Assembly (NCBI GenBank): GCA_021800795.1
Contig: JAJYYO010000019.1
Location: 1 to 64,000, forward strand
Direction of reading: 5' to 3'
Origin: Pseudomonadota bacterium
GTDB taxonomy: Bacteria > Pseudomonadota > Gammaproteobacteria > Burkholderiales > Gallionellaceae
Length of the DNA stretch: 64,000 nucleotides
Both the position numbers and the translations under genes were made by a program. Shown piece by piece: positions 1-64,000 of the stretch. Numbering within the stretch: position 1 is the stretch's first letter; each line of letters starts with the position of its first letter. The notes below the pieces were generated by a model. The model was not told the DNA's origin. It worked only from the letters and a program-made list of their open reading frames with translations, and did not search any database.

Positions 1-1
1 T

Positions 2-172
2 CTGGGCTTGCCCATCCCGCAAGACGGCAGGTTGCTGGACAGGGTGGAATTAGGCGTCGGTGACAAGAACGGTGACGCGGCCCTGTATTGTGCGAGTCGG
101 CTGGTGTGGCGCTCATCGGTATTCATGTTGGTCGTGCTGTTCATGCTGACATTGGCAGGTTTGCTGGAGTAG
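2..172 (+). CDS. C-terminal fragment of a membrane protein truncated by the window start (possibly CobD/CbiB-like)
   Basis: Open frame from base 2 to TAG at 170-172: LGLPIPQDGRLLDRVELGVGDKNGDAALYCASRLVWRSSVFMLVVLFMLTLAGLLE*; ends in a hydrophobic helix. Confidence 0.45.
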   Translation: MGLPIPQDGRLLDRVELGVGDKNGDAALYCASRLVWRSSVFMLVVLFMLTLAGLLE

Positions 173-319
173 GGGGTTCATGCCGCAATGCCGCATGGGC
201 ATTCCCACGGAGCTACGGAGCTGAAGCTCCTGCTCCTGAATGAAGGGCATTTCCCGCACAACGGCTGCGTCCAAGTTGTTGCGTAAAGGATCGAGGACTG
301 AGGACTGACTTGCCGTACA

Positions 320-1309
320 ATGTCGAGCATGGACATTCAACACCCCTTCAGTTTACTCACGCCGGATACCGTACTGGATGCGCTGGACAGTATCGGCCTG
401 CGCGGCGACGGCCGGCTGCTTGCGCTGAACAGTTATGAAAATCGCGTCTATCAGGCGGGCATGGAGGATGGCCCGCCGCTGGTCGTCAAGTTTTACCGCC
501 CCGGTCGCTGGACGGATGCGGCGATACTCGAAGAACACGCGTTCGTGGCAACGCTGTATGAGCGCGAAATTCCGGTGGTGCCCGCGCTGGATATCAACGG
601 AGATACGCTGCACGCTTTCGGGGATTTTCGTTTTGCCGTGTTCAGCAAACATGGCGGACGGGCGCCGGAACTGGATAACCGCGACACACTGCAATGGATG
701 GGTCGATTTATCGGGCGCATCCATGCGGTAGGCGCGCTGGAATCTTACCACCATCGCCCCACGCTGGATATGCAGACTTTTGGCGCTGAACCCGTCGAAT
801 TTCTGCTGGCTCACGACTTCATCCCGCGTGAATTGCTCGAAGTTTATCGCGGCGTGGCAGCCCTTGCACTGGACGGGGTGCGGCGCTGCTTTGAGCGCGC
901 GGGGAATGTGAAGAGCCTGCGCCTGCACGGCGACTGTCATGTCGGCAATGTGTTGTGGACCGATGCAGGCCCGCACTTCGTGGATTTTGACGACAGCCGC
1001 ATGGGGGCTGCGATACAGGACTTGTGGATGCTGCTGTCCGGTGATCGAGTCGAGCAGACCCGGCAGCTCGGCGACTTGCTGGCGGGTTATGAGGATTTTT
1101 ATGACTTCGATCCGCGCGAGCTGCACTTGCTTGAGGCGCTGCGCACCTTGCGTCTGATTCACTATGCGGCCTGGATCGCCAGGCGCTGGGACGATGCGGC
1201 GTTTCCGGCGGCCTTTCCGTGGTTTAATACTCAGCGTTACTGGCAAGACCGTATTCTGGAATTGCGCGAGCAGATCGCGCTGATGGACGAGCCGCCTTTG
1301 CATTGCTGA
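320..1309 (+). CDS. srkA: Stress response serine/threonine protein kinase, SrkA/YihE family
   Basis: YihE-like N-terminus (LTPDTVLDALDSIGLRGDGRLLALNSYENRVYQ) and APH-fold motif LHGDCHVGNVLW...FVDFDD. Confidence 0.9.
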   Translation: MSSMDIQHPFSLLTPDTVLDALDSIGLRGDGRLLALNSYENRVYQAGMEDGPPLVVKFYRPGRWTDAAILEEHAFVATLYEREIPVVPALDINGDTLHAFGDFRFAVFSKHGGRAPELDNRDTLQWMGRFIGRIHAVGALESYHHRPTLDMQTFGAEPVEFLLAHDFIPRELLEVYRGVAALALDGVRRCFERAGNVKSLRLHGDCHVGNVLWTDAGPHFVDFDDSRMGAAIQDLWMLLSGDRVEQTRQLGDLLAGYEDFYDFDPRELHLLEALRTLRLIHYAAWIARRWDDAAFPAAFPWFNTQRYWQDRILELREQIALMDEPPLHC

Positions 1310-1352
1310 AGATACCTTCACGCATCATGTACTACCCAAATGAAAGAATTGA

Positions 1353-1895
1353 ATGACTAACGAAACCATCATCGCGGACACGCAGGACTGGCTTGAAAAA
1401 GCCGTCATCGGCCTGAATCTGTGCCCGTTCGCCAAGGCGGTACATGTCAAGAAACAGATACGCTATGTGGTGAGTGCCGCCACGACGGAGGATGCCTTGC
1501 TGGAAGAGTTGCTGACCGAGCTTCGTCATCTGCAAGACACCGATCCTGATGTGCTGGATACCACGCTGCTGATCCATCCGCATGTGCTAAACGACTTTCT
1601 GGACTTTAACGATTTTCTGGATACGGTTGATGTCGCAACCGCAGAGCCCGAGTTCAACGATGCATTTCAGGTCGCCAGTCTGCATCCGCAGTACCAGTTT
1701 GCCGGCACGAAGCCGGATGACATCGAGAATTACTGCAACCGTGCGCCTTATCCGACGCTGCACCTGTTGCGCGAAGACAGCGTGGATAAAGCCGTGGATG
1801 CTTTTCCCGATGCGGACAAAATCGCCGACGTCAATGTCGAGACGCTGAAGAAGCTGGGGCATGAGGGGTGGAAAAAGCTGGGATTGACCGGGTAG
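1353..1895 (+). CDS. DUF1415 family protein
   Basis: TQDWLEKAVIGLNLCPFAKAVHVKKQIRYVVS, typical of DUF1415. Confidence 0.85.
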   Translation: MTNETIIADTQDWLEKAVIGLNLCPFAKAVHVKKQIRYVVSAATTEDALLEELLTELRHLQDTDPDVLDTTLLIHPHVLNDFLDFNDFLDTVDVATAEPEFNDAFQVASLHPQYQFAGTKPDDIENYCNRAPYPTLHLLREDSVDKAVDAFPDADKIADVNVETLKKLGHEGWKKLGLTG

Positions 1896-1943
1896 TCGTA
1901 CCGAAAAACAGAGCCGGGGCTGCCTGCCTTTACGAGTTGATGC

Positions 1944-2232
1944 GAGTTGATGCGCACAGCGCATCATCCCTGCAGAAACAGATGGCTAAGTTTTAGGTTG
2001 TGTTTTTGATTCAGGAACAACATATGCAAACCACATGTTGTTCCTTTATTTGCTGCCTGCTTTTGCGAGTTGATGCGCACAGCGCATCATCCCTGCAGAA
2101 ACAGATGGCTAAGTTTTAGGTTGTGTTTTTGATTCAGGAACAACATATGCAAATCACATGTTGTTCCTTCATTTGCTGCCTGCTTTTGCGAGTTGATGCG
2201 CACAGCGCATCATCCCTGCAGAAACAGATGGC
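1944..2232. repeat. 123-bp tandem repeat, about 2.35 copies (1944-2066, 2067-2189, partial 2190-2232)
   Basis: Each unit starts GAGTTGATGCGCACAGCGCATCATCCCTGCAGAAACAGATGGC; exact 123-bp spacing of that start; near-identical units. Confidence 0.95.
2013..2045 (+). terminator. Hairpin followed by T-rich tract, duplicated at 2136-2168
   Basis: AGGAACAACAT-N11-ATGTTGTTCCT (11-bp perfect arms) followed by TTATTT. Confidence 0.55.
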
Positions 2233-2237
2233 GAATA

Positions 2238-2660
2238 CTATTTCGCCATCTGTTTCTCACGGATCTCGTCCAGCGACTTGCAGTCTATGCATTGCGTGGC
2301 AGTCGGGCGTGCTTCCAGGCGGCCCAGGCCGATTTCGATCCCGCAGTTTTCGCAATAGCCGTATTCATCGGCATTGATCTTGCCCAGCATTTCATCGATT
2401 TTCTTGATCAGTTTGCGCTCGCGGTCGCGGTTGCGCAATTCCAGGCTGATGTCGGATTCCTGTGTGGCGCGGTCATTCGGGTCGGCAAACACCGTGGCTT
2501 CATCCTGCATGGTATGTACGGTGCGGTCGATATCCTCACCCAGGCCTGATTTGATTTGTTGCAGAATCCGGCGAAAATGCTCGCGTTGCTGCGGGTTCAT
2601 ATAGGCCTCGCCTTCTTTTGCCTGATAGGGGGCGATCGGTTTTAGTGATAGTTGCGACAT
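2238..2660 (-). CDS. dksA: RNA polymerase-binding transcription factor DksA
   Basis: DksA/TraR zinc finger CENCGIEIGLGRLEARPTATQCIDCK. Confidence 0.95.
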   Translation of the reverse strand: MSQLSLKPIAPYQAKEGEAYMNPQQREHFRRILQQIKSGLGEDIDRTVHTMQDEATVFADPNDRATQESDISLELRNRDRERKLIKKIDEMLGKINADEYGYCENCGIEIGLGRLEARPTATQCIDCKSLDEIREKQMAK

Positions 2661-2745
2661 TGCAATTCTCCGGCATAAAAAATCAAGTCCGCTTTAATAC
2701 CAGAAAGCGGGGCTGGTGACAACTAAAAAACTGTAAAATTTGACA

Positions 2746-3468
2746 TTACCGCCTGGCGAGCAGTAAAAAAAGGCTGGGGCGCTTGTTCAGCAGGGGTGCG
2801 GGCCGGGTTTTCCACTGGGCGATGCTGTGCGTCTGTATCTGTTCGGAAACTAAGCTGACATCGGTTGCGACACATAGCTGGGTGTGAGCATGGCACTGTG
2901 CGAGCAGTGCTGCAAATAATTTGTCGTTGCGATACGGCGTCTCGATGAACATCTGAGTCTGGCTGCGCCTGGACGATTCCGCTTCCAGCGCGGCTATCGT
3001 CCTGTTTCTGTCAGCTTCTGCAATCGGCAGATAGCCGTGGAAGGCGAAGCACTGACCATTCAGTCCCGATGCCATCAAAGCCAGCAAAATGGAGGAGGGG
3101 CCGACCAGTGGAATGACGCGTATCCCCTTTTGATGTGCCAGATTGACCAGTTCTGCACCGGGATCGGCGATGCCTGGACAGCCCGCCTCGGAAATGATGC
3201 CAACATCGCGCCCTGCCAGCAGAGGCGCCAGCAGTTCCGGCAGTTCAGCGGTTGCCGTGTGTTCGTTGAGCGTGGCAAAGTGGAGCGACTGGATCGGGTG
3301 CGTGTGTCTGAGCGATGAGAGGAATTGCCGTGCGGTCTTGGGTTGTTCTACCACGTAATGCTGCAAGCTGCGCGCGATGTCGATCACATGCTGCGGGAGC
3401 ACCTGCGATGCTTCGGTGTCGCCCAGCGTGCAGGGAATGAGATACAGTGTGCCTGGTTGGATGGTCAT
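2746..3468 (-). CDS. SAM-dependent methyltransferase, tetrapyrrole methylase (RsmI/YraL-like) superfamily
   Basis: GTLYLIPCTLGD..., ISEAGCPGIADPGAELV, VGPSSILLALMASGLNGQ. Confidence 0.85.
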   Translation of the reverse strand: MTIQPGTLYLIPCTLGDTEASQVLPQHVIDIARSLQHYVVEQPKTARQFLSSLRHTHPIQSLHFATLNEHTATAELPELLAPLLAGRDVGIISEAGCPGIADPGAELVNLAHQKGIRVIPLVGPSSILLALMASGLNGQCFAFHGYLPIAEADRNRTIAALEAESSRRSQTQMFIETPYRNDKLFAALLAQCHAHTQLCVATDVSLVSEQIQTHSIAQWKTRPAPLLNKRPSLFLLLARR

Positions 3469-3470
3469 GA

Positions 3471-4055
3471 TCAGAAAAGCTGTACGTTTTCGCGGCGCAG
3501 CATGTCGGTGAGCAGGATCAGCGGCAGGCCGATCAGCGCGTTGGGATCGTCGCCGCTCATATTGCTCATCAGCGCAATGCCTAAACCCTCTGATTTTGCA
3601 CTGCCGGCGCAGTGGTAAGGCTGTTCTTTAAGCAAATAGCCTTCGATCTCCGCATCGTCAAGATTGCGCAGGGTGACGTAATTTTCCGCGACTTCGGTTT
3701 GCATGTGGCCGCTGCGGGTGTTGAGCAGCGTCAGTGCGGTATAAAAGCAGGTCGTCTTGCCGCGCATGGCGCGCAGTTGTCTGACTGCATTGTCGTGGTT
3801 GAGCGGCTTGCCGATTTGCAATCCGTCCAGCAGTGCAACCTGATCGGAACCGATAATCAGCGCGTCGGGATAAGCTGCCGCTACGGCAAGTGCTTTTTCC
3901 TGCGCAAGGCGCATGGAGGTGGCGCGCGCGGTCTCATCGGGCAGCGGCGTTTCGTCCACGTTGGGAGATGCGGTTGTAAAAGGGATTTGCAGTCTTTTAA
4001 GCAATTCGCTGCGATACGGGGAGGTGGAGGCTAAGACCAGCAAACGGGTATTCAA
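3471..4055 (-). CDS. Maf-family nucleotide pyrophosphatase (YceF-like)
   Basis: [33 protein letters not shown]; likely TTG start at 4053-4055; the longer ORF start runs into repeat DNA. Confidence 0.9.
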
Positions 4056-4075
4056 TACAAATCCTTTAACATTGG

Positions 4076-4200
4076 AAGACAGTTGACAGTTGACAGTGGG
4101 CGAAGCTGCAATGTCGATTGCCGGCTGAAGTCTGTATTTGTCGTCAGTTATCAATTATTAATTATCAGCTATCGATTATTAACTATCAACTGTCTTTTTA
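4076..4200. repeat. Heptamer-repeat cassette with inverted arms in the divergent maf/yceD intergenic region
   Basis: gacagtt-gacagtt-gacagtg ... tatcaat-tattaat-tatcagc-tatcgat-tattaac-tatcaac-tgtc. Confidence 0.8.
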
Positions 4201-4258
4201 TAATATTTTCAGCGGGTTTTTTGACAGATCGCCGCGAAAAATATATTATGCGCGGCTC

Positions 4259-4780
4259 ATGTACGTTCGACCTTTCATAGACAGCCTGGATTTTGCCGGA
4301 AACGGCAGACAAATCACTGAACAAGTGCCGTTTGCAGAGCTGGCACGTCTTCATGATGTACTGGATAACCCGCAAGGATTCCTGCATTACAGTCTGCTAG
4401 GCGGACGGGATAGTCAGGGGCGTCCGGTACTGGATATCAGTATCAAGGGCGACTGTCAGTTGCGTTGTCAGCGTTGTCTGAATGCTCTGGATTATGCGGT
4501 ATGCCATGAGGCGCGCCTGTTGTTGTGCGATCAGGATACTCTGGATTTGTTGGACTCCGAAATGCATTTGGACGGGCAACCGGACGAAGAAGAGAGTTTC
4601 GACGGAATTCTGGCCGATGCGCATCTGGATGTGCTGGCGTTGCTGGAAGAAGAGATTTTGTTAAGCCTGCCAATCGCACCTAAGCATCAATCAGGTGTCT
4701 GTCAGGTGGCAGAGGGTGAAAGCAGACAAGAGGGTGATCGGCATCCTTTTGCGCTGTTAGAAAAGTTGAAACGTAATTAA
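4259..4780 (+). CDS. yceD: YceD family protein (DUF177)
   Basis: CQLRCQRCLNALDYAV core, located directly upstream of rpmF. Confidence 0.85.
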   Translation: MYVRPFIDSLDFAGNGRQITEQVPFAELARLHDVLDNPQGFLHYSLLGGRDSQGRPVLDISIKGDCQLRCQRCLNALDYAVCHEARLLLCDQDTLDLLDSEMHLDGQPDEEESFDGILADAHLDVLALLEEEILLSLPIAPKHQSGVCQVAEGESRQEGDRHPFALLEKLKRN

Positions 4781-4805
4781 TTAGATTTATCCAAGGAGTA
4801 ATAGC

Positions 4806-4985
4806 ATGGCAGTTCAGCAGAATAAAAAATCCCCTTCCAAGCGCGGCATGCATCGCGCCCATGATTTTCTGGCCGCTCCGGCGCTGGCGATCGAGCCTAC
4901 CACCGGCGAGAATCATTTGCGTCATCATATCAGTCCGACCGGTTACTACCGCGGCAAGAAAGTAGTCAAGACGAAGGGCGATTGA
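4806..4985 (+). CDS. rpmF: 50S ribosomal protein L32
   Basis: [59 protein letters not shown]; absent from the ORF track, read directly. Confidence 0.95.
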
Positions 4986-5000
4986 GTCACTTTGAAGCGT

Positions 5001-5021
5001 AGTCGACCATTATGGTCGACT
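5001..5021. other. Perfect hairpin between rpmF and plsX
   Basis: AGTCGACCA-TTA-TGGTCGACT. Confidence 0.6.
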
Positions 5022-5161
5022 GTGGTCAGACTTTGTTTTATCCGAAACCCTGAGTTTTTTGTGAGCGGTTATCTGACCGGCAAGCCCTTCAAAGGGTGCG
5101 CTGATTTCAGTAACCGCTGCTCAAGCTGGTTTTGGAGCTTTCTCTCGCCAAGGATTACTTA

Positions 5162-6208
5162 GTGGATGTCACATTAGCTATAGATGCGATGGGGGGCGAT
5201 CATGGTACTGCGGTCACCATCCACGCTGCCGTTGAGTATCTGAAGCAGTATTCCCGCGATACCATCATTCTGGTGGGTAGCCCCGATCTGATTAATGCGG
5301 AACTGCGCGCGCTGCGTATCGATGCGGCAGGCGGCATGTTCGGCGCGCGTCTGCGCGTGCATCCCGCCTCGGAAGTGGTGGGTATGGATGAGCAGCCGCA
5401 ATCTGCGCTGCGCGGGAAAAAAGATTCTTCTATGCGCGTTTGTATCAACCTGGTTAAAAGCGGCGAGGCGTCGGCCTGTATCAGTGCGGGTAATACCGGC
5501 GCGCTGATGGCGACCGCGCGTTATGTGTTAAAAACCATACCCGGTATAGACAGACCGGCCATCGCTTCCTATCTGCCAACCAAAAACGGGCAGGTGTGTA
5601 TGCTCGATCTGGGCGCCAATACCGATTGCTCCGCCGAACATCTGCTGCAATTTGCCATGATGGGCGCAACGCTGGTTACGGCGCTTGAGCGCAAACCGGA
5701 TCCTAGCGTCGGACTGCTCAATATCGGCAGTGAAGACATCAAGGGCAACGAGGTGGTGAAGCAGGCCGCTATCCTGTTGCGCGACAGCGACCTGAATTTT
5801 TACGGCAACGTCGAGGGTAACGACATCTTCAAGGGGACGACCGATCTGGTGGTGTGCGATGGTTTTGTCGGCAATGTCGCGCTCAAGACAGCCGAAGGGG
5901 TGGCCAAGATGATGGGCGGTTTTCTGAAGGAAGGTTTCTCCACGAGTTTGTACACCAAAATGGCTGCCCTGGTCTCCATGCCGGTGCTCAAGGCGTTCAA
6001 GCACAGACTGGATCACAGGCGCTACAACGGCGCCAGCTTTCTCGGTTTGCGCGGCATTGTAGTGAAGAGTCATGGTTCGGCGGACGTGTTTGCCTTTAAA
6101 TGTGCGATAGAAAAAGCGGCAGAGGAAGTGCGTGCCGGAATGTGGCAGCAAATCAGCGTGCATATCGAAAAATGGCACCATGAGCGCCAACAGCTGGGAG
6201 TGTCCTGA
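5162..6208 (+). CDS. plsX: Phosphate acyltransferase PlsX
   Basis: [15 protein letters not shown]...; likely GTG start at 5162; stop overlaps fabH start (TGATG). Confidence 0.93.
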
Positions 6209-7167
6209 TGCACGCAAAGATTATCGGTACCGGCAGTTACCTGCCGGCCAGGGTGCTGACTAATTTCGATCTGGAAAAGATCGTCGATACGACAGACGAG
6301 TGGATCGTCTCGCGCAGCGGTATCCGTGAGCGGCATATCGCGGCAGACGGTGAAATGACCAGCGATCTGGCCTTGCAGGCAAGCCTCAAAGCCATCGAGG
6401 CGGCCGGCATTGTCGCAGATGATATCGATCTCATCATCGTTGCCACCACTTCGCCTGACAAGATGTTTCCCAGCACTGCCTGCATCTTGCAGGACAAGCT
6501 GGGCATCACCAACGGCGGTGCTGCCTTCGACTTGCAAGCGGTATGCGGCGGCTTTGTCTATGCACTGAATACCGCCGATCTGTACATACGCGGCGGCCAG
6601 GCTAAAACTGTGCTGGTGGTGGGCGCCGAGGTGATGTCGCGCATGCTGGATTGGACCGATCGCGCTACCTGCGTGTTGTTCGGCGACGGCGCCGGTGCGG
6701 TCATTTTGCAGGCAAGTGCTGAACCCGGCGTGCTGGCAGTCAAGCTGCATTCCGATGGGCGGCATCATGCGCAGCTTCGGGCCGATGGCAATATCTGCAA
6801 CGGGGCGGTTAAGGGCAATCCCTTCATCAAGATGGAAGGGCAGGCGGTGTTCAAGTTTGCCGTCACGGTGTTAAGCCGCGTAGTTGATGAAGTGCTGAGC
6901 GATGCCGGACTGTTGGGGGCTGATATCGACTGGCTGGTGCCTCATCAGGCGAATATCCGTATCATCGAAGCGACGGCAAAAAAACTTGGTTTGAGCATGG
7001 ATAACGTGGTTGTCACCGTCGCTTCTCACGGCAATACCTCGTCAGCCTCGATTCCGCTGGCGCTGGATGTTGCGGTGCGCGATGGCCGCATCCAGCCTGG
7101 GCAAAACATCCTTTTTGAAGCGATAGGCGGCGGCTTTACCTGGGGCGCGGTTTTACTCAAGTGGTAA
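6208..7167 (+). CDS. fabH: 3-oxoacyl-ACP synthase III
   Basis: [13 protein letters not shown] active-site region, [25 protein letters not shown]. Confidence 0.95.
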
Positions 7168-7287
7168 GCGTAGGGTGGGTTAGCGTAACCCGACATCCTT
7201 TTAACGTTATGAATTAATTATTGTTGGGTTACGCTACGCTAACCCAACCTACCGACTAGCGACTAACGACTAACGACTGTTTTTTTT
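7168..7287. repeat. Inverted repeat plus heptamer cassette between fabH and fabD
   Basis: gtagggtgggttagcgtaacccgaca ... tgttgggttacgctacgctaacccaacctac, then cgactag-cgactaa-cgactaa-cgactg. Confidence 0.85.
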
Positions 7288-8229
7288 ATGACTAAATTCG
7301 CTTTCGTATTTCCCGGGCAAGGTTCGCAGTCGCGCGGCATGATGGACGGCTATGCCGATTTTTCAGCGGTGCGCGACACTTTCACTGAAGCCTCCGCTGT
7401 GCTGGGTCAGGATTTATGGCAACTGGCCAGCGAGGGTTCCGACGCAGAGCTCAACGCAACCGTCAACACGCAACCCCTCATGCTGACCGCAGGTATCGCG
7501 GTGTACCGCGCCTGGCAGTCGCAGAACGGTCCGCAACCTGCGATGATGGCGGGGCACAGTCTGGGCGAATACACGGCGCTGGTAGCCAGTGGCGCCCTGA
7601 GTTTTGCCGATGCCCTGCCGCTGGTGCGCTATCGTGCGCAGTGCATGCAACAGGCGGTGCCCGAAGGCGTGGGCGGCATCGCGGCGATTCTGGGTCTGGA
7701 CGATGAAGCCGTGCGCGCCGTGTGCACCGAAGGCGCGCAAGGCGATGTACTGGAAGCGGTGAATTACAATTCGCCGGGACAGGTGGTGATTGCAGGAGGC
7801 CGGGCCGCAGTTGAACGCGGCATGGAACTGGCCCGTGCCCGCGGCGCCAAGCGGGCCATCATGTTGCCGATGAGCGTGCCGTCGCATTGCTCCCTGCTCA
7901 AGGGTGCTGCGGGTCAGTTGCGCGAGTATTTGGGGAATATTACGGTTCACACGCCGCTCATTCCCGTGTTGCACAACGCCGATGTGGCGGCTTACAGCGA
8001 CGGCGATAAAATCCGCGATGCGCTGGTGCGCCAGCTGTATTCTCCGGTGCGCTGGGTCGAGACCGTGCTGGAATTCGGCAAACAGGGCATCACCCACAAC
8101 GTCGAATGCGCGCCGGGCCGCGTGCTGACCGGCTTGAACAAACGCATCGATACGAATCAGCTGTCTTTGGCGATCAGCGATGGCGCAGCGCTGACACAGA
8201 CCTTGACTACACTTGGAGGTATGGCATGA
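7288..8229 (+). CDS. fabD: Malonyl CoA-ACP transacylase
   Basis: FVFPGQGSQSRGM, GHSLGEYTAL. Confidence 0.96.
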   Translation: MTKFAFVFPGQGSQSRGMMDGYADFSAVRDTFTEASAVLGQDLWQLASEGSDAELNATVNTQPLMLTAGIAVYRAWQSQNGPQPAMMAGHSLGEYTALVASGALSFADALPLVRYRAQCMQQAVPEGVGGIAAILGLDDEAVRAVCTEGAQGDVLEAVNYNSPGQVVIAGGRAAVERGMELARARGAKRAIMLPMSVPSHCSLLKGAAGQLREYLGNITVHTPLIPVLHNADVAAYSDGDKIRDALVRQLYSPVRWVETVLEFGKQGITHNVECAPGRVLTGLNKRIDTNQLSLAISDGAALTQTLTTLGGMA

Positions 8230-8969
8230 CACTACAGGGACAAATCGCACTGGTGACCGGCGCTTCGCGCGGCATCGGTCAGGCTATCGCACAGGAATTG
8301 GGCCGTCAGGGTGCGACGGTGGTCGGCACGGCCACCACTGAAAAAGGAGCTGCTGCGATCAGCGACTATCTGGCGGCGGCCGGCATCAAAGGACGGGGCT
8401 ATGCGCTGAACGTCAATGACGCAGCGCAGACCGAGCAGGTTTTGGCTGAGTTGCGCAAACAGTTCGGCGAAATCTCGATCCTGGTCAACAACGCCGGCAT
8501 TACCCGCGACAATCTGCTGGCACGCATGTCGGATGAGGAATGGGACGATGTGCTGGCAACCAACTTGAAATCGGTGTTCCGTTTATCACGCGCCGTATTG
8601 CGCGCGATGATGAAGGCCCGCGGCGGGCGCATCATCAGCATTTCCTCGGTGGTCGGCAGTATGGGTAACGCGGGGCAGGCCAACTATGCCGCCTCCAAGG
8701 CCGGCATGATCGGTTTTACCAAGTCGCTGGCGCAGGAAATCGGCAGCCGCAACATCACCGTGAACTGCGTGGCACCGGGATTTATCGATACCGACATGAC
8801 GCATGGACTTGGCGCAGAGCAGCGCGCCAAGCTGGTCGAGCATGTGCCCTTGAAACGCCTGGGTCAACCTGCCGATATCGCAGCAGCCGTGGCTTTTCTG
8901 GCAGGTCCGGGCGCCGCCTACATCACCGGCGTCACCTTGCATGTGAACGGCGGGATGTATATGGAATAA
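8226..8969 (+). CDS. fabG: 3-oxoacyl-ACP reductase FabG
   Basis: SDR motifs VTGASRGIGQAIA, NNAGITRDNLLARM, YAASKAG; ATGA overlap with fabD. Confidence 0.96.
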   Translation: MTLQGQIALVTGASRGIGQAIAQELGRQGATVVGTATTEKGAAAISDYLAAAGIKGRGYALNVNDAAQTEQVLAELRKQFGEISILVNNAGITRDNLLARMSDEEWDDVLATNLKSVFRLSRAVLRAMMKARGGRIISISSVVGSMGNAGQANYAASKAGMIGFTKSLAQEIGSRNITVNCVAPGFIDTDMTHGLGAEQRAKLVEHVPLKRLGQPADIAAAVAFLAGPGAAYITGVTLHVNGGMYME

Positions 8970-8997
8970 GCGCTTCAGACGCAAACAGAAACTGCTT

Positions 8998-9534
8998 TCA
9001 GACCGGTTTTATCGCGACCGCGATCCGGTAACCATCCATCTGTTCGCAATCGACAAGCTTACAACCGGCGTAGGCAAGCTGGCGGGCTGCATCAATCTCG
9101 GACAGTGGCAATTTTAAGGCTTTGCAGCATGCCTCCATCTGCGCCCAGGCCAGCGCAAAGTCCGTACCATTGTTTGTCGGCAGATAGAGCCTGGCGAGTG
9201 TCTCGACATCATCCAGGCGTTCAATTTTGACGATATCCACGCCCAGCGCCCGTCCGCGGGCAAGGCCGATCAACGCCTTGTCACCCGCGTAACTCAGGCT
9301 GATCCGTATATCGCTACCTGTAATCAGCGGTCCGTGTACTCCTTCAACAAGCTCGAAATGAACTGCATGCAACAGGGAAGCTATGCATTCGCGTAACGTC
9401 GTCCTCGCCATTTGTCTTGCATCAGCTCTCTTCGTACCCGCAGGCAATGTCAGCAGAATCAGGGCGAGCCCGTGATGGTCAAAGCGGCTTGGGCGCTCCG
9501 GCCAGATCAGAAGTTTTAAAGGAAGGGCTTTCAT
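8998..9534 (-). CDS. 4'-phosphopantetheinyl transferase superfamily protein
   Basis: ISLSYAGDKALIGLARGRALGVDIVKIERLDD...FALAWAQMEACCKALKLPL; start uncertain (ORF extends to 9663). Confidence 0.75.
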   Translation of the reverse strand: MKALPLKLLIWPERPSRFDHHGLALILLTLPAGTKRADARQMARTTLRECIASLLHAVHFELVEGVHGPLITGSDIRISLSYAGDKALIGLARGRALGVDIVKIERLDDVETLARLYLPTNNGTDFALAWAQMEACCKALKLPLSEIDAARQLAYAGCKLVDCEQMDGYRIAVAIKPV

Positions 9535-9654
9535 GCGGGCATCATGTACAGGTTGCAAGGTGGGGGTTGAATGAAAAATTTCGAGTGCACGAATTTTTGT
9601 TGAGCGATTATCGCTTATAGTATCGGCTGCTTCGACAATTTTGGTTAGTCCGAT

Positions 9655-10740
9655 ATGGCTCAACTCGAAATCAAGAACGTCACACGTCGCTTCGGCGATT
9701 TCGTTGCGCTGGACAATGTCAGCCTGAACATCGAGGCTGGTGAGTTCTTCACGCTGCTGGGGCCTTCCGGCTGCGGCAAGACCACACTGCTGCGCATGAT
9801 CGCCGGTTTCGATATGCCCGACGCCGGACAGATTTTACTCGATGGTAAAGATCTCGCCGATATTCCCCCGGAAAAACGCCCGATCCACACCGTGTTTCAG
9901 AGCTATGCGCTGTTTCCGCATCTGACGGTAGCACAGAACATCACGTTTTCGCTCAGGATGGCGCGTAATGCACTGAGTGAAGTAAATGCTCGTTTGCAGC
10001 AGTCGCTGGATCAGATGCGACTTGCAGGCCAGGCAGACAAATACCCGCACGAACTCTCCGGCGGACAGAAACAGCGTGTCGCGCTGGCACGCGCGCTGAT
10101 CAACCGCCCGCGCCTGCTGCTGCTCGATGAGTCGCTGGCAGCCCTTGATGCGAAGCTGCGCGAAGAGGTACAGGTCGAGCTGATCAATTTGCAGCGGGAT
10201 ATCGGGATCACCTTTGTGTTTGTCACGCATGCGCAGACCGAGGCGCTGGCATTGTCGCACCGCATCGCGGTGCTGAATCATGGCAGGCTCGAACAGGTGG
10301 ATGAGCCGTCCAAACTTTACGGATTTCCCGGAAATCGTTTTGTCGCCGATTTCATCGGCCATATCAACCAGCTCGAAGCCCAGGTGCTGGAATCGGTTCA
10401 CAGCCATCTGCATCTTTCGGTCGCAGGCTTGGGAGACATCATCGCGCCGCCGCTGCCCGGTGCGATACCCGGTCAGCGCGGGGTATTCTCGATCCGCCCC
10501 GAACAGGTGCGCATCGGCATGCATAACGAACTGGCCGAATTGAAAAATCATTTTTCCGGAACGATACAAAGCGTGCTGTATCAGGGCGATGTAAGCGTGT
10601 ACCGGGTCGGACTTGCCGATGGCGTGACGGTTGAGGCGTTGTTGCCGAATTCGGCACCGGGACGGGCGCAACTGTTCGAGGCAGGCGATACGGTAAAAGT
10701 CGGCTGGCGCCACGATGCCGGAATGTTATTTCATGACTAA
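9655..10740 (+). CDS. potA: Polyamine-type ABC transporter ATP-binding protein (PotA-like)
   Basis: LLGPSGCGKTTLLRMIAGF, LSGGQKQRVALARAL, C-terminal TOBE region. Confidence 0.88.
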   Translation: MAQLEIKNVTRRFGDFVALDNVSLNIEAGEFFTLLGPSGCGKTTLLRMIAGFDMPDAGQILLDGKDLADIPPEKRPIHTVFQSYALFPHLTVAQNITFSLRMARNALSEVNARLQQSLDQMRLAGQADKYPHELSGGQKQRVALARALINRPRLLLLDESLAALDAKLREEVQVELINLQRDIGITFVFVTHAQTEALALSHRIAVLNHGRLEQVDEPSKLYGFPGNRFVADFIGHINQLEAQVLESVHSHLHLSVAGLGDIIAPPLPGAIPGQRGVFSIRPEQVRIGMHNELAELKNHFSGTIQSVLYQGDVSVYRVGLADGVTVEALLPNSAPGRAQLFEAGDTVKVGWRHDAGMLFHD

Positions 10741-11629
10741 GCCCTATAACAGCGAAGCGCGCCTGGGCAAATATCTGGTCGGCGGTCCGCCGTTTTTATT
10801 CTTGCTGCTGATGTTCGCGGCCCCTGCCGTGATCACGGTGATCGCTTCATTGAGTTACCCCGGTGAATTCGGCGGACTCGCGCCGCTTGTTGCGAGAGAT
10901 CCGGGCACCCTGCACGGCGTGACGCTGGAAACCTACCGGTTCTTTTTCAGCGATTTTATCTATATCGAAATTTTTCTCAAGTCTGTTTTAATGGCGTCCG
11001 CCACCACGCTATTCTGCCTGAGTCTGGCTTATCCGCTGGCGCTGTTGATCGCACGCAGCCCCAAAAAGCGTCGTGACAGGCTGGTGCTGCTGGTGATACT
11101 GCCGTTCGCCAGCAACTTCCTGATCCGCATCTATGCCTGGATGATCGTGCTGGGACCGCAATCGGCATTGAGTCGGCTGATCAACGGCATACTGAGCTTG
11201 TTCGGGCTGGCACCGGTGCACTTGCTGTTCTCGTCGTTCGCCGTGCTGATCGCACTGGTGTATGTGCATTTGCCGTTCATGGTGCTGCCGCTCTATACCA
11301 ATCTGGAGAAGCACGACCCCAGCCTGCTGGATGCAGCGCAGGATCTGGGCGCCAACGCCTGGCAGAGGTTCTGGCGGGTGACTTTTCCGCTGTCGTTGCC
11401 GGGCGTGTTCGCAGGCACGGCGCTGGTGTTCATCCCTGCGCTTGGCATGTTCGCCATCCCGGAAATTCTGGGCGGCACAGGCGATATGCTGATCGGCAAT
11501 CTGATCAAGGAGCAATTTCTGGTCACGCGCGACTGGCCGTTCGGCGCCACCTTGTCCATCATGCTGACCATCGCGGTGCTGATGATCGCATGGCTCACCG
11601 CAAAGCTTGGCGCACGCAGATATGTATAG
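10733..11629 (+). CDS. potB: ABC transporter permease, PotB-like
   Basis: EAA-like loop DAAQDLGANAWQRFWRVTFPLSLPG; overlaps upstream stop. Confidence 0.88.
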   Translation: MTKPYNSEARLGKYLVGGPPFLFLLLMFAAPAVITVIASLSYPGEFGGLAPLVARDPGTLHGVTLETYRFFFSDFIYIEIFLKSVLMASATTLFCLSLAYPLALLIARSPKKRRDRLVLLVILPFASNFLIRIYAWMIVLGPQSALSRLINGILSLFGLAPVHLLFSSFAVLIALVYVHLPFMVLPLYTNLEKHDPSLLDAAQDLGANAWQRFWRVTFPLSLPGVFAGTALVFIPALGMFAIPEILGGTGDMLIGNLIKEQFLVTRDWPFGATLSIMLTIAVLMIAWLTAKLGARRYV

Positions 11630-12401
11630 CAGCCGCTACGGACTATGGGCGGCGGCACTGGCAGTATACGCCTTCCTGTATCTGCCGCTGGCGATTGTCG
11701 TCGCCTATTCGTTCAACGATTCGCGCCTGAATGCCGAATGGGTGGGTTTCACCTGGCACTGGTACCAGGTGCTGCTGCATGATGAGGACATGCTGATCGC
11801 CGCCGGGAATTCGCTGCTCATCGCGCTGGTGTCCAGCCTGATTTCCACCGTACTCGGCACCCTGGCCGGTATCGCGATCTATCGCTACGACTTCAAACTG
11901 CTGAATTTCCTGGTGATGGCGCCGGTGGCGATGCCGGAAATCCTGCTCGGTGTGTCATTGCTGCTGTTCTACATTCAGGTGCTCAATCTGACGCTCGGCA
12001 TGCTGTCCGTGCTGCTCGCCCATATTGTGTTTTCCATCGGCTTCGTCGCCATCGTGGTGCGCGCAGGCCTGGCGGCGCTGGACGTGAGCATCTTCGAGGC
12101 TGCGCGGGATCTGGGTGCGTCGCCGTGGCAGACATTCCGCCATGTCACCTACCCGCTGATCCTGCCCTGTATGATTGCAGGCGGGCTGATGGCGTTCACC
12201 CTGTCGATCGACGATTTCGTGGTCACCTTTTTCACCGCCGGGGTGGGCGTACAAACGCTGCCGCTGCATATCTACTCGATGATCAAGACCTCCGTGACGC
12301 CGGAAGTGAATGCGGTATCCACGCTGCTGATGCTGCTGACGCTGGCGCTGATTCTGGCAGCCGCAAGGTTTGCGCCCGATATGCTGAAGGGAAAATACTG
12401 A
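11622..12401 (+). CDS. potC: ABC transporter permease, PotC-like
   Basis: EAARDLGASPWQTFRHVTYPLILP, SIDDFVVTFFTAG. Confidence 0.9.
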   Translation: MYSSRYGLWAAALAVYAFLYLPLAIVVAYSFNDSRLNAEWVGFTWHWYQVLLHDEDMLIAAGNSLLIALVSSLISTVLGTLAGIAIYRYDFKLLNFLVMAPVAMPEILLGVSLLLFYIQVLNLTLGMLSVLLAHIVFSIGFVAIVVRAGLAALDVSIFEAARDLGASPWQTFRHVTYPLILPCMIAGGLMAFTLSIDDFVVTFFTAGVGVQTLPLHIYSMIKTSVTPEVNAVSTLLMLLTLALILAAARFAPDMLKGKY

Positions 12402-13447
12402 TGTGGCGCTGTCTGCTGATCCTGGCGTTGGCAGGCTCGGCACAGGCCGAAAACCTGCTGCATCTGTACAACTGGAACAACTACATCTCGGATACCACGA
12501 TTGCGCGTTTTGAGGCTGAATGCGCCTGCCGGGTGGTGCAGGACTATTACTCGGATAATGAGGAAATGTTGGCCAAACTGACTGCCGGGGCTGTCGGCTA
12601 CGATCTGATCATACCGACGGGCAATGCGGTGGAATCGCTGATACGGCAGCACGCGCTGCGCGAGCTTGACAAGAGTCAATTGCCGAATCTGAAGAACATA
12701 GATCCTGCCTACTTGAACACCGCGTTCGATCCCGGCAATCGATACTCGGTGCCCTACGCATATACCATCACACTGATCGGCTATAACCGCGAAAAAATCC
12801 GTGCACTGGGTCTGCCTGTCGACAGCTGGGCGGTGATTTTTGAACCGCGCTATCTTGAAAAAATCAAGGGGCGCGTCACGGTGCTCGATAGCCAGCGCGA
12901 ACTGCTCGCGGCAGCGCTCAAATACCTGGGCTATTCTGCCAACGATACCGAGGAGGCGCACTGGATGCAGGCGCGCGATCTGATCATCCGCGCAAAGCCG
13001 TACTGGGCGGCATTCAATGCCTCCAGCTACATCAAGGAATTGACCGTCGGCAATATCTGGCTGGTGCAAGGCTATTCCAGCGACATCTTTCAGGCCGATC
13101 TGGATGCCGTGACGGCCAAACGGGGATTCCGCATCCAGGCTGCCATTCCCGGGGAAGGCGCGGTGCTGTCGCTCGATTCGATGGTGCTGCACAAATCGGG
13201 CCCGCGTCCTGATCTCGCGCTTCGTTTTATCAATTTCATGCTGGACGGTAAGAATGCGGCCGAACTCACCAACCTGATCGGTTCCGGAAACCCAAACCGC
13301 GACGCATTGCGCTATATCAGGCCGGAAATCGTGCAGAATCCGGCCATTTTTCCGGTATCTGTACAGCATCTTGAGATGCTGCGCGAGCTTGACCGCCATC
13401 AGCGCCGCGTACTGTCGCGCATTTGGACCGAGATCAAACTCAGATGA
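12401..13447 (+). CDS. potD: Spermidine/putrescine-type extracellular solute-binding protein
   Basis: Signal peptide MWRCLLILALAGSAQA then ENLLHLYNWNNYISDTTIARFE; TGATG overlap with potC. Confidence 0.9.
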   Translation: MWRCLLILALAGSAQAENLLHLYNWNNYISDTTIARFEAECACRVVQDYYSDNEEMLAKLTAGAVGYDLIIPTGNAVESLIRQHALRELDKSQLPNLKNIDPAYLNTAFDPGNRYSVPYAYTITLIGYNREKIRALGLPVDSWAVIFEPRYLEKIKGRVTVLDSQRELLAAALKYLGYSANDTEEAHWMQARDLIIRAKPYWAAFNASSYIKELTVGNIWLVQGYSSDIFQADLDAVTAKRGFRIQAAIPGEGAVLSLDSMVLHKSGPRPDLALRFINFMLDGKNAAELTNLIGSGNPNRDALRYIRPEIVQNPAIFPVSVQHLEMLRELDRHQRRVLSRIWTEIKLR

Positions 13448-13505
13448 GCGGTCAGCCGCCAAAAATCATGACACTGGCGGCGTGTCATTCAATGATGGTG
13501 AAGGA

Positions 13506-16500
13506 TCAGCCCGCCCAGGGTTCTGCGGGCGATCCTATCCATTTTGTTCCATCAGGGATGTTCTCGCCTTTCAGGATCAGGGTGAGCGGCCCGAGAGATG
13601 CCCCATCGCCGATATGGGCGCCATAAAGGATGGTGGTGCGTGCGCCGACGGTGACGCCACGGCCTATACTTACCGCGCCGATTTTCATGATGCGATCCTC
13701 GAACAGATGAGTCTGCGGGCCGCACCAGCTATTGAGCGCGGAGTAGTCGCCTACGCTTACGCAGTCGAACTCGGTCAGCTGGGTGGTGTCCATGTAAATG
13801 CCACGGCCCATCCTGCAGCCAAGCAGACGCAGGCAGGGCGGCAACATCGGCGTGCCGCGCAGGAAGTCTACAAAATTGGGTACGGCGATGGACTCATAGA
13901 GATTCGTGACCGCCTCGCTCCCCCATACAAAAGCCGTCCACATGGGCGCCGAGCGTGGCCGGTAGCGGCCAATCACCAGCCACTTGACGAGTACCACAAA
14001 TAAAAATGAACCTATGCCGTACAGAAAGCCTGCCAGCGACAGTGCCAGCAAGGTGTCCACAAGGAGCCCCGCGCCGGCCAGCGGCATCACCAGCGCAACG
14101 GTGAGATAACCCACCGCGATCACTACGGCCATCGGCATGACGATGCGCAAGGTTTCAACGGTTCCCCGGCTCAGGCGTCGCAACATGCGGGGATGAAAGG
14201 TGAGCGACGGATCAAACCCTTCAAATTGCTCGCGTGCAGGCAGGATGATGGGCGGGTTGCCGACCCAGGTGTCGCCCGGATGCATGCGCTCATTGGCAGG
14301 CACGCCCGATTGCACGCCGATCAGCACATCATCCGGCAAAATGCTGCCATCCGGCACAAAGGCGCCGTTCCCCAGAAAGGTGCGATTGCCGATGATCGTC
14401 GGGCGCAGGCTCATCCAGCCGCCCTCGATGCGCTCATCGCCCAGCATCACGCCGTCCGCCACGAAGCTGTCGGTGCCGATGGTCAACATGTCGGGCACGA
14501 CGCCCAGGGCTGTGGAAATTTCGGTGCCACGGCCTACCCGGGCGCCCAGCAGGCGGTACCACCAGGGCGCATACACGGTGGCATACAGGCCATGCAGGAC
14601 GAACAGGCTGGCTTCCTGTATCTGATTGCTCAGCCATTTGGAAAAATATACCGTGCTATGAACCGACCAGGAGCCTTCTTTTAATCGTGGCAGCACAAGA
14701 TAGCGGAAGCCTGCCGAGGCCAGTACGGTGACCAGCACCAGCACGGCGCTGGCAGGGATCGACAGGGTCAGATAGGTGAAAAACGCGCTTATCGGGGCCA
14801 CATGGGCATCGGCGATATTCAACCAGCGGCCATCCAGATAGTCGATCAGGATGAAGCTGGGGAATACCGGCAGGAAAAATACCACGGCAACCAGGTTGGC
14901 GCCCAGAAAGTAGAGCAAAATCTCCCACGCTGCGCGCAGGGCTGAAATGGCTACGCGCGGCCGACGGGCGGCGAGATCTGCTTCGGCTGCGAAATGCGCG
15001 GGTGCTCCTTCCCAGTGCTGTTTTTCGGGTACATGCCGCCCGGCGGGAAGGGAAGACAGTCCGCCCAGATGCGCATATTCGCCGAGTGCCGTGTCGCCTT
15101 CCATGACCGCATAAGAGTCCACTACGGCCTCGTTGCCGATGTTGATCGCGCCTAAAATCAGTTCGCCGCGTTCGACTCTGGCATTTTCCAGATTCACCGA
15201 AGAACCGATTGAGACGCCATTCCCGATAAAAAGCAGATCGGGGGCGCGTACCGACAGGGCGCCAATCAGTGCGTCACGACCGATGGTCGCCCCCAGTGCG
15301 CGCAGATACATCGCATTGAGCGACGAGCCGGACAGGAGGTGGCGCGGCGGTATTTCGGAAATGCGGTCTGCCAGCCACCAGCGGAAGTACATGACGCCCC
15401 ACAGCGGATAACGTCCTGCCCTGATTTTGCCTATTACCAGCCACTTCGCAGCGATGACGAACAAAAAGCTGCTGACATTGGCAAGCAGATAGACCAGCAG
15501 GGATGCGAGAATGGCGCGTGTCATGCTGTCACCGGGGTCGCCGGTGAAGTAGTGATAGGTGAAGAAAGGTGACAGCCATTGTGCCATCTTCAGGCATACC
15601 AGCGGCGGGATGACGGCGGCCTGGGCCATACCGCACAGGATGCGGCGCAGTCTGGGCGTTGTTACGATTTTTGTCTCGGCGGCAATATTCGACTGTTGTT
15701 TCTTGCTCAGTGCGCCGGCAATTAAATCCAGGCGGCGTTCGGAGTAAATGTCGTGTACCGTCACGTTGGCAAAACGAACGTCTTCGCGCAGCCGCGATAC
15801 CAGACGTGCCGCCAGCAGCGAATGGCCGCCTAGATCGGTAAAAAAATCCGCTGCGCGCAGCAGGGGTTGACCCGGGAACAGATGCTGCAAGGCGGAAAAC
15901 AGCGCCGCTTCCGCCTCGTTCTCCGGCGTGTCGGACTCATCATCGGGCAAGCCTGCGCCGGCCAGTGGCAGGGCGCGCAGCGCCTTGCGGTCTATCTTGC
16001 CGGAGGTCAGTCGCGGCATGATTTGCACGGCTTCAAAGCGCGCCGGTACCATGTAGGGCGGCAATTGATCGGCAAGGTTTTTACGCAACGCGGATGCGGT
16101 GGGTGCAGCATCGGCGCCGGCGACAAAATAGGCGACCAGTTGTTCCGCCTCGGCCACTTCCTTGAGTATAACGGCAGCCGTCGCGATGCCCGCTTCCCTG
16201 GAAAGCACGGCTTCGATCTCTCCCAGTTCGACGCGAAAGCCGCGGATTTTTACCTGATCATCGACGCGGCCCAGACACTGGACGTTGCCTGCCTCATCGA
16301 TGCGCGCCAGATCGCCGGTGCGATAGAGGCGGGCTTCGTGCTCACTGTCGGCATGGGGATTGGCTACGAATTTTTCGGAGGTCAAATCGGGGCGACCCAG
16401 ATAGCCTTGTGCCACGCCGGGACCGGTGATGCACAGCTCGCCCGTCTCTCCCGGCGGCAGCAGTTTAAGCTCGGCATCCACCACCAGCAGACCGTAGTTG

Positions 16501-17468
16501 GGCAGAGGTTTGCCGATGGTCACGGGTTCTGCCCGATGCAAGCGGGCAAGGCTCGCCGACACGGTGGCTTCGGTCGGACCATAGGTATTGAAGAGTTTCC
16601 GCTCAGGCGTTGCAAAGCGCTCGACCAGCGCCTGCGGACACATCTCGCCGCCGAGATTGATCAGCCTGAGACAGGGTACATCGTGCGGGAAAAGCGCCAG
16701 CAGGGTGGGTACGGCGTGCAGTACGCTGATCTGGTTGGCGTCGAGTGCGGAGGTCAATGCATCCGGATCGCCTGTGATTTCGCGAGGCGCCAGCCATAAC
16801 GTTGCGCCGACCAGGTAGGAAATCCAGATTTCCTCGAAAGACATGTCGAATGCAACGGAGAAACCCTGATAAACACGGTCATCGGTGCGCACCCCCAGCA
16901 CTTCGTTTTCGCTGCGCAAAAAATGACTGATGCTGCGATGATTTACCGCGATGCCCTTGGGTTTGCCTGTCGAACCGGAGGTGTAAATCACATAGGCCGG
17001 GCAATCCGGGCCGAAATCTGTACTGCGGCGGCGCAATGGCGCTGTTTCGATCAGGTCTTCGAATATCCACAAGGGGCGCGTGTAACCCTCAAGCAATGGC
17101 AAAAACGCGCGGCAGGTGAGCAGTCCGGGGCTGTTCGCATCGATCAGACAGACGTCTATGCGTGCCACAGGGGTATCGGCATCAAACGGTAGCCAGGCAG
17201 CCCCGGATTTGCTGATGCCCAGCTGCGCTGCCAACAGATCCAGCCCGCGCGGCAACCACAATCCCACCACCTGAGCGGTCTGCACGCCAAGTCCGATCAG
17301 GCAGGAGGCTACCTTGTCCGCCTCTGCATTTAATTGTGCATAGCTGAGTGTGCACCCGGCAAAAATCAGCGCCGTTTTATCCGGCAGATGAGTCGCGGTG
17401 GCTTCAAAAATGTCGGGTAAGGTTTCGTTCTTTAGAAGATCAGGGCGATGCGGGCCACGCAGAATCAT
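13506..17468 (-). CDS. Pls/PosA-family non-ribosomal peptide synthetase (A-T plus C-terminal membrane and left-handed beta-helix domains)
   Basis: A domain (YVIYTSGSTGKPKGIAV, YRTGDLARI), T domain (DLGGHSLLAARLVSRL), then TM segments alternating with hexapeptide-repeat blocks; 1320 aa. Confidence 0.88.
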   Translation of the reverse strand: MILRGPHRPDLLKNETLPDIFEATATHLPDKTALIFAGCTLSYAQLNAEADKVASCLIGLGVQTAQVVGLWLPRGLDLLAAQLGISKSGAAWLPFDADTPVARIDVCLIDANSPGLLTCRAFLPLLEGYTRPLWIFEDLIETAPLRRRSTDFGPDCPAYVIYTSGSTGKPKGIAVNHRSISHFLRSENEVLGVRTDDRVYQGFSVAFDMSFEEIWISYLVGATLWLAPREITGDPDALTSALDANQISVLHAVPTLLALFPHDVPCLRLINLGGEMCPQALVERFATPERKLFNTYGPTEATVSASLARLHRAEPVTIGKPLPNYGLLVVDAELKLLPPGETGELCITGPGVAQGYLGRPDLTSEKFVANPHADSEHEARLYRTGDLARIDEAGNVQCLGRVDDQVKIRGFRVELGEIEAVLSREAGIATAAVILKEVAEAEQLVAYFVAGADAAPTASALRKNLADQLPPYMVPARFEAVQIMPRLTSGKIDRKALRALPLAGAGLPDDESDTPENEAEAALFSALQHLFPGQPLLRAADFFTDLGGHSLLAARLVSRLREDVRFANVTVHDIYSERRLDLIAGALSKKQQSNIAAETKIVTTPRLRRILCGMAQAAVIPPLVCLKMAQWLSPFFTYHYFTGDPGDSMTRAILASLLVYLLANVSSFLFVIAAKWLVIGKIRAGRYPLWGVMYFRWWLADRISEIPPRHLLSGSSLNAMYLRALGATIGRDALIGALSVRAPDLLFIGNGVSIGSSVNLENARVERGELILGAINIGNEAVVDSYAVMEGDTALGEYAHLGGLSSLPAGRHVPEKQHWEGAPAHFAAEADLAARRPRVAISALRAAWEILLYFLGANLVAVVFFLPVFPSFILIDYLDGRWLNIADAHVAPISAFFTYLTLSIPASAVLVLVTVLASAGFRYLVLPRLKEGSWSVHSTVYFSKWLSNQIQEASLFVLHGLYATVYAPWWYRLLGARVGRGTEISTALGVVPDMLTIGTDSFVADGVMLGDERIEGGWMSLRPTIIGNRTFLGNGAFVPDGSILPDDVLIGVQSGVPANERMHPGDTWVGNPPIILPAREQFEGFDPSLTFHPRMLRRLSRGTVETLRIVMPMAVVIAVGYLTVALVMPLAGAGLLVDTLLALSLAGFLYGIGSFLFVVLVKWLVIGRYRPRSAPMWTAFVWGSEAVTNLYESIAVPNFVDFLRGTPMLPPCLRLLGCRMGRGIYMDTTQLTEFDCVSVGDYSALNSWCGPQTHLFEDRIMKIGAVSIGRGVTVGARTTILYGAHIGDGASLGPLTLILKGENIPDGTKWIGSPAEPWAG

Positions 17469-17590
17469 AAATATCTCAAAATGGGCAGCGGATGTCGACC
17501 CGCCTTAACGGACGCAGCTTACCATGCCGGCATGCAGATTTCACTCCATGTATTATCTCTGAAAAGCAGTCGGTTATTGAGACGGCAGTT

Positions 17591-18043
17591 TTACAACGCC
17601 TTCCCGATCACCGCCACGCCTGTCGTCAGCAGCCCCAGTGTCAGATTGACCGCAATCAGTTTGCGTATTTTTCCCAGCATTTCGCCGGCTTCTTTCCAGT
17701 TCTGTTCTGCGACATGGCGGCTGAATTTCCGGTAGCAGGAGAAGAATACATGGCCGTAAACCGCGATCATCACAAGACCCAGTGTCAGCATGAAGTGCAC
17801 ATGACGGCCCACCTGAGCCATGCCGCCATACAGGTGGATCATGTAAAGGCCGCTGATCGGCAGCGCAGCGACGGTAAACCAAACCCAGGCGAAGAAACGG
17901 CGGAACACCGAATCCCACAGTCGCAGACGCAGCGGCGGTTCGAGAATTTCCACGGCTGCCGGACGCAGCACCACATAGGCGAAAAACATGCCGCCGACCC
18001 AGATCAGGACGGACAACAGATGAATAAATTTTAATGGCGCCAT
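17591..18043 (-). CDS. CopD-like four-helix membrane protein
   Basis: FIHLLSVLIWVGGMFFAYVVLRPAA...GLYMIHLYGG...HFMLTLGLVM. Confidence 0.7.
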   Translation of the reverse strand: MAPLKFIHLLSVLIWVGGMFFAYVVLRPAAVEILEPPLRLRLWDSVFRRFFAWVWFTVAALPISGLYMIHLYGGMAQVGRHVHFMLTLGLVMIAVYGHVFFSCYRKFSRHVAEQNWKEAGEMLGKIRKLIAVNLTLGLLTTGVAVIGKAL

Positions 18044-18079
18044 AACAATCTCCAGTTTAAAAAAGTATCTCGGTTTTGA

Positions 18080-19630
18080 TCAGGAGCTGCAAGACAGCAT
18101 CGAGCAGCCGGGCTTGTTGATTGCCCAGTCCGGACGTTTGGCGGTCAGGTCTGCCGGAATGTCTTCATCATAAGGGTGGCGGGCCGCTTGCATCAGCCTG
18201 TCTATCAGGCTCAGATCGTCGTTCATGGCTGCATCGATTGCCTGCTGGGCCAGATAGTTGCGCAGCACGAATCTCGGATTCACAAGGTTCATGCGGTGTC
18301 GCCGCGCTTCGTCGGTATCCTGTTGCAGCGCAAGACGGGCAACATAACGCGCAAGCCAGGCCTCGAACAACTCACTGTGATCCTGGTAGAGCGCATCCTG
18401 ATAAAACGCGCTGCGCAAAGCGGACAACGCCGGACTCTGCTGTCTGATGTCGGCCAGGGCACGAAAGAATTCCGTCATATCCACCTGGGCGCGATGCATC
18501 AGTTCAAAAACCTCTTCGATCAGGCCGGCATCTTCATCCTTCAGTTGCAGCAGGCCGAATTTTGCGGTCAGCATGGCGGACAGGTTCGCCTGCAAGGTGG
18601 TGTCGAAATGGGCCAGTCCTTCGCCCAGTATGCTGCGGGAGGGCGCGACCGTTTCCAGTGCGTCGGCCAGACGCTCAAGGTTCCAGCGCGCCACGGAAGT
18701 TTGTTTTGCCAACGTATAGCGGCGCCAGTCTTCATCGGTGGTATTGGGCGTCCATCCCGGATCAAAGTTGTCCATCCAGCCGTATGGCCCATAGTCTATG
18801 GTCAGTCCGAGTATGGACATGTTGTCGGTATTCATCACGCCGTGCACGAATCCGACGCGCAGCCATTCCACGACGAGCTTAGCCGTCCTCTCGCAAACCA
18901 GTCTGAACCAGTCTGCAACGCGATTCGGCCCGCCGATCTGCGGGAAATCGCGCGCTATGGTCAAATCGAGCAGATTTTGCAGCAGTTCGCGTTCGCCACG
19001 CGAGGCCAGTATCTCGAAATTACCGAAGCGGATGAAGCTGGGCGCGACGCGGCATACGATTGCGCCGGGCTCCAGCGCAGGATTGCCATCATAAAACATG
19101 TCGCGCATGACGGTCTCGCCCGTTGCAATCAGGCTCAGGGCGCGTGTCGTGGGTATGCCCAGATGGTGCATCGCCTCGCTGCACAGGAACTCGCGCAAGG
19201 ACGAACGCAGCACCGCGCGGCCATCTGCGCGACGCGAGTACGGCGTCATGCCGGCTCCCTTGAGCTGCAACTCCCAGCGCTCACCGTTCTTGTTGATTGC
19301 TTCGCCCAGCGCAATGGCCCGTCCGTCACCCAGTTGTCCGGCCCAGTTGCCGAACTGGTGACCCCCATAGCAGGTGGCGTAGGATCGCATGCCGGGCAGC
19401 AGGCGATTTCCGCAGAAAGCCGCCAGAAAATCATCGGAGTGCACGTCTTGATCGGTCAGGTTAAGGAGTTGTGAGACTTCGCTCGAATAGGCCAGCAGTC
19501 TGGGACGGGCAACCGGGGTCGGATTGACGGCCGCCCAGCACACCCCCGGTGTATGTCGGGATTGCATGTTTCCCGTCTCGTCACCCGGCAAATCGCCGAT
19601 GAAACGGTTGTCAAATTTCAGTTGAAGCAC
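18080..19630 (-). CDS. selO: Protein adenylyltransferase SelO (YdiU/UPF0061)
   Basis: CYGGHQFGNWAGQLGDGRAIALGE, LQLKGAGMTPYSRRADGRAVLRSSLREFLCSEAMHHLGIPTTRAL; C-terminal SCSS. Confidence 0.95.
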   Translation of the reverse strand: MLQLKFDNRFIGDLPGDETGNMQSRHTPGVCWAAVNPTPVARPRLLAYSSEVSQLLNLTDQDVHSDDFLAAFCGNRLLPGMRSYATCYGGHQFGNWAGQLGDGRAIALGEAINKNGERWELQLKGAGMTPYSRRADGRAVLRSSLREFLCSEAMHHLGIPTTRALSLIATGETVMRDMFYDGNPALEPGAIVCRVAPSFIRFGNFEILASRGERELLQNLLDLTIARDFPQIGGPNRVADWFRLVCERTAKLVVEWLRVGFVHGVMNTDNMSILGLTIDYGPYGWMDNFDPGWTPNTTDEDWRRYTLAKQTSVARWNLERLADALETVAPSRSILGEGLAHFDTTLQANLSAMLTAKFGLLQLKDEDAGLIEEVFELMHRAQVDMTEFFRALADIRQQSPALSALRSAFYQDALYQDHSELFEAWLARYVARLALQQDTDEARRHRMNLVNPRFVLRNYLAQQAIDAAMNDDLSLIDRLMQAARHPYDEDIPADLTAKRPDWAINKPGCSMLSCSS

Positions 19631-19807
19631 AGATAATTGCGATTAAATTTTTACAGAGGCATATCTTACCTGACAAATATTGTCAGGAATAGAGCGCACG
19701 GGATAAATTGTCTGCCGGATTTGTGGCGGCTTGAAACAGCCTGTGCAAGGTATATACTTATCAGCTTGCAGCTTTTGTAGTAATGAGGAGTATATAAAAT
19801 CAACCGA

Positions 19808-20353
19808 TTGGCAGTGCAGCATAATGAACAGGACGATGACGACGATGAATTGTCATCGCCATTGCCGCTGGGCGTCAAGAACTACATCACGCCCGGCGGG
19901 CATCAAAAGTTGCAGGCCGAGTTGCAGCAGCTCTGGAAAGTCGAGCGTCCGGTGCTGGTCAATACCATTACCTGGGCGGCTTCCAATGGAGATCGTTCGG
20001 AAAATGGCGATTATATTTATGGAAAAAAACGCCTGCGTGAGATAGACAAGCGGGTGCGTTTCCTGCGCAAACGGCTGGATCAGGCCGAGGTGGTCGATCC
20101 GGCGCAGCGCGCAGCGTGTGAGCAGGTATTTTTTGGTGCGACGGTCACCGTTTGCGGTGAGGACGGCTGTGAGGCGACCTATGCCATCGTGGGTGTGGAT
20201 GAGGCGAACGTGTCGCGCGGCCATATCAGCTGGGTATCGCCTCTGGCGCGCGCCCTGCTCAAATTGCATGTGGGAGAGGTCGCGAAGTTGCAGACTCCGT
20301 CAGGTATCGTCGAGCTTGAGGTGGTGAAGGTTTGCTATCGGTCGTTAATGTGA
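19808..20353 (+). CDS. greB: Transcription elongation factor GreB
   Basis: NYITPGGHQKLQAELQQLWKVERP...NGDRSENGDYIYGKKRLREIDKRVRFL; TTG start. Confidence 0.92.
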   Translation: MAVQHNEQDDDDDELSSPLPLGVKNYITPGGHQKLQAELQQLWKVERPVLVNTITWAASNGDRSENGDYIYGKKRLREIDKRVRFLRKRLDQAEVVDPAQRAACEQVFFGATVTVCGEDGCEATYAIVGVDEANVSRGHISWVSPLARALLKLHVGEVAKLQTPSGIVELEVVKVCYRSLM

Positions 20354-20474
20354 AAATCGCCATGTTCGTTTGAGTGGTTTTATGGATTATCTGGCGTGCG
20401 TATTGGCTGTCTTGTTACAATGCACGTTGCCTAAACGAGATTGATGGCGTATCCGGGAATTGCCGGATTTTTGA

Positions 20475-20972
<498 letters not shown>

Positions 20973-21068
20973 ATGCAACAAACCCGATAATTTTACCCTG
21001 CGCGACGTGTCGATTTACCGGTTCGTCCGGGATGCGTATAATGCGCGCTTTGCCGAGGCCTGTTTCCC

Positions 21069-22529
21069 ATGCGCATTATCCAGAAAGCCCTGACCTTTGA
21101 CGACGTATTGCTCGTCCCAGCTTACTCCAACGTCATGCCTCGCGATGTCAGTCTGCGCACGCAGCTGACGCGCAATATCAGCCTGAATACGCCGCTGCTG
21201 TCCGCCGCGATGGATACCGTCACCGGTGCGCGCCTGGCGATTGCGCTGGCGCAGGAGGGCGGTATCGGCATCATTCATAAAAACATGACAGCCCGCGAGC
21301 AGGCCGCCAAGGTCGCCAAGGTCAAGCGTTTTGAAAGCGGTGTGGTCAAGGACCCGATCACCATTACGCCCGATATGTCGGTGCGCCATGTGTTGAATCT
21401 GACCCGTCAGTACAAGATTTCCGGCTTGCCGGTGGTGCAGGGCAGGCAACTGGTCGGCATCGTCACCAACCGCGATTTGCGTTTCGAGAGCAATCTGGAT
21501 CAGCCGGTGCAAAATATCATGACCCCGCGTGAGCGTCTGATTACCGTAAAGGAAAACACCAGTCTGGAAGAGGCGCGCAACCTGATGCACAAGCACCGGC
21601 TGGAGCGCGTGCTGGTGGTCAACGACGCGTTCGAGTTGTGCGGCTTGATGACGGTCAAGGATATTCTGAAATCCAGCGAACACCCCATGGCCAGCAAGGA
21701 TAGTCGCGGCCGTCTGCGCGCCGGTGCTGCGGTGGGTGTGGGTGAGGGCACCGAGGAGCGCGTGGCGCTGCTGGCCGAGGCGGGTGTGGACGTGATCGTG
21801 GTGGATACCGCGCACGGCCATTCGCAAGGCGTGCTGGATCGCGTCCGTTGGGTGAAAACCAACTTCCCGAATATCGAAGTGATCGGCGGCAATATCGCCA
21901 CGGGCGCAGCAGCCTTGGCCTTGATGGATCATGGCGCGGACGCCGTTAAGGTGGGTATCGGCCCCGGTTCGATCTGCACTACGCGCATTGTCGCGGGTGT
22001 CGGTGTGCCGCAGATCGCGGCGATTCAGAATGTCGCAAAAGCCTTGCTGGGGACCGGCGTGCCGCTGATTGCGGATGGCGGGATACGTTTTTCCGGTGAT
22101 ATCGCCAAAGCCATAGCGGCCGGTGCGCATACGGTGATGCTGGGCGGATTGTTCGCAGGGACTGAAGAAGCCCCGGGCGAAATCGAACTGTTTCAGGGCC
22201 GTTCCTACAAATCTTATCGCGGCATGGGCAGTCTGGGCGCCATGCAGCAGGGTTCCAGCGACCGCTATTTTCAGGAGGGCGAGAGCAATCAGGATAAGCT
22301 GGTGCCCGAAGGCGTGGAAGGTCGCGTACCCTACAAGGGCAGTGTGCTGGCGGTGATCCACCAGTTGATGGGCGGCTTGCGCGCCAGCATGGGTTATCTG
22401 GGCTGTGCCGATATTGCAATCATGCACGCCAAGGCCGAATTCGTCGAAATCAGCTCATCCGGTATCCGCGAGTCGCATGTGCACGATGTGCAGATCACCA
22501 AGGAAGCGCCGAATTACCATATAGACTAA
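21069..22529 (+). CDS. guaB: IMP dehydrogenase
   Basis: [20 protein letters not shown] domains, [20 protein letters not shown]. Confidence 0.97.
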
Positions 22530-22534
22530 ATGCA

Positions 22535-22633
22535 GGATTGAGGAACGGGGATTGTGGATTGAGGGCAACAAATCCGCCACATTACCAGTTCCTCATGTAA
22601 CTGCTCAATCCTCACTCCTCAATCCTCACTCCT
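22535..22633. repeat. Heptamer-repeat cassette with inverted arms between guaB and guaA
   Basis: gattgag-gaacggg-gattgtg-gattgag ... ctcaatc-ctcactc-ctcaatc-ctcactc-ct. Confidence 0.9.
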
Positions 22634-22637
22634 AGCT

Positions 22638-24221
22638 ATGTCCCATAAAAAAATCCTCATTCTTGATTTCGGTTCCCAGTACACGCAACTCATCGCACGT
22701 CGCGTCCGCGAGGCGCATGTCTATTGCGAGCTGCACCCCTGCGACATGACAGACGCGGAGATACGCGCATTCGATCCGGCGGGCATCATTCTGTCGGGCG
22801 GGCCGAATTCGGTCACCGAGGGTGATACGCCGCGCGCGCCGCAAGTGGTGTTTGAACTGGGCGTACCGGTGCTGGGCATCTGCTACGGCATGCAGACCAT
22901 GGCAGAACAACTGGGCGGCAGGGTGGAGACGGGCCTGGTGCGTGAATTCGGCTATGCCGAAATCCGCGCGCAAGGTCATTCGGCGCTGCTTCGCGATATT
23001 CAGGACAGGGTCAATGTTCAGGGGCACGGTCTGATCGATGTGTGGATGAGCCACGGCGACAAGGTGACTTGTTTGCCGGCAGGTTTTTCAGTGATTGCCA
23101 GCAACCCGACCACGCCGATTGCCGGCATGGCGGACGAGGCGCGGCGTTTTTACGCGCTGCAATTCCACCCGGAAGTCACGCATACCCGTCAGGGCAGCGC
23201 GATGCTGTCGCGTTTTGTGCATGACATCTGCGGCTGCGGCCATGACTGGAACATGCCGGACTATGTGGCCGAGGCGGTCGAAAAAATTCGCGCGCAGGTA
23301 GGTGCTGAGGAGGTGATTCTCGGGCTGTCAGGCGGGGTGGATTCTTCGGTGGCAGCGGCATTGCTGCATCGCGCCATCGGCGATCAGCTGACCTGCGTAT
23401 TCGTCGACAACGGTTTGTTGCGCCTGAACGAAGCGGCTCAGGTGATGGAAACCTTTGCGCTGAACCTGGGCGTGAAGGTGATCCATGTCGATGCCAGCGT
23501 CGAGTTTCTGCATCATCTGGCAGGGGTTTCCGATCCCGAGCAGAAGCGCAAGATCATCGGTCGCGAATTCGTCGAAGTTTTTCAGCGCGAATCCGCCAAA
23601 CTCTCCAAAGCCAAATGGCTGGCACAGGGCACGATCTATCCCGATGTGATCGAGTCGGCGGGCGGCAAGAACAAGAAGGCGCATACCATCAAGTCGCACC
23701 ACAATGTCGGCGGATTGCCGGAAAGCCTGCATCTCAAACTGCTGGAGCCGTTGCGCGAACTGTTCAAGGACGAGGTGCGCGAGCTGGGCGTGGCGCTGGG
23801 CTTGCCGGCCGGCATGGTATATCGTCATCCGTTCCCGGGACCGGGGTTGGGCGTGCGCATCCTGGGTGAAGTCAAAAAAGAATATGCGGATTTGCTGCGT
23901 CGTGCGGACGCCATCTTCATCGAAGAATTGCATGCCACAAAAGATGAAGAGGGCAATTCCTGGTACGAGAAAACCTCGCAAGCCTTTGTGGTGTTCCTGC
24001 CGGTCAGGAGCGTCGGCGTGATGGGCGATGGCCGCACCTATGAGTGGGTGGTTGCCTTGCGCGCCGTGCAGACGCAGGATTTCATGACGGCGCACTGGGC
24101 CGAGTTGCCGCACGCGCTGCTGGGGCGCGTTTCCAATCGCATCATCAACGAAGTGCGTGGCATCAACCGCGTGGTTTACGATATTTCCGGAAAGCCGCCT
24201 GCTACCATCGAGTGGGAGTGA
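22638..24221 (+). CDS. guaA: GMP synthase (glutamine-hydrolysing)
   Basis: [38 protein letters not shown]. Confidence 0.97.
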
Positions 24222-24256
24222 AAGGGCGTCCGGCAGTGACTGGAAAATTTTACTAT

Positions 24257-24283
24257 AAAACCCTGTTTTTACAGGGTTTTTTA
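24257..24283 (+). terminator. Rho-independent terminator downstream of guaA
   Basis: AAAACCCTG-TTTTTA-CAGGGTTTTTT. Confidence 0.85.
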
Positions 24284-24402
24284 TGTATATTTCCATAACG
24301 GTCAGCGCGGTTATCCCCGATATTTGCTGCCAGGCTTATCAATAAGGAAAAACCGGATACAATCGGGCGTCACCAACTGGCAGATATGGACCGAGGGAAG
24401 TC

Positions 24403-24819
24403 ATGGCAATTTACACTTACTGGTTTTTACTGGCGTTAGTCCTGCTGGCTCTGGAAATGGCAACGGGCACCTTTTACCTGCTGATGTTATCCGTTGCGAT
24501 GACAGTAGGCGGCCTGGCAGCATGGCTTTCCGCGAGCATGGCATGGCAGTTGACACTTTGCGCGCTGGCGGTCGTTGCGGGCACGCTGATTTTACGGCGC
24601 TGGAAAAGCACACAACGCAACAAGACGACCGACACCAGCCTGGATGTCGGACAAGCCGTGCAGGTGCTGACCTGGCATGAAAACGGCACAGCACGGGTTT
24701 TATACCGCGGCGCAGAATGGGACGCGGAGCCGGAAGCTGCCGGCATGCCGCGTGACGGCAGCTTTTACATCAAGGCAATGCGCGGTTCCAGTCTGATTTT
24801 GACGCATCGCAAACCGTAA
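24403..24819 (+). CDS. NfeD-family membrane protein
   Basis: N-terminal TM helices, C-terminal OB-like VGQAVQVLTWHENGTARVLYRGAEWDAE; upstream of an SPFH gene. Confidence 0.85.
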   Translation: MAIYTYWFLLALVLLALEMATGTFYLLMLSVAMTVGGLAAWLSASMAWQLTLCALAVVAGTLILRRWKSTQRNKTTDTSLDVGQAVQVLTWHENGTARVLYRGAEWDAEPEAAGMPRDGSFYIKAMRGSSLILTHRKP

Positions 24820-24829
24820 CGGAGGAAAC

Positions 24830-25741
24830 ATGGAAATCTCACTGTTCATACTGGCTGCGGCCATCGTTTTTATCGTCAAGGCGCTCAAAGTCGTGCCGCA
24901 GCAAAATTCCTGGGTGGTTGAGCGTCTGGGGCGTTTCCATGCCGCGCTGCTGCCGGGCCTCAACATTGTCATTCCGTTTATCGACCGCGTCGCCTACAAG
25001 CACATGCTCAAAGAAGTGCCGCTGGACGTGCCCAGTCAGGTCTGCATCACCCGCGACAACACGCAACTGACGGTGGACGGCATCCTGTATTTTCAGGTGA
25101 CCGATCCCAGGCTCGCCTCCTACGGCACCAGCAATTACATCATGGCGATTACCCAGCTCGCGCAGACCACGCTGCGTTCGGTAATCGGCAAGATGGAACT
25201 GGACAAAACCTTCGAGGAACGCGACGACATCAACCGCGCGGTGGTGGCCGCCCTCGATGAAGCCGCCACCAGCTGGGGCGTCAAGGTGCTGCGATACGAA
25301 ATCAAGGATCTCACGCCGCCTAAGGAAATCCTCCACGCCATGCAGGCGCAAATCACCGCCGAACGCGAAAAGCGCGCGCTGATCGCCGCCTCCGAAGGGC
25401 GCAAACAGGAACAGATCAACATCGCCACCGGCGAGCGCGAAGCGTTCATCCAGCGCTCGGAAGGCGAAAAACAGTCTGCCATCAACCGCGCACAGGGAGA
25501 AGCCGAAGCCATCAAGGCGGTGGCTGCCGCGACCGCTCAGGCGATCTCTCAGGTCGCGCAGGCGATCCAGTCGCCCGGCGGCATGGATGCGGTCAATCTC
25601 AAGGTGGCCGAAAAATATGTGGAAGCCTTCGGCAATGTCGCCAAGGCCGGCAACACCCTGATTCTGCCGGGCAACCTGTCGGACATAGGCGCCATGGTCG
25701 CCACCGCGATGAGCATCGTCAAATCCCAGAAGAGCAGCTGA
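24830..25741 (+). CDS. SPFH/Band 7 domain protein (QmcA/stomatin-like)
   Basis: VPQQNSWVVERLGRFHAALLPGLNIVIPFIDRVAYKH. Confidence 0.93.
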   Translation: MEISLFILAAAIVFIVKALKVVPQQNSWVVERLGRFHAALLPGLNIVIPFIDRVAYKHMLKEVPLDVPSQVCITRDNTQLTVDGILYFQVTDPRLASYGTSNYIMAITQLAQTTLRSVIGKMELDKTFEERDDINRAVVAALDEAATSWGVKVLRYEIKDLTPPKEILHAMQAQITAEREKRALIAASEGRKQEQINIATGEREAFIQRSEGEKQSAINRAQGEAEAIKAVAAATAQAISQVAQAIQSPGGMDAVNLKVAEKYVEAFGNVAKAGNTLILPGNLSDIGAMVATAMSIVKSQKSS

Positions 25742-25805
25742 CAGAACACTGTTTTCATCCAATTGTTTTGGATATTTAACGTTGGGCAAAAAAGGAGAAA
25801 ATTAC

Positions 25806-26045
25806 ATGGCGGAAACCAAGTCACTGAAAACATGCAGCATCACTGAAATCGAGGAGGCAATTGCAAAAGCGATTTCAGGCCTCACCGGCACCGAAGCAAG
25901 CTCAGAAATTAGTTCATTTATAATCAGCACCGCCGATGCTATGGCTCACTTTAACGGGCAGGATACCTTCAAGTTAGAGCTATCTTTGCGAGTTGGAAAG
26001 TCCTATGCAGGCCCCACCGACGAACCCAGTGGCATTCCATTCTGA
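25806..26045 (+). CDS. Hypothetical small protein (79 aa)
   Basis: Begins MAETKSLKTCSITEIEEAIAKAISG; GGAG-containing sequence upstream of ATG. Confidence 0.6.
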   Translation: MAETKSLKTCSITEIEEAIAKAISGLTGTEASSEISSFIISTADAMAHFNGQDTFKLELSLRVGKSYAGPTDEPSGIPF

Positions 26046-26140
26046 GCACCTACAGGCAAAAGGGGGTCTTGTCTTTTGCCTGCATCACAGTGCGGCAATG
26101 GCTCTTCAGTTTATCCAGTGTTTCCAGCAACCTGGGCGTC

Positions 26141-26551
26141 TTACGCCGCACGAATCTCGTCAAGCAATTCCGGGTGTCTGTCCAGTAATTTCAAAAGTAG
26201 CACTGTCGATTTGTGAGGCAGGGTTTTACCACGTTCGTATTCTGAGAACGCGGTTGCTCCGCCTCCAAATAACTTGCCTGCATCTGCTTGGCGCAAGCCG
26301 AGTTTTTTACGAATGACACGTAAGGAATCAGCGATCTCTTGATCAACAGATGCACAAAACGCATCAACAGAATCGCTGTATCTTTTTCCTTCACCATCAT
26401 CAAATTCGCACTCATGACACGACGGGCAATGCCAACCAGAAACTTGCGGCACTGTCATCGCATGATCACGGTACGCAAACGTTAAATCGCGTGTTGTATG
26501 TTCCAGTAATGTGCCATTGTCGCATTGCAAACAAAATCTTTTTTCGCTCAT
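26141..26551 (-). CDS. mqsA: Type II antitoxin MqsA (YgiT-like zinc finger plus HTH)
   Basis: CLQCDNG...WHCPSCHECEFDD; HTH ADAGKLFGGGATAFSEYERGKTLPHKST. Confidence 0.9.
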   Translation of the reverse strand: MSEKRFCLQCDNGTLLEHTTRDLTFAYRDHAMTVPQVSGWHCPSCHECEFDDGEGKRYSDSVDAFCASVDQEIADSLRVIRKKLGLRQADAGKLFGGGATAFSEYERGKTLPHKSTVLLLKLLDRHPELLDEIRAA

Positions 26552-26552
26552 T

Positions 26553-26849
26553 TTATTTTTCCTTGAATTGAATCACGGTTGCACCGACATTGATTGTTAC
26601 CTTGATGTAAGCAATTTTGCCGTTTGGGCAAGTCGCGTGATACACGTCTTGCCACACTTGGCTGTGCGTGGTCATGCTTTTGAACAACATTTTGCGCTGC
26701 AAGCTGAACACAACATCTAACGCTGCCTGCGCATCCAGTCCCATCAGTCTGGCATTGTTCTTCGCAGTACTGGTAAATGCATCCATTCCACGCTGAAGCA
26801 CAATAGATTTCACTTCGTCCAAGTTGTAGTGTGGTGTGCGTTTTTCCAT
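26553..26849 (-). CDS. mqsR: mRNA interferase toxin MqsR
   Basis: KRTPHYNLDEVKSIV...FSLQRKMLFKSMTTHSQVWQDVYHA, immediately upstream of mqsA. Confidence 0.9.
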   Translation of the reverse strand: MEKRTPHYNLDEVKSIVLQRGMDAFTSTAKNNARLMGLDAQAALDVVFSLQRKMLFKSMTTHSQVWQDVYHATCPNGKIAYIKVTINVGATVIQFKEK

Positions 26850-26855
26850 GCTATT

Positions 26856-26878
26856 AATTATATGGATTCCATATAATT
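26856..26878. promoter_or_regulatory. Candidate autoregulatory operator palindrome upstream of mqsR
   Basis: AATTATATGG-ATT-CCATATAATT, 10-bp perfect arms 7 bp upstream of the mqsR start. Confidence 0.55.
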
Positions 26879-26888
26879 ATATCAACCA

Positions 26889-27155
26889 TTATTCGTTAAT
26901 CTCATCCAGCTTGACCCGGCGTGCGTGGCTCAACGTGGTGATGCGTGCTTTCGCGCGATTCTCGGCGATGCGGTCGGCAATGGAATCGAGCATTGCCTCC
27001 ATCATTCTGGGCGAGATGATGTATCCGGCAGGCTTGTTGTGATTGAGAATGGCGACCGCCTGATCTTCGTCTTCCGCAAGCTTGAGTATGCGCGTCGGCG
27101 AGTCGCGCAATTCGGTGACGCCGATGGTAATGTCTGCATGTATAGCGTTCATCAT
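26889..27155 (-). CDS. Orphan StbD/Phd-YefM-type antitoxin
   Basis: ITIGVTELRDSPTRILKLAEDEDQAVAILNHNKPAGYIISP; no cognate RelE/StbE-like toxin adjacent. Confidence 0.75.
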   Translation of the reverse strand: MMNAIHADITIGVTELRDSPTRILKLAEDEDQAVAILNHNKPAGYIISPRMMEAMLDSIADRIAENRAKARITTLSHARRVKLDEINE

Positions 27156-27322
27156 TCCGCCCTTAATAGGGTACGTGCGGGTGTATGTTTCTGTTCGCCT
27201 CAGGTCAACTAAAATCCTCTATGGACGCAGCCAAAGAAACCAGCTGCCGGTCGCGCCAAGACCGCCCGCATGGGCGAGTGTCAGGCGGCGTACCCATCAC
27301 GAGCACTGCCACCGGCAGGGAA

Positions 27323-30300
27323 TTACCCTACCCATTTCCTGGCGTTCTGGAACATTTTCAGCCATGCGCCGTTCTCCTGCCAGCCGGATGGATGCCAGGA
27401 ATTTTGCACGGCGCGGAACACGCGCTCGGGATGCGGCATCATGATGCTAAAACGCCCGTCCGGCGTGGTCAATCCGGTGATACCTTGCGGCGATCCGTTC
27501 GGGTTGAGCGGGTAGGTTTCAGTGGCTGCGCCGCGATTATCCACATAGCGTAGCGTGACCTTTGCCGCCGCTAGTTTTTCTGCGCTGCTAAAACGCAGTT
27601 TCAGTGACGACTCATGCCCGCTTGCGGGCGTGATGTCGGAACTAAAATCGGCATAGCCTTCACCATGCGCGACCACGATCGGCATGCGGCTGCCGGCCAT
27701 ACCCTCAAACAGAATGGAGGGGGATTCCTGCACTTCCACCATTACGAAACGCGCCTCGAACTGTTCGGACTGGTTGCGCGAAAAATGCGCCCAGTTTTCG
27801 GCCCCTGGGATGATTTCGTGCAGATTACTCATCATCTGACAGCCGTTGCATACGCCCAGCGCAAAAGTATCGGCACGACTGAAGAAGGCTTCGAATTCGT
27901 CGCGCGCCCTTGAGTTGAACAGGATGGATTTCGCCCAGCCTTCGCCCGCACCCAGCACGTCGCCGTAGGAAAAACCGCCACAGGCCGCCACCCCCTTGAA
28001 ATCGCTCAATTTGACGCGACCGCTGATCACATCGCTCATGTGCACGTCCACCGCCGCGAAACCTGCGCGGTCGAATGCTGCGGCCATTTCCACCTGACCG
28101 TTCACCCCCTGCTCGCGCAGGATGGCGATCTTCGGGCGTGCAACAGGATTGAGGATCGAGGATCGAGGATTAAGAAAAACAGGTGCTTCGTTCGGATCAT
28201 AGGTGAGCTTCGCATGCAGCCCGGGATCGTTCACGTCCAGCAGACGATCGAATTCGGACTGCGCGCAATCCGGATTGTCGCGCAGCTTCTGCATCTGATA
28301 GGTGGTCTCGGACCAGATGCGTTGCAGGTTGACGCCGCTGTCACTAAACAGCGTATCGCCGCCACGTCGAACTTCAATCAGGCCGGTCCGATTCAGGGTG
28401 GCGATCTTCTGCACGCTCAGCCCCGCTTTTTTCGCCTGCTTCATGACATGCGCGACATCGCTGTTTTTTACCTGAATCACTGCACCCAGTTCTTCGTTGA
28501 ACAGCGCGCTCAGCGTATCGCCATGCATTTCGTCGAGCTGCACGTTCAAACCGATATGCGAGGCGAAAGACATTTCGCACAAGCTGACGAACACACCGCC
28601 GTCCGAGCGGTCGTGATAGGCGAGCAGCTTGTCATCGAGATTAAGTATTTGAATAAATTCAAAAAATGATTTCAACGCAGCGGCAGAATCCACATCCGGC
28701 GCGATATCGCCTACCTGCTTGTACACCTGTGCCAGGGCCGAGCCGCCCATGCGGTTTTTGCCCTGTCCAAGATCGATCAAGAGCAGCGTGCTGTCAAGAT
28801 CGGCAGCCAGCTGAGGGGTCAGCGTATCGCGCACATCCGCGCAAGGCGCAAACGCGGTTACGATCAGCGACAGGGGGGATGTGACCGATTTATTTTCAGC
28901 ACCTTCAGTCCATGTAGACTTCATGCTCATGGAATCCTTGCCGACCGGAATGCCGATGCCCAATGCCGGGCACAGTTCCATGCCCACTGCCCTGACGGTA
29001 TCGAACAGCGCGGCATCTTCGCCGTGATGCCCGGCTGCCGCCATCCAGTTCGCCGACAGCTTGATGTCGCCGATCTTTGCGATGCGCGCTGCCGCGATAT
29101 TGGTGAGCGCCTCGCCTACCGCCATGCGTCCGGAAGCCGCCGCATTGACCAGCGCCAGCGGCGTGCGTTCGCCCAGTGCGAACGCCTCGCCCAGATAGGT
29201 GTTGAAGCCCATCAGGGTCACGGCAACGTCCGCCACCGGCGCCTGCCAGGGGCCGACCATCTGGTCGCGCGCGGTCATGCCGCCCACAGTGCGGTCGCCG
29301 ATGCTGATCAGAAAAGTCTTGTTGGCAACCGAGGGCAGGCGCAACACGCGCTCGACAGATTCCTGCAAGTCGAGCGTACCGGTATCGAATGCTGCCAGTT
29401 TCGGCGTTTCGCGCACCACGTTGCGGGTCATTTTAGGCGGCTTGCCCAGCAACACCGACAGCGGCATGTTCACCGGGTCGTTGTCGAACTCGGTGTCGTG
29501 CACGATGATCTGATCGTCCTCGATGGCCACACCCACCACCGCGAACGGACAGCGCTCGCGCTCGCAGAAAGCCTTAAATTCGTCCAGACGTTCCGGCGCG
29601 ATCGCCAGCACATAACGCTCCTGCGATTCATTGCACCAGATCTGCCTGGGCGACATGCCGGTTTCATCCAGCGGAATCTTGCGTAATCCAAATGCAGCAC
29701 CCCGTCCGCCGCCATGCACCAGTTCAGGCAGCGCATTGGACATGCCGCCCGCGCCCACGTCGTGAATCGACAGGATAGGATTATTCTCACCCAGCTGCCA
29801 GCAGCGGTCGATCACCTCCTGCGCGCGCCGCTGCATCTCGGGATTGCCGCGCTGCACCGAATCGAAGTCCAGATTCTCGGCATTGCTGCCGGTATCCATG
29901 CTGGAGGCTGCCCCTCCACCCAGACCGATCAGCATGCCGGGGCCGCCCAGATGCACCACGAGCGCGCCTATCGGCAGATCGTGCTTGTGAGTGTGTATCG
30001 CCGAGATGCTGCCCAGGCCGCCCGCCAGCATGATGGGCTTGTGATAGCCGCGCATCTCGCCGCCGACCTGCTCTTCAAAGGTGCGGAAATAGCCGGTCAG
30101 ATTCGGACGGCCGAACTCGTTGTTGAATGCCGCACCGCCCAACGGGCCGTCCAGCATGATCTGCAACGCGGTGACGATGCGCGAAGGTTTGCCGTAAGGC
30201 GTTTCCCACGGCTGCTCGAATCCGGGGATATTCAGGTTGGAAACGGAAAAACCGGTCAGACCCGCCTTGGGGCGTGAACCGATACCGGTCGCACCCTCGT

Positions 30301-31258
30301 CGCGGATCTCGCCGCCGGAACCGGTCGCAGCACCGGCAAAGGGCGCAATTGCGGTCGGATGGTTATGCGTCTCCACCTTCATCAGCGTATGCGTCAGCTC
30401 CTCGCTGAATGCGTAGGCGCCGCCGGCACGCGGATAAAAACGTTCAACTGATGCGCCCTCGATCACCGACGAATTGTCGGAATACGCCACTACCGTGCCC
30501 TTTGGGCTGACCTTATGGGTGTTGCGTATCATGCCGAACAGCGACATGTCCTGAACTTCGCCGTCGATCACCCAGTCTGCGTTGAAAATCTTGTGGCGGC
30601 AATGCTCGGAATTGGCCTGCGCGAACATCATCAGTTCGACATCGGTCGGATTGCGCTTGAGCTTCTTGAAATTTTCGACCAGATATTCGATCTCGTCGGT
30701 GGATAACGCCAGCCCCATCTCGCGGTTGGCAGCACTCAAAGCGTCAGCGCCGCCCAGCAGGATATCCACCGTTGCCAACGGCTGGGACTTGCCATGCCGG
30801 AAGATTTTTTCTGCCGCACCTTCAATCGAATCCAGCACAGATTCCGTCATTCTGTCATGCAGCAGGGGCAATACCGCCGTGCGTTCAGCCGCGCTCAATT
30901 GAGCGCCTGCTTTCAGGTAATACTGCACGCCGCGTTCGATGCGCTCAATCCCGTTCAGGCCGCAATGCTGCGCAATGTCAGTCGCCTTGGTGGACCAGGG
31001 AGAAATCGTGCCCAGACGCGGCACCACCAGCACGCGAATGAATTCGCCGGCAGGCTCACCCGTCGTTTTTCCCAGACCCAGCACCTGGTCCAGCAGGCCT
31101 GCCTGCACCTTGTCGAGTGTCTTGCTGCGCAGTGCACTGAAGTAGCAGTGGCGTGCATCGGCAATAACGACGTTGGGTGCGACCGCGTTCAATGCAACGC
31201 GCAATTTTTCCAGACGAAAGGCGGATAAGGCGGAACTGCCGACAGAGACTTTAAACAT
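27323..31258 (-). CDS. purL: Phosphoribosylformylglycinamidine synthase
   Basis: Full-length PurL motifs, e.g. [65 protein letters not shown]. Confidence 0.96.
28145..28172. repeat. Heptamer repeat inside purL
   Basis: aggatt-gaggatc-gaggatc-gaggatt; encodes [10 protein letters not shown] in frame. Confidence 0.85.
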
Positions 31259-31332
31259 GACGGTTGAGAATAAAATTCGGGACGCGATTATACTATGCGC
31301 CGCAGCAAAGCCGGCCATTCATCAAAGACATC

Positions 31333-32247
31333 ATGATTCCGCAAACCATAGAACAGAGCCAGGTCGCCAGATTTTTGCCAAAACGCCCGCACGACAGTCA
31401 CAAGGGCATGTTCGGCACGGTAGTTGTCATCGGCGGGGCATCCGGCATGACAGGCGCAGCACTGCTGGCCGCCCGCGCAGCGCTCAAACTGGGTGCCGGT
31501 TGCGTGCATGCGGTGCTGCTGGCGGAGAACGCGCCATCGGTTGATTTTGTCCAGCCGGAGCTGATGATTCATAAAGCTGGTTTTGTCATGCCCGCGCAGG
31601 CGGGCATCCAGTTCGATAAAAACACTGGGTTCCCGCTTGGCCGCGAGCTCGAAACTTCGCTACGCTCGTTTTCGCGAGAACGACAGGTTATAGTGGCCGG
31701 TTGCGGCATGGGCAGCGATGCAACTGCACATAAATTACTCACAGAAGTGTTACACAGCACGGCATCAATGGTGCTCGATGCCGACGCGCTGAACCTGATT
31801 GCAACACACCACGAACTGCGCGACCGGCTGATCGCCCGTAAAAATCCCACCGTGCTCACGCCGCATCCCGGCGAGGCCGCGCGCCTGCTCTCATGCAGCA
31901 CGAAGCAGATTCAGGAGGATCGCATCGCATCGGTGCAGCAATTGGCCGGAATGTTCAGCTGTTCGGTGGTATTAAAAGGCGCAAACAGCCTGTGCGCTAC
32001 CGGCAAAGGACTGTTCGTCAATCACACCGGCAATCCCGGCATGAGCGCGCCCGGCATGGGCGATGTGCTGGCCGGCATGATTGCATCCTTCATCGCCCAG
32101 GGGCTTAACGCGGATGACGCACTGCTTCTGGCGGTACACCTGCATGGCGCGGCGGGCGACGAACTGGCAAAACAGCGGGCCATCGGCATGACCGCGACGG
32201 AAGTCACCGATCAGGCCCGCAGCCTGCTGAATCAGTGGGGTTCATAA
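31333..32247 (+). CDS. nnrD: ADP-dependent NAD(P)H-hydrate dehydratase
   Basis: VVVIGGASGMTGAALLAARAALKLGAGCV, NHTGNPGMSAPGMGDVLAGMIASF. Confidence 0.92.
   Translation: MIPQTIEQSQVARFLPKRPHDSHKGMFGTVVVIGGASGMTGAALLAARAALKLGAGCVHAVLLAENAPSVDFVQPELMIHKAGFVMPAQAGIQFDKNTGFPLGRELETSLRSFSRERQVIVAGCGMGSDATAHKLLTEVLHSTASMVLDADALNLIATHHELRDRLIARKNPTVLTPHPGEAARLLSCSTKQIQEDRIASVQQLAGMFSCSVVLKGANSLCATGKGLFVNHTGNPGMSAPGMGDVLAGMIASFIAQGLNADDALLLAVHLHGAAGDELAKQRAIGMTATEVTDQARSLLNQWGS
31584..31685. repeat. Palindromic repeat element inserted in-frame in nnrD
   Basis: TGTCATGCCCGCG...CGCGAGAACGACA imperfect terminal inverted repeats; inner hairpin ATGCCCGC-GCAG-GCGGGCAT; 102 bp, 34 codons; encodes VMPAQAGIQ. 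Confidence 0.8.
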
Positions 32248-32398
32248 GGCAGCTAGCTGAGCCGGCGTCCGATTTCCTTGCTGTTTATGGAGTGGCTGTG
32301 GGACAATCCGCGGCTGCGCGCAGATTTTCGGCGCGCATTGTAATCACTTGTTTGCATAAAACAGATTTTGTCTTTAAAAGTTTATTGGAAGAAAATTA

Positions 32399-34312
32399 AT
32401 GCCTATTATTACTTTGCCTGATGGTTCACAGCGCACTTTTGATACGCCAGTTACGGTTGCCGGTGTGGCGCTCAGTATCGGTGCAGGTTTGGCGCGCGCA
32501 ACGCTGGCAGGCCGTGTGGATGGCAGGGAAGTGGACGCTTCGTATTTGATCGAACAGGATGCGCAGCTATCGATTATTACCGACAAGGATGCGGCCGGCG
32601 TGGAGATCATCCGTCACTCCACGGCGCACTTGCTGGCGCATGCGGTCAAGCAGCTGTTTCCCGATGCGCAGGTGACCATCGGTCCGGTGATCGAAGAGGG
32701 ATTTTTCTACGATTTTTCCTATCACCGCCCGTTTACCCCCGAGGATTTACAGGCAATTGAAAAGCGCATGAGCGAGCTGGCAAAAAGCGACATGCCAGTA
32801 ACACGCAAGGTTTTGCCGCGCGACGAAGCTGTTGAGTATTTCAAGGGCATCAACGAACACTATAAGGCGGAAATCATCGAATCCATCCCGGCCGATCAGG
32901 ATGTCTCGCTGTACACGGAAGGCGATTTCACCGACCTGTGTCGCGGCCCGCATGTGCCGTCCACCGGGAAACTCAAGGTCTTTAAATTAATGAAGCTGGC
33001 CGGCGCCTACTGGCGCGGCGATTCGAAGAACGAGATGTTGCAGCGCATATACGGCACGGCCTGGGCAAAAAAGGAAGAGCTGGAAGAATATCTGCACAGG
33101 CTGGAAGAAGCCGAGAAGCGCGATCATCGCAAGCTGGGCAAGTTGCTGGATCTGTTCCACATGCAGGATGAAGCGCCGGGCATGGTGTTCTGGCATCCCA
33201 AGGGCTGGGCCTTGTGGCAGGTGATCGAGCAGTACATGCGCCGTGTGTATTGCGACAACGGCTATCAGGAGATACGCTGCCCGCAGATCATCGATCGCGT
33301 GTTGTGGGAGAAATCCGGTCACTGGGAGCACTTCAAGGCGGGCATGTTCACCACCGAATCTGAAAAGCATGAATTTGCCATCAAGCCGATGAATTGTCCG
33401 GGGCATATCCAGGTTTTCAATTCCGATCTGCGCTCTTATCGCGAACTGCCGCTGCGTTACGGCGAGTTTGGTTCCTGTCACCGCAACGAACCCTCGGGCG
33501 GGTTGCATGGCTTGATGCGGGTGCGCGGCTTCGTGCAGGACGATGGTCATATTTTTTGTACCGAAGATCAGATCGAGGCGGAAGTCACTGCCTTTAATGC
33601 GCTGGTGCTGAAGGTCTACCGCGATTTCGGCTTTCATAATGTTTCGGTGAAGCTGGCGCTGCGTCCCGAGAGTCGGGTGGGTTCCGACGACATCTGGGAC
33701 AAGTCCGAGCTTGCCCTGCGTTCCGCGTTAAAGGCGTCGGGACTGGTCTGGGAGGAGTTGCCGGGCGAAGGCGCTTTCTATGGCCCGAAAATCGAATTTC
33801 ACATCAAGGATGCGATAGGACGTTCCTGGCAGTGCGGCACGATACAGGTGGATTTCTCGATGCCGGGCCGCCTGGGCGCTGAATTCGTCGATGAGGACAA
33901 CACCCGCAAGGTGCCGGTGATGTTGCACCGCGCGATCCTGGGATCGCTCGAACGATTCATCGGCATACTGGTGGAAAATCACGCCGGCGCCTTGCCGTTG
34001 TGGCTGGCGCCGGTGCAGTGCGTATTGCTGAATATTTCGCAGGCGCAGGAGGAATATGCCCGTGAAGTGAACCAATTGTTGCTCGATTCGGGCATACGCG
34101 TGCAATTGGATTTGCGTAATGAGAAGATTACCTATAAAATCCGCGAACATAGCTTGCAGAAACTTCCCTATCAACTCATCGTTGGTGATAAGGAGGTGTC
34201 TGGAAGATTGATTGCCGTGCGTACCCGTAGTGGTGAAGATCTCGGGCAGATGACGATCGACAGTTTAGTCGAGCGTTTCAAGGCTGAAATCAAATCGGGC
34301 AGCACGGTTTAA
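32399..34312 (+). CDS. thrS: Threonyl-tRNA synthetase
   Basis: [49 protein letters not shown]. Confidence 0.97.
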
Positions 34313-34334
34313 TTTTTCATACGGAGACATTCCA

Positions 34335-34859
34335 ATAGCACAGAATAAACTACAGCGCCTCAATGAAATGATTACCGCACCGCAGGTGCGACTCATTGGA
34401 GCAGATAAAGAACCCTTGGGGATCGTGTCCAGCGCAGAAGCATTGCGTCTGGCGGGTGAAGCGGAGCTGGACCTGGTGGAAATCTCGCCTATGGCCGATC
34501 CCCCCGTATGCCGCATCATGGATTTTGGCAAGTTTAAATATGCCGAGAGCAAGAAGCAGCACGAAGCCAAGCTTAAACAGAAGCAGGTGCAGATCAAGGA
34601 AATCAAGTTTCGTCCGGGAACGGATGACGGCGATTACAACATCAAGTTGCGCAATTTGATCAAATTTTTGAATGACGGAGACAAGACCAAGATCACCCTG
34701 CGTTTTCGCGGTCGTGAAATGGCTCACCAGGAAATCGGCATGCGATTGATCGAACGCGTGAGAGCCGATCTGGAGGAATTCGGCATCGTCGAGCAATTCC
34801 CCAAGATGGAAGGCCGTCAGATGGTGATGGTGCTGTCGCCCAAGGGAGCAAAGAAATAA
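34335..34859 (+). CDS. infC: Translation initiation factor IF-3, probable non-canonical AUA (or upstream AUU) start
   Basis: IF3 core [28 protein letters not shown] at 34323-34326 then ATA at 34335; N-terminus [21 protein letters not shown] lies upstream of the first ATG (34368). Confidence 0.85.
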
Positions 34860-34863
34860 GAAG

Positions 34864-34953
34864 CAGACGCTGGTCGTTAGTCGCCAGTCGTCAGTTGGCT
34901 TTGTCGCTACGCGGTTTTTGCTTTAACCAACGACTAGCGACTAGCAGCTGATT
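34864..34953. repeat. Heptamer-repeat cassette with inverted arms between infC and rpmI
   Basis: ctggtcgttagtcgccagtcgtcagttgg ... ccaacga-ctagcga-ctagcag. Confidence 0.85.
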
Positions 34954-35078
34954 TTCTTTCTGATAGCAGGGGTCGATCAGGAAGATGTTTTATAAAGATC
35001 CCCGAAAAATAAGTGGTGTACGGGTTAACAAGTTTTTCCAGTCGGAAAACACCTTCCACCATAACTTAAGGAGCAGTC

Positions 35079-35276
35079 ATGCCTAAGATGAAAACCAAAA
35101 GCGGTGCAGCCAAGCGCTTCAAGATCCGCGCCGGTGGCAGTATCAAGCGTTCGCAAGCCTTCAAGCGTCACATCCTGACCTCGAAGACAACCAAGACCAA
35201 GCGTCAGCTGCGTGGTACGGCGGAAGTTCACTCAACCAATACAGCATCGGTTCGCGCCATGATGCCTTACGCGTAA
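35079..35276 (+). CDS. rpmI: 50S ribosomal protein L35
   Basis: [24 protein letters not shown]. Confidence 0.97.
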
Positions 35277-35286
35277 GGAGTAGACC

Positions 35287-35646
35287 ATGCCAAGAGTAAA
35301 ACGTGGCGTCGTCGCCCGCGCAACGCACAAGAAACTGTTAGCCAAGGCTAAGGGTTATCGCGGTCGCCGCAAGAATGTCTACCGTATCGCCAAACAGGCG
35401 GTGATGAAGGCCGGGCAATATGCTTACCGCGATCGCCGTCAAAAGAAGCGTCAGTTCCGTACCCTGTGGATCGCGCGTATCAACGCAGCCGCACGTGAGT
35501 TCGGCATGCCGTACAGCGTATTCATGAATGGCCTGAAAAAGGCGGATATCCAGGTTGACCGCAAGGTATTGTCTGATATCGCTATTTTCGACAAGGCCGC
35601 ATTTGAGCAATTCGTTGTTCAAGCTCGCGCCAGCCTCGCTGTATAA
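35287..35646 (+). CDS. rplT: 50S ribosomal protein L20
   Basis: [39 protein letters not shown]. Confidence 0.97.
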
Positions 35647-35730
35647 GTAGTCTCGCGGTCTTGTTTGATGTGAAACTCGCGTAAGCGTTCGTTTGCCTCC
35701 TCTCCCTCCGGGAGAGGATTGAAGTGAGGG

Positions 35731-35814
35731 AAACGGGCATGGCGAGTTTGCGAGTTGATGCCAATTGGGCGTATCACTGCATTATCAGGGGCGGCATATT
35801 CGCCATGCCCGTTT
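35731..35814. repeat. 15-bp perfect inverted repeat with 54-nt spacer
   Basis: AAACGGGCATGGCGA (35731-35745) / TCGCCATGCCCGTTT (35800-35814). Confidence 0.9.
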
Positions 35815-35826
35815 GACTGCGTAATT

Positions 35827-36845
<1,019 letters not shown>

Positions 36846-36850
36846 AAATC

Positions 36851-39202
36851 ATGAAATTTTCAGAAAACTGGTTAAGAACCTGGGTAAACCCCGAACTGAC
36901 AAGCGATGAACTGGGCCATGTATTGACGATGGCAGGACTCGAAGTCGAGGACCTGGCGCCGGTCGCATCCGAATTCAACAACGTGGTGGTGGCTCAGGTG
37001 CTGTCGGTTGAAAAACATCCCGATGCGGATCGCCTGAACGTCTGTCAGGTGAATGTGGGGGACGCCGAGCCGCTGACTATCGTGTGCGGCGCAGCCAACG
37101 TGGCCGCAGGTTTAAAGGTGCCTTGTGCGCGCATCGGCGCGGTATTGCCCGGCGATTTCAGGATCAAACAGGCCAAGGTGCGCGGTGTTGCCTCGTTAGG
37201 TATGCTTTGTTCGGCTGTCGAGCTGGGGTTGGCAACGGAGAGCGAAGGTCTGTGGATTCTTCCTGTTGATGCGCCAGTGGGCATGAGTCTGCGCGAGTAT
37301 CTCGATCTGGATGACAAGCTATTTACCCTGAAGCTCACGCCGAATCGCAGCGATTGTTCCGGCATGAAGGGTATCGCTCGCGAAGTGGCGGCGCTGACCG
37401 GCAGCGAACTCAAGTCAATAACAATTGAAGCGCAGCCAGTCACGCTGGACGAACAGTTGCCGGTAATTGTGAAGGATGCACAGGCTTGTCCGCTGTATTG
37501 CGGTCGAAGGGTGACGGGGGTGAATGCAGCAGCAATTACGCCGGTCTGGATGCAGCGTCGCCTGGAGCGTAGCGGGCTGCGCACGATTAACGCCATAGTG
37601 GATATCACCAACTATGTGATGATGGAGCAGGGGCAACCGATGCATGCCTTTGATTCGGATAAACTCACAGGCGGCATCACGGTACGTCGCGCGCACAAGG
37701 ATGAGTCGCTGACCTTGCTTAACGATCAGGCCATCGTGCTGGACGAAGAAGTGCTGGTGATCGCCGATGATGCGAAGGTTTTGGCGCTGGCCGGTATCAT
37801 GGGCGGGCAGGGCAGTGGTGTGGATGCGAGCACAAAGGATGTGTTTCTGGAGGCGGCATTTTTTCATCCCGATGCGATTGCAGGCCGTGCGCGTCGATAT
37901 GGTCTGGCGACGGATTCTTCGTTCCGCTTCGAGCGCGGTGTGGATTTCGCGGCAACCCGTCAGGCTCTGGAGCGCGCCACGCAATTGCTCCTTGAAATCT
38001 GCGGCGGACAAGTCGGCGAGATTACAGAGGTTCGCGGTGAAATGCCTGTTCGTTCTGCGATCGCCTTGCGCGCCTCCCGTGTGGCCCGTGTGCTGGGCGT
38101 TGCACTTGATGTCGATAAAATTGCCGGTCTGCTCAGGCGTTTACAGTTTGAATTTACTTTAACTGGTGAAGAGTATAGCGTGACGCCCCCCGGTTTTCGC
38201 TTCGATTTGTCCATAGAGTCGGATCTGATCGAAGAAGTCGCCCGTCTGTATGGCTACGACAATATTCCGGCGCTGGCGCCATATGCGGCGTTGACCATGT
38301 TGCCGTGCAGCGAAGCAGAACGACCCCTGGCAAAAATTCAGCAAACACTGGTTGGGCGTGATTATCAGGAAATCGTAAGCCTGGCCTTTGTCGAAGAGCA
38401 GGTCGAGCGCGATTTATGCGGAAACGACAACCCGGTGGCCTTGCAAAATCCGCTTGCAAGCAATCTGGCGGTGATGCGCAGCTCTCTGATCGGCGGGCTG
38501 GTCGGCGCCTTGCGCTTCAATCTTAATCGCAAACAGGCGCGCGTGCGCTTGTTCGAAGCGGGGGCGTGTTTTGCCAAAGCAGGTAACAAATACCTGCAAA
38601 CCCAGCGTCTGTCAGGGATCGCCTATGGTGATCGTCTGCCTGAACAATGGGGTGCCAAAGCTGCACCGGTTGATTTCTACGATGTGAAGGCGGATGTGGA
38701 AGCCCTGTTTGCACCACGCGTGCTGCGTTTTGTCGCTGCGGCGCATCCGGCTTTGCACCCGGGGCGTTCGGCACAGATTTATTGCGCTGATAAAATGGCG
38801 GGGTGGATAGGCGAGTTGCATCCGCAATGGCAGCAGGATATGGCGCATGCGTGCATCTGGTTCGAGGTGGAGCTGGATGTGTTAATGCAAGCGCAGGTGC
38901 CGCGCATGAGCGAAATTGCCAGGTTTTTGCCTGTGCGTCGCGATCTGGCGGTGATGGTGGCGGAACAGGTCTCCGCGCAAAGTCTGACTGATGCCATGCT
39001 GAACGCTGCTGCGCCGTATGTGCAGGAAGTTGTTTTGTTTGATGTATATCGGGGGCAGGGCGTGATTCAGGGCAAAAAAAGTCTTGCATTCCGCGTGTCG
39101 TTACAAGATACTCAAAAAACGCTGACCGATGCAGAAATAGAACCGAGTATCGCGTTATTGGTGGATGTTTTGAACAGGCAAGGCGCGCAGTTGCGCATGT
39201 AA
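36851..39202 (+). CDS. pheT: Phenylalanyl-tRNA synthetase beta subunit
   Basis: MKFSENWLRTWVNPELTSDELGHVLTMAGLEVE; B3/B4 and B5 domains. Confidence 0.97.
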   Translation: MKFSENWLRTWVNPELTSDELGHVLTMAGLEVEDLAPVASEFNNVVVAQVLSVEKHPDADRLNVCQVNVGDAEPLTIVCGAANVAAGLKVPCARIGAVLPGDFRIKQAKVRGVASLGMLCSAVELGLATESEGLWILPVDAPVGMSLREYLDLDDKLFTLKLTPNRSDCSGMKGIAREVAALTGSELKSITIEAQPVTLDEQLPVIVKDAQACPLYCGRRVTGVNAAAITPVWMQRRLERSGLRTINAIVDITNYVMMEQGQPMHAFDSDKLTGGITVRRAHKDESLTLLNDQAIVLDEEVLVIADDAKVLALAGIMGGQGSGVDASTKDVFLEAAFFHPDAIAGRARRYGLATDSSFRFERGVDFAATRQALERATQLLLEICGGQVGEITEVRGEMPVRSAIALRASRVARVLGVALDVDKIAGLLRRLQFEFTLTGEEYSVTPPGFRFDLSIESDLIEEVARLYGYDNIPALAPYAALTMLPCSEAERPLAKIQQTLVGRDYQEIVSLAFVEEQVERDLCGNDNPVALQNPLASNLAVMRSSLIGGLVGALRFNLNRKQARVRLFEAGACFAKAGNKYLQTQRLSGIAYGDRLPEQWGAKAAPVDFYDVKADVEALFAPRVLRFVAAAHPALHPGRSAQIYCADKMAGWIGELHPQWQQDMAHACIWFEVELDVLMQAQVPRMSEIARFLPVRRDLAVMVAEQVSAQSLTDAMLNAAAPYVQEVVLFDVYRGQGVIQGKKSLAFRVSLQDTQKTLTDAEIEPSIALLVDVLNRQGAQLRM

Positions 39203-39208
39203 GGGGAG

Positions 39209-39523
39209 ATGATGGTAACAACATTAACAAAAGCTGAGTTGGCCGATTTGCTGTTTGCGAAGGTCGGACTGAATAAACGCGAAGCCAAGGATATGGTGGA
39301 GGCTTTTTTCGAAGAAATTCGTGTGCAACTGGAGTTAGGCGAGAGCGTAAAGCTGTCCGGTTTCGGTAATTTTCAGCTGCGTGACAAGCCGCAACGTCCC
39401 GGGCGCAATCCCAAGACGGGCAAGGAAATTCCGATTTCGGCACGCCGTGTGGTGACATTTCACCCCAGTCAGAAGCTGAAAACGATCGTGGAAAAGTCCT
39501 ATCATGGAACCCCACAAACCTGA
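39209..39523 (+). CDS. ihfA: Integration host factor subunit alpha
   Basis: [33 protein letters not shown]...[29 protein letters not shown]. Confidence 0.96.
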
Positions 39524-39899
39524 TTCAGAACTTCCGCCTATTCCCGCCAAACGCTATTTCACCATCGGTGAGGTCAGCGAACTGTGCGGGGTGAAAGCGC
39601 ATGTGTTGCGTTACTGGGAGCAGGAATTTACCCAGCTTAACCCGGTCAAGCGCAGCGGCAATCGCAGATACTATCAGCATCATGAAGTGGTGCTGATACG
39701 GCGCATCCGCGAACTGCTGTACGAGCAGGGTTTTACCATCAGCGGCGCCCGCAACAAGCTGGACGGCGCTCGCGAACCTGCCAATCAGTCTGAACAGGTT
39801 GCAGCGGAAGCATCAGGTCGTGCTGATGTCGCATCGTGCCTCGATGTTGCCGCGTTAAAACGCGAAATTCGCGACATCATCGCTCTGCTGGACGCGTAA
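39504..39899 (+). CDS. MerR-family transcriptional regulator
   Basis: [43 protein letters not shown]; conserved downstream of ihfA. Confidence 0.93.
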
Positions 39900-39942
39900 A
39901 AATCCTCCGTTCTTTGGCTTGCTCTGTTATAATGTCAAGCTT

Positions 39943-40019
<77 letters not shown>

Positions 40020-40194
40020 GTTAAATCAAGTGGTAAGTTGTTGTTCCTGCGGTGAGCGGGTGCTTGTGTTGCCAAACATTGAATCAGGTTTTCTCCACTT
40101 CAGATCGCAGCTGCCTGATTTTTTTATTCCATGGCCGTTCCCGAAGCAGGATTTTGAGCTATTCTGATCGCTTCTGCGTATAAGGATTAGAACA

Positions 40195-40977
40195 ATGATC
40201 ATGCCTGTCCTGTTTTTGTCGCATGGTGCGCCCAGCTTGCCGCTTGATGAGGGCGACACGGGGGCGGCCTGGCGACAAATTGCCGCAAGGCTCCCGCGCC
40301 CCTTGTCTATTCTGGCGATTTCCGCGCATTGGGAAACACGCATTCCGACTGTCGGCAGTGCCGTTCATCCGGAAACCATCCACGATTTCAGCGGTTTTCC
40401 GGAGGCGCTGTATGAACTTCGCTACCCCGCGCCCGGGGCGCCGCAACTGGCAACGGAGGTGGTGCAGCGTTTGCGGCAGGCGGGGATAGAAGCGGAACTC
40501 GATGAGACACGCGGTCTTGATCACGGCGCGTGGATACCCTTGAGTCTGATGTATCCGCACGGCGTTATTCCGGTCACGCAACTCTCAATCCAGCCGGAGC
40601 AGACCCCGGACTGGCACCTCGCTCTGGGTCGTGCGTTGCGCCCGTTGCGCGAGGCGGGCGTCCTGATCTTGGGCAGCGGTGCGATCACGCACAATCTGCG
40701 CGCTATTTTCGGGCATGCGCCGGGAGAGTCTGCGCCAGCGTGGGTTATTGAATTTTGCGACTGGATTGCAGACAGAATTAAGGCGGGTGATCTTGCCTCA
40801 CTCCTTGCTTATCGCACACTCGCTCCGTATGCCGTGCAGAACCATCCCAGCGATGAGCACTTGCTGCCGCTGTTCGTGGCGCTCGGTGCGGCGCATGACA
40901 TTGCCGATTCGCAGCACATGAATCGTGTGATGACCTATGGCATGCTGGCGATGGATGCGTTTGAATTTGCCGCTTGA
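40195..40977 (+). CDS. DODA-type (LigB-like) extradiol ring-cleavage dioxygenase
   Basis: MPVLFLSHGAPSLPLDEGD, ISAHWETR, LDHGAWIPLSLMYP, ILGSGAITHNLR. Confidence 0.92.
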   Translation: MIMPVLFLSHGAPSLPLDEGDTGAAWRQIAARLPRPLSILAISAHWETRIPTVGSAVHPETIHDFSGFPEALYELRYPAPGAPQLATEVVQRLRQAGIEAELDETRGLDHGAWIPLSLMYPHGVIPVTQLSIQPEQTPDWHLALGRALRPLREAGVLILGSGAITHNLRAIFGHAPGESAPAWVIEFCDWIADRIKAGDLASLLAYRTLAPYAVQNHPSDEHLLPLFVALGAAHDIADSQHMNRVMTYGMLAMDAFEFAA

Positions 40978-41004
40978 TTCCGCCATCGAAAAATAAGCCG
41001 AAAA

Positions 41005-41490
41005 TCAGGGAGTCTCGGGCCTGTTTTCGATGAACAGTGCGTGGGCCGCATCATGTACCATTCCGGACAGCGCCTTGTCGTCGGGTTCGTCGCCTACCGA
41101 GGGGTGGGTATCCATGGTCATCTGGTAGTTCCCGTTAAGGTACAGCTTGACCTCGGCTCTGAGATACGTTTCCAGATTTGCAGGCGAAGGAAATCCGCTA
41201 TGGGAGCCGCCCTTCCATACTTTGCGCAAAGTCTTGAAAAACCAGACCGCCCGGTTGGGTGCGGTTTGCCCGGCAGGTTGCGATGCAACAAAATGCCAGG
41301 GAGCCGCAATTTCCTCCTGCATTCTGCTGGCCAAATAGCCGGCCAACTGCGCCTGCGTGTAGCCTGGAACTGTCCCCGATACCTCAACCACGATAGTGCT
41401 GGAATCAGGCGATGCAGAGGGTGTGGCGGCAGCCGCATCGGTTGCAAAAAATGCAAAAATAATCGCCGTTGTTAAAATTATTCCAGCCAT
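41005..41490 (-). CDS. Hypothetical exported protein
   Basis: MAGIILTTAIIFAFFATDAAAATPSA signal peptide, then about 135 aa with no recognised motif. Confidence 0.65.
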   Translation of the reverse strand: MAGIILTTAIIFAFFATDAAAATPSASPDSSTIVVEVSGTVPGYTQAQLAGYLASRMQEEIAAPWHFVASQPAGQTAPNRAVWFFKTLRKVWKGGSHSGFPSPANLETYLRAEVKLYLNGNYQMTMDTHPSVGDEPDDKALSGMVHDAAHALFIENRPETP

Positions 41491-41539
41491 GGTGAGTTTG
41501 CCTTTCAAGCTTTGAAAGATGAGTGACAGACTTGCCTCG

Positions 41540-42898
41540 TTAAAATTCCTTGTGCACGCGGGCGCCGAAGAACGAGATCGGCCCGCGGTCGCGGTTATAA
41601 GCAGGATTGACGATATACTGGTAATCGAGTGTAAGCAATAAATGCTCAATCGCATCGACGGAATATGAGTAATAGGTTTCCATGATTTTTTCCAGACCGT
41701 AATGGGGTAGTTGTCCGTCTCCTATCAATATTCCCATTCCGCCGGCTGCAAAATAATTGCGGGCATTGCCGGACAAGCCATTGGCTACCACCGATAAACC
41801 GGCGGTGTCGTCGTGACGCCCCCAGCGATCACCCTTGAGAGACAGTCCCGCAGCGACTGACTGGTTGATCTCGGTAAATTCAAAAGCCTCCTTGCTGCCA
41901 TTGTTCATGCTGGCACGGGCAAAGGCGCCCAGATCGGCGGATAGCTCCTGTTCGACGTTGACCGCAGCGCCCGGACGCGAGCTATAACGCCGAACCAGTG
42001 CAGTGTCCGGCGTACTGTGGGTTTGCCTGGCCAGCAGCAAGGCATCCGCGTAACTTCCCATATTTCCCTGATTGACGAATCCCAGCAGCTTAACCTTGCC
42101 GGGATGCCCGTGCAATTGATGTCTCTCTTCCAGTTCGGCTACCCATTCGTGCTGGCTGAAGGTAGGATCCAGTACGGTGGTATTCGGAATGGTGGAGAGG
42201 TCGAAAAATCCGCCGCGCAAGGTCCATCTGGATTGTGTCCATTCAATTGAAGCGCCCTTGGTGAATCCCCATGCATCGGCCGCATAGTCGAATGCGCCTG
42301 AGTCCACAATTGACCAGTTCAAAAAATCCGAACGGGGATCATGCGCGTAGGTGTTGGTATCGAAAATATCCACGACGGAAAGTTTTCCTATCGTCAGAAT
42401 GACGTTGTCTGCCGATTGAGTGCGTCCCAGCTGATTGGCCGCCGGGGCGATGGTTTGCTCTTCCCCCCCCAGATTGACGACCTGGCGATAAAACGCTCTG
42501 GGCAGGCGCAGATAGGGCGTGTTGGCGCCTACCTTGTAGGCTTCGCCACTTGGAAAGCCGGCTACCCCAACGGTATTGCTCAGACCGAATCCCTGGTCTA
42601 TTTCCGGATTGACCCAAAGCTCGCCATTCCCTATACGCACGCCGGCAAATAGCGTGAGATCGGTTGTTTCGGCATCTCTGTTGGCCGGATTTAAACTGTT
42701 TTGCCCCTGATAAGGCGATGCGAATCCCGCGTGAGATTGGACAACGCCGGTAAATTGGCCGTACATGCCCCAGGATTGTTGTCCGCTTAGTGTGGCAACA
42801 GGGTCATCGGCGCCCGGAGTCTCCTGGGTTGGTGCGGCTATTGCGAGATGAGAAAAATAAAGCGCGGAAAACAAGGCTATCGGGATTTGTTTTGTCAT
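41540..42898 (-). CDS. Carbohydrate porin, OprB family
   Basis: Signal peptide then SWGMYGQFTGVVQSHAGFASPYQGQNSL...; C-terminal FGARVHKEF. Confidence 0.85.
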   Translation of the reverse strand: MTKQIPIALFSALYFSHLAIAAPTQETPGADDPVATLSGQQSWGMYGQFTGVVQSHAGFASPYQGQNSLNPANRDAETTDLTLFAGVRIGNGELWVNPEIDQGFGLSNTVGVAGFPSGEAYKVGANTPYLRLPRAFYRQVVNLGGEEQTIAPAANQLGRTQSADNVILTIGKLSVVDIFDTNTYAHDPRSDFLNWSIVDSGAFDYAADAWGFTKGASIEWTQSRWTLRGGFFDLSTIPNTTVLDPTFSQHEWVAELEERHQLHGHPGKVKLLGFVNQGNMGSYADALLLARQTHSTPDTALVRRYSSRPGAAVNVEQELSADLGAFARASMNNGSKEAFEFTEINQSVAAGLSLKGDRWGRHDDTAGLSVVANGLSGNARNYFAAGGMGILIGDGQLPHYGLEKIMETYYSYSVDAIEHLLLTLDYQYIVNPAYNRDRGPISFFGARVHKEF

Positions 42899-43285
42899 AT
42901 TGCAGAACCTGACATGCCGCAGTAAGGCAATGTTTATTGTTGGATTTAACATCAATGAAATAATATGAAAGTAATGTTGCAGAAATGCTACGGTCTTTTG
43001 CGTTCTCCGGCGATTGGTTCGCTGACAGTCATGGTAGCATTCAGACACTGTCAGTGCGGGTAAAGCGTTAAAGCGAAAAAAAGTGCTCGGGCTGTTCCGG
43101 TTATCTAAAAGATGAATTCTATTCTCATGCTGCTTGTAGCGAGATGACTTGTGCAGGCTCGATATATACGGATTTGGCGCCAATAAACCATTCAAGTTCG
43201 ATGCTCATAAGGGCTATAGCCAACGAAAAGTCTGATAGACTTTCCATATTATCATGAACCGTTTTTTCGACGCTTACGACCCGGC

Positions 43286-46048
43286 ATGAAGCCTTTCAAG
43301 AAACCGACCCTTAAAAAACTGGAACGCAGCAGACAACGCGCAGAGTTTCTGCTGAGCACCATCTTGCAGGCTATTCCCGATCTGATCTGGCTCAAGGATG
43401 AGGCGGGCGTTTATCTCGCCTGCAACCGGATGTTCGGGCGATTTTTTGGTGCGGCAGAAGTGGATATCGTCGGTAAGTCTGATTATGACTTTCTGGATCA
43501 TGATCAGGCCGACTCGTTTCGTGAACATGACCGCATGGCTATGATCGCAGAAAAACCCGACGTTAGCGAGAAATGGATCACCTTTGCCGATGACGGGCAC
43601 CGGGCCTATGTTGAAACCGTAAAATCGCCGATATTTGATATGGAAGGCGAGCTGATCGGGGTGCTGGGTATTGCTCGCGATATTACCGAACGGCACGAGG
43701 CTGCCGCGAAAATTCAGCGGCTCACCCAGCTTTATGCCGCGTTGAGCCAGTGTAATCAGGCCATCGTGCGCGCAACCTCAGAAGCGGAGTTGTTTGCACA
43801 GATATGTCTGGATGCCGTGCGGTTCGGCGGCATGAAAATGGCCTGGATAGGCTTGCTCGATGAGGCAGGCCGGCAGGTCAAAGCCGTGGCCTTTTACGGC
43901 GAGGGTGCAGAATATCTGCAAGACATACAGATTTCGGTGGATGCCGATCTGCCCGCCGGGCGCGGTCCGACGGGTGTTGCGATACGCGATAATCAACCGT
44001 ACTGGTGTCAGGATTTTCAGCATGATCCAATCACTGCACCCTGGCATGAACGCGGCGCGGATTTCGATTGGAGGGCATCGGCCTCGCTGCCGTTGCATCG
44101 AAATGGGGTGCCGGTCGGTGCTTTCACCCTCTATTCCGCTGAAGCTAACGCCTTCGATGAGGACTCGCGAAAGCTGCTGATCGAGATGGCGATGGACATC
44201 AGTTTCGCGCTGGACAATTTCGATCGCGAAGCGGTGCGCAAAAGGCTGGAATTGCAGAGTGAAAACGAGCGCTCTGTGCTGGAGTTGCTGGCCAGGGGCG
44301 AGTCCTTGACGGTGCTGTTGAGCCGCCTGGCCGGCAGTTATGAAGCAATGTATCCGGGGATGTTGTGTTCGGTGTTGCTGTTAAGCCCGGATGGCCGACA
44401 TCTTGAACACGGCGCGGCGCCCAGTTTGCCGCCAACTTATTGCAAAGCCATCGACGGTTCCCCCATAGGGGAGCGTGCATGCTCATGCGGCACGGCTGCC
44501 TACTTGGGAAAAACGGTCATTGTGCCGGACATCGCCCACGATCCGCTTTGGAAGGACTACAGGGATCTGGCGCTGAATCACGGGTTGGCGGCTTGCTGGT
44601 CCGTGCCGATTTTTTCCACACAACAGCAGGTGCTGGGTACCTTTGCGCTTTATTATTCGGCACCGCGCAGTCCGCAGCCCGCTGAAATGGCTAGCATGGA
44701 GCGTGGAGCGCATCTGGCAAGTTTGGCGATTGAGCGTGCGCAGACCGAGGCGCGCATCATGCAACTCTTCCACTTTGATTCACTGACCGGTCTGCCCAAC
44801 CAGATGCTGTTAAAGGAGCGCGTCGCTCAATCTGTGAGCCTTGCGCAGCAAACGGGCGCACAACTGGCGGTGCTGTTTCTGGATGTTGACCATTTCAAGA
44901 ATATCAACGATACCCTGGGCCATCGTGTCGGGGATGAATTATTGATCCAGTTGGCAGCGCGCCTGAAATCACTGATTCGCGAAGAGGATACCTTGTCGCG
45001 TCTGGGTGGCGATGAATTCATTCTGGTGTTGCCCGCTACGGATGTGGATGCCGCCGCTCAGGTAGCTAAAGCGTTGCTGGAGACGGTTGCACAGACCTAC
45101 CATATCGAACAATACGAACTGGTGGTGACGCCTTCCATAGGTATCGCCATGTACCCAACAGACGGCGCGGATTTCGACAAACTGTACCAAAGCGCCGATG
45201 TGGCGATGTATCGTGCCAAAAAAGACGGCCGCAACTGTTTTCGTTTTTTTACCAGCGAGATGCAGGCACGTTCGGCGCGACGTTTGCAGATAGAAAATGC
45301 ACTGCGCAACGCCTTGCTGCGCCAGCAGTTTCAACTCCACTACCAGCCCCAACTATCCATGCAGGACGGCAGGGTCACAGGCGCGGAGGCGCTGTTGCGC
45401 TGGCAACATCCGGAGCTTGGAATGGTATCGCCGGCGGAGTTTATTCCGATAGCCGAGGAAAGCGGGCAAATACTGGCGATAGGTGAATGGGTGCTGCGCA
45501 CAGCGGTACAACAAGCCAGGCGCTGGCTGGACAGCGGCCAGTCGCCGATCACGATATCGGTGAATCTGTCGGCAGTTCAGTTCAGGCATGTACACCTGAC
45601 GCAACTGGTGATGCAAATTCTTGAAGAAGCTCATCTGTCGCCTCAGTATATCGAGCTTGAACTGACTGAGAGCGTGGCGATGGATGCACCGCTGGCGGCC
45701 ATTGCAGTGATGGACGATTTGCATGCGCGTGGCATCCGCATGTCGATTGATGATTTCGGCACGGGCTACTCCAGCCTGAGTTACCTGAGAAAATTCAAGG
45801 TCGGCAAGCTCAAGATAGATCAATCCTTTGTGCGCGATATTTCAGACGACCCGGAGAGCCGGGCCATCGTGACGGCCATCATCACGCTTGCCAGCAGCAT
45901 GGGTTTTCAGACCATAGCAGAGGGTGTGGAAACTGCCGGGCAATTGGCATTTCTGCGCCTGCAAGGCTGTAACGAGGCGCAGGGTTATTACTTCAGCAAA
46001 CCGCTGTCCTCTGTGGAATTCGAGATGTTCATGCTCGATCAGAAATAA
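43286..46048 (+). CDS. PAS-GAF-GAF-GGDEF-EAL cyclic-di-GMP signalling protein
   Basis: PAS DLIWLKDEAGVYLACNRMFGRFFG; GGDEF motif LGGDEF; EAL (A)EALLRWQHPE, DDFGTGYSSLSYLRKF. Confidence 0.94.
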   Translation: MKPFKKPTLKKLERSRQRAEFLLSTILQAIPDLIWLKDEAGVYLACNRMFGRFFGAAEVDIVGKSDYDFLDHDQADSFREHDRMAMIAEKPDVSEKWITFADDGHRAYVETVKSPIFDMEGELIGVLGIARDITERHEAAAKIQRLTQLYAALSQCNQAIVRATSEAELFAQICLDAVRFGGMKMAWIGLLDEAGRQVKAVAFYGEGAEYLQDIQISVDADLPAGRGPTGVAIRDNQPYWCQDFQHDPITAPWHERGADFDWRASASLPLHRNGVPVGAFTLYSAEANAFDEDSRKLLIEMAMDISFALDNFDREAVRKRLELQSENERSVLELLARGESLTVLLSRLAGSYEAMYPGMLCSVLLLSPDGRHLEHGAAPSLPPTYCKAIDGSPIGERACSCGTAAYLGKTVIVPDIAHDPLWKDYRDLALNHGLAACWSVPIFSTQQQVLGTFALYYSAPRSPQPAEMASMERGAHLASLAIERAQTEARIMQLFHFDSLTGLPNQMLLKERVAQSVSLAQQTGAQLAVLFLDVDHFKNINDTLGHRVGDELLIQLAARLKSLIREEDTLSRLGGDEFILVLPATDVDAAAQVAKALLETVAQTYHIEQYELVVTPSIGIAMYPTDGADFDKLYQSADVAMYRAKKDGRNCFRFFTSEMQARSARRLQIENALRNALLRQQFQLHYQPQLSMQDGRVTGAEALLRWQHPELGMVSPAEFIPIAEESGQILAIGEWVLRTAVQQARRWLDSGQSPITISVNLSAVQFRHVHLTQLVMQILEEAHLSPQYIELELTESVAMDAPLAAIAVMDDLHARGIRMSIDDFGTGYSSLSYLRKFKVGKLKIDQSFVRDISDDPESRAIVTAIITLASSMGFQTIAEGVETAGQLAFLRLQGCNEAQGYYFSKPLSSVEFEMFMLDQK

Positions 46049-46175
46049 CTTCAATAAAACCCGGGATTTTTCGCATTCTGCTGAACTTCGCTTGTCAGCA
46101 TGAGTGCTATCTTGCTATTGTCGCGCAAGTTATATATATGTGAGCGCGTAGCGATCCACAAGATGAGGCAACAGC

Positions 46176-49100
46176 ATGTCACCACCTAACAAATTCCGCC
46201 TGGTTGGTAACGATAGCGAGGAGCATCGCGCCCAGTCTCAAGCCATACAGGAAGCCCGGGCACATCAGGAGGCCGAAACGCAGGCCGGATTTTCCGCGCA
46301 GGCGCGTGCGCGTGCCGAGGCCCATGCGCGCGCCATCGCACAAGCCCGTGTGAAAATGGAAATGGAGTTGATCGCTCAACTGGAAGCCAAGTGTCAGGAA
46401 GAGGCTCGGCTCTCAGAGCTTGCGCAGGCCCGCATGGAAGTGGAGAAGCAGCTGGCGGAGGAATTGCAGGAAAAGCTGCTGCTGGAAAAACGGCTGACAG
46501 AAGAAAATCAGGCCAGGGTGCTTGCCGAGCGCCGGGCTCAGGAGGAATTGACGCAACGTTTGCAGGCGGAACAGATTGTACGTGCGGCGGCTGACAACAA
46601 GATTCGTGCCGAAGGTGAGTTGCAGGAATTGGTCGAGCAACAATACCAGACGGAACTGGCGGCACAACAGCGTGCCGAAGCCGAAATTCGTGCCATCCGG
46701 GTTAAGGCAGACAGGTTGCAGGCGCAAATCGAGCAGGTTGTGAGTGAGCGCATGGCAAGGGAGCAATTGCTGCTGAGCCAGGCTGAGGAAAAGTTGCAAA
46801 TCGAGGCTCAGTTGAGTGCAGCTGCGAGTTTGCGCGTTGAAAGCGAGGCCGAGGTGTTGCGCCTTGCGCAGGAAAGAGCCGATAGCGAGCAATACGAGAT
46901 GGAGCAAATCGGCAAGCGGCTTGAGTCTGAGCGCGATGCGGCAAAAGCTGCAGAAAGTCGCAGCCGACTCGAACAGCAGGCTGCCGGCCTTGCTCGGGAA
47001 AAGACCAGCACTGATCTTACGATTGCACGACTGTTGCAGGAAAAGGTCAGGAAAGAGCAGGAAGCCATTGCGCTGCTCAGCGCAAGGCAACTGGCCGAGC
47101 AGGCAGTGGTTGAGGCGCATGCGGCGAGGGCTGAAGCCGAGTCATACGCGATTGCCGAACTCGAAGCCAGATTACAGGCCGAGCGTGACGCCGAACAGGC
47201 TGCGGTGGCGCGGGCGGAAGCAGAAAAAGCGGCAGTCGATCTGGCGATTCAGCGCAGTCATGCCGATGAGCAGGCAAAGGCCGCTGCCGATGCGCGCGTA
47301 CAGCATGAGCGCCTGGCCTATGAAGCAGCGAAACAACGGGTGCAAGTCGAGGCCAATGCGCGCATTGAGGCGGAACGCAAAATAACAGCCGAACAGGAAA
47401 CAGCCCAGTTATTGCGGGCGCGGATTGACGCCGATAAAAAAGCGGCCGAGCAGCATGAACAGACGCATGCTCTGTTGTTGCAGGAGGCGCATGATGCAAA
47501 TGAGCGAGTGGCAAGCGAAAGTCTGGCCTTGCAGGCGGCGGCCCAGAAAGTGTCGACCGGGCGAGATCAGCTGATTTTTGCACAGCAGCGCGCAGAACTC
47601 GAAATGCAGGCAACGCTGGCATTGGAATTGCAGTTGCAGGTCGAGGCGCAGGCGATAAGTGCGGCAAACGAGCGCATATTGGCGGCGCAACTGGCGCAGC
47701 GTGCGGCTGAAGAAAAGCTTCATATCGAGGCGGGATTGCTGGAAGCCGAGCAGCAGCGCGAGCAGGCGGAGCAATTGGCCCGCCAGCATCTGCTGGAAAA
47801 ATTGCAGCTCCAGAATGCAGCCTTGCAGGCTGCACAGTTGCGCGCCGAATCCCTGGCTAATGAAAAGTTGATCATCGAGCATGGCTTGCAGGCAGAGCAG
47901 GCCCTGATTGCCACAGCACAACAAAAAACATCGGTGATCGAACAGGCTGCTGAAGAGGCATTGCAGCGAATTGCGCTGGAAACCGAGGCGCTGCATGTTG
48001 CTCAGACGCAGCTTGAGGCGGAGACGCGTGCCATAGCGGCAATTGAAGCCAGGATGGCGGCCCAATTGCAGGCAATCGAATCGGACAATCAACGCATTGA
48101 AATGGAGGTGCGTGCGCAGGAAATCGCCGAAACAATGCGCCAGCTTAACGAACGTGCCAATCAGGATGCGAAAGAGCAGGAGCAGGCTGCAATTCGCGCC
48201 TTGAATATTGTCAAGCTGCGGGCCGGTACTGAGAGGCTGGCACTCAAACAAAAGGAAGACCAGATTCACGCCGAAGCCTTGGCGACGGCAGCCTTACAGA
48301 AGCAAATGAGCGAAGCCAGGCAGGCTCATGAGCAGGCTTTGTTGCGTGCCGAGAATATGGCCAAACTGCGAATTGCTGAAGTGCAAGAAGCGACCCGTCT
48401 GGAAGAGGAACGCATCCGCAGCGAAGCCGTCGCCGCTGTCGCAGCGCGTAAACAGGCCGAAGTCGCCAGAGCCGCTACCGGGGCAGCTGTTTTACGCGAA
48501 CAGCTGGCAGCGCAGTTGGATGAACAGGAAGCGTTGCGTCTGGCGAACGAACGTGAATTGCTGGAGCAGCTGGAGCAACGTGCAGCACTTGAAGAACAGG
48601 CGAGTGTGGCGGTGCAGGCCCGCCTTGAGGCGGAACAGCAGGCCTGTGAGGCCGAACAATTAAAAATTGCCGCTGAACAACAGGCAAGGCAGCTGGCTTT
48701 GTCGCATGAACAGGCGCAACGGCAGGCGGCTGAAGCCGAACAGGAAAAAATTCAAAGCGAAGAAGCGGCCATCATCGCGGTAAATCAGTTGGAACAGATT
48801 GGCAGAGAAGCCAGGCGGCTCGCTGAAGAGCGCGAACAGATGGCAAGACACCTGATTGAGCGCGAGCAGCAGCGTCTGGAAAATGAGCGCGAGTTGCAGG
48901 CACAGCAAGCGCTGCACGACGCCTTGATGGCTGAGGCGGCAGAGGCGCTGCAATCACGTCTGGCAGCGGAACATCAGGCTTGCGAGGCAGAACAGTTACG
49001 AATTGCCGCAGAGCAGCAGGCAAGCCAACTGGCTCTTGCACATGAGGCGACACAACGTCAGCTTGTTGAAGCAGCACAGGAAAAAATTCGCCTTGAAGAG

Positions 49101-51356
49101 TCTGCTCTGGCAGCCATACAGCAACAAGAGCAAATTGCCGAATCCGCCCGTCTGGTCGTTCTGGAACGCGAACAGATGGCATGGCAGCTGGCTGAACGGG
49201 AACAGGAACGACTGACCCATGAGCGCCGATTGCTTGAGCAACTGGCTCTGCGAGCTGCTTTGGAGGCCGAGGCGCTTGCCGCCGTGCAGGAACGTACGGC
49301 TGCCGAGCAACGGGCGTGCGATTCTGAGCAGGCGAAAATCCGCAGTGAAGAGCGGGCCTTGATTGCGACAGGGCAACGTGAGCAACTCGAAGAAGCCGCT
49401 CGTCAGATCGCCGTTGAAAATGAGCAAACGAGTTTGAAACTGGCTGAGCAAGCTCAGTTGCGCCTGACGCACGAGTCCGAGTTGCAGGCGCAGCAACTGC
49501 TTCGAGTATCGCTTGAGGCGGAGGCGAATGCAGCCTTGCAGGCGCGGGTTGCAGCGGAACAACAGGCGTGTGCGGCGGAACAGGCAAGAATAGCCGCTGA
49601 GCGGGAGGCCGAGCTGGCGGCGCGTGCGCATGAAGCGGCTCAGCTTGTGGCAGCCGAAGCTGAACAGGAACGGATGCTCCGCGAAAAATCGGCGATAACG
49701 GCCATGCAGCAACGCACACATGTTGCCGAACTCGCCCATCAGGCGGCTGTAGCGCGCGAACAGATGGAAAATCAGCTGGCTGGAGACGAGGGGAAAAAGT
49801 TTGAACTGGAGCGCACCTTGCAGGCTGCGTTGTCGGAAAAACAGTCGCGCCTGGACGAGTCGATGCGGGCGACCCAGGCGCGGATTAAGGCTGAAAATGC
49901 GGCGAGCGAGGCGGAACAGTTGAAAATTGTCGCTGAACAGCAGGCTCAGCGGTTGGCACGAGAACATGAAATGGTACTGCGTCAGTTGGCTCAGGTAGAG
50001 CAGGATAAAATTCGTCATGTAGAGTCTGCACTCGCTGCAACACAGCAAAGTGCGCAGATTGCCGAGGAAGTCCGCTTGTCAACTCGGGAGCGCGAGCAGA
50101 CGGCTTTGCAGTTGCTTGAACAGGAAAAGCTGCATCTGGTGCAGGAGCGCGAATTGCAGTTGCATCAGGAGCAGCGGGCAGCGCTTGAAAAGGAGGCGGT
50201 CGCTGTCATGCAGTCGCGCATCGCGGCTGAACAGCGGGCATGTGAGGCCGAGCAGGTAAAGATTGCCGCAGAGCAGCATGCGTTGAGCCTTGCCGTAGCG
50301 CATGAGGCGGCGTTGCGCAAAGCGGCGCTGGCCGAACAGGAGCGGATTCGTTGTGAAGAAGCCGCCATGTTCGCCACGCGTGAACGCGAAAAAATTGCCG
50401 AGGATGCCCGCATTGCAGCAGCTGAACGCGAGCGGATGGAAAATCAGCTGGCCAGGCAAACGCAGCAACTGACGGAGAGGGAGTGTACTCTGCAGGAAGC
50501 CCTGTCCTATAAGCTGACGATTGCGGAAAAAAACGCGCAATCCAGACAAGCCCGTATTGAGGCTGAGCAACGTGCGATTGATGCAGAGCAGGAAAAGTTG
50601 CGTTTTGAAGAATCCGCCCAACGCGAGGCGGATGAACGAATTGGCGAGATCGAGCGGCAAATCGAAGCAACCTCCGAGGAGATTGCCAAAACCGGCGCGC
50701 AACGCATGGCGGAGCAGCAGCGTGCTCTCGAAGCCGAGCAGGCGAGGCACCGGGCCCAGTTGCTGGAACTTCAGGCGGCGGCGGAATTGGCCGCTGCCGC
50801 AGAACAGGCAGAACAAGCGGCCTCGCAAAGGCTGATAGAACAGCAACAATTGCTCTCCCAGCAACAATTGAAGTTGGCGGCTGAACAACAACTGCTGGTT
50901 GCCACGGAGCAGCGCAGAAGGGCCGAGGAACAGGCCGGGGCGGCGGCTGCCGAACATATTTCAGCCGAGCAAATGGCGATCGTACAGGCTCAGGAAAAGT
51001 TGCTGCTGGAAAAACAGGCCGCACAACAGGCGCGGCAACTGGCCGAATTTGAAGAACAGGAAACCAGACGGTTAACTTCGTCAGTTGAGCAATCGCGCAT
51101 TGAACTGGCGCCGCTTCTGATGAGTGCGCGGCAGCGCAAAGTCTCGCGTCTGATCAAGACGGGCAAGGCGCTGGGATTGCTATCGATGGCGGTTCTGCTC
51201 GGCTATTACTGGATCAATGAGCGCTCTGTTCAATCAGTCAAACAGGCGGGCATCGCTGAACAGGTTGAACCGCCTGTATCGAAAGACGCTCAGGCAGATG
51301 AGTCACCGCACCAGTCAGGCATGTTAAAACTGTCAAAACAATTGAAACAGGATTAG
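46176..51356 (+). CDS. Giant Ala/Glu/Gln-rich coiled-coil protein with C-terminal TM anchor (1726 aa)
   Basis: Heptad-rich throughout; TM helix ALGLLSMAVLLGYYWI near the C-terminus; internal 112-aa repeats. Confidence 0.88.
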   Translation: MSPPNKFRLVGNDSEEHRAQSQAIQEARAHQEAETQAGFSAQARARAEAHARAIAQARVKMEMELIAQLEAKCQEEARLSELAQARMEVEKQLAEELQEKLLLEKRLTEENQARVLAERRAQEELTQRLQAEQIVRAAADNKIRAEGELQELVEQQYQTELAAQQRAEAEIRAIRVKADRLQAQIEQVVSERMAREQLLLSQAEEKLQIEAQLSAAASLRVESEAEVLRLAQERADSEQYEMEQIGKRLESERDAAKAAESRSRLEQQAAGLAREKTSTDLTIARLLQEKVRKEQEAIALLSARQLAEQAVVEAHAARAEAESYAIAELEARLQAERDAEQAAVARAEAEKAAVDLAIQRSHADEQAKAAADARVQHERLAYEAAKQRVQVEANARIEAERKITAEQETAQLLRARIDADKKAAEQHEQTHALLLQEAHDANERVASESLALQAAAQKVSTGRDQLIFAQQRAELEMQATLALELQLQVEAQAISAANERILAAQLAQRAAEEKLHIEAGLLEAEQQREQAEQLARQHLLEKLQLQNAALQAAQLRAESLANEKLIIEHGLQAEQALIATAQQKTSVIEQAAEEALQRIALETEALHVAQTQLEAETRAIAAIEARMAAQLQAIESDNQRIEMEVRAQEIAETMRQLNERANQDAKEQEQAAIRALNIVKLRAGTERLALKQKEDQIHAEALATAALQKQMSEARQAHEQALLRAENMAKLRIAEVQEATRLEEERIRSEAVAAVAARKQAEVARAATGAAVLREQLAAQLDEQEALRLANERELLEQLEQRAALEEQASVAVQARLEAEQQACEAEQLKIAAEQQARQLALSHEQAQRQAAEAEQEKIQSEEAAIIAVNQLEQIGREARRLAEEREQMARHLIEREQQRLENERELQAQQALHDALMAEAAEALQSRLAAEHQACEAEQLRIAAEQQASQLALAHEATQRQLVEAAQEKIRLEESALAAIQQQEQIAESARLVVLEREQMAWQLAEREQERLTHERRLLEQLALRAALEAEALAAVQERTAAEQRACDSEQAKIRSEERALIATGQREQLEEAARQIAVENEQTSLKLAEQAQLRLTHESELQAQQLLRVSLEAEANAALQARVAAEQQACAAEQARIAAEREAELAARAHEAAQLVAAEAEQERMLREKSAITAMQQRTHVAELAHQAAVAREQMENQLAGDEGKKFELERTLQAALSEKQSRLDESMRATQARIKAENAASEAEQLKIVAEQQAQRLAREHEMVLRQLAQVEQDKIRHVESALAATQQSAQIAEEVRLSTREREQTALQLLEQEKLHLVQERELQLHQEQRAALEKEAVAVMQSRIAAEQRACEAEQVKIAAEQHALSLAVAHEAALRKAALAEQERIRCEEAAMFATREREKIAEDARIAAAERERMENQLARQTQQLTERECTLQEALSYKLTIAEKNAQSRQARIEAEQRAIDAEQEKLRFEESAQREADERIGEIERQIEATSEEIAKTGAQRMAEQQRALEAEQARHRAQLLELQAAAELAAAAEQAEQAASQRLIEQQQLLSQQQLKLAAEQQLLVATEQRRRAEEQAGAAAAEHISAEQMAIVQAQEKLLLEKQAAQQARQLAEFEEQETRRLTSSVEQSRIELAPLLMSARQRKVSRLIKTGKALGLLSMAVLLGYYWINERSVQSVKQAGIAEQVEPPVSKDAQADESPHQSGMLKLSKQLKQD
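48648..50579 (+). repeat. Six internal repeats of 336, 336, 252, 336, 336, 336 bp in the coiled-coil gene
   Basis: Units start (E/D/A)(A/S)EQ.KI at 48648, 48984, 49320, 49572, 49908, 50244. Confidence 0.9.
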
Positions 51357-53899
51357 AGTTTTTCCAGCAATTCGTTAAGGAATGCGCTGGATTCCTGCGG
51401 GTTGTCCAGAATTGCACCGCTGATCCAGAACACATCTTCGGCACGACTTCCCAGCGTGTTGATCTTGGCCCGGTGCAGGTGGATGTCGTGTTTGTCGAGC
51501 ATTTGTGCCAGGCGTGCCAGAAGCCCGGGGCGGTCGCCGGTAATCAGCGAGAGCACGTACATGCCGTGGCGGTCTTTTTCGATATTGATTTTGGTATTGA
51601 TCGGGAAATGCTTGAGTTGCCGGCTGACACGTCCTGCTGCGATGGGCTCTACCGGCTTGGCCTGTACGATTTTCTGGGTCAGCTCAAATTCGATATAGTT
51701 CATCAGGTCGCGGTAGGCCATTTCGCTGCGGGTGACTTCCATGATCTGAAAGCTGTTCAGCGCGTAACCATGCTGGGTGGTGTGGATCTTGGCCTCGACG
51801 ATGGTGTAGTGCATGCGTGAAAAAAACGCACAAATGCGCGCGAACAGATAACGCTGGTCCGGACAATATACCATCACCTGCAGGCCGGTTCCGGCGCGAC
51901 TCAGGCGCGTCTTGACGACAGGCGTGGTGTTGTTGACCCGGAAAGCAAGCAGTCGACTATGCCAGGCGATTTCCTGTGCTTCATGGTCGAGAAAATAGCT
52001 GTCATCGAGTTGCGCCCAAAGCAGACGGTAGGACTCGGGTGCAATGGCATATAAATTCAGTGTGGCGGCGGCCTGGGTGCGGATTTCCGCCAGATGGTTG
52101 GCGGAGGCGCCCACCTTCAGATAACGGCGCGTCAGATGGAACAGGTCTTCCATCAGTTTGGCCTTCCAGGCGTTCCATACTTTCGGGCTGGTACCCTGTA
52201 CGTCGGCCACGGTCAGCAGATACAGCGCGACCAGATAGCGCTCGTTTCTGATTTTCCCGGCAAATGAGGCAATGACTTCAGGGTCGCCCAGATCCTGTTT
52301 TTGCGCCGTGGCAGACAGGGTGAGATGCTGTTCGACCAGCCACACCACCAGATCGCTGTCGTCCCGGCTCAAACCGTGGTGCGTGCAAAACAGGCGCGCG
52401 TCCTTTTTACCCAGTTGCGAATGATCGCCGCCGCGCCCCTTGGCGATGTCGTGGAACAGTCCCGCGATATACAGCACTTCAGGTCTTGCAAACTCGCTCA
52501 TCAGTTTGTTGCACAGCGGGAGTTCGTGCGCGTGTTTGGGCAGCGCAAAACGGCGCAGATTGCGCACCACCATCAGGATATGTTCGTCCACCGTGAAGAC
52601 GTGAAACAGGTCGTGCTGCATCTGCCCTACGATGCGTCCGAAGGCGGGAATATAGCGTCCCAGTATGCCGTATTGGCGCATGCGGCGCAGTGCGTGGTTA
52701 ACCCCTTGCGGTTGGCGCAGGATTGCCATGAATTGCGCCCGGTTGTGCGGGTTGCGGCGAAACGCAGCGTCGATATGCGGTTGCGCACGCCACAAGGCAC
52801 GCAAGGTTTTCGCGGTGAGATCGGTCAGTTCGGGGTTGCGCTGCATGATTAAAAAAAGCTCGAAGATCGCCTCCGGATTGTGTTCGAACAGCTGTTCATC
52901 GCGTATTTCCAGCAAGTCGCCGATGATGCGGAATCGCTCGTTCAGTGCGCGCTGCGGAGGCGTTTCGCGGAACAGATAGTCATGCAGGTTTTGCAGCAAA
53001 ATGGTATTGAACTGGCGCACCGCAAGTTTGGTGCGGTAATAGCGCTGCATTAAATGCTCGCTGGCCCGCCGGTTTGCCGAGGCAACGATGCCCATTTGTT
53101 CTGCAAGGGCGGTCTGAAAGTCGAACATCAAACGGTCTTCACGGCGGTGGGCGAGATAATGCAGGCGCGTGCGCAGCGTCTGCAGCAAGGCGTCGTGCCG
53201 CGCGATCTGGCGTGCTTCCGAACGGCTTATCAGTCCGGCGCTGGCCAGGTCCGACCAGCCTGTACCCAGATCCGCCGCGCGGCTGATCCAGGTAATGGTT
53301 TGCAGATCGCGCAGGCCGCCCGGGCTTTCCTTGAGATTGGGCTCAAGATTGAAATCTGCGTCGTCAAAGCGGGCATGACGCACCTGTTGCTCGTGCAGTT
53401 TGGCTTTATAAAATTCGCGCGGATCAAGATTTTCCGCAACCGTTGTGTGCAACTGATCGAACAGGGGCGAATTTCCACACAGCAGACGCGCTTCGAGCAG
53501 ATTGGTCTGCACCGTGATATCTTTTGATTCCTCGGTGCATTCAGCGACGGTGCGGATGCTGTGGCCGACTTCCAGGCCGATGTCCCACAACAGCGCCACC
53601 AGTTCGTGCAGTTTGATCTGCAAGGCTTCATCGGGTTCGCCGCCCAGCAGGATCAGCAGGTCGATATCCGACTTGGGGTACAGCTCGCCACGCCCGTAAC
53701 CGCCGACCGCGATCAGCGCCAGGTTTTCCGGCAAATCCATCTGTTGCCAGATGAGGCGCAAGTGCCGGTCTATCAGTTCGCTGTGCGCTTTGAGCAGACG
53801 TGCCGCTTTGCCGTGTTGCAGAAAAGCTTGTTCAAGGGCCAGCCTGTCCCGGCGCAATGAATCGCGAAGCTCAATCATGTCACAGCGTTGATCCGGCAT
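51353..53899 (-). CDS. glnD: Bifunctional uridylyltransferase/uridylyl-removing enzyme GlnD
   Basis: AVGGYGRGELYPKSDIDLLIL, HD domain FHDIAKGRGGDHSQLG, C-terminal ACT repeats. Confidence 0.96.
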   Translation of the reverse strand: MPDQRCDMIELRDSLRRDRLALEQAFLQHGKAARLLKAHSELIDRHLRLIWQQMDLPENLALIAVGGYGRGELYPKSDIDLLILLGGEPDEALQIKLHELVALLWDIGLEVGHSIRTVAECTEESKDITVQTNLLEARLLCGNSPLFDQLHTTVAENLDPREFYKAKLHEQQVRHARFDDADFNLEPNLKESPGGLRDLQTITWISRAADLGTGWSDLASAGLISRSEARQIARHDALLQTLRTRLHYLAHRREDRLMFDFQTALAEQMGIVASANRRASEHLMQRYYRTKLAVRQFNTILLQNLHDYLFRETPPQRALNERFRIIGDLLEIRDEQLFEHNPEAIFELFLIMQRNPELTDLTAKTLRALWRAQPHIDAAFRRNPHNRAQFMAILRQPQGVNHALRRMRQYGILGRYIPAFGRIVGQMQHDLFHVFTVDEHILMVVRNLRRFALPKHAHELPLCNKLMSEFARPEVLYIAGLFHDIAKGRGGDHSQLGKKDARLFCTHHGLSRDDSDLVVWLVEQHLTLSATAQKQDLGDPEVIASFAGKIRNERYLVALYLLTVADVQGTSPKVWNAWKAKLMEDLFHLTRRYLKVGASANHLAEIRTQAAATLNLYAIAPESYRLLWAQLDDSYFLDHEAQEIAWHSRLLAFRVNNTTPVVKTRLSRAGTGLQVMVYCPDQRYLFARICAFFSRMHYTIVEAKIHTTQHGYALNSFQIMEVTRSEMAYRDLMNYIEFELTQKIVQAKPVEPIAAGRVSRQLKHFPINTKINIEKDRHGMYVLSLITGDRPGLLARLAQMLDKHDIHLHRAKINTLGSRAEDVFWISGAILDNPQESSAFLNELLEKL

Positions 53900-53909
53900 G
53901 ACGGCTAAC

Positions 53910-54704
53910 CTACAACGGGGGCGGGGCGGGACAGCCGGCGGACAGGGTCAGCACTTCAAAGCCGGTCTCGGTCACCAGTATGGTGTGTTCGTATTGGGCT
54001 GACAGGCTATGGTCGCGCGTCACCACCGTCCAGCCATCATTCAGTTGCTTGATGTCTTTTTTTCCGGCATTGATCATCGGCTCGATGGTGAACACCATGC
54101 CGGCTTCCAGCTTTAAGCCGGTTTTCGGGCGACCGTAATGCAGCACTTGCGGCTCTTCATGGAAATTTGCGCCGATACCGTGACCGCAAAACTCGCGCAC
54201 TACGCTGTAGCCCAGCGGTTCGACGAAGCTCTGAATCGCGTGGCCTATATCGCCCAGATAGGCGCCCGCCCTGACCTTGCGGATGGCGCGCCACATGGAC
54301 TGATAAGTGGTCTCGCACAGGCGTTTTGCCTGGATCGAGGGTTCGCCGACATAGAACATGCGGCTGCTGTCGCCGTGATAACCGTCCTTGATCACGGTGA
54401 TGTCGAGATTGACGATGTCGCCGTTTTTCAGCACCTTGTCGCTCGGCACGCCGTGGCAGATCTGGTGATTGATCGAGGTGCAGATGGATTTCGGGTAAGG
54501 CGTGTGTCCTCCGGGCGCGTAGTTAAGCGGCGCGGGGATGGCCTGCTGCACATCGACGATCAGGTCGTGACACAGTCGGTCCAGCTCGTTGGTGGTGATG
54601 CCGGCCTTGACGAACGGGCCGATGTAATCGAGCACTTCGCTGGTCAGTCGGCCGGCGACGCGCATTTTCTCGATTTCCTGAGGGGTCTTGATGGAAACGG
54701 ACAT
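53910..54704 (-). CDS. map: Methionine aminopeptidase type I
   Basis: KTPQEIEKMRVAGRLTSEVLDYI, CTSINHQICHGVPSDK, FCGHGIGANFHEEPQVLHYG. Confidence 0.96.
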   Translation of the reverse strand: MSVSIKTPQEIEKMRVAGRLTSEVLDYIGPFVKAGITTNELDRLCHDLIVDVQQAIPAPLNYAPGGHTPYPKSICTSINHQICHGVPSDKVLKNGDIVNLDITVIKDGYHGDSSRMFYVGEPSIQAKRLCETTYQSMWRAIRKVRAGAYLGDIGHAIQSFVEPLGYSVVREFCGHGIGANFHEEPQVLHYGRPKTGLKLEAGMVFTIEPMINAGKKDIKQLNDGWTVVTRDHSLSAQYEHTILVTETGFEVLTLSAGCPAPPPL

Positions 54705-54950
54705 GTATATTCAATCTGTTAAAAGTTGCCGAGGATAGCACGGGAGCGATATTCCCGACAAATTCGTTTAACGTAAAACTCGCGCAGCAAGACCGTGTTC
54801 CTTTCCACCGCTTGCGGGGAGAGTAGGTAGGTCGGGTTTTCGTTCAGGAATAGCCTCATCGCTTATATTCTGTGGGATAAACAGAATCTTAGGCTTAGTT
54901 CTTTCAAGCCTTGGATAATGTTTAGTAGTTCCATCAATGCCCTTGCGGCA

Positions 54951-56120
54951 TTAACCCGACTTCGTGCGCAAGCAGGCTGCTATCTGCCCGAAGGGGATGC
55001 GCTCCTGTTCAAGTCGCAGTGCGATACCCTCGGGTGATAACAGTGCGGCGCAGGTGGCGCGTTCCGTGTCGGTCAAACAGGCCGGAATTTCTTTCACGGG
55101 AGAGGCTTCCGTGACACACAGGCTGCGATTGGCTGCCAGCGTCGCGCTATCCATCAGCATCGATTCAACATGCGGGAATATTTCGCGAAAACGGGACAGA
55201 ATCGCAAAACCGTGCGTGTCCAGGTCGCCCCAGTAAACGATGCGTTTGGTTTTTAACCAGTCCGCCTGGGCTAAGCTGCCTATACCGTAACCCAATGAAA
55301 AGATGACCATGCTTTTTGGCGCAGCCGGAAAGGCCAGCCCGTTCACTTTGTTTTCGGTGACATACACACAGTCCACGTCCAGTTCAAGGCGGCAAAAATC
55401 CGCCAAAGGCAACGTGAGGTCGGTAAGTCCTGACAGCGTAATCGCAGGATCAAGCAGCCGGAAGCGAATCAGGTGCTGGTCATAACGCAGGCCATAGCGT
55501 TGCTCGAATTTATTGGCTTCACATTCAATGGCGGACGGGGGCAGCAGGGCATCCAGCAAAACGGTCAGTTGCGTGGTGTGCTGCTCGATAAATTTGCTGT
55601 CGATGTCGGGCAGGTCAATCTGGCGGATATAAATATCCGGTCTCGGGTGTGCGATGAACCAGTCGACAACGTCCAGCAGCTTGTGCCAACTCGCCAGATT
55701 GTCCGCCAGATGGCGCGGCTTGTCGTGCAATATGCAGGCCAGGGCAGGGTGTCGCCCGACGGTTTGCAGCGCCAGTTGCTTGAATTGCGTTGCCTCGCGA
55801 AGTTTTCCGATGAAGCGTAAAAAATCCTGTTCTGTTTCAAAATAAATCCTGCCGGGCAAATGCTGCTCGCCCAATTGGCGATGCGACACAGGCTCGAAAT
55901 CAATCCGGTAGCCGTATCCCAGCGTGGCTTTGGATGAGGCCTTGAGTTCCTGCAAGGATTTGCCGATACTGGCGAATTCATTCAGCAATTCACGGCCGGC
56001 CGGCTTGCCGAACGGGATGTCGAGTGCCTGCCAGGGCGCGCCGGATAGGCACAGGCGGTGATAGGCATAACTGCTCCAGTACCGCTGCGCCTTGGCGCGT
56101 ATGTCTTGCGGGGTAATCAT
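54951..56120 (-). CDS. jetD: Wadjet protein JetD (DUF3322/DUF2220, Toprim-like nuclease)
   Basis: VYVTENKVNGLAFPAAPKSMVIFSLGYGIGSL...IVYWGDLDTHGFAILSRFREIFPHVESMLMD; ATG at 56118-56120. Confidence 0.9.
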   Translation of the reverse strand: MITPQDIRAKAQRYWSSYAYHRLCLSGAPWQALDIPFGKPAGRELLNEFASIGKSLQELKASSKATLGYGYRIDFEPVSHRQLGEQHLPGRIYFETEQDFLRFIGKLREATQFKQLALQTVGRHPALACILHDKPRHLADNLASWHKLLDVVDWFIAHPRPDIYIRQIDLPDIDSKFIEQHTTQLTVLLDALLPPSAIECEANKFEQRYGLRYDQHLIRFRLLDPAITLSGLTDLTLPLADFCRLELDVDCVYVTENKVNGLAFPAAPKSMVIFSLGYGIGSLAQADWLKTKRIVYWGDLDTHGFAILSRFREIFPHVESMLMDSATLAANRSLCVTEASPVKEIPACLTDTERATCAALLSPEGIALRLEQERIPFGQIAACLRTKSG

Positions 56121-56262
56121 GTCAGATGACAGAAGACAGAAGACGGAAAACAGAAGACGGAAGACAGATCGTCGAGTGCCGCAAAGCGGCACACCAATTA
56201 TAGATGCGGCTGAGCCGCGACAAATCCTCTGTCATCTGTCTTCTGCCTTCTGTCCTCTGATG
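56121..56262. repeat. Heptamer-repeat cassette with inverted arms between jetC and jetD
   Basis: gacagaa-gacagaa-gacggaa-aacagaa-gacggaa-gacagat ... atctgtcttctgccttctgtcctctg. Confidence 0.92.
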
Positions 56263-59200
56263 CCGCTGCGCGCTTTTTCCTCGCGGTATTCGGCGATGGT
56301 CAGCGATCGGATCATGGAGTTTTTACCCTCCTGGTTGTGGACCAGATGAACCGAGCGCACGTAGTTTTCGATGACGTGGATTTTTTGCAGCGGCGTGACG
56401 ATGAGCAATTGCAGGCCCAGCTTGCCGAACAGTTCCAGGCCGTAGCGCGCAGATTCGTCCGAACCTCGCCCGAATGCCTCGTCTATCATCACAAAGCGGA
56501 AAGCTCGCGTGGCGCGGCTCTGCTGGTCTATGCCGTATTGATAGGCGAGCGCGGAGGCCAGTATGGTATAAGCCAGCTTTTCTTTCTGGCCGCCTGATTT
56601 GCCCGCCGAATCCGAGTAAAACTCTTTCTCCGTGCCGTCTTCCTTCCAGCGTTCGCTGGCCGAAAAACGATACCAGTTGCGCACATCCGTCACCTTGCGC
56701 ATCCAGCTGCGATCCGCATTGGTGGTGTCCTGCCGGCCATTGAAGCGGTCGATGATTTTTTTGACCAGGGCAAAACGGTGTTCGGTATAAAGCTCATCGT
56801 CGGCGCCCGTCAGCGTGTTGGCCAGACAGCCTTTCAAGTCTTCCTTGAACTGGCGGATTTCCATGTCCGGATCGGGATCGGGTATCAGTTGTATGTACGA
56901 TCCTGAATCGTACTCAATCTGCTTGAGCGAGCGGTTGATGGTGTCGATCTTGTTCTGGATGGTGCGCGATTCCTGGTCCAGCTTGTTTTGCAGCAGCGCG
57001 ACTTCGTTGATGGTGTTTTTGTTGAGCAGTTCCTTGAAGCGGCTTTTGAAGCGCGGCAAGTCCTCAGCCATCAGGTGTTTGAGCATGCGCTGAAATTCAG
57101 TTGCGGAATCCAGACTGGCATGCACCTCGCGGCAATCCGCAGGGTAGGCGGCGATATACTGTTGCATGGCAACGATGATCTGGCCGGAAGTTATTTCGGC
57201 TTTATCGCGCGTTTTTTTGATGCGATTGAGCAGCCAGTTACGCACTTGTGTTTCTGCGTCGGTACATTGTCTGGGTGTATTGAGCGGTTTGCCTTCCAGC
57301 GCTTCTGCGGGTAACTTGTCAAGACCGGCAAAACAGATGTCGCGCGCTTTTTCGGGCAGTTGCTCAAGAATATGGCCGGCATCGACTAAATCTGCTTGCG
57401 CGTTGACATGTTCGGTCTTTTTACCGCCGATTCTGCCTTGCAATTCAGCCAGTTTAAGGTTGGATTCCCTGATTTGCAGGATGACGGTCTCAAGGCGCTC
57501 GTTCAGCGAGCGCAGAATATCCGAGCTTTGCTCAAGCTCATGCATCTCCTCTTGCAATTGATGAATCTGCGCCACCGTCTGCGTCCAGTCGATCAGGGAA
57601 AACTCGGCGGGACGCAACAGTTCGAGCAGCGCGGCCTGGTGCTTGTCCAGAACCTTCAAAGCGGCATCGGTTTCTTCAAGCTGTTTGAGCAGCGCGTGCC
57701 CCTCGGTCTGGTGATCGCCAAGCTTCGCTTCCAGTGCGCGTATCTTCCCCTCGTTGCTCCAGCCCAACACGAAGCGACTGCGATCGTCAATGCGGTTGCG
57801 GTCATCTTTTTCGTGACGCACCCCGCCCGACTTGATCTGCCCCTGACGGGTCAGCGCTTTGGGATGGCGGCGGAATTCGTCCAGGTTATCGCTGCACAGA
57901 TAATCGTAGCCGCGCGCCAACTCAACCATCAGCCACTGATAGGACGAACTGTCCGCCTTGATCTCAAGTTTGTTGGCCAGACTTTGCGCTGCCAGCATCG
58001 GCGCCTGTCGTTCCTCGTCCGAGATGCGAAAGTACACCAGGCGTCCGGCCAGATGGGTGCGGTCCACATAGCTTGAGACGGCAGCATAATGCGCATCACC
58101 CACCAGCAGCGATAAACCGAAACCGTGCAGCACCCGCTCAATCGCGCCTTCCCATGCGCTTTCACGGCTTTGTACCTGGATCAATTCACCCGCAAAAGGC
58201 AGTTCGGTGTCAGCAATGGACAGCGCCTCGCAAAGCGTCTCACGCAGGCGCAGCATAGGGCTGGGGATGTTTGATTTGCGCAGCTTCAGCGAGTGGATTT
58301 CATCCACCAGTATCTTGCACTGGCTGTCTATGGCGTGGATGGCGACTTTGATCTGGTCGCGTTCTTCCGTCAGTTTCGCCTTGTTCGCATCGATATCCTG
58401 TTTGAGGGCTGCGGCACGGCGTCGATTGTCATGGAAAGTATCCAGGCACTGCGCACGCGGCAGTTCGAGTTGCTGGCAGGCACTGGCATATTCGTCGTAG
58501 GCCTTTTTGCGGCGTTCACGCTCTTTTTCCAGTTGCGAAATCAGCCCCTTGATTTCTTCGATGCGTCGTCCGCCGTTGTCGGCGATGGCCTGTTTAAGAT
58601 CGCTTTGTTGATCGTGAGATTGGTCTATTGCCGTTTGCTGTTGTCTCGCTTCATCTTCCAGCCGGAGAATGTCCAGATTGAAGCGGGCAATCATGTCCTC
58701 CAGCAGCCCCTGCTTTTTTTGTGCAATCCAGGCGGGGAGCGCGGCCCGCAGCCGTTCAGATTCAGCCGCGCTGGCCGTCAGTTGGGCGTGAGCGTTGCAG
58801 TTGTGCACCAGCGGCGTGAGTCGGGTGATTTGCCCTTCGGCTTTGAGGACGGATTCGTGCGCGGCGTTGAGATTGTCAAACAGGCGACACAGTTCGATGA
58901 TGCGCGGTTCGATGTCCGGGTCTTCCAGCATGTGGCAACGCACAAACTCGGTGATGTTGGACACGGCTTTCATCGACACGGTCTGATAGAACAAATCCAG
59001 CGCCTGTTCGCTGCCCAACCCCATGCGGCGGCGAAAATCATCCCCGTAAGCCGGGAAGTTGTCGTGCAGCGTGACCGCCTCCATCTTGCGCAGCCGTTTT
59101 TTGAGATCCTGAATGTCTGCGCCGAAGCCTGAAAAATCCGCATCGATGGAGAGTTCCCGTTCCGATACCAGATGAAAACGCTCAGGCTGCCCCTTGTCGT

Positions 59201-59615
59201 CCTTCATCCAGAACACTTGAGCCAGCGTCACGGTCTCGTTGAAATGGTCGTTGCGGAAACAGCCCAGAATCACCGAATAGCTGCCCAGTCCGCGCAGCGC
59301 CACGGACTTGGCGGCCAGGCGCTCATCGTCCTTTTCGCTCTTGTAATAGCCGCGCACATATGAGGCCAGGCTGCGTTCGCGCGTCTCGGCGCCGGCGGCC
59401 TTGTTGAACACCACCCGGTGTGCGGGAACCAGCAAGGTGGTTAACGCATCCACCAGCGTGGATTTGCCCGAGCCGATGTCGCCCGTCAGCAACGCATTTT
59501 CTCCGTTGGGTTCGATGCGCCAGACGCGCTGGTCAAAGGTGCCCCAGTTGAACACCTCGAAGCGTTCGAGGCGAAATCCCGGGGTTTTGAACATGTCGAA
59601 TTCAGTCGAGGGCAT
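56232..59615 (-). CDS. jetC: Wadjet SMC-like ATPase JetC
   Basis: Walker A LLTGDIGSGKSTLVDALTTLLVPAHRVVFNKAAGAETRERSL; long coiled coil; FVMIDEAFGRGSDESARYGLELFGKLGLQLLIVTPLQKIHVIE. Confidence 0.93.
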   Translation of the reverse strand: MPSTEFDMFKTPGFRLERFEVFNWGTFDQRVWRIEPNGENALLTGDIGSGKSTLVDALTTLLVPAHRVVFNKAAGAETRERSLASYVRGYYKSEKDDERLAAKSVALRGLGSYSVILGCFRNDHFNETVTLAQVFWMKDDKGQPERFHLVSERELSIDADFSGFGADIQDLKKRLRKMEAVTLHDNFPAYGDDFRRRMGLGSEQALDLFYQTVSMKAVSNITEFVRCHMLEDPDIEPRIIELCRLFDNLNAAHESVLKAEGQITRLTPLVHNCNAHAQLTASAAESERLRAALPAWIAQKKQGLLEDMIARFNLDILRLEDEARQQQTAIDQSHDQQSDLKQAIADNGGRRIEEIKGLISQLEKERERRKKAYDEYASACQQLELPRAQCLDTFHDNRRRAAALKQDIDANKAKLTEERDQIKVAIHAIDSQCKILVDEIHSLKLRKSNIPSPMLRLRETLCEALSIADTELPFAGELIQVQSRESAWEGAIERVLHGFGLSLLVGDAHYAAVSSYVDRTHLAGRLVYFRISDEERQAPMLAAQSLANKLEIKADSSSYQWLMVELARGYDYLCSDNLDEFRRHPKALTRQGQIKSGGVRHEKDDRNRIDDRSRFVLGWSNEGKIRALEAKLGDHQTEGHALLKQLEETDAALKVLDKHQAALLELLRPAEFSLIDWTQTVAQIHQLQEEMHELEQSSDILRSLNERLETVILQIRESNLKLAELQGRIGGKKTEHVNAQADLVDAGHILEQLPEKARDICFAGLDKLPAEALEGKPLNTPRQCTDAETQVRNWLLNRIKKTRDKAEITSGQIIVAMQQYIAAYPADCREVHASLDSATEFQRMLKHLMAEDLPRFKSRFKELLNKNTINEVALLQNKLDQESRTIQNKIDTINRSLKQIEYDSGSYIQLIPDPDPDMEIRQFKEDLKGCLANTLTGADDELYTEHRFALVKKIIDRFNGRQDTTNADRSWMRKVTDVRNWYRFSASERWKEDGTEKEFYSDSAGKSGGQKEKLAYTILASALAYQYGIDQQSRATRAFRFVMIDEAFGRGSDESARYGLELFGKLGLQLLIVTPLQKIHVIENYVRSVHLVHNQEGKNSMIRSLTIAEYREEKARSGIRGQKAEDR

Positions 59616-60174
59616 GGCTGCGGTACTCCTCCAGGCGTTCGTTGAAATTTTCCAGCCACTCGGCATCGACAAAGGCTTTCAGCACGCGGCGTATTTCATA
59701 GGTGTCGGGCTGATCGTTGAGTTCGCGCAGGAAACCCATTTCCACGACCCGGCGGATGTGGCTGTCGATCTGTTCTTCAATGCGTGCCTCGTTACTGCTT
59801 TCCGGCAGAAAAGTGCGCACCCGGTCGATGATTTCGCTGCGGGTAATCATGGTGCGCAATTCGCCATTGCCCGAATCGGCTTCGATCAACCGTTTGCGCA
59901 ACAGAATACACAGCAGGCTGACGGCGTAGCTCAGGGGGCGGCGGCTGACCAGTTTGGGCAGATCTTCATCGTCGCGTGCCTCGCGTTGACGCAGGTAGGC
60001 GTAGCCCTCGGCGTCATCCAGGTCGAGTTCCAGGCCGATCACCGACAAGTAGTCGCGAACCTGGCTCTCAAGGTGCAGCAATTCCTGCCAGCGATTGGGC
60101 ATCTGCTCGCGATACAGCACGCCCTTGAGCAGGTGGATCAACAGCGGCGGCAGGGATGGCGGATAGTCGGTCAT
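59602..60174 (-). CDS. jetB: Wadjet protein JetB (DUF4194)
   Basis: LIHLLKGVLYREQMPNRWQELLHLESQVRDYLSVIGLELDLDDAEGYAYLRQRE; overlaps the jetC start. Confidence 0.9.
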   Translation of the reverse strand: MTDYPPSLPPLLIHLLKGVLYREQMPNRWQELLHLESQVRDYLSVIGLELDLDDAEGYAYLRQREARDDEDLPKLVSRRPLSYAVSLLCILLRKRLIEADSGNGELRTMITRSEIIDRVRTFLPESSNEARIEEQIDSHIRRVVEMGFLRELNDQPDTYEIRRVLKAFVDAEWLENFNERLEEYRSHALD

Positions 60175-60274
60175 ATTGATACTGTCCCCAGTGAAGCTGC
60201 AAATTTCACGCCAAGAAACTCATTCGGCAACCGCGTCGTCCATTCGGTCATCAACACAAGATCGCGCAATGACA

Positions 60275-60739
60275 TCACAATGCGCTCAAGGTTTCGATCA
60301 AGAGCATTTTCATCAAGGCGTTACAGGCAGCCAGACGCTTGTCAGCGGTAATCATGGCATCGCAGCCGGATTCGATAGCAGTAGCCAGGTGAAGGGCATC
60401 CGCGAGACGAAGGTTGTGGCTGGCGCGAAGGTGTGCGGCGCGATCGACAACGGCGGATGATACCGCATCCATGCCGATCATTGCCGTTCCAGACAGCAAA
60501 TCCGAATATAGTGCGACAAGCGGTTTATTCCCTTGCCGCAAGGGGTGTACCAACACTTCCGCTCGCGTAATCTGACTGGTGCGCGCCCAGGTTTTCTCCT
60601 GCTGAATCAGATGAAAAACATCGCGTAGCGGCGAGAGCGGCCCGAATGGTGGGAGCGTACTTTCAAAAGCGTAAATAAAAACATTGGCATCAAGATAAAT
60701 TGTGCGATTGGTCACTGCATCCGGGAGCCACATGTTCAA
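60275..60739 (-). CDS. PIN-domain (VapC-like) toxin
   Basis: IYLDANVFIYAFE, LRLADALHLATAIESGCDAMITADKRL. Confidence 0.88.
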   Translation of the reverse strand: MNMWLPDAVTNRTIYLDANVFIYAFESTLPPFGPLSPLRDVFHLIQQEKTWARTSQITRAEVLVHPLRQGNKPLVALYSDLLSGTAMIGMDAVSSAVVDRAAHLRASHNLRLADALHLATAIESGCDAMITADKRLAACNALMKMLLIETLSAL

Positions 60740-60954
60740 TCTTCCCTCAATTCGTCCACATAGCGATTGACCGCATCCACGCTGTCGAAACGGGCGAATT
60801 TTCCGAAATGCCGGGTCCAGTCAGGATTGATCTGGCTCGAACGCTGTCGCACAAGGACAATCACCTCTGCCACCGTACCCTCTGGAAGGTCGGGTGTCGG
60901 GATATGCAAAATATGATCGGCGCTCACCTTGGCTTCATAACGAATAGCTTGCAC
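60736..60954 (-). CDS. VapB-like antitoxin partner of the PIN toxin
   Basis: 72-aa ORF with 4-bp overlap with the PIN gene; KVSADHILHIPTPDLPEGTVAEVIVLV. Confidence 0.75.
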   Translation of the reverse strand: MQAIRYEAKVSADHILHIPTPDLPEGTVAEVIVLVRQRSSQINPDWTRHFGKFARFDSVDAVNRYVDELRED

Positions 60955-61042
60955 GGTTACTCTCCTTCATTGACGTATCAATACGATACAGCGCAAAGGG
61001 CTGCGGTGCAAACGCCACCTGCAAGCCTGCCTTAATTCCTCT

Positions 61043-63529
61043 TTATTTTCTTAATGACAAATATTCCTTAAAAGTACGTTTAAAGTGTTCATCATCTTTA
61101 AAGTGTTCAATTCCAAAATTTATACAGTTTTTTAAACGGGGCAATGCATCTTTATGTTGAGGTTTGATTTTAATTATTGTTAAAAGCAATCTGCTCATCG
61201 TTGATGTTGGATACGCATCCGACGATCCTCTAGCAATTCTTTCCAAATCCAATATATTTACCCCCTCTTCATACACTAATTCATCAGCACAATTTGACTC
61301 AATATATTTGTCGAGCAAGGCAGTTCCCAACGAATGACGTGTTTGAAATGAATCATAGTGTGTCAACCCAGTTCTGAAACAGTCAATTGCATTGTCCAGC
61401 ATTCCAATTTTTCTATAATATCGACCAAAATGGAGCCAGAAGACACCATCTTTTCCAAATACTTTTTGCGCTTCGTGATAAGTTTTTTCCGTATCTTGTT
61501 TTTTGCTGGCAGCTGGGAAAAATTTATCGTACAAGAAATTGTTCGAAATAACATGCTTGTACATTTGATATGCAATCGGGTGATACTTAATATCATCAAT
61601 AGAAAACTGAGATGATAAATACTTAAGGATTCCAACGATAAAATCTACATCTCCTTTTCCTGCAATACAGTTCTCAAAATAATAAGTGGCAATAATTTGG
61701 TGCCTACAGCTGAGCCGCATCGATCCAAGCGGGCAAATTACCACCCCATCCAAATCAGAATTTAAACGATCGATAATTTTCTCTACAGCAATATTCAGAA
61801 AACCGGCGACGTATTTAATAGGGGTAGGAAAACCGAAAGAATTCATAATCGAGACAATGTCAAGAACTTGTCTTGCCAAAATATCTTTTACCGAGTGATA
61901 GTCCTGATAAATCTTTTCTTCAAGATTTTCATGCGTAGTCAATGAATATAAAGCTGACAGAAGATCCCCACCATAACCTGCTTCTTTATCGAGAATCAAA
62001 CCTGCTCGCTTTGCAACAGGAAGCGCAGAGAAGTTTTCAATATTCAGTCCGTGCTCTTCCATTTTTTGAGCTATAGCCATCGCATCAGGGAAAGTTAGTC
62101 TCCCTACTGTAAATGAGCTCAGAAACTCTTTACTTTCATCTAGCTGATGAAAATTTTTTTTATAATCGCTAAGTCTATCCTCAAGCAAGAACAAACAATG
62201 AGGAAGTTTTTTATCCTTTAATCGATTAACAATCAGATTCACAGCATAGTAATACTCAGCAGCCGAATAAAAAACTATTATTGAGGTTGATGTAAAACCA
62301 CTAATTATCTGGAATAACAAATCTGCATCGATTCCATTAGACGAATCGTATTCGTAAATATATGGATATGTTGTTACTAAACTCTGTAAAGAAGCACGAA
62401 TAGCTGTTGTTTTCCCTGAACCACTTGAGCCGACAACATTGATTATTGTTACACCTTCTGATTTATCTTGAAGACGCACGCTAATATAACTAATCAAGTC
62501 ACTTGTTTTTGATGTAATCGCATGAGTTGAATTAGCTATATAGAACCAATCTGGGTGTGCGCCAGCCAAAAAATGTCTTAATATTCCAGTCATCAACCTT
62601 GCTCTTTCGAGTTCTTGAAGAACTGGATTGAATGCCTCTTTGAACCAAACCTTTGCTTTTAGAGCAATTCTGGACCTTTGTATTAATGGCACTGATTCCG
62701 TAATTATCTCGTCTATAGATCGAGGGCGAAGACTTGAATATATCACGTTGAAAAATTCTTCAGCTTTCGCATCGATCACATCAAAGCCCGCTGCTATATA
62801 ATTTTCACGTTTGATGTCATCTGGGTTTGGCATTACTATCCAATTTTTTGCACCCAACGTATTACCGTAAACATTTTTTCTAGCCGCTAGGTGTGCGTCA
62901 ATATCTGCTTCGTCAAACTGATTACCAACAACTACGACTCCACCGGCCATAATTTTTGCTGCAAGTTCATTTTGCCAGTCGAGAGTTTTACTGGATGCAT
63001 TTCCATATTCTTCATTTGAAAAAATAAAACCATCTGCTTGTTTTTTAATAGTTCCATGAATACTTACTACAGGAATGGTGCCAATAGAATTATTGGCTAG
63101 CTGTGACTCAGTATAATTAAAAGCTTGAAACTCGGCACTTATAACGCCCCTTGCTTTAGCCTGCTGAATAGCCACGTCCAATACGTTGTCGATATTTGTT
63201 GTATAAATTCGACTCCACACATATTTAAAGATGCTTTCCTGCCATGAATTGACTACTGTGACTGTAAAGCATTTTTCCAAAAACTCATTGAAATTTGGTA
63301 AAGACCGTTCTGCAAAGTTATATGCGTCTTTAAGTGTTGTTCTAGGCCCCGCTTTTCTATTACATTCTTCTAAAAGCAGATCTCGCAGCCCATCGCCATT
63401 CGGTATTTTTAACAATGATGATGTAGTATTTCCTTGGCTAAAACCAGCCCCAAGAAGCAAAGACACCTGCCCACTATTTATAAGAGGACATATTGATTCC
63501 TTTATTTTTTTTTCATCATCAGAATTCAT
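61043..63529 (-). CDS. SIR2-like / P-loop NTPase / TPR-like defence protein (Avs5-like architecture)
   Basis: SIR2 motifs VSLLLGAGFSQG, RIYTTNIDNVLD, VVSIHGTIKK; P-loop NVVGSSGSGKTTAIRASL; C-terminal TPR-like GKDGVFWLHFGRYYRKIGMLDNAIDCFRTGL; visibly AT-richer than flanks. Confidence 0.82.
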   Translation of the reverse strand: MNSDDEKKIKESICPLINSGQVSLLLGAGFSQGNTTSSLLKIPNGDGLRDLLLEECNRKAGPRTTLKDAYNFAERSLPNFNEFLEKCFTVTVVNSWQESIFKYVWSRIYTTNIDNVLDVAIQQAKARGVISAEFQAFNYTESQLANNSIGTIPVVSIHGTIKKQADGFIFSNEEYGNASSKTLDWQNELAAKIMAGGVVVVGNQFDEADIDAHLAARKNVYGNTLGAKNWIVMPNPDDIKRENYIAAGFDVIDAKAEEFFNVIYSSLRPRSIDEIITESVPLIQRSRIALKAKVWFKEAFNPVLQELERARLMTGILRHFLAGAHPDWFYIANSTHAITSKTSDLISYISVRLQDKSEGVTIINVVGSSGSGKTTAIRASLQSLVTTYPYIYEYDSSNGIDADLLFQIISGFTSTSIIVFYSAAEYYYAVNLIVNRLKDKKLPHCLFLLEDRLSDYKKNFHQLDESKEFLSSFTVGRLTFPDAMAIAQKMEEHGLNIENFSALPVAKRAGLILDKEAGYGGDLLSALYSLTTHENLEEKIYQDYHSVKDILARQVLDIVSIMNSFGFPTPIKYVAGFLNIAVEKIIDRLNSDLDGVVICPLGSMRLSCRHQIIATYYFENCIAGKGDVDFIVGILKYLSSQFSIDDIKYHPIAYQMYKHVISNNFLYDKFFPAASKKQDTEKTYHEAQKVFGKDGVFWLHFGRYYRKIGMLDNAIDCFRTGLTHYDSFQTRHSLGTALLDKYIESNCADELVYEEGVNILDLERIARGSSDAYPTSTMSRLLLTIIKIKPQHKDALPRLKNCINFGIEHFKDDEHFKRTFKEYLSLRK

Positions 63530-63669
63530 GAATCACCTTTTTGAAAGTTGACTTTGCAGATTTAATAGTCAGAGTATAACTTCACTTAAAAAAATTGTAT
63601 TTTTTAATATTTCCTTGCTCCTGCGCAGCGCGTGGGAGCGAGGAAGATGAGGGCGGGTAATTTGTCAGG

Positions 63670-64000
63670 TCAGCGGGTAAAAATGACGAGCGGGATGTCG
63701 GCGTAGCGTTGTCTGCCGTCCGCATCACGCCACGGAATTTGCTGGCGTTGTTTTTCATCGAAGGTGGATTTTTCATCGCGATTGGCCAGGTTGAGGTAGG
63801 CGACGATTTCCGCCATACCGCGCGTGACGGGGTATTTTTCGACGATGTCGGACAAGGCTGCCTGGCCTTTTTCCGAGAGCATCCGCGCAATCTGGTTTTT
63901 CAGCAGCGCTTCATCCACGTAGTGTTGATTGAACAGGGCCTCGGCGGAAAACTCACTGGTTCCCAGCAGCGGCGCGGTATCAAGCATCTGGATTTTGCGC
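63670..64000 (-). CDS. jetA: Wadjet protein JetA (DUF3375), C-terminal part; 5' end beyond the window
   Basis: ARMLSEKGQAALSDIVEKYPVTRGMAEIVAYLNLANRDEKSTFDEKQRQQIPW...ADIPLVIFTR*. Confidence 0.85.
   Translation of the reverse strand, partial: RKIQMLDTAPLLGTSEFSAEALFNQHYVDEALLKNQIARMLSEKGQAALSDIVEKYPVTRGMAEIVAYLNLANRDEKSTFDEKQRQQIPWRDADGRQRYADIPLVIFTR

Follow-up and report, generated by a model that had tools for sequence, protein, structure and literature searches.

Type I Wadjet systems are usually laid out as contiguous jetA-jetB-jetC-jetD operons, and this contiguity is not strictly defining. The window, that is, the whole stretch of 64,000 nucleotides analysed here, carries the four genes of such a system on its minus strand. 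The jetA gene (63670 to 64000) runs past the window edge; when followed there, the whole gene (63670 to 65142 of the contig) proved intact, encoding 490 aa with no internal stop and covering the full DUF3375 family (positions 2-474 of 474, E 3.3e-134). The other three are jetB (59602 to 60174), encoding a 190-aa DUF4194 protein (8.6e-46), the SMC-like jetC (56232 to 59672, with a likely ATG start at 59615) and jetD (54951 to 56192, with a likely ATG start at 56120), which encodes the DUF3322/Toprim nuclease subunit (DUF3322, 1.4e-43; JetD_C, 6.1e-47). The system is assigned to type I because PADLOC names the products JetA1, JetB1, JetC1 and JetD1. This four-subunit Wadjet is complete, with all jet frames open and a GC content of 55-59%. 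By sequence, JetC keeps its Walker A, SGGQKE and MIDEAF motifs and JetD its GDLDTHG and TENK motifs, and the likely start of jetC overlaps the end of jetB by 14 nt. At the jetC/jetD junction (56118-56262) lies an imperfect inverted-repeat element with arms like CAGAAGACAG/CTGTCTTCTG; partial copies occur at many sites of the genome, and the element is missing from the jetC-jetD junction of the related locus L157.

The operon thus has all four subunits of known type I Wadjets, in the same order and on the same strand, with SMC and Toprim motifs; however, jetA and jetB, adjacent in the known form, are here separated by 3.5 kb with three foreign genes. On the minus strand the order is jetA, a SIR2 gene, a VapB-like gene, a PIN gene, jetB, jetC and jetD, and open reading frames and family matches confirmed this order as originally predicted. 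The interruption extends from 63669, the base adjoining the jetA stop codon, to 60275, the stop of the PIN gene.

The largest of the inserted genes (61043 to 63529, minus strand) encodes an 828-aa SIR2-nSTAND5-TPR-like protein and is preceded by an AT-rich spacer of 140 bp after jetA (63530 to 63669, minus strand, 39% GC). The protein matches SIR2_2 (2.6e-11) and nSTAND_NTPase5 (2.1e-10), and its C-terminal resemblance to TPR repeats is weak (E 0.03). Its architecture, a SIR2 effector followed by a STAND NTPase and then by a C-terminal part rich in repeats, is that of Avs5 and related SIR2-STAND proteins, with which it has in common the GAGxS, TTNxD and HG motifs (GAGFS at residues 27-31, TTNID at 110-114 and HG at 158-159) and the Walker A motif (residues 367-374). 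To this extent the proposed likeness to Avs5 stands; it fails in two respects, as none of the SIR2 defence models in PADLOC matches the protein and its Walker B strand is degenerate, reading IIVFYS without an acidic residue (IVIED in two relatives). Since PaAvs5-1 requires the acidic Walker B residue, Glu410 (PMC12931631), the NTPase function of the protein encoded here is uncertain. A single-sequence structure model was unusable (mean pLDDT 35.9). Searches of the genomes of the class, plasmids, phages, viral contigs and a genome collection returned no close homologues, and the two nearest proteins of the same architecture that were found are only about 22% identical. The GC content of the gene is 36.6%, against 55.6% for the window, and this low value relative to both the window and the jet genes points to a later arrival; by composition the gene reads as foreign and horizontally acquired.

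Downstream of the SIR2 gene, a VapB-like antitoxin ORF (60736 to 60954, minus strand, 72 aa) precedes a PIN toxin-like gene (60275 to 60733, or to 60739 if a TTG start is used; minus strand, 152 aa; PIN, 1.4e-14). As in VapBC modules, a small upstream ORF overlaps a PIN gene that has kept its acidic residues: the VapB-like stop overlaps the PIN start region, and the residues lie in the LDANVF, RAEVL, LADALH and TADKR segments of the toxin. In contrast to VapBC, the antitoxin candidate belongs to no family matched in Pfam, NCBIfam or PADLOC. Small ORFs also lie upstream of PIN homologues in relatives. The PIN gene is in turn followed by an ORF of 34 codons (60171 to 60275, minus strand) that overlaps its neighbours at both ends, its start with the stop of PIN (TGATG) and its stop with the start of jetB (ATGA). 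This ORF may be a chance one; the start-stop overlaps that link it to PIN and jetB would permit coupling without proving it. The leader of jetB that includes the ORF occurs as a single copy in the genome, which rules out its origin from a mobile repeat.

Such an arrangement could be read as a functional composite, in which the insert and the jet genes would be transcribed together and in part translated together, with either the SIR2 protein or the toxin pair tied to Wadjet, for instance as a fail-safe after unsuccessful plasmid cleavage. The chain of start-stop overlaps through VapB, PIN, the 34-codon ORF, jetB and jetC speaks for this reading, as do the co-direction of every insert gene with jet and that of much jetA-jetB cargo elsewhere. 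Nevertheless, we consider it unlikely, because an AT-rich leader of its own precedes the SIR2 gene, most Wadjets function with no cargo at all and the cargo differs in each relative, one of them carrying a K+ transporter operon. Moreover, the jetA-SIR2-jetB order that the original prediction had proposed looking for in other genomes did not recur in our survey, and among the searched genomes the SIR2 insert was found only here.

The whole operon lies within a larger block bordered by core genes. Its downstream edge is map (53910 to 54704, minus strand), encoding methionine aminopeptidase; upstream, a HepT-MntA-like pair adjoins jetA, with prfB beyond the pair. The distance between prfB and map is ~65-85 bp in four congeners as against ~11 kb here, and this interval consists of the whole defence block. 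Given the adjacency in the congeners, the layout reads as nested insertions. The stretch immediately preceding map is similar to the map leader found in other congeners, in one of which prfB lies elsewhere, and the prfB-map adjacency is not genus-wide, the two genes being far apart in G055 and G039, each of them a single-contig genome. It is therefore likely that the defence block was inserted between prfB and map, with its exact ancestral site unproven. The 64-kb prfB-map interval of genome G014, read at both ends only, was rejected as a second island of this kind since it holds mostly ordinary metabolic genes, and it was left out of the count. No insertion footprint was found at the insert, which contains no transposase and is flanked by no repeats resembling a target-site duplication, so that a recent transposon insertion was rejected; promoter-like and terminator-like sites were no better than chance level and speak neither for nor against the proposed sharing of the jet promoter by the insert. 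With jetA intact and the block set between prfB and map, the proposal of a composite, nested defence island gained support. Farther from the block, at 46176-51356, there is an ORF of 1726 aa that is rich in Ala, Glu and Gln, coiled-coil-like and carries a hydrophobic stretch near its C-terminus.

The closest jet operons encode JetA proteins 82% identical (G107, L035) and 84% identical (G114, L157) to that of the window, the L157 contig being the Gallionellaceae record PLYB01000068.1 (L047). Both have the same jetB-jetC overlap as the window operon, and both are interrupted between jetA and jetB, by 5.2 kb in L035 and 1.1 kb in L157. The L035 cargo (2746-7032) comprises a DUF4118 histidine kinase, a response regulator and a Kup-type K+ transporter, and that of L157 is a TacAT pair. 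Since the contents differ among all three of the nearest operons, a common insert of the whole clade is excluded. These relatives also bear on whether unrelated sequence was joined at jetA-jetB during assembly. The genome is indeed a draft of 63 contigs; however, its completeness is 99.99% with a contamination of 0.22%, two relatives of high identity are interrupted at the same junction, and so is the isolate Endozoicomonas ascidiicola (L058), on a contig of 772 kb. An assembly artefact is accordingly very improbable.

We then compared the three jet junctions across distinct type I loci, defined by their jetA sequences and gathered by similarity to the JetA of relatives, hence a non-random set, counting a gap of >500 bp as an interruption. 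Such gaps were present in 17/126 jetA-jetB junctions, 2/121 jetB-jetC junctions and 3/90 jetC-jetD junctions (Fisher, p 0.0005 for jetA-jetB versus jetB-jetC and 0.015 versus jetC-jetD); one locus, L180, was left out of the interrupted ones, its apparent gap being due to a broken jetA. When JetA was clustered at 90%, the corresponding numbers were 13/110, 2/105 and 3/80 (p 0.006 and 0.063), and at 70% they were 6/44, 2/43 and 3/34, where the bias is not significant. Extra genes are thus held more often between jetA and jetB than at the other junctions, a possible preference that fades once relatives are merged at a coarse level. Wadjets on complete plasmids, few in number, seem to be contiguous.

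In support of the original interpretation, other genomes were found in which toxin-antitoxin or defence cargo separates jetA from jetB. Besides the SIR2-STAND and VapBC-like genes of the window, this junction holds HepT-MntA in L138, a MazE-like/PIN pair in L123, a PIN gene in L034, the DUF4143 ATPase PDC-S01 in L058 and L061, DUF559 in L060 and, in L032 (6619-10290), a gene with GT4-conflict, nSTAND5 and TPR parts that has an in-frame stop after codon 293. Four loci (L136, at 1854-2600, L137, L139 and L145) carry there a co-directional TPR-like ORF of 187-251 aa with no Pfam match, which recurs in one other family and may be a lineage-specific Wadjet partner. The jetA-jetB gaps of L036, L101 and L124 contain no convincing gene. 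Cargo at the jetB-jetC junction consists of a NACHT-like gene with YhcG (L064) and AlbA_2 (L074), and that at jetC-jetD of ParDE (L058), HEC-01 (L123) and AlbA_2 (L136). Altogether, the cargo at jet junctions is rich in conflict genes and includes others, such as the K+ transporter operon of L035. It might be supposed that the junction simply tolerates foreign DNA while Wadjet degrades in the lineage and that the inserts have no role, given that broken Wadjets are frequent in the family (L159, L160, L169, L033) and that some interrupted loci have frameshifts (jetC in L157) or, as in the jetA of L138, a stop/frameshift. At the locus studied here, however, the reading frames of the four jet genes and of the insert are all open, with motifs preserved, and such chance decay is improbable.

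The explanation that we favour, and regard as likely, is that an intact type I Wadjet lies between prfB and map and that conflict genes were later inserted between its jetA and jetB. Since jetB overlaps jetC, these two would need to remain together, whereas jetA could be expressed on its own; the jetA-jetB junction would thus be the easiest site for insertion, which is probably least harmful there. By analogy with known Wadjets, JetABCD would cleave small circular plasmids. The SIR2-STAND protein, a suspected NAD-depleting sensor, would use its TPR-like region to detect a product of the phage, then oligomerise and deplete NAD+, thereby stopping the infected cell, and the toxin pairs could add to defence or help to keep the island. 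The inserts would ride passively or profit from co-directional read-through, with no physical cooperation with JetABCD, so that independent systems at a common locus are the simplest reading; the combination of plasmid defence, phage defence and addiction is something we only infer. In a bolder version, jetA-jetB would be a preferred slot that different lineages fill with swappable toxin-antitoxin and STAND/SIR2 genes under jet control; the anti-plasmid machine would then be accompanied on its travels by a replaceable module for phage defence or addiction, and expression of jetA would be uncoupled from that of jetBCD. We find this version conceivable, if doubtful.

That defence genes can lie embedded within the operons of other defence systems is already an established theme, as far as the preprint of Payne et al. 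(2024) is represented in PMC12988326 and PMC12255303; DarTG2, for example, sits between hsdS and hsdR of a type I restriction operon (PMC12255303). The present locus resembles such cases in having defence-like and toxin-antitoxin genes between the core genes of an otherwise complete defence operon, and differs from them in that the host operon is a Wadjet and that two cargo modules occupy one junction. We therefore regard it as a further instance of the theme, the potentially new part being the possible junction preference in Wadjet. No report of an interrupted jetA-jetB was found in the open Wadjet literature searched, which is weak evidence of novelty as the preprint itself fell outside that scope. 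In practice, programs that expect contiguous jetABCD genes may miss or split interrupted loci, and the jetA-jetB interval is a place to seek unknown defence genes. The interruption also raises the question of whether separate expression of the kleisin JetA is tolerated or exploited by Wadjet. As to the decayed Wadjets of L159, L160, L169 and L033, pieces of jetA and jetD are left in them, jetB and jetC having been lost.
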